Positions 1 to 28,137 of a stretch of 28,137 nt of DNA are shown one piece after another; position 1 is the first letter of the stretch, and the number at the start of each line of letters is the position of its first letter. Made by a program: the position numbers and the translations under genes. The notes beneath the pieces are model-generated. The model saw only the letters and a program-made list of their open reading frames with translations. It was not told where the DNA came from and searched no databases. The stretch comes from a virus. The stretch lies in the IMG/VR virus record IMGVR_UViG_3300009151_000298, positions 1-28,137 of that record, one strand, 5' to 3'.

Positions 1-11
1 CATGCTGACAT

Positions 12-58
12 TGCCCTTTAATGTTAGGGCAGTCGGATATTCCACTATCGCGGACTGC
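12..58. other. Leader region with two small inverted repeats
   Basis: The first 115 bases hold no convincing gene. TGCCCT at 12-17 can pair with AGGGCA at 26-31 (8-nt loop), and GCAGTC at 29-34 can pair with GACTGC at 53-58. The two stems share bases 29-31, so they would be alternative structures. Neither is followed by a T tract, so I do not call a terminator. Confidence 0.25.
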
Positions 59-82
59 ATCTTTATTTACCTTTATATTATG

Positions 83-89
83 CTAAATA
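83..89 (+). promoter_or_regulatory. Possible phage late promoter (CTAAATA)
   Basis: CTAAATA lies 26 bases before the ATG of the tail-fibre gene and resembles the TATAAATA element used by the T4 gp55 late sigma factor. It is one base off the consensus and has no -35 box, as expected for that class. A late promoter suits a tail gene, but the motif is short and AT-rich. Confidence 0.35.
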
Positions 90-115
90 CTTGACCAAAC
101 GCAAGGACTATAAAC

Positions 116-1717
116 ATGGCAATTGTATCAATATCTAGGATTACTCAGCGCAAAGGAACTGCGGAAAATCTTCCACAGCTCAGCGGTGCCGAATTAGGAT
201 GGAGTATAGATACACGCCAGCTATACATTGGAAATGGTACGCTGGCCGAAGGTGCACCGGTTGTAGGCAATACTGAAATACTAACTGAGTTTTCAGATAT
301 ACTAGGATTTAATACCACCTACACGTATCAAGGTGCTGCTGCCGGATACACTGTGCAGACAGGGCCGACTGCAGGAAATCCAGTCACACAGAGTTTGCAA
401 ACATGGCTAGATCAATTTGCCAGTGTCAAGGACTTTGGAGCCATGGGTGATGGCGTCACAGATGACACAGATGCTATCAACCGCGCCTTGTATCAGTTAT
501 ATTGTAGAGAGGTAAATCCAGAAATACGCCGTTCGTTATTTTTCCCAGCAGGGGTATATCTTGTTAGCCAAAGTATAATAATTCCCACCTGGGCAACCCT
601 GTACGGAGAAGGAGTCAGCAGTAGCCGTATACAGCTTAACTCTGGTGATGATAGTGCATTAAGAGCATACGTTGCCCGCACCGGTGACAGTAAGCAACAG
701 ACCGGTGCCAATATTGGTTCTAATTCAGCAACACCACCACAGGGTATCACCATCTCTAACATGGCATTTGAATCATTGGATCCAGATGCTGATATATTTC
801 TTGTTGAAGATGCTGTCGATTGTAGTTTTCAAAATATAACATTTCTTGGTCCATTGCTACAAGCTGATCTTACCACAGCCGTAAAAGACACAGCCGGTGT
901 GAGATTTGCCAGCACTGCCAGCCTGGTGACCACTCAAATTGTATTTGATCGTTGCGAATTTTCTGGCACGGTATATGGTGCCAATACCGACGCACAAGTA
1001 AAAGGCATAACCATAAGTAGTTCTAATTTTGATACCCTATATCAAGGGGTGGTGCTTGGTGCCGGCACACCAGTGTTAGGTGGCCCAACCGGATTTAAAA
1101 TATTGAGTAGTACGTTCGATAACATATACGCACAAGGTGTTTATATCGGCACGGTAAGCCTCAACAGCACCGGATACAATATTTTTTATGATGTTGGTAA
1201 TCATTTTAATGGTACAACAAATCCAGCCACCACAGTAATTGATATCAATGCTGCAAATAACTTATGCCTTGGCGATATGTTTCAGCGCGGTGATCAATAT
1301 GTTGGAACTTATAATAGAATAGAACTTAATGACTTACCTAGTATAGCCACCACAAATGGTCGTTTACTATCGCTCGGCAACTATATCCGATATACTGGAG
1401 TAGCTACAACACTAGTAAACAATACATCGTCGGCTACTACTATTTTCACATGGAATACAGCAATCCAAGGTCAAGCATTTAAAATGGATTATATCATAAA
1501 CCGAGATGTTAATGTGCGAACAGGTACTCTCACAGTGGTGGGCGGTACAGACAATGCAGGCACTAATTTAAACTCTAATGATACCGGCGTTCAGAACGTC
1601 AGCCCGGGAGTAACGTTTAGTGTGACGGAAACTGCCGGGGTCATATCCGTCAAATACACCACCACCAATACCGGCATTAATGGCAGTCTTTCGTATTCTA
1701 ATGTACGATTGAGATAA
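116..1717 (+). CDS. Tail fibre/tailspike protein with pectate-lyase-like beta-helix
   Basis: A 533-residue structural protein expected at the tail periphery, where it would bind or degrade host surface glycans. Residues 5-45 (QRKGTAENLPQL...GELGW-like...LYIGNG pattern) match the N-terminal repeat of phage fibres and of the Mtd N-terminal domain. Around residues 103-125 the segment VKDFGAMGDGVTDDTDAIN is the signature that opens pectate-lyase-3 right-handed beta-helices. The rest is rich in G, N, T and S with short repeating strands, as in beta-helices, and ends in a compact beta-type domain. Whether it has enzymatic activity cannot be told from sequence. The ATG is the first codon after the putative late promoter. 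The next gene starts one base after its stop. Confidence 0.8.
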   Translation: MAIVSISRITQRKGTAENLPQLSGAELGWSIDTRQLYIGNGTLAEGAPVVGNTEILTEFSDILGFNTTYTYQGAAAGYTVQTGPTAGNPVTQSLQTWLDQFASVKDFGAMGDGVTDDTDAINRALYQLYCREVNPEIRRSLFFPAGVYLVSQSIIIPTWATLYGEGVSSSRIQLNSGDDSALRAYVARTGDSKQQTGANIGSNSATPPQGITISNMAFESLDPDADIFLVEDAVDCSFQNITFLGPLLQADLTTAVKDTAGVRFASTASLVTTQIVFDRCEFSGTVYGANTDAQVKGITISSSNFDTLYQGVVLGAGTPVLGGPTGFKILSSTFDNIYAQGVYIGTVSLNSTGYNIFYDVGNHFNGTTNPATTVIDINAANNLCLGDMFQRGDQYVGTYNRIELNDLPSIATTNGRLLSLGNYIRYTGVATTLVNNTSSATTIFTWNTAIQGQAFKMDYIINRDVNVRTGTLTVVGGTDNAGTNLNSNDTGVQNVSPGVTFSVTETAGVISVKYTTTNTGINGSLSYSNVRLR

Positions 1718-1718
1718 C

Positions 1719-2141
1719 ATGTGGCCGGTTAGATTTGAGGACCGGCTGGCTTCTTGGCATAACTTGCGTGAATCTATACCAACGCAACCAATAGAAATAG
1801 CCCTTGCTACTGTGAACTCTTGGTGGGCAGCAGCACCCTGGACCGCATATCATTTGCACTGGGATGACTATGAGAATTGGCCCAATCCTTGGCAACTTCT
1901 GGATGATAATCTCTATTGTGATGTTGCAAAATGTCTTGGAATATGTTATACTTTAGCACTAGCAGAGCACCCAGATATACAGGATTTTCAAATGGCATTA
2001 ACCGAACAAGACCATAGCATAGTGGTAGCATGCAGCAACAAATACATTCTAAATTGGGAAAAAGAATTGTTGTTAAATACTGATTCAAATTCCATACATA
2101 AAAAAATAATTACAGAAAAATATATAAAACAAAAATATTAA
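1719..2141 (+). CDS. Conserved phage protein of unknown function
   Basis: A 140-residue protein starting one base after the tail-fibre stop, so the two are probably translationally coupled. The N-terminal 90 residues are rich in Trp (WWAAAPWTAYHLHWDDYENWPNPWQLL) and contain a PWQLL..N motif that I associate with a family next to tail genes in T4-like phages, of unknown role. The last 30 residues are strongly basic and Lys/Ile-rich, encoded by very AT-rich DNA unlike the rest of the gene; this tail may be poorly conserved. No signal peptide or membrane segment is visible. An accessory tail or assembly role is only suggested by position. Confidence 0.6.
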   Translation: MWPVRFEDRLASWHNLRESIPTQPIEIALATVNSWWAAAPWTAYHLHWDDYENWPNPWQLLDDNLYCDVAKCLGICYTLALAEHPDIQDFQMALTEQDHSIVVACSNKYILNWEKELLLNTDSNSIHKKIITEKYIKQKY

Positions 2142-2153
2142 GGTGACAAGTAA

Positions 2154-4466
2154 ATGACCGCAATTACAGTATTAAAACGAGATGGCAAAAAAGAGCAGTT
2201 ATCGTTGGAAAAATGGCAAACGCAAATTGCTAAAGTATGTAAGGGCACCGCCGACGTCAGTCAGAGCATGGTGGAAATTAAAGCACAATTACATTTCTAT
2301 GATGGCATTACCACTAAAGAAATTGATGGCATAACATTACGTGCGATAGTTGATCTAATCGATGTTGAATCTAATCCGGATGTTGGCCATACAAATTATC
2401 AATATGTAGCCGGTAGGCAACGGTTAAGCATGTTACGTAAAGATGTATATGGCAGTTATGAACCCCCTCATCTTTATGACATTGTGAAAAAGAATGTGGC
2501 AACCGGATTATATACTGCCGAGCTACTAACATGGTACAACAAAGAAGAATGGGATAAGATGAATGATCTTATTGACCACGACAAAGATGAACAATATAGC
2601 TATGCTGCAATCGAACAACTGATTGAAAAGTACCTGGTTCGTAATCGTGCCACAAAGGAAATTTACGAAACTCCTCAAGTAAGGTACATGATTGCAGCCG
2701 CCACTGTGTTCCACAACGAAGAACCCACCAGTGCAAAAATGCGTTACATAAAGGATTATTACCATGCGGCTTCTGACGGTTTATTTACTCTCGCTACTCC
2801 TGTTCTTGCTGGGCTTGGGACACCTACTAAACAGTTCAGTAGTTGTGTACTCATTCGCAGTGATGATGATCTTGACAGCATTTTTGCTAGTGGCGAGATG
2901 ATGGCAAAGTATGCCAGCAAACGTGCTGGTATTGGCCTGGAGATTGGTAGATTGCGATCACTCGGAAGTCCCATCAGGGGCGGTGAGATCATGCACACTG
3001 GCATGATACCATTCCTTAAAAAATGGTTTGGTGATCTACGTTCCTGCAGTCAAGGCGGGATTCGCAATGCCAGCGCCACAGTATTCTATCCCATATGGCA
3101 TCATCAATTCGATGACCTTATTGTATTGAAGAACAATCAAGGCACAGACGAAACTCGTGTTCGGCATATGGACTATGGTGTTGTGCTATCCGCATTCTTT
3201 TGGCGCAGATTTAAGAACAAAGAAAACATCACCTTCTTCGACCCTAATGAAGTGCCCGACTTATATGAAGCATTTTATAAAAATACCGCCGCGTTTGAAA
3301 AACTGTACATAGAATGTGAGAAGCGTACAGATCTACGTAAGAAGGTAATGAGTGCTGAGGAAGTATTTAAAGGTGGTATTCTTAAAGAGAGAACCGACAC
3401 CGGCCGTATCTATCTTGTGAACATTGATAACGTGCAAAAGCAAGGACCATTTGATCCAGACTTTCATACCATATATCAAAGCAATTTATGTGTGGAGATA
3501 TTGTTGCCCACAAAACCCTTTAAACGGTTAGATGACGAAACAGGACGTATATCGTTATGCACTTTGGGAAGTATAAATTGGGGAGCATTCCGTAATCCAG
3601 AAGATATGCGCCGTGTTTGCCGTGTCCTGCAACGTAGCCTTTGTAACATACTTGACTACCAAGATTTCCTCTCCATACAAAGTAAATTAAGCAATGATGA
3701 AATACAGCCACTGGGTATAGGTGTTACAAATCTTGCATATTGGCACGCCAAGCGTGGATTGAAATATGGTGAAGCTGATGCATTGGCCGAAGTAAAGAGT
3801 TGGATGGAACATCAGGCATTCTACCTGACAGAAGCAACTGTGGAGATGGCAGAAGAACGTGGTCCATGTTTACACAGCGCACAGACACGTTACGGACAAG
3901 GCATATTCCCGTGGGAGTTACGTGCTAAAGGTGTCGATGAACTAACAAACTTTTCTCCAGAAATGGATTGGGAAACCCTACGTATCAACATGAAGAAATA
4001 TGGTGTTCGCAATGCGACACTCATGGCCATTGCGCCAGTTGAATCCAGCTCGGTTGTAATCAACAGCACAAATGGTATTGAGATGCCCATGAGCCTAATC
4101 TCAGTTAAAGAAAGCAAAGCTGGAAGTTTAACACAGGTTGTGCCCGAGTATCATAGGTTAAAGAACAAGTATCAACTCATGTGGGATCAACCAGATTGTG
4201 TGGGATATTTAAAGACCGCATCAGTATTAGCTGCGTATGTTGATCAAAGCATTAGCACAAACACTTTCTATTCGCCAAAGTATTTTCTTGATAGAAAAGT
4301 GCCCACAACTCTTATCGCAAAGAATTTAATGTTGGCACATTATTGGGGTCTTAAGACCATATATTATAGCCTGATCGATAAGCAAGGTGCAAAGGCGGCG
4401 GCAGAAGAAACACCCACAATGACAATACCCGAAGATGACGAACCTTGCGAGGCATGCACATTATGA
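2154..4466 (+). CDS. nrdA: Class Ia ribonucleoside-diphosphate reductase, alpha subunit
   Basis: Large subunit that reduces ribonucleoside diphosphates to deoxy forms in the cytoplasm, supplying dNTPs for phage replication. The protein has 770 residues, near the usual ~760. An ATP-cone-like allosteric domain occupies residues 1-95 (VLKRDGKKE start). The catalytic residues of the E. coli enzyme are all recognisable: redox Cys231 (FSSCVL), Asn444/Cys446/Glu448 (NLCVE), partner Cys469 (ISLCTLGS), radical-transfer Tyr737-Tyr738 (TIYYSL) and a C-terminal shuttle pair Cys765/Cys768 (CEAC). AAGGTGAC lies before the ATG. The stop overlaps the nrdB start as ATGA, so the subunits are coupled. The spacing of the C-terminal pair (CxxC) is tighter than in E. 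coli. Confidence 0.97.
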   Translation: MTAITVLKRDGKKEQLSLEKWQTQIAKVCKGTADVSQSMVEIKAQLHFYDGITTKEIDGITLRAIVDLIDVESNPDVGHTNYQYVAGRQRLSMLRKDVYGSYEPPHLYDIVKKNVATGLYTAELLTWYNKEEWDKMNDLIDHDKDEQYSYAAIEQLIEKYLVRNRATKEIYETPQVRYMIAAATVFHNEEPTSAKMRYIKDYYHAASDGLFTLATPVLAGLGTPTKQFSSCVLIRSDDDLDSIFASGEMMAKYASKRAGIGLEIGRLRSLGSPIRGGEIMHTGMIPFLKKWFGDLRSCSQGGIRNASATVFYPIWHHQFDDLIVLKNNQGTDETRVRHMDYGVVLSAFFWRRFKNKENITFFDPNEVPDLYEAFYKNTAAFEKLYIECEKRTDLRKKVMSAEEVFKGGILKERTDTGRIYLVNIDNVQKQGPFDPDFHTIYQSNLCVEILLPTKPFKRLDDETGRISLCTLGSINWGAFRNPEDMRRVCRVLQRSLCNILDYQDFLSIQSKLSNDEIQPLGIGVTNLAYWHAKRGLKYGEADALAEVKSWMEHQAFYLTEATVEMAEERGPCLHSAQTRYGQGIFPWELRAKGVDELTNFSPEMDWETLRINMKKYGVRNATLMAIAPVESSSVVINSTNGIEMPMSLISVKESKAGSLTQVVPEYHRLKNKYQLMWDQPDCVGYLKTASVLAAYVDQSISTNTFYSPKYFLDRKVPTTLIAKNLMLAHYWGLKTIYYSLIDKQGAKAAAEETPTMTIPEDDEPCEACTL

Positions 4467-5563
4467 GCCAAGAACAATATAATTTAAAGACTAGAACAGA
4501 CTATCTAAATCGTAAGATGTTTCTTGATCCTGCTGGACCAGTCACCGTTCAAAGATTTGAAGAATTCCGTTATCCTAAAATTGCCAAGTTTGAAGAGATG
4601 CAGCGTGGATTTTTCTGGGTGCCGGAAGAAATCAGTCTCACTAAAGATGCAGGTGATTTTAAAGATGCAAGTGATACAGTACGTCACATCTTCACCAGCA
4701 ATCTATTACGACAAACAGCACTAGATTCTATACAAGGAAGAGCCCCTGTACAAATATTCAGCCCAGTTGTTTCATTGCCAGAATTAGAAGCATTGGTCAC
4801 AATATGGAGCATGTTCGAAACAAATCTGCATAGTAAAAGTTATAGCCATATCATTCGCAACATCTATAATGTGCCAAAAGATATCTTCAATACAATACAT
4901 GACACAAATGAGATTATTGAAATGGCATCAACAGTTGCAAAATATTATGAAGATTTACATATCCTAAACTGCCGTAAAGAAGTTGGTGAAAAAGTATCAG
5001 AGAAAGAACATGTCAAAGCAATTTGGCTTGCTCTACATGCCAGTTATGCATTAGAAGCATTACGTTTTATGGTTAGTTTTGCCACCAGTCTTGCCATGGT
5101 CGAGAATAGAATCTTCATGGGCAATGGCAATATCATTTCATTGATTCTTCAAGATGAAATATTACATAAAGACTGGACTGCATATATCATTAATCAAGTT
5201 GTAAAAGAAGATCCTCGTTTTGCCACTGCAAAATTGGAGTGTGTGGATGAAGTTGCAAAGATATATGCAGATGTGATACGTGAAGAAAAAGCCTGGGCAG
5301 AATTTCTATTCTCAAAAGGCCCGGTGATTGGTCTTAATGCAAATATTCTAAAAGACTTTATGGATTTTACCGCCGCGGCAGCATTGAAAGAGATTGGTAT
5401 TAAGTATCAATTTTCAGCGCCAAAAACAACCCCCATTCCGTGGTTCTTAAAACATGTGAATACTAGTAACAAACAAACTGCTCTGCAGGAATCCGAAAGT
5501 ACCTCCTATGTAATTGGTGTATTGTCTGAAGATCTTGACTATGACAGTTTGCCAACTATATAA
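4463..5563 (+). CDS. nrdB: Class Ia ribonucleoside-diphosphate reductase, beta (radical) subunit
   Basis: Small subunit carrying the di-iron/tyrosyl radical cofactor that partners NrdA. I choose the ATG at 4463 (366 residues), which overlaps the nrdA stop as ATGA and has GAGG ten bases upstream; the TTG at 4445 would add six residues inside nrdA. Expected ligands are visible: Asp88 (LDSIQGR), Glu119, His123, radical Tyr127 (HSKSYSHI), Glu198 (ALEALRF), Glu232 and His235 (DEILH). The first Glu/His pair is spaced Glu-x3-His, not the Glu-x2-His of E. coli and T4 NrdB, owing to one extra residue in ETNLH. The second motif keeps its normal spacing. The gene is followed by glutaredoxin, the likely reductant. 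Confidence 0.96.
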   Translation: MSQEQYNLKTRTDYLNRKMFLDPAGPVTVQRFEEFRYPKIAKFEEMQRGFFWVPEEISLTKDAGDFKDASDTVRHIFTSNLLRQTALDSIQGRAPVQIFSPVVSLPELEALVTIWSMFETNLHSKSYSHIIRNIYNVPKDIFNTIHDTNEIIEMASTVAKYYEDLHILNCRKEVGEKVSEKEHVKAIWLALHASYALEALRFMVSFATSLAMVENRIFMGNGNIISLILQDEILHKDWTAYIINQVVKEDPRFATAKLECVDEVAKIYADVIREEKAWAEFLFSKGPVIGLNANILKDFMDFTAAAALKEIGIKYQFSAPKTTPIPWFLKHVNTSNKQTALQESESTSYVIGVLSEDLDYDSLPTI

Positions 5564-5574
5564 TAAGGAGATAG

Positions 5575-5811
5575 ATGAAAGCAATAATCTGGACCAAGGA
5601 CAATTGTGTCTTTTGCAAACAAGCAAAGTCGTTATTAGAATCCAAACAAATTGATTACGAAGAACGTCATATCGGCAACGGCCATACACGAGAGCAATTG
5701 TTAGAAGCTGTGCCCAATGCACGTACCGTGCCTCAAATCTTCATAGACGAGGTATTTGTTGGTGGATTTACAGAATTGAAACAATACTTAAAGGAAAAAC
5801 ATGTTAATTGA
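5575..5811 (+). CDS. grx: Glutaredoxin
   Basis: A 78-residue thioredoxin-fold protein that probably recycles the NrdA C-terminal disulfide in the cytoplasm. The active site CVFC is at Cys11-Cys14, the cis-proline motif TVP at 51-53, and the glutathione-binding GG at 63-64. The length is that of a one-domain phage glutaredoxin. AAGGAG lies six bases before the ATG, a strong ribosome binding site. It sits 11 bases after nrdB and overlaps the next gene by 11 bases, so it belongs to the nrd operon. The usual reductant is glutathione; a NrdH-like dependence on thioredoxin reductase cannot be excluded. Confidence 0.93.
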   Translation: MKAIIWTKDNCVFCKQAKSLLESKQIDYEERHIGNGHTREQLLEAVPNARTVPQIFIDEVFVGGFTELKQYLKEKHVN

Positions 5812-6106
5812 ACTGAATGAAATTTACACATTTAAACTCACAAATGGTGATGAGATCGTGGCTAAGATAGTTGATATTGATAGCGACCGTGGATATTATG
5901 GCATTACCCGGCCACTTACTGTTATCCCTGGTCAACAAGGTCTGCAATTATTAATGAGTTTGTTTACAGCAGATCCAGACAAAATCATCCGGCTAAATAA
6001 TATAACATGTGTTATGATATCATGTTGCAGAGCAGAGGTGCGTGATAGCTATGTGGAAGCAACAACTGGAATTAAACCAGTTACGAACAAAATATTAATG
6101 GGATAA
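5801..6106 (+). CDS. Sm-like (LSm-fold) phage protein
   Basis: A 101-residue protein whose N-terminal 45 residues (FKLTNGDEIVAKIVD...YYGITRPLTV) have the strand pattern and TNGDEI motif of the small Sm-like proteins common in T4-like phages. The start overlaps the glutaredoxin gene by 11 bases. The C-terminal half has two adjacent Cys (ISCCRAEVRDSYVEATTGI) and resembles the C-terminal portion of those phage proteins. Sm folds often bind RNA or form rings, but I see no basis for naming a target. Position between nucleotide metabolism and baseplate genes does not settle its role. Confidence 0.6.
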   Translation: MLIELNEIYTFKLTNGDEIVAKIVDIDSDRGYYGITRPLTVIPGQQGLQLLMSLFTADPDKIIRLNNITCVMISCCRAEVRDSYVEATTGIKPVTNKILMG

Positions 6107-6110
6107 CAGC

Positions 6111-6542
6111 ATGGCCGGAGTTCAACGTCAAGGGGATATAAATTTACTGGGAGGAATAAGCATGGGCGGTGACAGCTCGGTATTAGTCAACGGTCGAGCA
6201 ATTGCTATTCCAGGTATGCGGGTACTGCCACATTTCCCATGTGGTGTTCCAAAATGTCCTCCATGTCAGAAACACTGTTTTGCAACCACTCAAAAAGGAA
6301 GTGGTCTTGGTGCCATAGCGTCAGCAGCCGGAAGTTATTTCTTTGGACCAATTGGTACTGCTGCCGGGCTTTCGGAAACAGTCAGCGAAAAAATTGGTGA
6401 AGCTGCCGGAAAAGCAGCAGCTGGCTTATTGGGCGGCGGCGCCGGAGTATTAGTAAACGGTAAACCAATCATTGTTGACGGTGATATGGATTCGTGTATT
6501 TGCCCTCGAGTTGGCGGCAGTTCAGATGTAAACGTAGGATAA
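6111..6542 (+). CDS. PAAR-domain tail spike tip protein
   Basis: A 143-residue protein likely to form the sharpened tip of the central tail spike, as T4 gp5.4 does. Two PAAR-like halves are seen: SSVLVNGRAIAIPGMRVLPH (22-41) and AGVLVNGKPIIVDGD (about 111-125). The first is followed by a Cys/His-rich stretch (His41, Cys44, Cys49, Cys52, His55, Cys56) and the second by Cys129 and Cys131, which could hold the metal ion found at PAAR tips. Between the halves is a Gly/Ala-rich hydrophobic segment (about 62-110), longer than in a minimal PAAR protein. It starts four bases after the previous gene and is followed by two probable baseplate/tail genes. Confidence 0.8.
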   Translation: MAGVQRQGDINLLGGISMGGDSSVLVNGRAIAIPGMRVLPHFPCGVPKCPPCQKHCFATTQKGSGLGAIASAAGSYFFGPIGTAAGLSETVSEKIGEAAGKAAAGLLGGGAGVLVNGKPIIVDGDMDSCICPRVGGSSDVNVG

Positions 6543-6545
6543 CAA

Positions 6546-7544
6546 ATGCCACGACGTGGATCACTTAGTTCAATAAATCTTATTGCCGGGGCAAGCATAC
6601 TAGGCAATGTTGGCGGCACTGCCATTGCTGCAAACACTACATTAGTAGCTGACATTGCCAGTTACAACAGTCTTGCGGTGGTATCACAATTTGCCAGTGT
6701 TATATCGGGTGCCGCCGGTAATATAGCCAATGTGAGTGGTGCAACACTGACTAGTTTAAAGAATTTAGCAGGGGGCATATTTCCTGCTGTGACCAATGCT
6801 ATTCCTAGTGCATACGTCGCATCACTTGGTAATACACCAACCGGAGGATTTAGTGGGGTGGTATCGGCTCAAGCTAATAATATCATGGGTAACGGCGACC
6901 TAGGTATATTCAGCCAGGTGCTTACTGCATGTAATGGATTTGTTTCTATTACTAATCAAGCCATACGCACTGCTAAGAATGCTGAAAATGTTGGATACAC
7001 CAGCCAAGACAATACAATCACTGGTGGCTTCAGTGACGTAAGTCTTGCATTTAGTGCGCTTGGATATGATATGTCTAAATTGGGTATATTGATAGATCTT
7101 GGCAATTTAGATAATCTTGGTAATCCTGCCGCATTGCTTCGACAGATTGATAGCGTATCGTTTGGGCTACCAGGATTGTCTGCTGCGTTAATTAATTCCG
7201 GAGTACCAGAAGAGATTGCACAAGATTTAAGTTCTCCGGAATTTTCCGGCGCATTAGAAAAACTGGCATACCAAGCTATGTTAATGGTAACGGGTAATGA
7301 CCTTACCCAAATATTAAAATTACTAAAAGTTACCACACCAAATATAAACACTCTGGCAGATCTACTTAATCCATTTAAGCTATTTCCAAACAGTTTCCAG
7401 ACATTGACTGCTCCAACAAGTAATGGACTAAGAGGAGTTTATATAGATTCCTCGGGAGCAGTCAACAGTAAATTAGCAACTGAATTACCAAGTTCTGTAT
7501 TAGCGCCATTGCAGGGCAATCCCTTGCAGAGTATTCCGCGGTAA
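6546..7544 (+). CDS. Probable virion (baseplate/tail) structural protein
   Basis: A 332-residue protein three bases after the PAAR gene. It is rich in Ala, Gly, Ser, Asn and Leu, with few charges and no Cys motifs beyond one isolated Cys, a composition common in tail and baseplate components. Hydrophobic runs near residues 10-65 (AGASILGNVGGTAIAAN...) look more like packed helices than a signal peptide, because a basic N-terminus (MPRRGS) is followed by polar residues. I recognise no enzymatic motif. The structural call rests on the PAAR neighbour, composition and tight operon packing. A conserved phage protein of other function is possible. Confidence 0.55.
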   Translation: MPRRGSLSSINLIAGASILGNVGGTAIAANTTLVADIASYNSLAVVSQFASVISGAAGNIANVSGATLTSLKNLAGGIFPAVTNAIPSAYVASLGNTPTGGFSGVVSAQANNIMGNGDLGIFSQVLTACNGFVSITNQAIRTAKNAENVGYTSQDNTITGGFSDVSLAFSALGYDMSKLGILIDLGNLDNLGNPAALLRQIDSVSFGLPGLSAALINSGVPEEIAQDLSSPEFSGALEKLAYQAMLMVTGNDLTQILKLLKVTTPNINTLADLLNPFKLFPNSFQTLTAPTSNGLRGVYIDSSGAVNSKLATELPSSVLAPLQGNPLQSIPR

Positions 7545-7549
7545 GAATC

Positions 7550-8506
7550 ATGAGCACATACAGTCAACTTAAAAAGATTATTCCATCCGACCAGGCTCTT
7601 GCCAACAAGGCAATAGAAGCATCTTTGCAACAAGTTAAAAATATTTTTGATGCGGCATTACCTATACTTTCTATAGCAATATATAATCTTGAAAGTAATA
7701 AAGGGTTACCACTTATCAATGCATTGACTGTGGCATTGCCGGCAGATGTTGCTGCATTCTATGCTACGTATGCAAATGGAACAGGTACAGACGGGACACT
7801 ATTATTAGCAGACGTTATGGGAACTGCTGCAGGATGGGTGCATAATACAGAATTACCAATAGCAACTTCGGTAGTATCAACATTAACTGCCGCTGGTGCA
7901 TTGACCTCGCTAACAAACTCCACAACAGGTGTTTATACTGTTATGCAAAACACCAATGCTGGATTATATACAACAGACATTAGTCCAGGAGTAATTTCTA
8001 TCGACATACCATTTGGATTACCAGGCGCAGGTTCATACGACTCGTATGATAATGCATATAATCAAGGATTAATACCGGCTGCCTATAGTCTTATTGCTGC
8101 TATAGTAGCTGCCAATACTGCTGTGGTAGCACAATCCACTGTGGCCTTTTCTACCATGGCAGCACAGTTGGTACGAGAGAACACTAATTTAGCACAAGTT
8201 CCAATATCATTTTCGCAGGTAACACCGGGAATACCTCCACTGCCGCTAGTGGATAATTTGAAATCCTATGGGCTTGATGGTGCCAAAGGCGGTGCTGCCT
8301 ACATATTAGAAGCACTAGCAACAATGGCCACACGCGGAGGTCAAGCAGTTGTTAGTACCATGCGTGAAGGTAGAAATCTTGCAAGATTGTCTGAAGCAGG
8401 TATAGTGACCGATATTTTAGTGAGTGATGTTGGTCTAGAACCTCCTGCTCCACTTAGCAGTGGTAATTATTCCGTGGATCAAGCTATAGCACGAATTATT
8501 ATCTAA
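7550..8506 (+). CDS. Probable virion structural protein, companion of the preceding gene
   Basis: A 318-residue protein starting five bases after the preceding gene, with the same Ala/Gly/Thr/Ser-rich, low-charge composition. Residues 1-55 are predicted helical (SQLKKIIPSDQALANKAIEAS). The middle holds many Thr/Ala-rich segments, and the C-terminus (YSVDQAIARIII) is helical. No known catalytic motif or signal peptide is seen. It is the last gene of the tail operon: its stop overlaps a CTAAATA element and a sigma-70 promoter for the DNA ligase follows. Function unknown; a baseplate or tail role is inferred from context. Confidence 0.5.
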   Translation: MSTYSQLKKIIPSDQALANKAIEASLQQVKNIFDAALPILSIAIYNLESNKGLPLINALTVALPADVAAFYATYANGTGTDGTLLLADVMGTAAGWVHNTELPIATSVVSTLTAAGALTSLTNSTTGVYTVMQNTNAGLYTTDISPGVISIDIPFGLPGAGSYDSYDNAYNQGLIPAAYSLIAAIVAANTAVVAQSTVAFSTMAAQLVRENTNLAQVPISFSQVTPGIPPLPLVDNLKSYGLDGAKGGAAYILEALATMATRGGQAVVSTMREGRNLARLSEAGIVTDILVSDVGLEPPAPLSSGNYSVDQAIARIII

Positions 8507-8540
8507 ATAGAATCAATGACTTACTGCGCCTAATAATAGG

Positions 8541-8569
8541 TTGACTAATAACTCTAAAACCGCTATAAT
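8541..8569 (+). promoter_or_regulatory. Sigma-70-type promoter of the DNA ligase gene
   Basis: TTGACT (8541-8546) and TATAAT (8564-8569) are separated by exactly 17 bases, near the sigma-70 optimum. Transcription should start around 8576, about 23 bases before the chosen GTG start of the ligase. A second TATAAT at 8575-8580 lacks a matching -35. This suggests early, host-polymerase transcription of the ligase, separate from the tail genes upstream. Confidence 0.6.
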
Positions 8570-8598
8570 AGCAGTATAATAAATGTTTGGAGCAGCCT

Positions 8599-10485
8599 GT
8601 GAAACAAATAAAAATTGATTATACCGCGAGTATTGCAGAGCTTAAAGAGTTATATCTTACGGCGAAAACTGCATATTATGAAGATGCTGCCCCGTTGTTC
8701 TCTGATATGGAATTTGATAAACTTGAAGACCACCTTAAAGCCAACGTAAAAGAATGGGCCAACATCGTTGGTGCTCCTGTTAAAACAGTCAAAGTCCGTG
8801 CGCAATTGCCTATCCCAATGTTTAGCTTGGACAAGGTCAAAATTGATACCGTGGATAAATGGCTTGCTCAGCATAAGAAAAAATCACTTGTGTTGATGGA
8901 CAAACTTGATGGTGCCAGCGTTCAGTTGGTGTACAAAGCAGGAAAACCAGTCAAGGCCTTTACACGTGGTGATGGTATCGAAGGCGGCGATATCAGTTTC
9001 CTTATTCCCAGCATGAATATTCCCAAGCTTACGGGTGATACCCGTGATTTCATAGTACGTATGGAAGCATTGTTTTCCAAACAAGCGTTTAAAAAATGGG
9101 ATACAGAATTTAAATCAGATCGCAATGCTGTTAGTGGCCTGTTGAATAACCAGGTTGCACAGCCAGCATTGAAAGATGTAGATTTCGTTGTGCTGCAAGT
9201 GCTTGATCCAAGCATGAGCATATCGCTTGGACTTGATTGGGCTGCTGCTCAAGGATTTAAAATAGTAGATAATGTTGTTTGTGAGGCTACTGCGGTCGAC
9301 CAAGCAACTTTGGCAACGATGTTGTCGGTCCGTAAAGAATTATCAAAATATCGCTGTGATGGTATTGTGATTGCACTTGATGAAGCTAATCCCTTACCCA
9401 CAGAAGATAATCCGGATTGGGCTGTGGCGTTTAAGAAAAATGATGATGCTGCTGATGCACCAAAAACAAAAATCATTGATATACTTTGGGAAGTATCATC
9501 GCATGGTTATATCATTCCCAAAGCCAAAGTTGAACCAGTTGAGTTTGATGGGGCAACTGTGCAATATGTTTCTGTAAAAAATGCACGTTGGATGGAGGCT
9601 AACAACATTGGTATTGGTGCAGAGATCGCAATTGTGCGTAGTGGTGATATTATCCCGTGTATTATTGGCGTGATAACGGCTGCTAAGAAAATACAAAAGC
9701 CCGATGCTGCTGTGGTGGGTGAGTATAAATGGAATGATGGTGGGACTGATTATATCTTGTCCGATCCCGAAGCAAGCCCAGCTTATCAAGTCAAGCGTAT
9801 CTTACGCACATTCCAAACACTTGACATTGACTTTATGGGTGAAGGCAATGTGCAACGATTATATGAAGCAGGTTTTACAACTGCAAACAGCATATTCAAA
9901 GCCAGTGTGCGAGATTTAATGAAAGCAGATGGAATCCAACTGCGTGGAGCACAAAAGATTCACGATGCAATCCACAAAGTAATTGACAATGGGGTGTCGA
10001 TGCCCATGTTGATGGATGCAAGTGGTGCCTTCCCGCGTGGTATTGGTACCCGGCGTGCAGAGATGATTGGAGTTGCACATGATTTGGATATGCTGATGAG
10101 CAAGAGCAGTGCAGAGATTATTGCAACCGTGTCCAATGTACCGCAATTTGAAATGAAGACTGCCATAATGTTTGAAAGCGGTGTGAAGGGATTCAAAGCG
10201 TGGATGAAAGAAACTGGGCTTACTGTTGCTGCGCCGGTGAAAAAGGTTATGAAGGAGTCGACAGGAGCGTTAAAAGATGTTAAAGTAACGTTTACTGGTT
10301 ATCGTAACGAAGATGAAGAAAAGCATGTGGAAGCTAACGGTGGCGAGGTTATCTCTTTTGGATCTAAAACAACTGTGTTGCTGTATAAGGCAGGTGGTAA
10401 GAAGTCCAGCAAGCTTGATAAAGCGGCAGCAAAAGGAATTACTGTAATGACGTGGTCGGAATTTAAAAAGATGTATAAGGTTTGA
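8599..10485 (+). CDS. ligA: NAD-dependent DNA ligase
   Basis: Seals nicks in DNA using NAD+. I choose GTG 8599 (628 residues) because GGAG sits six bases upstream; TTG 8587 would overlap that site. Domain order is that of LigA: an N-terminal Ia-like helix pair (TAYYEDAAPLFSDMEFDKLE) for NMN binding; PMFSLDKV; adenylation motif with Lys102 in MDKLDG; TRGDGIEG; an OB fold with a GDIIPCIIG motif; helix-hairpin-helix repeats; and a C-terminal BRCT domain (about 555-628). The linker where bacterial LigA carries a four-Cys zinc finger (about residues 373-396) has no Cys at all. It is somewhat shorter than E. coli LigA (671). T4 itself uses an ATP-dependent ligase, so this is a different solution. 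Confidence 0.93.
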   Translation: MKQIKIDYTASIAELKELYLTAKTAYYEDAAPLFSDMEFDKLEDHLKANVKEWANIVGAPVKTVKVRAQLPIPMFSLDKVKIDTVDKWLAQHKKKSLVLMDKLDGASVQLVYKAGKPVKAFTRGDGIEGGDISFLIPSMNIPKLTGDTRDFIVRMEALFSKQAFKKWDTEFKSDRNAVSGLLNNQVAQPALKDVDFVVLQVLDPSMSISLGLDWAAAQGFKIVDNVVCEATAVDQATLATMLSVRKELSKYRCDGIVIALDEANPLPTEDNPDWAVAFKKNDDAADAPKTKIIDILWEVSSHGYIIPKAKVEPVEFDGATVQYVSVKNARWMEANNIGIGAEIAIVRSGDIIPCIIGVITAAKKIQKPDAAVVGEYKWNDGGTDYILSDPEASPAYQVKRILRTFQTLDIDFMGEGNVQRLYEAGFTTANSIFKASVRDLMKADGIQLRGAQKIHDAIHKVIDNGVSMPMLMDASGAFPRGIGTRRAEMIGVAHDLDMLMSKSSAEIIATVSNVPQFEMKTAIMFESGVKGFKAWMKETGLTVAAPVKKVMKESTGALKDVKVTFTGYRNEDEEKHVEANGGEVISFGSKTTVLLYKAGGKKSSKLDKAAAKGITVMTWSEFKKMYKV

Positions 10486-10520
10486 TATGACCATGTAAAA
10501 ATTTATTAAAGGAACCCACA

Positions 10521-10625
10521 ATGTGGAATGCACTACTGCTAACAATTGTTGCGACAATTATTTGTATTGGCCCAACTAGTATTTGTATGTTGATTGACTG
10601 GATTTGTAATAGATATAAGAAATAA
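10521..10625 (+). CDS. 34-residue hydrophobic peptide (small membrane protein)
   Basis: An ATG with AAAGGA eleven bases upstream opens a 34-residue frame ending in TAA at 10623-10625. The peptide has one hydrophobic span (LLLTIVATIICIGPTSICML), a short acidic/Trp segment and a basic end (NRYKK), so a single-pass inner-membrane protein is likely. Three Cys and a central Gly-Pro are present. It lies between ligA and a radical SAM gene 12 bases downstream. Two readings are possible: an ordinary small phage membrane protein, or a substrate of the adjacent enzyme. I favour the first because there is no leader/core-like division. Confidence 0.5.
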   Translation: MWNALLLTIVATIICIGPTSICMLIDWICNRYKK

Positions 10626-10637
10626 CAGTGACCAATA

Positions 10638-11498
10638 ATGTTAATTACTGATATAAAATGGTTACATATCGAAGCAACTTCAAAATGCAATGCATGGTGT
10701 CCGGCCTGCTCTCGTAATCAAAATGGGTATGGTATAACACCTGGACTAATTGAACAAGATTTATCTGTAGATAAATTCAAACAAGTTATAGAGCAATGTT
10801 CTAAACTTAGTGGCATTCAATTTTGTGGTAATTTTGGAGATCCCATCGCCGCCAATAACATATTACAATTAATTGATCTTGCCAAATCCGCAGCGGATAA
10901 GATACAGATACATACCAATGGCGGTCTGCGTAGTAAAGCATGGTGGGAAAGATTAGCCAATAATCTTAAAGATATCGACCATGACGTATGGTTTGGGATA
11001 GATGGTATCGGTCCAACACATGAAATTTATCGCCAAGGAACCAAATATCAAAAAGTAATTGATAATGCACAAGCATTTATCGCTGCCGGGGGAACAGCAA
11101 CTTGGCAATTTATTCCATATGCACATAATCAACATCAATTAACAGACTGTATTAAACTAAGCCAACAATATAAATTTAAAAAGTTTAAAGTAATAAAAAG
11201 TTTTAGGTCTACGCAAGATGTAAAACATTGGAAGACTGGCAAATCATTTCGATTAGAACCCAGTGATCTATATAAAACAATATTCTTCTCACCAAAAAAA
11301 GGAATTTTAGAAAAGGAAAATTGTATGCATCTTGAACAGCCCAGCATCTATGTTGCTGCATCTGGAAAAATAAGCCCATGTTGTTATTTTTCAGAACACA
11401 AATCATTCAACTCCGTTAATGATATGTTGCATAATTTGGATATAACAACATCACTTAATACACCCGACAATGTATGTTCATCTAATTGTGGCACATGA
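10638..11498 (+). CDS. Radical SAM protein with SPASM-like C-terminal cysteines
   Basis: A 286-residue enzyme expected to use a [4Fe-4S] cluster and S-adenosylmethionine for radical chemistry. The cluster motif CX3CX2C is Cys17, Cys21, Cys24 (CNAWCPAC). A Gly-rich stretch (FCGNFGDPIA) takes the place of the usual GGEP motif, and IHTNGG and FGIDG follow as in radical SAM barrels. The C-terminal 60 residues hold six Cys (NCMHLEQ, SPCCYF, VCSSNC), consistent with a SPASM/twitch auxiliary cluster. SPASM enzymes often modify peptides, but substrate is unknown. There is no clear Shine-Dalgarno before ATG 10638. The next gene starts one base after the stop. Confidence 0.8.
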   Translation: MLITDIKWLHIEATSKCNAWCPACSRNQNGYGITPGLIEQDLSVDKFKQVIEQCSKLSGIQFCGNFGDPIAANNILQLIDLAKSAADKIQIHTNGGLRSKAWWERLANNLKDIDHDVWFGIDGIGPTHEIYRQGTKYQKVIDNAQAFIAAGGTATWQFIPYAHNQHQLTDCIKLSQQYKFKKFKVIKSFRSTQDVKHWKTGKSFRLEPSDLYKTIFFSPKKGILEKENCMHLEQPSIYVAASGKISPCCYFSEHKSFNSVNDMLHNLDITTSLNTPDNVCSSNCGT

Positions 11499-11499
11499 C

Positions 11500-13050
11500 A
11501 TGCCAACAACACAAATACTCGATAAATATAACATGTTCTTAAGTTATCTCATGTTGACAGTGGCGCTGAGTCTTAGCATGATTGCTGCATTTTATTCTAT
11601 AATGGGTCTGGCAGCTATTTTTGCCGCGGCAGTAATTCCTATCGTGATTATGGGCAGTATTCTTGCAGTGGCCAAACTCACAGTCACCGTTTGGTTACAT
11701 GAACATTGGCTACGTTGTAGGATATTGATGAAGATGTATCTCACAACGGCAGTGATGGTGTTGATGTTGATCACCAGTATGGGAATCTTCGGCTTCCTCA
11801 GCAAAGCCCATCTTGATCAAGCTGTGCCTGCCGGTGATGTTGCTGCCAGGGTAGCATTGTTTGATGACAAGATAACCACAGAGAAAAGCAATATCGCCAC
11901 ATCTCGCACAGCATTAAAACAAATGGATGCCGCAGTAGATCAACGCATGGCCAGGAGTGATGATGAAAAAGGTGCCGAACGTGCAGTACAGATACGCCGT
12001 AGTCAACAAGCTGAACGGGCCCGCATCCAGAAAGATATTGATGCAGCACAAAAAGTAATCACTAAACTTAGTGAAGAACGTGCGCCCATTGCCAGTGAAT
12101 TAAGAAAGGTCGAAGCCGAAGTAGGTCCCATCAAATACATCGCGGCGTTTATCTATAACGATAAGCCGGATGAAGGAATGTTAGAAAGAGCTGTACGTTG
12201 GGTTATAGTAACAATTGTTTTCGTGTTTGATCCGTTGGCCATAATGATGTTGTTAGCTGCCACAGAAAGTTTGGGTTGGAAAAAAGCCGAACTCAAATCT
12301 GTAGTGATAGATACTCCTGTAGTGCCTGAGCCTACTATACCCGATGCTGTCGAGCCACCTATCACGATTGAAACAGCATCTGCTGTTGAACCACCTCCAA
12401 CTCATCCAACCGAGGGAGAAAAACAGGAGGCTGCATGGTTAAAGGACGAGTATTACGACTTAGATGAAAAATCAAAAGTAATAGAAACACCCAAGTCCGA
12501 AGATATACTGTCAGCAATGGTCGAGGATGACAAGTCTGCAATGAACATAGTACCTCCAGAAGAAATACCTGGTGTTACTACCAGACCATTTACTGCTGAC
12601 GAAATAGCTATACTAGATAAACCTGTTGATGATGTGGAAGAAGGAACACCAGATGAGAAGGCAGCTGAACGTGCATGGAAAACAGCAAACCCAAACGACA
12701 CTTTAAAACATCAAAGGGCATTGTTGGAACAAGGAAAAATCCAACAGTTGCCGTGGATTACATTAGACAATAAGCAAGGAAGTATGTTGGGATTTGGAAC
12801 TCAGTTTCCCGCCGCACCACGACGTGGCTCTATGTTTGTAAAGGTTGACCGTATGCCCACTGCATTGTTCAAATTCAACGGGCTTGATTGGATTGAAACA
12901 GATAAGAATCTTAGCGACGAATTTTCTTATAATGCGGCGTATATAGAGCATCTTATCGCCAAGATATATTCTGGTGAATATGATCCAGAGCTGCTGAATG
13001 ATGCAGAACGTTCTCAGATAGAACTCACATATCGGCAAAGCATAATTTGA
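11500..13050 (+). CDS. Membrane protein with coiled coil and long acidic cytoplasmic tail
   Basis: I choose ATG 11500 (516 residues), one base after the radical SAM stop; ATG 11470 would lie inside that gene. Hydrophobic spans are at about 12-34, 36-60, 79-101 and 231-256, giving probably four transmembrane helices. A charged heptad-rich region (about 115-210, KITTEKSNIAT...RARIQKDIDAAQKVITKL) should be a coiled coil between spans three and four. Residues 270-400 are Pro/Glu-rich and disordered. The last 100 residues look folded (GSMFVKVDRMPTALFKFNGLDW). I know similar proteins only as phage genes of unknown role. A scaffold at the inner membrane is a plausible guess. Confidence 0.65.
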   Translation: MPTTQILDKYNMFLSYLMLTVALSLSMIAAFYSIMGLAAIFAAAVIPIVIMGSILAVAKLTVTVWLHEHWLRCRILMKMYLTTAVMVLMLITSMGIFGFLSKAHLDQAVPAGDVAARVALFDDKITTEKSNIATSRTALKQMDAAVDQRMARSDDEKGAERAVQIRRSQQAERARIQKDIDAAQKVITKLSEERAPIASELRKVEAEVGPIKYIAAFIYNDKPDEGMLERAVRWVIVTIVFVFDPLAIMMLLAATESLGWKKAELKSVVIDTPVVPEPTIPDAVEPPITIETASAVEPPPTHPTEGEKQEAAWLKDEYYDLDEKSKVIETPKSEDILSAMVEDDKSAMNIVPPEEIPGVTTRPFTADEIAILDKPVDDVEEGTPDEKAAERAWKTANPNDTLKHQRALLEQGKIQQLPWITLDNKQGSMLGFGTQFPAAPRRGSMFVKVDRMPTALFKFNGLDWIETDKNLSDEFSYNAAYIEHLIAKIYSGEYDPELLNDAERSQIELTYRQSII

Positions 13051-13078
13051 CAATAATTGGTTTTTTGTGTTATAAATA
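13047..13078 (+). promoter_or_regulatory. Composite early/late promoter before hsp20
   Basis: TATAAATA (13071-13078) is a perfect T4-type late element. TTGACA (13047-13052) lies 18 bases upstream of its first six bases, so TATAAA can also serve as a sigma-70 -10 box. The start would be about 13083, leaving a leader of about 55 bases with a TGTGG/CCACA stem (13082-13086 with 13101-13105) and AAAGGAGAA before the ATG. Confidence 0.6.
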
Positions 13079-13137
13079 CATTGTGGTGCCGATGGTCGGG
13101 CCACACGATATTTTCGCTTACTTAAAGGAGAATTAAC

Positions 13138-13578
13138 ATGACGAAAATCACAGCACTAGATCTAACCCCGTTTTATCGTAATTCCATTGGCATTGATCGT
13201 TTATTTGACCGCATCGTAAATCAAATCGATCATGCAACAACAGCACCTGGATACCCACCCTATAACATCTTAAAAGTCAGTGATGATAATTTTGAAATAC
13301 AAGTGGCGGTAGCCGGATTTACGCAAGGTGATATCGACGTAAATTTCCATGAAGGTGAATTGGTTATTACTGGAGAAAAGAAAACAGAACCTGGTCCAGA
13401 AATTGTATTCCAACATCAGGGCATTAGCGCACGGAGATTTGTGCGTAGTTTTAGTTTAGCCGATTATGTTGAAGTCATTAATGCATCGGTTAAAGATGGT
13501 ATTCTTACTGTTGGACTAGAACGCCGTGTACCAGATGCAATGAAACCAAAAAGCATTGCAATTACGTATTCGAATTGA
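13138..13578 (+). CDS. Small heat shock protein Hsp20 (IbpA-like)
   Basis: A 146-residue ATP-independent chaperone expected to hold unfolding proteins in the cytoplasm. It follows the IbpA layout: an N-terminal arm with LTPFYRNSIGIDRLFDRI, then GYPPYNI (about 38-44), an alpha-crystallin domain (about 45-130) with VAGFTQGDIDV, GELVITGEKK and the terminal DGILTVGLERRVPD, and a short tail with KSIAI resembling the I-x-I anchoring motif. AAAGGAGAA gives a strong ribosome binding site and the promoter can be read early or late, so expression may be high. T4-like cyanophages also carry Hsp20, so this is a known class of phage cargo. Confidence 0.93.
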   Translation: MTKITALDLTPFYRNSIGIDRLFDRIVNQIDHATTAPGYPPYNILKVSDDNFEIQVAVAGFTQGDIDVNFHEGELVITGEKKTEPGPEIVFQHQGISARRFVRSFSLADYVEVINASVKDGILTVGLERRVPDAMKPKSIAITYSN

Positions 13579-13594
13579 TGTAATTGTGTAAATA

Positions 13595-13621
13595 CAGCAA
13601 AGGGTATTTTGCCCTTTGCTG
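13595..13621 (+). other. 10-bp hairpin between hsp20 and clpS
   Basis: Bases 13595-13604 (CAGCAAAGGG) pair perfectly with 13612-13621 (CCCTTTGCTG) around a 7-base loop. No T run follows, so it is not a standard intrinsic terminator; it could be an mRNA processing or stabilising element. GTAAATA immediately upstream (13588-13594) is a weak late-promoter lookalike. ClpS starts 19 bases downstream. Confidence 0.5.
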
Positions 13622-13640
13622 CAACCACCAAGGAATTGAC

Positions 13641-13949
13641 ATGTCACAATCTGATACAACTACAAAAACAAAAATCAATACTTCCGTTAAAGAACCACCT
13701 CTGTATAAAGTGATTTATATTAATGATAGCATCACCAGCATGGAATTTGTTGTTCAAACTTTGGTTAATTTTTTCGATTATAATTCCCAGACAGCCATGA
13801 AGATCACAGAGGATATACATGAAGCTGGATCGGCTGTGGTTGCAATCTGTCCTTTTGAAATTGCAGAACAGAAAGGCATCGAAGTTACTATCTGTGCTCG
13901 TTCAGAAAACTTCCCTTTACAGATTAAACTAGAACCAGAAACTGCATAA
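13641..13949 (+). CDS. clpS: ATP-dependent Clp protease adaptor ClpS
   Basis: A 102-residue adaptor that in bacteria delivers N-degron substrates to ClpA(P). I choose ATG 13641, with AAGGA upstream; an earlier ATG at 13584 runs through the hairpin and is unlikely. The core matches ClpS: YKVIYINDSITSMEFVVQTL, where the acidic ND and M-E-F-V-V line the N-degron pocket; then FFDYNSQTAMKITEDIHEAGSAVVAI and a terminal PLQIKLEPE. The N-terminal 20 residues are a Thr/Ser/Lys-rich flexible arm, as usual. It may redirect host ClpAP or work with the ClpP-like protease encoded at 25719-26288. Confidence 0.92.
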   Translation: MSQSDTTTKTKINTSVKEPPLYKVIYINDSITSMEFVVQTLVNFFDYNSQTAMKITEDIHEAGSAVVAICPFEIAEQKGIEVTICARSENFPLQIKLEPETA

Positions 13950-13955
13950 ACATAC

Positions 13956-14321
13956 ATGAATATAATTTTTGGTAAAGAGAATATCAAGCAAGATAACAAG
14001 TACATTGTTTTGGAACTTGATACCATACGATTCCAACCGACCAATAAGACAGTCACAGCATATTGTGTAGTTGAACAGGTTCCTATACTTGATATGCCCA
14101 AGGTAGATAGTATGCGATCATTACATGAGAATCTCCTGATCAATTACAGAAAACGTGATTGGAATTTTTGTGAACAGGCCTTGGAACATCTCCAAGGATT
14201 CTGGGGCACCGAGTTAGACACATATTATAGTGACCTTCGCACCAGAATAGAAACATATCAAAAACAAGAACCCGAAGGAGAATGGGATGGCTGTATTGAA
14301 AAATCTTTGTCTGTTACTTAG
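13956..14321 (+). CDS. Conserved phage protein of unknown function
   Basis: A 121-residue protein six bases after clpS. The N-terminal half is beta-rich (NKYIVLELDTIRF, TVTAYCVVEQVPI) and the C-terminal half is helical (LHENLLINYRKRDWNFCEQALEHLQGFWGTELDTYYSDLRTRI). I recall related phage hypotheticals with this Trp-rich helical segment, but none with a known function. No membrane segment or signal peptide. The stop lies 35 bases inside the following lipoprotein gene, so the two are coupled. Confidence 0.6.
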   Translation: MNIIFGKENIKQDNKYIVLELDTIRFQPTNKTVTAYCVVEQVPILDMPKVDSMRSLHENLLINYRKRDWNFCEQALEHLQGFWGTELDTYYSDLRTRIETYQKQEPEGEWDGCIEKSLSVT

Positions 14322-14691
14322 CATCGCAATACTTGCAGCTGGATGTAGTTTGTTGGCCGTGAGTCATTTTGATAGTAATGAGCAATCAGTGCTGACCACA
14401 ATACTTCAAGTAAGTCAAGACAAGCGTGTGTGTACCGATGCTGGGGCAGTAATAACCGTTGTAAAAGGTCTTAACACACAAGCTGAATGGCTTAAGATAT
14501 ATGGTACCTCCCTTCCAAACAATGGTCCTATGCAAATTATGGCATTCCAGCTTTGGCAAGCCACAAACGAATTAAACACAAGATATGCACAAGCATCGCC
14601 GCCGGGGCGTGTGTATTGTGAACTTAAATTAGATAATGTACATAAACTAGCCGACATCATGCATGGTGTTAGTGCAAGGAGACCGAGATGA
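14287..14691 (+). CDS. Small lipoprotein
   Basis: A 134-residue protein with a lipoprotein signal: Lys5, a hydrophobic run (LCLLLSIAILAAG) and lipobox LAAGC with Cys20. AGGAG lies six bases before ATG 14287, which supports this start although it sits inside the previous gene. After the lipobox come about 110 residues with two more Cys that could pair in the periplasm (VCTDAG, YCELKL). The residue after Cys20 is Ser, not Asp, favouring outer-membrane sorting in an E. coli-like host. Role unknown; envelope modification or superinfection exclusion are possibilities. Confidence 0.7.
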   Translation: MAVLKNLCLLLSIAILAAGCSLLAVSHFDSNEQSVLTTILQVSQDKRVCTDAGAVITVVKGLNTQAEWLKIYGTSLPNNGPMQIMAFQLWQATNELNTRYAQASPPGRVYCELKLDNVHKLADIMHGVSARRPR

Positions 14692-14930
14692 TGAATATTG
14701 AAGATACGCTACGACATTTTACCACACAGGAAAATAAGTTAGGCGAACGTGCTCGACTTGCTGAACAATATTATGTGGCAATGAAAGCAGGCGATTTATC
14801 ACGTGACGAATATCAAGAACTTATGAACGATCTTAAACAAATAGAGATCGCAGAATCAGCAGCAACAGAATTAGATCAGGCGATTGCATTAAATGCAGTG
14901 ATAGATGCATTGATGAAATTACCTATTTAA
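14688..14930 (+). CDS. Small helical protein of unknown function
   Basis: An 80-residue, almost wholly alpha-helical, acidic protein (QENKLGERARLAEQYYVAMKAGDLSRDEYQELMNDLKQI). It starts with ATGATG overlapping the stop of the lipoprotein gene by four bases, so it is translationally coupled. No membrane span, Cys or recognised motif. The shape suits a small adaptor or scaffold, but nothing in the sequence proves it. Confidence 0.55.
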   Translation: MMNIEDTLRHFTTQENKLGERARLAEQYYVAMKAGDLSRDEYQELMNDLKQIEIAESAATELDQAIALNAVIDALMKLPI

Positions 14931-14962
14931 CCACAGAATAACTATACAGCTTGTATGTAGAG

Positions 14963-14993
14963 CTAAATATGTTATGCTATCATTTGATGATAG
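14963..14993 (+). promoter_or_regulatory. Late-type promoter element and leader hairpin of the porin gene
   Basis: CTAAATA (14963-14969) resembles a late promoter. Directly after it CTATCAT (14977-14983) pairs with ATGATAG (14987-14993) around a 3-base loop. The hairpin ends 20 bases before the porin ATG and just before AAAAGGA. A weak sigma-70 alternative is TTGTAT (14951) with TATGCT (14973). Confidence 0.4.
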
Positions 14994-15013
14994 ACTTTAA
15001 AAAAGGAAATATA

Positions 15014-15739
15014 ATGAAACAAGTAATTTTAGCAGTACTATTAGCAGTTGGCGCCGGCTTGGCCTATGCGGCAGATCCATCACCAGTTACTGGTAACTTT
15101 GGATTAACCACAGATTATAAACTACGTGGTATCAGCCAGTCACAAAATGGCTCGGCAGTACAAGGTGGTGTTGATTATGCTCCGGGCAACGGATTCTATA
15201 TTGGTAACTGGAATAGTTCAGTCAGCACACTGGTATACCGTAATGGCAACGGCATCCAAAGTGACATTTATGGTGGTTACAAGACAGAAGTTGCGAAAGG
15301 GATTACACTTGATGTAGGCTCTTACAATTATTTCTATCAACGTGCTACAAATGGCAACAATCCAAAGTTTGACACAAATGAAATTTACGTGGGTGTCGGC
15401 ACTGGACCGGTTGCAATCAAGTACAGCCGTTCACTTAGTGATTATTTTGGTGCAGTTAACAGCAAAGGTACACAATACTACCAAGCTGATGTTAGCTATC
15501 CGGTAGCAACAAAGTTAACGGCAGATGCACATATTGGTCGTACCAATGTTGCTAATTCTAACACCGCCGATTACACCGATTACAAACTTGGTGTGACTTA
15601 TAATATTACCGGTTGGAAAGTTGGCACACATTATTACACCAATGCTGGTTTAGGCTCAGCAGTACGTGTTGCTGACACAATAGATAATCGTCAGCTTTAC
15701 AAAAATGCAGTCGTGCTATCAGCAAGTAAATCATTTTAA
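15014..15739 (+). CDS. TorF-family (Gcw_chp) outer-membrane porin
   Basis: I choose ATG 15014 (241 residues), with AAAAGGA eight bases upstream; the ATG at 14951 would place a 21-residue extension before the signal peptide. Residues 1-19 are a classical signal peptide ending AYA before ADPSP. The mature part has the alternating pattern of a beta-barrel and the family opening (GNFGLTTDYKLRGISQS...AVQGGVDY), repeated strands ending in Tyr, and a C-terminal Phe (SASKSF), the usual Bam recognition end. Such porins are bacterial envelope proteins; finding one between phage genes suggests capture from a host. It may change host permeability or mask receptors. A bidirectional terminator follows. Confidence 0.85.
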   Translation: MKQVILAVLLAVGAGLAYAADPSPVTGNFGLTTDYKLRGISQSQNGSAVQGGVDYAPGNGFYIGNWNSSVSTLVYRNGNGIQSDIYGGYKTEVAKGITLDVGSYNYFYQRATNGNNPKFDTNEIYVGVGTGPVAIKYSRSLSDYFGAVNSKGTQYYQADVSYPVATKLTADAHIGRTNVANSNTADYTDYKLGVTYNITGWKVGTHYYTNAGLGSAVRVADTIDNRQLYKNAVVLSASKSF

Positions 15740-15755
15740 TAGCATCGAGTTATAG

Positions 15756-15787
15756 AAAATAAAACCCCTTAATTGGGGTTTTATTTT
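15756..15787. terminator. Bidirectional intrinsic terminator
   Basis: AAAATAAAACCCC (15756-15768) pairs with GGGGTTTTATTTT (15775-15787) around TTAATT, a perfect 13-bp inverted repeat with a T-rich end on both strands. It lies between the plus-strand porin and the converging minus-strand gene, so it can stop both. Confidence 0.85.
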
Positions 15788-15790
15788 GTC

Positions 15791-16876
15791 CTAGGGTTTA
15801 ATATGCCAATTAGACTGACATCTTTGTTTGACAGCTTCTATTGCTTGGGTAGCATTTGTTTTATATTCTTGCATGATCTGTTCAAAGAAACTATCTGAGA
15901 AGAATCTTTCTCGATTACGTGCAGCAATTATATTAAGTTTGGAAAATAGTTCTATTTTTTCTAAGATTGGTAATTGAGTTATTCTTTTCATTTCTGCTAC
16001 AACTGCGTCCATTCTTGCTACCGGATCAATAATAGTATCATATGATTCGTCTAGTAGATCGCCAAAAGTTTCAAATCCATATCGACGTAAGTATTCCAAA
16101 CTGCTGTGTGTGGCCATTAACATAAATGGTTGTTGACATGCAATAGGTCGCAATGTTTTCTCAGTAAGATGTAATCTATCATCATCAAACAATGTTTCCA
16201 ACACAATCTCTATGTTACTTGTAATATAATCAAATGAAGTATAGTCGGCGCTGGCTGCACTATCAACAGTATTTAAATCGTAATATGATTCAAGGTCAGT
16301 ATGTATAGTCCATTTTTGATTATTATATATATGATCTAGATAATGGACAGTATCATCGACGGGTGCAAATCGAATATTGCAATATTCCTTAATATTGTTT
16401 TCTAATAGCATTTCGGCAAATCGCAGTCTATATTCTCGTGTGCCTTGCCATGCTCTATTATAGATTAAAAAATCATATCTATCTTCTCTTTTCTGTAGCA
16501 ATACACTATCATGTTTAGCATATCTAAACCAATCTTGTGCTATTATAGCATGACTCCAATAATAGATATCAATAATATTATGCTGTCTGAACATATCTAG
16601 TTGTTTTGATCGCTGCTCAGAATGACACAATATTCTATTATCTACAATCATAAATCGTTGTTGCATAGAATTATTTTTAAATATTTTAAAATCTAAAGGT
16701 TCTTGATCATGACAAACTAGTTTATATGTGACAGAATTTACATTGGAAGAATACTCTCTTAGTAATATTAAATTCTCCCAATTCTTTGTTCCGTGTGGAA
16801 AGAAATAATAAATTACAATAGGACTATCTGAAAAATTCTCTAGGAAATGATATAATCGATCTAAAGGAATACTCAT
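15791..16876 (-). CDS. Glycosyltransferase-like phage protein
   Basis: A 361-residue protein on the minus strand. At about residues 232-280 there is a segment DRLHLTEKTLRPIACQQPF followed by LEYLRRYGFETF and LLDESYD. The TEKxxRPIA block resembles the nucleotide-sugar-binding end of fucosyltransferase-like glycosyltransferases (an xTEKxxxAL motif) and recurs in phage proteins of this size. No DXD motif could be assigned with confidence. The N-terminal half has many aromatic residues and no membrane span. The ATG at 16876 has no clear Shine-Dalgarno. It diverges from an oxygenase-like gene 29 bases away. It could glycosylate a virion or host surface component. The fold assignment is tentative. 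Confidence 0.5.
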   Translation of the reverse strand: MSIPLDRLYHFLENFSDSPIVIYYFFPHGTKNWENLILLREYSSNVNSVTYKLVCHDQEPLDFKIFKNNSMQQRFMIVDNRILCHSEQRSKQLDMFRQHNIIDIYYWSHAIIAQDWFRYAKHDSVLLQKREDRYDFLIYNRAWQGTREYRLRFAEMLLENNIKEYCNIRFAPVDDTVHYLDHIYNNQKWTIHTDLESYYDLNTVDSAASADYTSFDYITSNIEIVLETLFDDDRLHLTEKTLRPIACQQPFMLMATHSSLEYLRRYGFETFGDLLDESYDTIIDPVARMDAVVAEMKRITQLPILEKIELFSKLNIIAARNRERFFSDSFFEQIMQEYKTNATQAIEAVKQRCQSNWHIKP

Positions 16877-16905
16877 AATATGTGTTTGCTAAATATAAAG
16901 TAGTT

Positions 16906-17424
16906 ATGAATACTGCGACTATCATCAAATATAATATTTTGAAATTTTGGGATGATGAATTTAAATCTCTGACTTATATCAACGAAGATTTCAATGATGT
17001 AGAAAAATTAGAATTATGGAAAGCTCAGGGATATTCTAGCAAGGTAACTGGAGATATGTGCGATATGCGCGATAAACAACCGAGTTGGAATTGGAAATTT
17101 ATCAAGCATTATGCTGCACTGGGATGGAAAGATATTGGTACAAGTTACTATCGCATGTCTACTGGCACGGTGCTACCCACACATGGTGATCTCTATTTGC
17201 GATATATTTCATTATTCAATTTACAAGGTCGAGAACATACTATACGCCGAGCAGTGATATTTTTAGAAGATTGGCAACCGGGACACTACTCTGAACAATT
17301 GGATAAACCATACGTAAATTGGCAAGCTGGCGACACAGTTGAATGGGCGTATGATACGTCACACATGGCTGCTAATCTTGGTCTTGCTCCGCGATATACA
17401 TTGCAACTCACCGGACATGTTTAG
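16906..17424 (+). CDS. 2OG-Fe(II) oxygenase-like (aspartyl/asparaginyl hydroxylase type) protein
   Basis: A probable iron-dependent dioxygenase that would hydroxylate a protein or small molecule using 2-oxoglutarate. I choose ATG 16906 (172 residues) over GTG 16882, which would start inside the intergenic region. The jelly-roll signature is HGD at His93-Asp95 (LPTHGDLYLRY), distal His153 (TSHMAANLG) and Arg163 (PRYTLQLTG), the HxD...H...R set that holds iron and 2OG. The spacing and the RRAVIFLEDW strand resemble the AspH family. It is shorter than eukaryotic AspH, as in other phages. The stop touches the GTG start of the amidinotransferase, so the two may act together. Confidence 0.7.
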   Translation: MNTATIIKYNILKFWDDEFKSLTYINEDFNDVEKLELWKAQGYSSKVTGDMCDMRDKQPSWNWKFIKHYAALGWKDIGTSYYRMSTGTVLPTHGDLYLRYISLFNLQGREHTIRRAVIFLEDWQPGHYSEQLDKPYVNWQAGDTVEWAYDTSHMAANLGLAPRYTLQLTGHV

Positions 17425-18339
17425 GTGATATCATCATTTAATGAATGGGATCCGTTGCGAGAAGTGGTAGTAGGATCAGCAACTGGAGCAAATTGGCCAA
17501 GCGCAGATCCAGTATTTGCAATGGAATATACTCGTACAAAATGGAAAGAAACTCCAGTACCATCTGGCGCTGTGCCACAATGGATAATTGATGAAGCCAA
17601 TGAGGATTTGGATATATTAGCAGCAACATTACATAATCTGGACATTGTTGTTCATAGACCTAAAGAAATAGATTTTGTTAAAACAGCTGGTATGTATAAT
17701 TATTGTCCACGAGATCGAATACTAGTTGCCGGATCAACTATGATAGATTGTGCAATGATGTATCCGTGTCGAGATCAAGAGATACATGCTTTAGCACATG
17801 TGGTTAATCGTGCAAAAACTGTAATAACCATGCAACGTGAGCATGGACTTGTATTTGATGCAGCCAACGTATGTAGACTGGGTGATACATGGATATATCT
17901 TGAAAGCGACAGTGGTAATCGCGCAGCATATAATTGGTTACAACAGCATTTCCCCACAGTTGATATTGAGCGATGTAATTTCTATGCAGGAGTACACATA
18001 GATTCAACTATCGTTCCATTACGTGAAGGATTGGTAATGTTAAATGCATCAAGGGTAACTGAAAACAATTGCCCACGAGCATTTGATAATTGGGATAAGA
18101 TTTGGATTGATAATGTACATGAACAGAATTTTCATCAATATCCCTATGCAAGTAAATGGATAGCAATGAATGTTTTAGTAGTTGATCCACATACAGTTAT
18201 TGTTGATAAACATCAGAAAAACATAATAGATAAACTAACGCAGTACAATTTTACTGTTATACCATTGGAACTACGACATAGTAGAACGCTAGGTGGTGGA
18301 TTTCATTGTACCACGTTAGATATAGTACGAGATATATAG
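17425..18339 (+). CDS. Amidinotransferase (glycine/inosamine amidinotransferase family)
   Basis: A 304-residue enzyme expected to move an amidino group, usually from arginine, onto an amine. The family's conserved blocks are present in order: NEWDPLREVVVG (6-17), YNYCPRDRILVAG, FDAANV with Asp145, HIDSTIVPLREGLVMLN with His191, and the terminal GGGFHCTT with Cys295. His-Cys spacing is 104 residues, the same as His303-Cys407 in human glycine amidinotransferase, and Asp145 fits its Asp254. No signal peptide. The GTG start follows the previous stop directly, with no clear ribosome binding site, so translation is probably coupled to the oxygenase. Substrate could be glycine, a modified amino acid or a nucleic acid base; the sequence does not say. 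Confidence 0.88.
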   Translation: MISSFNEWDPLREVVVGSATGANWPSADPVFAMEYTRTKWKETPVPSGAVPQWIIDEANEDLDILAATLHNLDIVVHRPKEIDFVKTAGMYNYCPRDRILVAGSTMIDCAMMYPCRDQEIHALAHVVNRAKTVITMQREHGLVFDAANVCRLGDTWIYLESDSGNRAAYNWLQQHFPTVDIERCNFYAGVHIDSTIVPLREGLVMLNASRVTENNCPRAFDNWDKIWIDNVHEQNFHQYPYASKWIAMNVLVVDPHTVIVDKHQKNIIDKLTQYNFTVIPLELRHSRTLGGGFHCTTLDIVRDI

Positions 18340-18342
18340 TAA

Positions 18343-18630
18343 TTATACCAACTCTATAATAGATGATTCTGGAATATCGATACCATGTTTTGTACACTGA
18401 TCGTTACGATATGCTATCCAACCTTCAGCGGCTGGTAAATCGATCCAGGTCCTAAGAAGAAATCGTTTATTGGTTGAAACTTCTAATGGTGGTTCATAGA
18501 TGAGTATTCCGTCTGTTTTTCCTTGGATTTTAAGTTCCTCGGCCGTTAGAAAACATTCGTTAGTAAATGTTTCATATTTTCCGCCATCGGCATATTTTTC
18601 ATAATTTGTTAATATTCTTGTTTGATACAT
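18343..18630 (-). CDS. Small conserved phage protein of unknown function
   Basis: A 95-residue minus-strand protein converging on the amidinotransferase gene with three bases between stops. AGGAGA lies upstream of its ATG, and a CATAAATA late element lies further upstream on the same strand. The sequence is mixed alpha/beta (NKRFLLRTWIDLPAAEGWIAYRNDQC) with a compact hydrophobic core and no membrane span. It resembles small dimeric ferredoxin-like folds in strand order, but I cannot name a family. Confidence 0.55.
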   Translation of the reverse strand: MYQTRILTNYEKYADGGKYETFTNECFLTAEELKIQGKTDGILIYEPPLEVSTNKRFLLRTWIDLPAAEGWIAYRNDQCTKHGIDIPESSIIELV

Positions 18631-18665
18631 GATTTCTCCTAATAATAGTTTGGATTAATATCCGC

Positions 18666-18694
18666 TTGACCGTATACTATATTTATGTTATACT
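18666..18694 (+). promoter_or_regulatory. Sigma-70-type promoter of the uvsE gene
   Basis: TTGACC (18666-18671) and TATACT (18689-18694) are spaced 17 bases. The predicted start at about 18701 leaves a leader of about 24 bases before the uvsE ATG. The CATAAATA element of the divergent gene lies inside the spacer of this promoter on the opposite strand. Confidence 0.6.
18680..18687 (-). promoter_or_regulatory. Late-type promoter on the minus strand (CATAAATA)
   Basis: Read on the minus strand, 18687 to 18680 is CATAAATA, one base from the T4 late consensus and identical to the element before the phasin-like gene. It would start a transcript about 45 bases upstream of the 95-residue minus-strand gene. 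Confidence 0.4.
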
Positions 18695-18724
18695 TATACA
18701 ACATTATTACTCAAGGGTGTTGAT

Positions 18725-19765
18725 ATGCGTGGTAAAATTGGTTTTGCTTGCAAATGGTTAAATGATCCATCCGAATGTGGCGGCATGAAGGTGAATGCCG
18801 TGGATCGTGACTTAAATGGCCGTAGTACCACCATGCGCTGGCTACGTGAACATCCAGCTGAAGCCGAACAACGTCAGTGGGACATAATGAATCACAATGC
18901 TGCGGCGGCTGTGAAAATGATCGAACGTGTGGGTAGTTTAGCACCCGAGTTACGTATGGTCAGACTAGGTAGTGAAATGCTACAAGGCTATACACAACAA
19001 GATTGGCAAGCCTGGTGGCAACGTAGAGAAATCCAGGATCATTTGGAACGTATATTTGCTCCTGTAGGCGAAACTGCCCGACGATTGGGTGTACGTATAA
19101 GTTTTCATCCTGGACAATTTTGTGTGCTGGCCAGTGTAAATGAAAACATTGTTGTTCGTAGTATAGAAGAGTTTGAATATCATGCAGATATGGCCCGGTG
19201 GATGGGGTTCGGCAAGAGTTTCCAGGATTTTAAAATCAATGTACACATCTCAGGTAGGCAAGGGCCCGAAGGAATCCGACGTGCTTGGAACAAGCTCAGT
19301 GTTGAAGCCCGCAACTGTATCACCATCGAAAATGAAGAAATAACACATGGACTTGCTGATTGTCTTAGTCTTGCCGATATTGTACCTTGTGTTCTTGACA
19401 TACATCATCACTTCATTAGAGAAGGGGAATACATACAACCTGACGATGACCGTGTGCAACAAGTTATTGATAGTTGGCGTGGGCTTCGTCCTACTATGCA
19501 CTATTCCGTCAGTCGTGAAGATCTACTCACAGATCATCCTGCCGATATTCTTCCAGATCTGGGCGCTTTGCTCTTAGCTGGACATAAAAAACAAAAGTTA
19601 AGGGCGCATTCGGACTTTTATTGGAATACAGCAGTAAACACATGGGCCGGTGGTTTTTGTGATCAGTTCGATATCATGTGCGAAAGTAAATCGAAGAACT
19701 TAGGTGCCCAACAGTTGTATAACTTCTGGAAAAACAACAAAGACGCGGTGAGTATTGTTTCTTAA
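18725..19765 (+). CDS. uvsE: UV damage endonuclease UvsE/UvdE
   Basis: A 346-residue TIM-barrel nuclease that nicks DNA 5' of UV photoproducts and other lesions. The family blocks are clear: IGFACKWLNDP start, MVRLGSEML, the metal-site strand RISFHPGQFCVLAS, NVHISG, ENEE (glutamate ligand), LDIHHH, and HYSVSRE...DHPADILP...AHSDFYWN. Length is typical of bacterial UvsE. It is preceded by a strong early-type promoter, so repair capacity would be made soon after infection. T4 uses the unrelated DenV for this job. The following gene has its own early promoter directly after the stop. Confidence 0.9.
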   Translation: MRGKIGFACKWLNDPSECGGMKVNAVDRDLNGRSTTMRWLREHPAEAEQRQWDIMNHNAAAAVKMIERVGSLAPELRMVRLGSEMLQGYTQQDWQAWWQRREIQDHLERIFAPVGETARRLGVRISFHPGQFCVLASVNENIVVRSIEEFEYHADMARWMGFGKSFQDFKINVHISGRQGPEGIRRAWNKLSVEARNCITIENEEITHGLADCLSLADIVPCVLDIHHHFIREGEYIQPDDDRVQQVIDSWRGLRPTMHYSVSREDLLTDHPADILPDLGALLLAGHKKQKLRAHSDFYWNTAVNTWAGGFCDQFDIMCESKSKNLGAQQLYNFWKNNKDAVSIVS

Positions 19766-19768
19766 TGG

Positions 19769-19797
19769 TTGACATCGAACGATTTATTTGCTATACT
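19769..19797 (+). promoter_or_regulatory. Strong sigma-70 promoter driving the early small-gene run
   Basis: Consensus TTGACA (19769-19774), 17-base spacer and TATACT (19792-19797). The predicted start is about 19804, only one or two bases before ATG 19806, so the first message would be nearly leaderless. Confidence 0.65.
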
Positions 19798-19805
19798 ACT
19801 AACAT

Positions 19806-20222
19806 ATGAAAAAATCTACAAAACTTTGGATTGATCCACCGTCCGGTTGGAGATACGGTTTCCCTAAAACGTGGGACCAGACTGGTGATATGAATGAATG
19901 GTTACTTAGTGAAGGGTATCCACAACAAGAGATTGATGCGTGTGGAAACTTTTTTTATGTAAGACAATGGCTAGATGAAGCAGATACAAACACAAAGGAG
20001 ATTAAAATGGCAAAGACTAAAACAGTAGTATCCAAGGTAAGTGACAAGTTAGCTAAGGTAAATGAAAATTTCAATGTTAACATGTATGACAATGGATTCA
20101 TGTTGGAAGTCAGTGGTAAGGATGCTGACAACGAATACAAAACAGCAAAGATCATGGTGTCAACAAGTAATGAATTGCTTGTATTGATTGCCGAAGTTGC
20201 TGAAATGGAACGTGATAGTTAA
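19806..20222 (+). CDS. Conserved phage protein, apparently an in-frame fusion with an internal start
   Basis: A 138-residue protein that appears to join two units. Residues 1-67 (LWIDPPSGWRYGFPKTWD...MNEWLLSEGYPQQEIDACGNFFYVRQW) match a small stand-alone protein frequent in large phages. Residues 68-138 begin with MAKTKTVVSKVSDKLAKV and form a separate small domain with beta-strands (VNMYDNGFMLEVSG). The junction contains AAAGGAG (19994-20000), six bases before an in-frame ATG at 20007, so a 71-residue product can also be made. No stop codon separates the two. Function of neither half is known. The upstream promoter leaves almost no leader. Confidence 0.6.
   Translation: MKKSTKLWIDPPSGWRYGFPKTWDQTGDMNEWLLSEGYPQQEIDACGNFFYVRQWLDEADTNTKEIKMAKTKTVVSKVSDKLAKVNENFNVNMYDNGFMLEVSGKDADNEYKTAKIMVSTSNELLVLIAEVAEMERDS
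20007..20222 (+). CDS. Probable internal translation product of the fused gene
   Basis: Starts at an ATG inside the preceding frame with an ideal AAAGGAG at a 6-base spacing, giving a 71-residue basic/acidic mixed protein (ending EVAEMERDS). Such a strong site within a coding region is unlikely by chance and suggests this was, or still is, an independent gene. Confidence 0.5.
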   Translation: MAKTKTVVSKVSDKLAKVNENFNVNMYDNGFMLEVSGKDADNEYKTAKIMVSTSNELLVLIAEVAEMERDS

Positions 20223-20224
20223 GC

Positions 20225-20461
20225 ATGATACTAATTCACGAACGCGTCGAAGAACTTGCTAAACAAGCAGATGAATATCTGTTGGAAAAAGTTCAGGAGG
20301 AAAATCGCAGTTCCTGGGCGCAAGTTTTTGCCGAGTTGATTGTGAAAGAATGTTTGGAGGCTTGTAGCAGAGCAAATGAGATTAGACATTTGGTGCCACC
20401 TACACAACAGCAAGTGGTATTGAGTTGTATGGATGAGATTGAAAGAACATTTCGGAGTTGA
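20225..20461 (+). CDS. Small phage protein of the FAELIVKEC family (frame-altered C-terminus)
   Basis: A 78-residue protein two bases after the previous stop. It shares with the genes at 21074 and 21313 an opening like ERIxELxxQA, the core FAELIVKECLE and a C-terminal helix. The relatives end KEHFGVEE or KEHFRVEE; this one ends EIERTFRS because its DNA carries one extra base before the conserved ACATTTCGG, shifting the frame into an earlier TGA. Function unknown. The last bases contain the conserved junction element that starts the next gene. Confidence 0.6.
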   Translation: MILIHERVEELAKQADEYLLEKVQEENRSSWAQVFAELIVKECLEACSRANEIRHLVPPTQQQVVLSCMDEIERTFRS

Positions 20462-20467
20462 AGAATG
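20454..20467 (+). repeat. Conserved gene-junction element, copy 1
   Basis: CGGAGTTGAAGAATGA spans 20453-20468. It supplies GGAG, an A-rich spacer and the ATG of the next gene while ending the upstream gene. Identical copies are at 20559-20574 and 21833-21848; variants are at 21301-21316 (CGGTGTTGAAGAATGA) and 21519-21534 (TAGAGTTGAAGAATGA). Confidence 0.7.
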
Positions 20468-20578
20468 ATTGAAATTGTTATTATTGTCGCAGTCGTTGTT
20501 ATTGTTGGTGTAAATGTTCTAACAACAGTATCAACAAGATTCCGCCGCTGGTTATATACGGAGTTGAAGAATGAGTAA
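20465..20578 (+). CDS. 37-residue single-pass membrane protein
   Basis: ATG 20465 with GGAG upstream (within the junction element) opens a 37-residue frame ending at TAA 20576-20578. Residues 3-17 are almost all Val and Ile (EIVIIVAVVVIVGVNVL), a single transmembrane helix, followed by a basic patch (RFRRW) and an acidic end. The basic patch predicts the C-terminus inside the cytoplasm. It overlaps the next gene by eight bases. Too small for most gene finders but well supported by its initiation site and by abutting genes. Confidence 0.6.
   Translation: MIEIVIIVAVVVIVGVNVLTTVSTRFRRWLYTELKNE
20559..20574 (+). repeat. Conserved gene-junction element, copy 2
   Basis: CGGAGTTGAAGAATGA, identical to copies at 20453-20468 and 21833-21848. 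Here it is read as T-E-L-K-N-E at the end of the upstream frame, a different frame from the other copies, and gives the start of the 168-residue gene. Confidence 0.7.
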
Positions 20579-21077
20579 TTTAACATCACATGCAATGAAC
20601 GAATTCCGTGCAGCAGGATGGTTGGACCAGAATGGCAAATATACTGATGACATGCAGGAATTGATATGTAATCATGTGCTTGCCCTATTAACTGTTTTTT
20701 CAGATGAGGGGCATTCTGGTACCTCTGCACCCTACACTATTGATCTGTTCTCTAAGTTGGCAAAGTATGATCCTATCGTTCCGCTAACTGGTGAGGACTG
20801 GGAATGGAGTGAAGTGTCTGATGGTGACAAGGGCAAGATGTATCAGAACAAACGGTGCGGTGCTGTATTTAAATCAGCAGATCGGCATGATGGGCAACCA
20901 TATTATATAGATGGAAAAGTGTATTGGGAATGGTATAAGAATGGTGATGGTGAAGTGAACAAAATTTATTTCACCTGTGGAGATTCTCAAGTGCCGATTA
21001 TGTTTCCCTACACACCAAAGTCCGAATATGTGTTTAGAGCGACAGATCAATTTTCCACTGAGATTATTCAAGAATGA
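20571..21077 (+). CDS. Conserved phage protein of unknown function
   Basis: A 168-residue protein initiated from a conserved junction element. The N-terminal part is helical (MSNLTSHAMNEFRAAGWLD) and the middle has a block (FSDEGHSGTSAPYTIDLFSKLAKYDPIVPLTGEDWEW) that I recognise as conserved among proteins from varied tailed phages, none characterised to my knowledge. The C-terminal part is beta-rich with two Cys (NKRCGAVF, YFTCGD) and ends IMFPYTPKSEYV. No signal or membrane segment. Early-type placement suggests a role in takeover, but this is conjecture. Confidence 0.65.
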   Translation: MSNLTSHAMNEFRAAGWLDQNGKYTDDMQELICNHVLALLTVFSDEGHSGTSAPYTIDLFSKLAKYDPIVPLTGEDWEWSEVSDGDKGKMYQNKRCGAVFKSADRHDGQPYYIDGKVYWEWYKNGDGEVNKIYFTCGDSQVPIMFPYTPKSEYVFRATDQFSTEIIQE

Positions 21078-21316
21078 ACGAACGGATTAGAAAACTATGT
21101 TCTCAGGCAATATCAGATGTTGATGGTATCCAAAACCCTGACACGCAAAATATGTATATTCCAGACTGCTTTGCCGAAAAGTTCGCCGAGTTGATTGTAG
21201 CAGACTGTTTAGATGTAGTAGCAATGCGGATTTATCTTGGCCCTGTAGAAATGTGCAGGCAAGAATGTAAAGCCCTGGCGTCAGAAATTAAAGAACATTT
21301 CGGTGTTGAAGAATGA
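21074..21316 (+). CDS. Small phage protein of the FAELIVKEC family
   Basis: An 80-residue protein overlapping the previous gene by four bases. It begins NERIRKLCSQA, has the family core FAEKFAELIVADCLD and ends EIKEHFGVEE. The fold should be two or three helices. It is a paralogue of the proteins at 20225 and 21313, so the family has been duplicated within this run. Function unknown. The last 16 bases are a variant of the junction element. Confidence 0.65.
   Translation: MNERIRKLCSQAISDVDGIQNPDTQNMYIPDCFAEKFAELIVADCLDVVAMRIYLGPVEMCRQECKALASEIKEHFGVEE
21301..21316 (+). repeat. Conserved gene-junction element, variant copy
   Basis: CGGTGTTGAAGAATGA, one base different from the main form. Read as F-G-V-E-E-stop together with the preceding TT, it overlaps the ATG of the next gene. 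Confidence 0.65.
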
Positions 21317-21534
21317 ACGAACGAATTAAAGAGTTAATGGACCAAGCCAGAGACGAAACAACCAAAGGAATATCATTTGATACTGGGCTTTCTTCTTATT
21401 CAAAAAGATTTGCCGATTTGATTGTGAAAGAATGTATCGATCAGTTATGTGTTAGTGACCCCACAGAAGATTTTGATAAGGGTGTAATCTGGGCAGCTCA
21501 ACAGATTAAAGAACATTTTAGAGTTGAAGAATGA
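21313..21534 (+). CDS. Small phage protein of the FAELIVKEC family
   Basis: A 73-residue paralogue of its neighbour: it starts NERIKELMDQA, has KRFADLIVKECIDQL in the middle and ends QQIKEHFRVEE. The start overlaps the upstream stop by four bases (ATGA). Divergence in the middle but conservation at both ends suggests an old duplication with selection on the terminal helix or on the initiation signal within it. Function unknown. Confidence 0.65.
   Translation: MNERIKELMDQARDETTKGISFDTGLSSYSKRFADLIVKECIDQLCVSDPTEDFDKGVIWAAQQIKEHFRVEE
21519..21534 (+). repeat. Conserved gene-junction element, variant copy
   Basis: TAGAGTTGAAGAATGA, two bases different from the main form at its 5' end. Read as R-V-E-E-stop; it overlaps the ATG of the gene at 21531. 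Confidence 0.6.
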
Positions 21535-21848
21535 CAACAATTAATCTTGAAGAAATTCCGCAAGGGGTATTAGATGACATCGCTGATTGTTTAGAAGTAG
21601 TTACCTTTGAAAATTATATTAAACCGGTAACTGCTGAATGTGAATTCAGACGATCAAACTATCGTAGGTTCGTTGCCAACAATGTTGAAGGCTGGGTGTT
21701 AGATAGTAAAACTTTTGAATCTAAATTAATTACAGGAACTAAAATGGAATGTTATCTTGTTCGGGGTGTTTTTACTGCCGATACCGCAGATATATATTCT
21801 GTACTATCTGCTGGTATCGGCGTATCAAATTTCGGAGTTGAAGAATGA
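21531..21848 (+). CDS. Protein of unknown function with a junction-encoded tail
   Basis: A 105-residue protein unrelated in its body to the FAELIVKEC family (MTTINLEEIPQGVLDDIADCL, then beta-rich FENYIKPVTAE and GWVLDSKTFESKLITG). Yet it ends NFGVEE, because its last bases are the same junction element. So the shared tail tracks the DNA element and not protein ancestry. No membrane segment. It overlaps its neighbours by four bases on both sides. Function unknown. Confidence 0.55.
   Translation: MTTINLEEIPQGVLDDIADCLEVVTFENYIKPVTAECEFRRSNYRRFVANNVEGWVLDSKTFESKLITGTKMECYLVRGVFTADTADIYSVLSAGIGVSNFGVEE
21833..21848 (+). repeat. Conserved gene-junction element, copy 3
   Basis: CGGAGTTGAAGAATGA, identical to the copies at 20453 and 20559. 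Identity with the first copy extends to ATTT upstream and one T downstream. It starts the DNA glycosylase gene. Confidence 0.7.
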
Positions 21849-22276
21849 TCGGATTTAACCCTCTACGTGATGATCTAATGGTACAACAACAAATCCACAA
21901 TAGCTGGGAACACATGGTGGGTGTTATCATGCTTAACCAAACTGGTCGTAAACCTGTCAAGACGACCTTGCCCGAATTCCTTTATTGGTTCCCAACACCA
22001 CTTGCATTGATTGCAGCAAATGAAGATTTTGTTAAAACTATACTGTCACCACTGGGTATGAGGAATGTGCGTTATACCCGGCTAATTAAAATGAGTAAGG
22101 ACTACTTGACTTGGGACGGAAATGATGCTACAATGCTATATGGTATTGGCAAATATGGCAGCGATAGCTATGAGATATTTTTTAAGAATAATTATACTGT
22201 TGCCCCAAAAGATAAAGAACTTGTGCGTTACTTGAATGATCTACAACCAGCTACTTTAGACAAGGAAATAACATGA
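21845..22276 (+). CDS. MBD4-like HhH-GPD DNA glycosylase
   Basis: A 143-residue single-domain glycosylase expected to remove a mismatched or damaged pyrimidine (T or U opposite G in the eukaryotic relative). It aligns by eye with the MBD4 catalytic domain: MLNQT (MBD4 LNRT), FLYWFPTPLALI, ILSPLGMRNVR, then LYGIGKYGSDSYEIFF (MBD4 HGIGKYGNDSYRIFC), the helix-hairpin-helix loop, and PKDKEL with Asp123 at the place of the catalytic Asp in PEDHKL. No iron-sulfur cysteines follow, unlike EndoIII/MutY. It starts from a conserved junction element and overlaps the next gene by four bases. With UvsE and LigA it could form a small excision-repair set. Confidence 0.8.
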   Translation: MIGFNPLRDDLMVQQQIHNSWEHMVGVIMLNQTGRKPVKTTLPEFLYWFPTPLALIAANEDFVKTILSPLGMRNVRYTRLIKMSKDYLTWDGNDATMLYGIGKYGSDSYEIFFKNNYTVAPKDKELVRYLNDLQPATLDKEIT

Positions 22277-22797
22277 TTACGCTTAGAGATTTTATGGAAG
22301 TAACTGATTACAAAATTACCGAAGGCTCGGACTTTCTCTGGAGTTGTTATGGTCCAAATGTCCATAGGTTGGATTCATGGAATCAAAATCAGTTGGAGCA
22401 TACTGTAAATGTCGTGTTTGATACCACCACTCAAGAAGTATATGAAATGGGTGTGTGTGATTATAGCAACAATCGTGCTTATCGCTGGATGAACCCAGCG
22501 TATATTGAAGTATATCAGGATGAAGCAAAATCAAAAGGTGTTAATCCAGACATGGCCTGGGATGAGGTCGATTTTGTCGATCTTGATGTTGCTGAAGATC
22601 TACTAGAAAAAACTCGGGCTATCATCGCCGGTGAAGAATATGATACCAGAGTATGCATCCAAATTACCTTTTCTGATGATGAACTATTGACCTATATGAA
22701 GTTAGCCCATGAACTTGATATCACGTTTAATGAGTTTGTGATCAAGGCATTGCAAGAAATGATGGATAAACATGAAGATTGGGATGAAGAAAGCTAA
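22273..22797 (+). CDS. Conserved phage protein with ribbon-helix-helix-like C-terminus
   Basis: A 174-residue protein overlapping the glycosylase gene by four bases. Residues 1-115 (LRDFMEVTDYKITEGSDFLWSCYGPNVHRLDSW...VYEMGVCDYSNNRAYRWMNPAYI) form a beta-rich domain found in other phage proteins. Residues 125-174 (VCIQITFSDDELLTYMKLAHELDITFNEFVIKAL) have the strand-helix-helix pattern of ribbon-helix-helix DNA-binding proteins, so DNA binding or regulation is possible. Very acidic end. No characterised homologue comes to mind. Confidence 0.6.
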   Translation: MITLRDFMEVTDYKITEGSDFLWSCYGPNVHRLDSWNQNQLEHTVNVVFDTTTQEVYEMGVCDYSNNRAYRWMNPAYIEVYQDEAKSKGVNPDMAWDEVDFVDLDVAEDLLEKTRAIIAGEEYDTRVCIQITFSDDELLTYMKLAHELDITFNEFVIKALQEMMDKHEDWDEES

Positions 22798-22799
22798 GT

Positions 22800-23096
22800 A
22801 TGAATCCAGTGTTTAATGCTTTAGTGGATATTTGGCGATGGATACAATGCGATTATTCAAGCAATCGCACGAGATTTATTGTTGAGGTTATGGGTTGGGC
22901 AATCAGTGTTGGTTGCAGCGTTACAATGGCTATGACTGTACCAAACCCGCCCCTTGTGCAAATTTATCCAGTTTGGATTGCAGGCTGTGCTATGTATCTA
23001 TGGGCAAGCTGGACACGCAGAAGCTTTGGTATGATGGCCAACTATTTCTTATTGATGAGCATCGATACCATTGCTTTGCTTAGGATGATTTTTTAG
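22800..23096 (+). CDS. Conserved phage inner-membrane protein
   Basis: A 98-residue protein with three hydrophobic spans at about 28-48 (FIVEVMGWAISVGCSVTMAM), 52-70 and 76-97. The motif VPNPPL between the first two spans and the block WTRRSFGMMANY are recurrent in membrane proteins of large phages. The size and spans would allow a holin, but no lysis gene is adjacent, so I do not call it one. The gene starts two bases after the upstream stop and its 3' end overlaps the convergent minus-strand gene by 17 bases. Confidence 0.6.
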   Translation: MNPVFNALVDIWRWIQCDYSSNRTRFIVEVMGWAISVGCSVTMAMTVPNPPLVQIYPVWIAGCAMYLWASWTRRSFGMMANYFLLMSIDTIALLRMIF

Positions 23097-23316
23097 CTCT
23101 TGGCTTGGCGGCGCGTTTTTTAGCTGGCTTTGAGTCAGCAGCAGTGACCGCGTTTTCGATACGCCATGCAGTGGCATTAGGTGGAGATTTCTTAGCAATT
23201 TTTGCTACCGCACCTGCGCCTTCAACAGCAATCACAGCAGATGGTGTTTCTACCTTGTAAGGTGCTGGTGTAATGTCTGGTTTACCAAATAGAAAATTCT
23301 TAATAGCTTTGAACAT
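23080..23316 (-). CDS. Small basic protein with Lys/Ala-rich tail
   Basis: A 78-residue minus-strand protein. It opens with an amphipathic segment MFKAIKNFLFGKPD, has a helix of Ala and Val, then a tail of Lys, Arg, Ala and Pro (SKPAKKRAAKPRAKKSS) like histone H1-type or nucleoid-binding tails. AGGAGA lies upstream of its ATG, and ACTAAATA on the same strand (about 23337-23345) could be a late promoter with a short leader. Nucleic-acid binding is likely from charge alone; function otherwise unknown. Confidence 0.6.
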   Translation of the reverse strand: MFKAIKNFLFGKPDITPAPYKVETPSAVIAVEGAGAVAKIAKKSPPNATAWRIENAVTAADSKPAKKRAAKPRAKKSS

Positions 23317-23382
23317 GGGATTCTCCTGTGTAGATTGATATTTAGTTTTAGCAAACGGTCCAATGCTATTTCTTCAAATTAC

Positions 23383-23434
23383 TTGCAAATTGTTAGCGAT
23401 GATAATATAATAATTGTGCGTTGCAGCATAAATA
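23383..23434 (+). promoter_or_regulatory. Tandem sigma-70 and late promoters of the phasin-like gene
   Basis: TTGCAA (23383-23388) and TATAAT (23406-23411) are 17 bases apart. CATAAATA (23427-23434) follows as a late-type element. The remaining leader ends with TCGCTTA (23481-23487) and AAAGGAGAA (23492-23500), the same two blocks as in the hsp20 leader (13114-13120 and 13124-13132). This accounts for the 189-base gap before the gene. Confidence 0.55.
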
Positions 23435-23505
23435 AACTTAGCAACCGGGATGCTGCATAGGGCAGGTCCTACAAGTTAGCTCGCTTAATTCAAAGGAGAA
23501 ATACC

Positions 23506-23721
23506 ATGTTCACAATCGATACCGTAGTTGACCAAAATGTCCGTAATACCAAGTTGATCTTGGCCTATGTACCAAACGAAACCCTTCGCAAGAGTTTTGA
23601 AACCATGCTTGATGCCCAAGCTGAGTTTACCAAAACCATGTTTAGCACCGGAGCCGAATTGGTAAAAGTAGCCGCAGACCAAATTGGTAAAGTTAATCCA
23701 CTAACTTCGGTTAAAAAATAA
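23506..23721 (+). CDS. Phasin-like small protein
   Basis: A 71-residue, wholly helical protein (VPNETLRKSFETMLDAQAEFTKTMFSTGAELVKVAADQIGKV). The amphipathic pattern and the Q-x-E-F-T-K...ELVKVAADQ stretch resemble the core helix of phasins, proteins coating polyhydroxyalkanoate granules in many proteobacteria, although it is shorter than typical phasins (over 100 residues). It has tandem promoters, a very strong ribosome binding site and its own terminator, so it is a monocistronic, probably highly expressed gene. Alternatives are a small nucleoid or membrane-associated protein. The phasin match is by pattern, not by a diagnostic residue. Confidence 0.55.
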   Translation: MFTIDTVVDQNVRNTKLILAYVPNETLRKSFETMLDAQAEFTKTMFSTGAELVKVAADQIGKVNPLTSVKK

Positions 23722-23740
23722 CAATTCGGTAAAACTGAGT

Positions 23741-23769
23741 TTGACCACAAAGTCCAGAACCTGTACAAT
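23741..23769 (+). promoter_or_regulatory. Possible sigma-70 promoter overlapping the terminator
   Basis: TTGACC (23741-23746) and TACAAT (23764-23769) are 17 bases apart. The -10 box falls in the terminator loop region. The predicted start near 23776 would place the new transcript beyond most of the hairpin, giving about 45 bases before the lipoprotein ATG. Confidence 0.4.
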
Positions 23770-23790
23770 GTACAGACTGGACTTTTATTT
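23751..23790 (+). terminator. Intrinsic terminator after the phasin-like gene
   Basis: AGTCCAG (23751-23757) pairs with CTGGACT (23777-23783), and inside it CTGTAC (23761-23766) pairs with GTACAG (23770-23775) around AAT. With a small internal bulge this is a 13-bp stem, followed by TTTATTTT, a good intrinsic terminator. Confidence 0.8.
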
Positions 23791-23821
23791 TGACTGTAGT
23801 TATTGCCTTAGGAGGCATATT

Positions 23822-24517
23822 ATGAAAAAGTTATCAATGGTGGTGGCAATAAGCGGTATTGTTGGACTTTCGGGATGTGGTTCTTTAAAACTTGGCAACG
23901 ACAATCCAGGGATTACTCCACCTGCAGTTATTCCTGTTAAAGAGGAAGTGGTAGAACTCAGCACTGAGTTTAAGCGTGAGGGTGTACGAGTATTTTATAC
24001 ACTAACAGGTGCAGTGGATCATGTGGAAGCCAAAGGCTTTGCTGATGTATGGCAACAACGTTATGAGCATGTTGCTGAACTTGAAGCCAAAGAAAAGATG
24101 GTTAAGTTTCTACGCGGTGAATCGGTTAGTAGCAGCCGTAAAACACAAGTCATCGCCAAAGCTATTGAACGAGCACAAGATAACACAATAAATCGCTTTA
24201 AGAAAATGGATGGAAGCTCGGCTCTAAGCACCACCGCAGAGGAACTTGAAGCGGAACCTAAAAATAAATCTGAAGAAAACAATAATAACAAAGAAGAAAA
24301 TGCTCGAGATAATACAGCTCTGCGTAAAGCCAGCATCAATAATGCACAGACTGTAACCAGCAGCATCACAGTTACCTCAGCTGGTAGGCTAACCGCAGTA
24401 CGAAAGAGCAAAGGCGAAATTGTAAATGACGGCAAGATATACATAGGAACCTATGTGTGGTCACCCAAGGATCAGGAGGCTGCACGTAGTATTACTCGCA
24501 TGATGGATGCACCGTAA
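23822..24517 (+). CDS. Outer-membrane-type lipoprotein, possibly LPP20/FlgP-like
   Basis: I choose ATG 23822 (231 residues), preceded by AGGAGG ten bases upstream; an earlier ATG lies inside the terminator. MKKLSMVVAISGIVGLSGC is a lipoprotein signal with Cys19, and Gly-Ser follow, favouring the outer membrane. The next part has the Ala/Glu helix pattern (EHVAELEAKEKMVKFLRGE) seen in LPP20-like lipoproteins. Residues about 140-175 are Asn/Glu-rich and flexible. The C-terminus (VNDGKIYIGTYVWSPKDQEAARSI) looks like the closing strand and helix of that fold. It lies directly before a secreted protein, a pairing reminiscent of the flagellar flgP/flgT genes of Vibrio; this similarity is tentative. 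Confidence 0.6.
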   Translation: MKKLSMVVAISGIVGLSGCGSLKLGNDNPGITPPAVIPVKEEVVELSTEFKREGVRVFYTLTGAVDHVEAKGFADVWQQRYEHVAELEAKEKMVKFLRGESVSSSRKTQVIAKAIERAQDNTINRFKKMDGSSALSTTAEELEAEPKNKSEENNNNKEENARDNTALRKASINNAQTVTSSITVTSAGRLTAVRKSKGEIVNDGKIYIGTYVWSPKDQEAARSITRMMDAP

Positions 24518-24521
24518 TATC

Positions 24522-25640
24522 ATGCGTAAAATACTATTATTAGTAATTTGTTTGTGTACCCTCCAGCCTGCCACAGCAGCATTGCTTAGTCCAATAAGTG
24601 TGGCTATAACTGGAGGGCAGTGGATGTTTCGAGAACAAATTAAATTCTATCAAATACGTGTCGAATCTCAAGGCAATACATTTGATGAAGCCAAACAAGA
24701 AGGACTGCGTCTTGCAGTAGAATTAGCAGTAGGAGCATTAGTATTATCTGAAGGCCAAGTAGTAAACGGTGAATCAAAACGCCGTGAAATCATTACCTAT
24801 GCTTCGGGATATGTAGATAAATTTGAGATCGTTGAACGAGATACAACTAGAGCAAGCACCAAATTGATTATGGATGTTTGGGTTGGCGAAAGCCGTATAG
24901 CCAATAGATTACTCAATAACTCAGCAACAGCCGGACGTATTGATGGAGAAAGATTGGCGGTACGGGTTGAGTCTATAATACATGAGAGGCAAAGCGGTGA
25001 TCGTGTTTTAGCTGCTGTATTACAAGATTTTCCACGCCGAGCATTTGATATCAAGCTATTAACTACACAGGTGTCGTTGTCTAATCTTAGACAGGTAGCT
25101 ATAAAAATACCTTTTGAAATCGGTTGGAATTATAATTATCTAATTAGTTTATATGAGGCTCTTGAAAAGGTCGGAGTATCCGGTACATGCAATATGTCCG
25201 ACATCATGTTCAATATGTCTAAATGCAATAGAGAGCAGAATGATCGTAGTTTTCTAAATATTTCTTTAAGACCTCCACAAAATCTCATAATGGGATGGAC
25301 CGGCAGGCTGGGATTTGATGATGATGAAAAGCTGAAATCGCTACATCGAACTATGGTACGTGGTGCGCCGGCAATACAACTGGTGGTTAAAAATACACAA
25401 GGCAATCCAGTATATAATATTTGTGGATATATGCAGGAATTAGATCATAATGTAATTGGTGTCCAAATTACAAATAATAGATTTATACAGTTTCAAGGTC
25501 GAGAAGCTAGTATTGCCGGAGCATTGGTATTATACAGCAGCATCGAGCTAGATATACGTGGCAATCCGGCGATATTAGAACAACTAGACACTATAGAATT
25601 ACGGGTAGTGCCCAAAGCTCAATGCCCCAATAAGGGATAA
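24522..25640 (+). CDS. Periplasmic protein with FlgT-N-like domain
   Basis: I choose ATG 24522 (372 residues), four bases after the lipoprotein stop; ATG 24507 would lie inside that gene. Residues 1-19 form a signal peptide (RKILLLVICLCTLQPATA). Residues 32-110 carry a block (FYQIRVESQGNTFDEAKQEG, AVELAVGALVL, REIITYASGYVDKFEIVE) that resembles the N-terminal domain of FlgT, with the typical EAxxxALxxAV helix and Y-x-x-G-Y-V strand. The remaining 250 residues are beta-rich with four Cys that could form disulfides. It probably acts in the periplasm with the lipoprotein upstream. The function in a phage is unknown. Confidence 0.6.
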   Translation: MRKILLLVICLCTLQPATAALLSPISVAITGGQWMFREQIKFYQIRVESQGNTFDEAKQEGLRLAVELAVGALVLSEGQVVNGESKRREIITYASGYVDKFEIVERDTTRASTKLIMDVWVGESRIANRLLNNSATAGRIDGERLAVRVESIIHERQSGDRVLAAVLQDFPRRAFDIKLLTTQVSLSNLRQVAIKIPFEIGWNYNYLISLYEALEKVGVSGTCNMSDIMFNMSKCNREQNDRSFLNISLRPPQNLIMGWTGRLGFDDDEKLKSLHRTMVRGAPAIQLVVKNTQGNPVYNICGYMQELDHNVIGVQITNNRFIQFQGREASIAGALVLYSSIELDIRGNPAILEQLDTIELRVVPKAQCPNKG

Positions 25641-25718
25641 TATAAGCAACCGCGGGTAGTTACAGACATAAGTATAGAATACAAAGACGTCGAATTGACC
25701 ATACTTCCTAAATTCTTA

Positions 25719-26288
25719 ATGACCACCCGAAAAATCAAAGATGAAGCATATTCAGCAGCTGACAAGATTGATTTTGGGTTGCTACATCAACACATACATT
25801 TTCTTAGTGGTGATATAGCAGAGGCAAATATTAGTGCTGCAATAAAATGGATTGTGTACGAAAATGCTGTAAATCCCGAAGCTATGCTTACCTTATACGT
25901 AAATTCCGAAGGTGGAGTATTGACAGATGCTTTTGCGTTAATTGATGTTATGTATAACTCAAAATGCAAAATCCAGACAATTGGATTGGGATCTATATGC
26001 TCAGCAGCTTTTCTAATATTTGTATCCGGTGCCAAAGGCAAGAGATTTATTTCTAAAAATACCAGTATCATGTGTCACCAATATACAGATGATGCAGCCG
26101 GTAAGTATCATGATCTGGCTGCCAGGATGAGAGAAACAAAATTTGCCAATGATCGAATGGTTGAGGTATTGACACGCAGTACCAATCTTGATGCTGCCAC
26201 GGTCTTGAAAAAACTATTGCCACCAAGCGATGTCTGGCTCACCCCCGAAGAACTGGTCAAATACGCCGGCGCCGATCAGATAATATAA
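25719..26288 (+). CDS. clpP: ClpP-like serine protease
   Basis: A self-compartmentalising protease subunit that would degrade proteins fed by an AAA+ unfoldase. Taking ATG 25719 (189 residues), the catalytic triad is Ser95 (GSICSAAFLIF), His120 (SIMCHQY) and Asp171 (PSDVWLTPEEL), at almost the E. coli mature positions (97, 122, 171). NSEGG (62-66) is the oxyanion-strand motif NSPGG with Pro replaced by Glu, and SGAKGKRFISKNTSIM is typical. No ATPase gene is in this window, so it may use a host ClpA/X. An upstream TTG (25695) is in frame without a Shine-Dalgarno. Phage ClpP folds also serve as prohead proteases, but no head genes are near. Confidence 0.85.
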   Translation: MTTRKIKDEAYSAADKIDFGLLHQHIHFLSGDIAEANISAAIKWIVYENAVNPEAMLTLYVNSEGGVLTDAFALIDVMYNSKCKIQTIGLGSICSAAFLIFVSGAKGKRFISKNTSIMCHQYTDDAAGKYHDLAARMRETKFANDRMVEVLTRSTNLDAATVLKKLLPPSDVWLTPEELVKYAGADQII

Positions 26289-26301
26289 CTTGCAGTTGAC
26301 C

Positions 26302-27621
26302 ATGCCATCCCAGTCTATATTCTGTAATGCTCCATGGTATGAACTGCAGATTTATTGGGACGGTAGTCTGGGTTTTTGCTGTCAAGAAGATCACAAAGTA
26401 TATCCAGACCATTTAAGTACTCATTACAACATACAAAACATAAGCATACAGGAGTGGATGGCCAGCGAACCAATGCAGGCAGCTCGTATGATGATGTTTG
26501 ATCATACACGAAACACCGTTTGTCGTCGTTGTTATATAGAAGAAGATCATAGTACTACCAGTAGACGTCATAGATCAAATCAAAAAAGTGTTATATTTAC
26601 ACGTACAAACTTTATAGAAAGTTATGAACAAAGTCCGGGTTACGATAAGTTTGAACTAAGTCGAAATTCACAAGGAGCATATGGTGGATTGCCTTTGGAT
26701 TTGCATATTGATTTAGGAAACTATTGCAATCTAACTTGCAAGATGTGCAATCCAAAAGCCAGTAGTAGTATTGCCTCACAATACGTTAAATGGGGTATTG
26801 CAGATGCTAAACAATACATAGGATCAGACTGGACTAGGAATAATACTGTTTGGACTAGAGTGCTGACCGAGATAGCTAATATTCCTAATCTTAGCAATGT
26901 ACACTTCATGGGAGGAGAAACACTTATAACTAAACGCTTTGAAGATTTTATTGATTTTATGATCGCATATAATAGATTTGATTTACATTTTAGTTTTGTT
27001 ACTAATGGAACACAATTCAATGAGTCATTGTTACTCAAATTAAAAAAGTTTAAGCGTGTAGGAATAGAAGTCAGTATCGAAACGCTAACAGCACATAATG
27101 CATATCAACGTCAAGGAACAAATACTGCACAAGTATTAACCAATATTGATCGCTATCTAACACATTGCAATAACACAAATATCACACTGACAATACGTCC
27201 GGCAATAAGCGCATTGACCATCGGACACTATGATACCTTATTACGATTTTGCCTTGAACGTAATCTTGTAGTTAAGGGATTGATAGTATTTGATCCAGAA
27301 TTTCTAGATGTGCGTGTTTTGCCTATATTAGTTCGCAATGCATATAAACAAAAATATCTCAATCTCATAACAGAATACAAGTTGGATCAGGTCGATTGTA
27401 CACGTGACTACAACGAAAGCGATCCAAATCAAATAAGTAGCCAGGTTAAAAATCAAATTCTACAATGCATAAATCTATTAGATGCAACTGCTTTACCCAA
27501 CAGTGACGAATTGTTGACTGCAATGGTGTCATGGTGTCGTAAGTGGGATACGGTACATGCATACAATGCATTAGAATTATATCCAGAATTACGTGATGAA
27601 TTTATTACCCGTGGATACTAA
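26302..27621 (+). CDS. Radical SAM protein with N-terminal twitch-type cluster
   Basis: I choose ATG 26302 (439 residues) over the TTG twelve bases before, because the conserved FCNAPW follows at once. An N-terminal region (FCNAPWYELQIYWDGSLGFCCQ, with Cys8, Cys26, Cys27, then Cys74 and Cys77 in VCRRC) looks like an auxiliary twitch cluster placed before the radical SAM barrel. The SAM cluster is Cys142, Cys146, Cys149 (CNLTCKMC), followed by MGGETL (GGE motif), SFVTNGT and SIE. I recognise this arrangement from other tailed phages; substrate unknown. The 3' end overlaps the next gene. It is distinct from the radical SAM gene at 10638, whose extra Cys lie at the C-terminus. Confidence 0.85.
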   Translation: MPSQSIFCNAPWYELQIYWDGSLGFCCQEDHKVYPDHLSTHYNIQNISIQEWMASEPMQAARMMMFDHTRNTVCRRCYIEEDHSTTSRRHRSNQKSVIFTRTNFIESYEQSPGYDKFELSRNSQGAYGGLPLDLHIDLGNYCNLTCKMCNPKASSSIASQYVKWGIADAKQYIGSDWTRNNTVWTRVLTEIANIPNLSNVHFMGGETLITKRFEDFIDFMIAYNRFDLHFSFVTNGTQFNESLLLKLKKFKRVGIEVSIETLTAHNAYQRQGTNTAQVLTNIDRYLTHCNNTNITLTIRPAISALTIGHYDTLLRFCLERNLVVKGLIVFDPEFLDVRVLPILVRNAYKQKYLNLITEYKLDQVDCTRDYNESDPNQISSQVKNQILQCINLLDATALPNSDELLTAMVSWCRKWDTVHAYNALELYPELRDEFITRGY

Positions 27622-28084
27622 ATGCTATCATCTACAAGCCGAGATATGGCTTACACCAATTTGGCATTCCGAACCACCAGTTATTGAACTAAAGTTTAAT
27701 GATTGGTTGCTGTATATCGGCCCACTTACCCAAGCTAGAAGTTTTACTATTGATCAATACTTGTTAGCTGGCAATCAAAATATCAGTGTTACATTTAAGA
27801 ATAAAAAAAATAGTGATACTATTCAGGGTGGCGATAAAGCTATTCAAATTGATAAGATTGTGTTCAACAATATCAACAGTGACCGATTTGTTTGGGCCGG
27901 CGAGTATATGCCAATATATCCCAACCCCTGGGCCAGTGAACAAATAGCCCAAGGTATAGTGCTTGATCCAGTATTGCGCTATCACAATTATCTTAGTTGG
28001 AATGGCACGTGGAGTTTAGATTTCACTATGCCAATTTTTACTTGGATACACACCATTGAAGATCTTGGTTGGGTATATCGATAA
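27593..28084 (+). CDS. Conserved phage protein, probably beta-sandwich, of unknown function
   Basis: A 163-residue protein overlapping the radical SAM gene by 29 bases. The start could also be ATG 27596 or GTG 27611; none has a good ribosome binding site, so coupling is likely. It is beta-rich with conserved aromatics (IWLTPIWHSEPPVIELKFNDWLLYIGPL, then FTIDQYLLAGNQNISVTFKNKKNSDT, and WAGEYMPIYPNPWASEQ, ending TWIHTIEDLGWVY). I recall this pattern in phage proteins next to tail or radical SAM genes. It may be a carbohydrate-binding-like module, which is inference from fold alone. Confidence 0.6.
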   Translation: MMNLLPVDTKCYHLQAEIWLTPIWHSEPPVIELKFNDWLLYIGPLTQARSFTIDQYLLAGNQNISVTFKNKKNSDTIQGGDKAIQIDKIVFNNINSDRFVWAGEYMPIYPNPWASEQIAQGIVLDPVLRYHNYLSWNGTWSLDFTMPIFTWIHTIEDLGWVYR

Positions 28085-28087
28085 TAG

Positions 28088-28137
28088 TTACTTCTTAAAC
28101 ACATCTCGGGCTTCTGTCCATCTACCAGCCCTTGTCC
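28088..28137 (-). CDS. 3' end of a minus-strand gene (partial)
   Basis: On the minus strand the last 50 bases read in one open frame as ...RAGRWTEARDVFKK followed by TAA (28090-28088). The sense is like the end of a real protein, and it would converge on the gene before it with three bases between. The start lies beyond the window, so the product cannot be named. Confidence 0.45.
   Translation of the reverse strand, partial: TRAGRWTEARDVFKK

Follow-up and report, generated by a model that had tools for sequence, protein, structure and literature searches.

A conserved oxygenase–amidinotransferase gene pair in phages and its possible role in glycan tailoring

The window analysed here, a linear virus record from IMG/VR, is 28,137 bases long and represents a fragment of a genome. 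It contains a glycosyltransferase-like gene (GT) that diverges from two consecutive genes, encoding a 2OG-Fe(II) oxygenase (OX) and an amidinotransferase (AT). The features of the locus are as follows, with catalytic residues assigned by alignment:

15791..16876, minus strand: GT, 361 aa, glycosyltransferase-like protein with a modelled GT-B fold, divergent from OX and AT
16877..16905: intergenic region of 29 bp, divergent, between the GT start and the OX ATG
16906..17424, plus strand: OX, 172 aa, 2OG-Fe(II) oxygenase
17182-17184, 17188-17190 and 17362-17364, plus strand: predicted Fe ligands H93, D95 and H153 of OX
17392-17394, plus strand: predicted 2OG-binding R163 of OX
17425..18339, plus strand: AT, 304 aa, GTG start, StrB/AGAT-type amidinotransferase
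17857-17859, 17995-17997 and 18307-18309, plus strand: predicted catalytic D145, H191 and C295 of AT

The stop codon of OX (TAG, 17422-17424) directly abuts the GTG start codon of AT at 17425, as a preliminary description of this DNA had noted. The list of open reading frames placed the start of OX at GTG 16882, a codon that is probably unused, the conserved start in the alignment of relatives being ATG 16906; the gap to the GT start is therefore 29 bases, the distance originally given. Comparison with the nearest relative (locus L049) indicated purifying selection on AT (dN/dS 0.10), OX (0.17) and GT (0.24). Promoter-like sites were no commoner than in shuffled sequence, and the sole terminator-like site falls inside AT. 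Neither a dehydrogenase nor an aminotransferase gene was found in the window, which is only a 28-kb fragment. The phage-like genes elsewhere in the window encode a pectate-lyase-type tail spike, a class Ia ribonucleotide reductase, a glutaredoxin, a PAAR-like protein, an NAD-dependent DNA ligase, Hsp20, ClpS, UvdE, a ClpP-like protease and radical SAM proteins.

At the level of sequence, AT is confirmed as a member of the StrB/AGAT amidinotransferase family. Searches with phmmer matched it to StrB1 (1bwd; E=1e-66) over two stretches (residues 2-117 and 142-302), and StrB1 was the closest solved structure, ahead of HsvA, SxtG and AGAT (human AGAT, 1jdx: E=3e-25). D145, H191 and C295 align with the StrB1/AGAT triad, which in AGAT is formed by Asp254/His303/Cys407 (PMC3684758), and D97 and D193 are conserved as well. 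The D193 residue is replaced by a tyrosine in L049. Among the relatives, counting the proteins that cover each position, H191 was found in 104/104 and C295 in 102/102, and position 145 was occupied by an aspartate in 92 proteins and a glutamate in 12. The 300-flap carries an alanine or serine at position 188 and V190, as opposed to the asparagine and methionine (Asn300/Met302) of the glycine-using AGAT. Homology predicts a pentein fold for AT and, as its activity, the transfer of an amidino group from L-arginine to an amine.

The proposed iron ligands of OX (H93, D95 and H153, in an HxD...H arrangement) were unchanged in all 103 distinct OX proteins, and R163 was retained in 102 of them and replaced by a lysine in one. 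The active sites that the preliminary description had recognised in the two enzymes, a complete triad in AT and an HxD...H oxygenase motif in the gene before it, are thus borne out in the window and recur in orthologues, with the Asp-to-Glu replacement in 12 AT proteins. The AlphaFold2 model of OX, built from 31 aligned sequences (pLDDT 93), confidently predicts a double-stranded beta-helix (DSBH) 2OG-oxygenase fold. It matched a putative oxygenase (3dkq) with a Z score of 14.8 (2.8 A over 149 residues), PiuC with 14.3 and a bacterial prolyl-4-hydroxylase with 13.5; many 2OG oxygenases matched at Z 12-14, and PHD2 was among the best fold matches. The modelled fold is nearest to protein and small-molecule hydroxylases, and not to any known sugar oxygenase. 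In sequence searches, the window OX matched no Pfam model, had no credible match among solved structures and matched no Tet/JBP or AlkB model; Asp_Arg_Hydrox (PF05118), which gave no match to the window protein, matched 14 of 32 relatives at E<=0.1 (best value 1.6e-4).

No Pfam family and no credible PDB sequence match was found for GT. However, its AlphaFold2 model (pLDDT 91) is predicted to have a GT-B fold with two Rossmann-like domains, consistent with the glycosyltransferase-like gene of the preliminary description. The best structural neighbours shown were all GT-B glycosyltransferases (Z 9-12), including T4 beta-glucosyltransferase (T4 BGT; Z 12.2), POGLUT (Z 10.9) and a fucosyltransferase (Z 10.9). 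T4 BGT is barely ahead of the other GT-B enzymes (1.3 Z), so no acceptor can be read from the fold. The C-terminal region contains the conserved motif LTEK..RPIA..PF.L.......L..YGF.TF....ESYD.

The OX-AT pair recurs widely and its linkage is near-obligate. A search of IMG/VR with AT retrieved 53 loci, nearly all with OX directly upstream and most with GT and UvdE near AT. A profile search with OX retrieved at least 591 relatives; among the best 78 of these loci, AT lay directly downstream of OX in 75 and one gene further in two, and the remaining locus ended at a contig edge. OX and AT therefore co-occurred in 77/77 testable loci from the best 78 of at least 591 OX relatives, and the pairing that had been noticed in a single stretch of DNA holds across phage contigs. 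In 98 of 101 distinct loci, no more than 60 bp separated OX from AT. By contrast, the gap between AT and UvdE was this short in only 25 of 85 loci and reached 9.3 kb, so the pair is tighter than its surroundings.

Most relatives have a longer operon, which includes a gene for a nucleotide-sugar 6-dehydrogenase of about 410 aa, located between GT and OX, such that GT faces the dehydrogenase gene. In the loci holding both genes, the dehydrogenase lay within 60 bp of OX in 72 of 75 cases, usually overlapping it (median gap -17 bp). About one third of the relatives, including L010, L042 and L049, resemble the window in having no dehydrogenase gene at this place. The protein contains the N and central UDPG_MGDP_dh domains (PF03721, 1.5e-13, and PF00984, 6e-15) and is matched by solved UDP-glucose 6-dehydrogenases at about 1e-13. 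Its predicted catalytic residues are conserved in the aligned copies (Cys in 76/76, Lys, Asn and Thr each in 74/74, and Asp in 74/76). The score against the NCBIfam model for UDP-glucose dehydrogenase, TIGR03026 (135.3 bits), is under the curated cut-off of 189.8, suggesting a divergent relative.

The genomic context of the operon was read from large records of relatives, of up to 364 kb. The dehydrogenase was present in 17 of 20 of these, and in two (those of L077 and L124) it lay more than 100 kb from OX and AT, so the gene is kept even when not adjacent. DegT sugar aminotransferases were found in 15 of 20 large records, and the GT family in 19/19, with 1-14 matching places each. Most large records also encode further AT-like penteins. 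Of 26 such paralogs, 16 had a DegT gene no more than 10 kb away, where random placement would give 3.2, but these are not independent events because the genomes are related. One paralog cluster comprises a PIG-L deacetylase, DegT, an NAD-epimerase, two glycosyltransferases of the window GT family and an AT-like gene, and other clusters resemble it. Most AT-like paralogs near DegT keep the His and Cys residues and have an asparagine at the position of the catalytic Asp145, and their activity may therefore differ. The OX-linked AT was within 10 kb of DegT in none of 19 large records, which would place the amine-supplying step outside the operon. The initiating sugar transferase PF02397 was found in 0/19 large records, and one common start of lipid-linked glycans was therefore not seen, which leaves host glycans, phage proteins and free sugars as candidate targets. 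No ThyA-family dCMP/dUMP hydroxymethylase was found in 19 large records, which may themselves be incomplete, with the control matched in 9 of 14 genomes. A Tet/JBP search gave no match and was run without a positive control, and is hence uninformative. The abundance of AT-like and GT paralogs in these genomes hints at a broader programme of phage sugar chemistry that has yet to be read.

Phylogenetic analysis of 67 proteins grouped the phage ATs linked to OX in a single clade (support 100/100). A second AT lineage, with OX beside AT or within a few kb of it, comprises marine phage contigs (L048, L050 and L167) and a Bdellovibrionota contig (L165). The latter holds OX and AT together with a PLP aminotransferase-like gene and a glycosyltransferase of the window GT family, beside chromosomal genes encoding SpoIID and, from sequence reading only, an excinuclease UvrC-like protein. 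A broad OX family in Bdellovibrionota was considered and rejected, OX being found in only 1 of 291 genomes of the phylum. A 62%-identical "Bacteroidetes" match (L135) was likewise rejected as a bacterial homologue, since it is a 4.4-kb phage-like contig in a MAG. Another contig, L195, filed as Chloroflexi, looks phage-like; its AT is immediately preceded by a 2OG oxygenase other than OX and immediately followed by a glycosyltransferase, and the contig also has a DegT-like gene, a tryptophan-halogenase-like gene and a carbamoyltransferase. As for the cellular AT homologues L136 and L138, their neighbours encode an ATP-grasp ligase or a PLP decarboxylase and not glycosyltransferases.

We suggest that OX and AT may be consecutive enzymes of a phage-encoded glycan-tailoring pathway, a proposal to which we give an even chance of being correct; its product is best read as a sugar or conjugate that has been both hydroxylated and guanidinylated. 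Where the operon has its usual form, the dehydrogenase, judging from its family and catalytic residues, would convert an NDP-hexose to an NDP-uronic acid. OX, from its fold, would hydroxylate or otherwise oxidise this sugar or one of its substituents, whether before or after amidino transfer. AT may transfer the amidino group of L-arginine to a primary amine of the intermediate, forming a guanidino group and releasing ornithine, in a step that would be analogous to the action of StrB1 on an inosamine phosphate. GT could then deliver the product to an acceptor, which would most likely be a surface structure of the virion or the host. Since OX and AT are kept together in hundreds of large freshwater phages, mostly downstream of a sugar-oxidising gene and divergent from a glycosyltransferase gene, it is probable that these viruses produce an uncommon sugar bearing a guanidino group, or a coat chemistry of a similar kind. 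The preliminary description left the acceptor open among an amino acid, a surface sugar and a modified base. The sugar is the best supported of the three, given the dehydrogenase gene overlapping OX, the predicted GT-B fold of GT, and the DegT, epimerase and AT-like genes in glycosyltransferase clusters; the modified base is disfavoured by the lack of a ThyA-family enzyme in the 19 large records, and an amino-acid product is a less probable option. A more specific version, which we put forward tentatively and consider somewhat unlikely as it stands, is that large freshwater phages use a dedicated NDP-sugar dehydrogenase-oxygenase-amidinotransferase operon to make a guanidino-uronic or guanidino-amino sugar by streptidine-like chemistry, which is not known in viruses, and that the positive charge of this sugar would shield or change glycans on the surface of the virion or the host.

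A small-molecule pathway is an unlikely alternative, but the strongest of those considered. AT would make a free guanidino compound, such as guanidinoacetate, homoarginine or a guanidino-polyamine, and OX would hydroxylate this compound or its precursor without attachment to a glycan, in the service of host metabolism, nitrogen handling or osmoprotection. The characterised relatives AGAT, CyrA and AmtA use free glycine, lysine or amines, the substrates of the HsvA amidinotransferase are polyamines, and the neighbours of the cellular homologues L136 and L138 mentioned above also fit this explanation. However, it accounts neither for the overlap between OX and the dehydrogenase gene nor for the divergent GT, and AT is closest to StrB1, with a 300-flap that differs from that of the glycine-using AGAT. 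A creatine reading, based on an ocean-virus survey in which a creatine-pathway gene was enriched, was rejected because the gene concerned is GAMT and not AT (PMC11360552).

We regard as distinctly unlikely a protein modification pathway, in which OX would hydroxylate a residue within a protein of the virion or the host, GT would glycosylate that residue, and AT would amidinate a lysine or the attached sugar. The presence of peptide-binding prolyl-4-hydroxylases and PHD2 among the fold matches of OX, and of the protein O-glucosyltransferase POGLUT among the structural neighbours of GT, is consistent with such a role, and the absence of PF02397 would fit direct glycosylation of proteins. Nevertheless, a similar fold among DSBH oxygenases does not determine which substrate is used, the presence of the dehydrogenase speaks for sugar-nucleotide chemistry, and we know of no amidinotransferase of the StrB/AGAT family that acts on protein lysine.

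It is also improbable that OX and AT share no pathway and adjoin only because the whole genome block is conserved. Hsp20, ClpS, GT and UvdE around the pair are likewise syntenic, but the short OX-AT spacing, set against that of AT and UvdE, and the fact that OX also adjoins AT, or lies close to it, in further AT lineages (the Synechococcus phage described below, L048/L050/L167 and L165) argue for a bond between the two genes themselves. Very improbable is DNA hypermodification, in which a hydroxylated, guanidinylated or glycosylated group on phage bases would evade restriction: T4 BGT, the top structural neighbour of GT, acts on hydroxymethylcytosine DNA, but its lead over other GT-B enzymes is the slight one given above, OX matched no Tet/JBP or AlkB model by sequence, and the ThyA-family enzyme needed for hydroxymethyl-dC/dU in the best-known routes was seen in 0/19 large records.

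The guanidinylated-sugar reading can be set against several known systems. StrB1, the L-arginine:inosamine-phosphate amidinotransferase of streptomycin biosynthesis, has the triad, the GGGFHC motif, D97 and D193 in common with AT. However, the phage protein is about 40 residues shorter between its two halves, and its partner genes, an oxygenase and an NDP-sugar dehydrogenase, are different. AGAT, CyrA, SxtG, HsvA and AmtA belong to the same family and have the same triad, and the similarity of AT to AGAT, SxtG and HsvA is weaker than that to StrB1 (E about 1e-25 to 1e-27). Small DSBH 2OG-Fe(II) oxygenases (PF05118, PiuC and the bacterial prolyl-4-hydroxylase) have the HxD...H...R arrangement and the predicted fold in common with OX. 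T4 BGT, the GT90 enzyme POGLUT and the GT10 fucosyltransferase match the modelled GT-B fold of GT over about 240-280 residues, but GT is only 5-12% identical to them.

Both glycan genes and 2OG oxygenases are already known from phages. The statement in the preliminary description that no phage system with this set had been described holds for function, for which we found no description, but not for annotation. Synechococcus phage S-SCSM2R (PQ898602) has a glycosyltransferase, a 2OG oxygenase and an amidinotransferase annotated side by side among genes 307-310, and its AT and OX are 35% and 26% identical, respectively, to those of the window. However, the profile of the window GT does not match the neighbouring glycosyltransferase, and the set lies inside a long cluster of multiple glycosyltransferases with a DegT-like gene. 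In Campylobacter phages CP220 and CPt10, a putative glycine amidinotransferase was reported in 2010 within a radical-SAM module (PMC2853527). As in the window, a phage-borne amidinotransferase accompanies sugar-transferase-like genes, but the protein is 22% identical to AT and radical SAM enzymes take the place of the oxygenase. The gene upstream of the Campylobacter phage amidinotransferase, of the same size and position as OX, was considered as an OX homologue and rejected (5 bits over 27 residues). A phage amidinotransferase is also listed in the virus table of a study of a gypsum karst lake (PMC8226683). No paper on the OX-AT pair or the dehydrogenase operon was found in the open-access library searched. 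A predicted arginine-dependent amidinotransferase in fixed association with an oxygenase and with a sugar-nucleotide dehydrogenase, as occurs across hundreds of phage contigs, is undescribed as far as our searches show. As a three-gene unit with clear predictions (a 42-Da gain and the release of ornithine), the proposal is directly testable. If a guanidino sugar is indeed made, it would represent a new viral surface chemistry and probably a means of countering recognition or defence by the host.

The catalytic Asp145 of the amidinotransferase (numbering of the window protein) was replaced with Glu in the enzymes of 12 relatives (L013, L014, L016, L018, L019, L020, L022, L023, L024, L029, L037 and L122), all of which retained both His191 and Cys295. 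Furthermore, in the nearest relative, L049 (amidinotransferase at 10001-10915), the otherwise invariant Asp193 is a Tyr adjoining the catalytic His (HVYST), and this residue is either a true variant or an assembly error.

Amidinotransferase-like pentein paralogs were identified on four other contigs from large phages, three of which also encode large proteins:

L217:677-1720, paralog; L217:3950-8320, large protein (~1456 aa)
L218:2170-3186, paralog
L219:882-1907, paralog; L219:4167-7163, large protein (~998 aa)
L221:6364-7383, paralog; L221:2320-4122, large protein (~600 aa)

In these paralogs the catalytic Asp is replaced with Asn and the His and Cys residues are retained; several lie near genes for DegT-type aminotransferases. 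The large proteins are located between sugar genes and glycosyltransferase or amidinotransferase-like genes, and the longest contains many repeats (..PDPGDPPYIYVFGNQW....MPGATERKYM..). On another contig, L195 (2570-16208), genes for an amidinotransferase, a 2OG oxygenase, a radical SAM protein, a DegT-like protein, a NodU-type carbamoyltransferase and a tryptophan-halogenase-like protein form a single row. This contig is phage-like, though filed under Chloroflexi.

The following genes accompany the oxygenase-amidinotransferase operon in the window:

10638-11498, radical SAM protein, first of two
13138-13578, Hsp20 (IbpA-like)
13584-13949, ClpS adaptor (PF02617, 6e-23)
14951-15739, Gcw_chp outer-membrane-type protein (PF09694, 6e-47)
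18725-19765, divergent, UvdE/UvsE UV-damage endonuclease (PF03851, 5e-29)
25695-26288, ClpP-like protease
26290-27621, second radical SAM protein, SPASM/twitch-domain (NF033640, above cut-off)

The synteny of the endonuclease gene and the operon is kept in most relatives, and the endonuclease is 99% identical to the L049 copy. An upstream protein of ~400 aa, ClpX-like by reading, was found in 29 relatives (among L002-L054). A Clp protease set with an N-degron adaptor, encoded by a phage, would be of interest in its own right. The Gcw_chp protein, with a signal-peptide-like start and 92% identity to its L049 counterpart, is an outer membrane protein of bacterial type carried by a phage.

Follow-up and report, generated by a model that had tools for sequence, protein, structure and literature searches.

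The window analysed here is a whole 28,137-nt stretch of viral DNA (IMG/VR record IMGVR_UViG_3300009151_000298), and all features described below lie on its plus strand. The three identical and two variant copies of a 16-mer listed in the initial annotation, made from the letters alone, were borne out: CGGAGTTGAAGAATGA occurs exactly at 20453–20468 (copy 1), 20559–20574 (copy 2) and 21833–21848 (copy 5), with one mismatch at 21301–21316 (copy 3) and with two at 21519–21534 (copy 4). In shuffled sequence, 0.21 matches with three or fewer mismatches were expected; the largest number found was 2, and none of 100 shuffles reached 5. By ORF reading, each of the five copies either closes the gene before it or overlaps that gene's end, and each holds the ATG of the next gene, as had been claimed. 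Each copy had also been credited with a GGAG, but this holds for only three of the five, since copy 3 reads GGTG and copy 4 reads AGAG.

Gene 20225 (20225–20461, 78 aa) belongs to a small-protein family described below. Its 3′ end uses copy 1 one frame off, so that its RS ending (...TFRS*) is the family tail in a frame shifted by one, and the copy retains AAAGAACAT, the upstream extension of family tails. Copy 1 starts gene 20465 (20465–20578), which encodes a small hydrophobic protein of 37 aa and has an element at each end; its own 3′ end reads copy 2 in the third frame (...TELKNE*), with the stop at 20576–20578, beyond the end of the 16-mer. Copy 2 holds the start of a cargo gene (20571–21077) matching Pfam PF25185 (E 2.3e-34), whose Pfam name is Tad3, inhibitor of type I Thoeris defence. 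The next boundary within the array, at 21074, where the Tad3 gene meets a family gene, has only AAGAATGA in common with the element. This family gene (21074–21316, 80 aa, with a three-helix model) ends in the tail ...FGVEE* at copy 3, which starts family gene 21313 (21313–21534, 73 aa); the latter ends in ...RVEE* at copy 4, which starts gene 21531 (21531–21848). Gene 21531 encodes a non-family protein of 105 aa (MTTINLEE...SNFGVEE) and has the FGVEE* tail of copy 5, downstream of which an HhH-GPD-like gene starts (21845–22276; Pfam PF00730, E 7.6e-06). The differing upstream frames reported initially, with endings in RS*, TELKNE* and FGVEE*/RVEE*, were all found. The gene bodies had been called unrelated in part; not all of them are, as genes 20225, 21074 and 21313 belong to one family.

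Parts of this array recur elsewhere. From core to tail (20326–20468), gene 20225 is 88–97% identical to genes on four other contigs, and the match stops at the core. A block common to other contigs (21504–21848) has copy 4 as its left edge and copy 5 as its right edge; the MTTINLEE gene within it, an element-to-element unit beside other neighbours elsewhere, was found at 90–98% protein identity in seven other contigs, with five upstream and five downstream contexts. The Tad3 gene has the element upstream in just 2 of the 7 contigs examined (the window and L273; the tally leaves out a Tad3 match in L292), and this cargo is thus independent of the element. As probes for placing the phage, the window protein at 6546–7541 gave no match, and ribonucleotide reductase gave Xanthomonas phage X1 as its best match (62%), which is too general for the purpose.

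The element forms the 3′ end of a small-protein family, MNERIKEL...KFAELIVREC...IKEHFGVEE*, that is widespread among uncultured phages. The family is paralogous and probably the source of the element, and its members are predicted to be small three-helix phage proteins. Among cultured phages, megablast of window positions 18000–28137 gave no credible match, and neither two family tblastn probes nor a search for distant matches to one junction turned up a credible one (4 records at E 0.4 were listed). Against Pfam and PHROGs, 37 tail-trimmed members hit 1 PHROG and 2 Pfam families with one member each, and no family was assigned; with 43 full-length members and E values of up to 0.05, 7 PHROGs were hit (best 0.0025), each by two members at most. 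PDB sequence and fold searches yielded no credible match, and a BFVD search yielded weak matches alone (best E 1.2e-03), the top eight being proteins of uncultured Caudovirales. A scan of genome contigs found 6 contigs, all MAGs or bins by title. Identical family proteins were merged, reducing 252 to 247.

The 16-mer is present in at least 120 IMG/VR stretches, and its reversed form in 2. For copy counting, 304 sequences (the window and 303 loci picked for carrying the element or the family) were merged by common 400-mers into 253 groups, of which the longest sequence was kept, at the cost of further stretches from the same contig. Loci L121–L123, which are the window itself, and L135–L136, found with the control pattern, were left out beforehand; one locus scan contributed the best 80 of 212 confirmed loci, 78 of which were used, L003 and L045 being already in the set. 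With strand orientation assigned per contig by majority, 606 degenerate copies were found on the gene strand and 1 on the opposite strand, and reversed sequence gave 4. A shuffle control had been named beforehand as a possible refutation, and shuffled or reversed sequence gives almost no copies.

Most copies (462/606) are in-frame tails of the family, an origin missing from the initial annotation. Another 68 are same-frame tails on other genes, 60 of them on bodies lacking the FAELIV-like hexamer, a few of which are truncated or diverged family genes; 40 lie in other frames and 20 are noncoding, after a stop. The element is noncoding in L129/L274, L130 and L235. Among relatives, the element thus occurs in more than one frame and also beyond its main family, not in a single family and a single frame. 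The 365 non-family proteins encoded downstream fell into 265 blastp clusters (the proteins are short, and distant kinship may be missed), so the same short sequence adjoins boundaries of non-homologous genes. PADLOC on 100 of these cargo proteins, from 100 of the 265 clusters, was uninformative, with two families of one member each.

One interpretation of these counts is that the element is simply the conserved C-terminus of a family expanding by duplication, the non-family copies being frameshifted or decayed family genes. The preponderance of in-frame family tails fits this, as do the frame-shifted tail of gene 20225 and some noncoding copies that resemble decayed family ends (e.g., L019). 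Against it count the bodies without the hexamer, the L209 and L266 homologues of gene 20465, which have their own, different C-termini without GGAGTTG there, and the nearly frozen synonymous codons described next. We consider this interpretation, already disfavoured, highly unlikely.

In 72 HFGVEE tails, drawn from loci selected by body patterns, the synonymous sites were CAT in 72, GGA in 72 and GTT in 70, compared with shares of 0.70, 0.26 and 0.39 in the gene bodies, while the tail still varies elsewhere (TTC 56, TTT 16). Two further blocks, a head and a core, are also codon-biased (GAG 81/97 vs 0.23, GCC 85/97 vs 0.28, CGA 75/83 vs 0.34), although the core still varies at its Val and Arg codons. 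Of 178 tails that overlap the next start as ATGA, 153 contain GGAG, compared with 12 of the 40 tails that have no start nearby. By its sequence, GGAG would serve as a ribosome-binding site, and neighbouring genes may be translationally coupled, but neither "translation-coupling" nor "early", as worded in the initial annotation, is supported. The element is not the general ribosome-binding site of these phages, because just 7 of the 370 remaining GGAG-bearing gene starts read GGAGTTGAA. Candidate transcriptional signals were also rejected: by sigma-70 consensus alone, 19700–23100 holds 12 promoter-like sites compared with 11.5 in shuffles, a weak one (9/12) overlapping copy 1 and none lying across the other four copies. 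All five copies gave fold z-scores between −0.23 and 1.13, which does not support a stem-loop, and the one terminator-like site, at 22553, is away from any copy.

Breakpoints between relatives map to the element, statistically and in individual pairs. Homologous blocks ended at an element in 155/719 cases on the left and 167/699 on the right, where 10.6 and 7.4 were expected at random, and 41/937 blocks spanned element to element (0.27 at random). When a conserved non-family gene lay downstream, homology broke upstream at 72/79 element boundaries, compared with 45/113 nearby and 19/116 distant boundaries. Behind non-family upstream genes, the excess of downstream breaks was weak, with 18/25 compared with 76/153 at nearby boundaries (p = 0.051); at identities of 80% and 90%, p was 0.030 and 0.068, respectively. 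L274 and L235 differ by 314 nt exactly from element to element, and L029 and L127 differ likewise by 499 nt. The initial proposal that genes are swapped or inserted by recombination at the element is consistent with these coincident breaks and two exact pairs, but most indels lie elsewhere: at 68 distinct insert positions between relatives (60 of them listed one by one), both junctions were at elements in 2 and no element was touched in 52. A whole family gene as a clean element-to-element unit was not seen at 85% identity. Around 48 swapped non-family genes, identity was mostly high for ~19 nt above the ATG and at background beyond ~27 nt; it likewise fell gradually, over ~16 nt, at 27 swapped boundaries that lack the element.

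It could be argued that the element is an embedded ribosome-binding site under selection only, that turnover of genes reflects illegitimate recombination followed by selection, and that the tail is shared since both FGVEE and the ribosome-binding site must stay. The most constrained stretch is indeed GGAG with its spacer (GGA 72/72), GGAG goes with the ATGA overlap, most indels touch no element, and, according to PMC3029335, phage mosaic joints usually lack boundary sequences. Yet the constraint reaches past the ribosome-binding site (CAT 72/72) and to the core, whose codon bias is present without such a role; breaks at the element exceed those at nearby boundaries that lack it; and noncoding copies persist together with the upstream extension, of which at least 7 of 9 bases matched in 9/18 copies against 3/90 in the background. 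We therefore judge this explanation unlikely.

The reading that we find fairly probable is that the element is a portable junction, the 3′ end of a family reused for gene exchange, with the head and core blocks as further sites; the corresponding proposal of the initial annotation is thus largely supported. Relatives often differ in the small gene beside the element, and it therefore seems to be a shared plug for gene trading. The junction would span ~20–27 nt, (AAASAACAT)TTYGGAGTTGAAGAATGA, with the 16-mer as its core, and one stretch would provide the C-terminus of the upstream protein (usually HFGVEE), a Shine-Dalgarno-like GGAG, a spacer of 7 nt and a stop and start that overlap as ATGA. 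As the DNA of most copies is almost the same, recombination between them, homologous or by annealing, can exchange adjoining genes: with a crossover presumed to lie inside the element, the gene on either side would be inserted, deleted or replaced, leaving a working junction for whichever gene comes next. Halves of family genes seem to be shuffled in a similar way by means of the head ATGAACGAACGAATT and the core AAGTTCGCCGAGTTGATTGT.

The recombinase in such exchanges would probably be phage-encoded. An enzyme dedicated to the element, either an array-linked GIY-YIG endonuclease or a site-specific recombinase acting in an integron- or homing-like manner, appears extremely improbable to us. 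L002 has a GIY-YIG-like gene ending in ...NTFGVK, whose Pfam match (E 0.0033) does not reach the curated cut-off, and closely similar C-termini precede elements in L209, L221, L275, L297 and L302, as judged by eye, the Pfam scan being of the L002 gene. These are six loci among those listed, set against 253 groups; the 16-mer is neither long nor palindromic, and none of the 10 window proteins scanned matched a recombinase.

More tentatively, the portable junction may be part of an integrase-free cassette system, in which a widespread family uses its head, core and tail DNA blocks as universal recombination sockets; we hold this broader form possible but doubtful. If it is true, many uncultured phages could take up, exchange and immediately express unrelated accessory genes, including the Tad3 counter-defence gene, because every cassette brings a ribosome-binding site for the gene after it, and the family proteins would be diversified between sockets. 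The element bears on an unsettled question, namely how phage genes swap exactly at gene borders, for which targeted boundary sequences and random joints followed by selection are the two models set out in PMC3233612 and PMC3029335. It offers a large natural data set in which a boundary sequence occurs hundreds of times and break rates are measurable against nearby boundaries. Genes adjoining it also provide a simple route to accessory, perhaps counter-defence, genes.

In the boundary-sequence model of mosaicism, as outlined in PMC3233612, homologous recombination is aimed at short conserved sequences between genes. The element, too, is a short conserved sequence at gene boundaries, but it lies inside the codons of the upstream gene, and a second, intragenic anchor exists. 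In the Island3 mycobacteriophage case, genes 67 and 68 share their C-terminal 18 codons as DNA (~50 bp) and recombination between the common 3′ ends was proposed (PMC3029335). Both have a gene present or absent beside a gene whose 3′ end is shared at the DNA level; Island3, in the account of that case, is a single instance without a family, a stated ribosome-binding role or many unrelated cargo genes (PMC3029335), whereas here there are hundreds of copies in several frames.

The SAS of Cluster K mycobacteriophages, 13 bp (GGGATAGGAGCCC) located 3–7 bp before the start codon, has inverted-repeat extensions in about half of the cases and a proposed role in translation initiation, with no breakpoint map in its description (PMC3203893). 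Like the element, it is a short asymmetric repeat; its AGGAG stands shortly before the start codons of a wide range of non-structural genes, mostly in a single orientation. Its letters differ and that description does not present it as the coding tail of a gene family (PMC3203893). The SAS 13-mer is not the element, which reads CGGAGTTGAAGAATGA; the element has 606 copies on one strand and 1 on the other (in the orientation set by majority), with unrelated genes downstream. PeSL cassettes of T4-type phages, reportedly described by Arbiol in 2010 and Comeau in 2014, are said to combine a promoter and a stem-loop in intergenic space. Like the element as read here, they are regulatory repeats lying between genes through which modules are shuffled, as summarized in a paper citing them (PMC4503421). 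The element differs in being a translation junction with overlapping stop and start, without a stem-loop or an excess of promoters. Integron cassettes each carry their own 3′ junction and depend on an integrase and attC inverted repeats. The cassettes proposed here would also bring their own 3′ junction; the 16-mer lacks the symmetry of an inverted repeat, and it is the coding tail that would act as the site.

A 16-mer found at gene junctions of the 28,137-base virus record of IMG/VR, possibly a fragment, was matched exactly at 20453-20468, 20559-20574 and 21833-21848 and with one and two mismatches at 21301-21316 and 21519-21534, as the initial annotation had read it. All five copies close or overlap an ORF end and contain the ATG of the next ORF, and the upstream reading frames differ among the copies, again as proposed. 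The claim that every copy supplies GGAG plus the next ATG stood for the ATG (5/5) but not for GGAG, which is absent at 21301 and 21519; at the boundary at 21074, just AAGAATGA is present. Shuffled controls, raised at the outset as a possible refutation, did not reproduce the copy number, giving 0.21 matches at up to three mismatches and never five copies in 100 shuffles.

The exact 16-mer occurred in at least 120 IMG/VR stretches and its reversed control in 2 (complete count). These 120 loci and the window hold 179 exact copies. According to a profile built without the tail, one small-protein family accounts for 142 of the 158 ORFs that the 16-mer ends in the FGVEE frame. The family (338 ORFs in these loci) has a head, MNERIKELAEQA, and a tail, IKEHFGVEE, and between them a core, KFAELIVREC, with a variable part on either side. 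Its window members are the genes at 20225, 21074 and 21313; the first ends in TFRS, which is the family tail one frame off, and such frame-shifted FRS endings were also seen in five other contigs. An AlphaFold2 model of the 21074 protein predicted three helices (pLDDT 85.4, pTM 0.70), the third stopping at the F of the tail. The model had no credible match in the PDB and weak ones in BFVD, the best being uncultured Caudovirales proteins; Pfam and PHROGs searches gave no assignment and the search of cultured phages no credible match.

Contigs were merged to 253 groups (2.36 Mb) and a degenerate form, TTYGGAGTTRAA with at most one mismatch and an ATG within 6 nt, was counted, the gene strand being set by majority per contig. 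The gene strand carried 606 copies and the opposite strand a single one; reversed sequence held 4. Upstream lay a family gene in frame in 462 cases, another gene in the FGVEE frame in 68 (of which 60 lack a FAELIV-like hexamer, a few of these being truncated or diverged members), a family gene in another frame in 13, another gene in another frame in 27, noncoding sequence after a stop in 20, no ORF in 13 and a contig edge in 3. Downstream were 156 family genes, 411 others, 20 ORFs below 25 aa and 19 that were cut off; the 365 non-family proteins of at least 40 aa formed 265 blastp clusters. The relatives thus agree with the initial annotation in that the element stands at starts of non-homologous genes and is read in several frames, beyond one family. 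Weak degenerate copies may be of convergent origin; at least 7 of 9 bases of the upstream extension were kept in 9/18 noncoding copies against a background of 3/90, and less often in non-family other-frame copies (4/27). The possibility that the element is the usual ribosome-binding site of these phages was ruled out, as GGAG stands at 370/1954 other gene starts and GGAGTTGAA in 7 of those 370. In a sample of 100 of the 265 clusters, 13 Pfam families, including RtcB, isocitrate lyase/PEP mutase-like, M24 peptidase, PsiE, dual-specificity phosphatase and HhH-GPD, had one member each at E 0.001, leaving at least 87/100 without a match.

Codon usage was assessed in 78 loci from the best 80 of 212, picked by head and core protein patterns, not the tail. 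Their 247 distinct family ORFs include 178 that terminate in ATGA; TTYGGAGTTGAAGAATGA was read in 83 of 89 FGVEE tails. The 72 HFGVEE tails use CAT in 72, GGA in 72, GTT in 70 and GAA in 70 and 72 (gene-body shares 0.70, 0.26, 0.39 and 0.77), with a variable F codon (TTC 56, TTT 16). The core is strongly biased as well (AAG 90/97, GCC 85/97, GAG 81/97 with a body share of 0.23, TTG 89/97), often toward codons rare in the gene body, with varying Val and Arg codons; in the head, CGA and AAC each reach 75/83. Because the core has no ribosome-binding role, translation signals alone fail to explain this pattern, and homogenisation of the blocks through recombination fits better, although their recent common descent, with the parts between replaced, would look alike.

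Homologous blocks between contigs, defined at ≥85% identity, broke at the element as anticipated, with 155/719 left ends (random mean 10.6, maximum 17) and 167/699 right ends (7.4, 15). The core held 123 left and 105 right ends (random 5.4 and 5.8), and element or core jointly 278/719 and 272/699. Where pairs shared the gene on one side of a boundary, homology did not continue past the element in 189/216 and 221/244 (the two sides), against 181/409 and 165/388 at other boundaries (157/270 and 135/244 within 1.5 kb). To take out the effect of the family itself, non-family genes were recounted alone. Upstream breaks were seen at 72/79 element boundaries, at 45/113 others within 1.5 kb and at 19/116 more distant ones (Fisher p 9e-14 for element versus nearby), and downstream breaks behind a non-family gene at 18/25, 76/153 and 24/119 (p=0.051; 0.030 at 80% identity, 0.068 at 90%), all p-values being rough since boundaries of one contig and pairs with a common gene are non-independent. 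For 48 swapped non-family genes, identity was mostly high ~19 nt above the ATG and at background beyond ~27, and 38/48 partners also had the element; at 27 swapped boundaries without it, identity fell gradually over ~16 nt. Element-to-element blocks numbered 41/937 (random 0.27), every block being counted from both sides; those with elements at both ends in both partners correspond to three non-family genes.

Individual genes illustrate these breaks. The non-family MTTINLEE gene (21531..21848) has relatives in seven other contigs (90-98% protein identity), with five distinct neighbours upstream and as many downstream. The window aligns colinearly with one contig, L124 (93.6% over 20927-26842); with five others the common block runs from ~21500-21514 to 21848-21851, the edges of two element copies. 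In L129/L274 and L130 a noncoding element after an unrelated gene precedes it. L235 has the flanks of L274 and one element directly before an RtcB gene (Pfam), with no 21531-type gene; at the equivalent site L274 carries that gene flanked by two elements, whose ATGs are 314 nt apart. Likewise, L029 has two family genes, 499 nt from element to element, between a common family gene and the MTTINLEE gene; in L127 both are absent at this site and one element is left, and a relative of one of them lies further downstream.

Within the family, four contigs match 20326-20468, the second half of the 20225 gene from core to tail, at 88-97% identity; the match stops at the core, and the first half differs in the L069 relative. 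The family genes resemble mosaics in which two halves meet at the core block. At 20465, a small gene has the element as its 3' end, read in a third frame; the C-termini of its homologues in two contigs are different, and GGAGTTG is missing from their 3' ends. The Tad3-family gene (20571-21077; Pfam name, type I Thoeris inhibitor) is part of the element-bounded array, with a small hydrophobic-protein gene before it and a family gene after it. The element precedes it in the window and one other contig, behind different genes, and is missing upstream in five contigs. Upstream of the array are a UvdE-type UV endonuclease gene (18725-19765; Pfam E 5.4e-29), which several element-bearing contigs match at about 66-72% DNA identity, and, by consensus match only, a candidate near-consensus sigma-70-like promoter (19769-19797; TTGACA, 17 nt, TATACT; 11/12) directly before gene 19806, which precedes the array. 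Elsewhere, a GIY-YIG-like nuclease gene (L002:11440-11946; Pfam E 0.0033, below the cut-off) ends in ...NTFGVK; similar endings precede elements in five contigs with varied downstream genes, the Pfam scan covering the L002 gene alone.

Most likely, the element is a translation junction and a short homology arm at once. The SD-like GGAG, 7-nt spacer and ATGA overlap would form the junction, and recombination between copies would insert or delete a cassette, always leaving a working start signal. Beyond the presence, constraint, break positions and insertion/deletion pairs observed here, we infer ribosome binding and coupling at the element, and crossover within it by a phage recombinase. Counting against this reading, 52/68 distinct insert positions touched no element and only 2/68 had both junctions at elements, and the downstream-break test was weak; selection of the loci for element or family is a further weakness.

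The PeSL cassettes of T4-type phages are a precedent; in contrast to these, a search for a promoter excess or stem-loop at the element found neither. PeSL cassettes are mentioned in a citing paper (PMC4503421), and a boundary-sequence model is summarised in PMC3233612. Two further papers describe a case of gene gain or loss in mycobacteriophage Island3 via recombination between common 3' gene ends (PMC3029335) and, for Cluster K mycobacteriophages, start-associated sequences that contain AGGAG and occur repeatedly (PMC3203893). Titles and abstracts listed by literature searches covering part of the journals mentioned neither family nor element. Given these precedents and this silence, we place the element beside the known systems as a variation on them.
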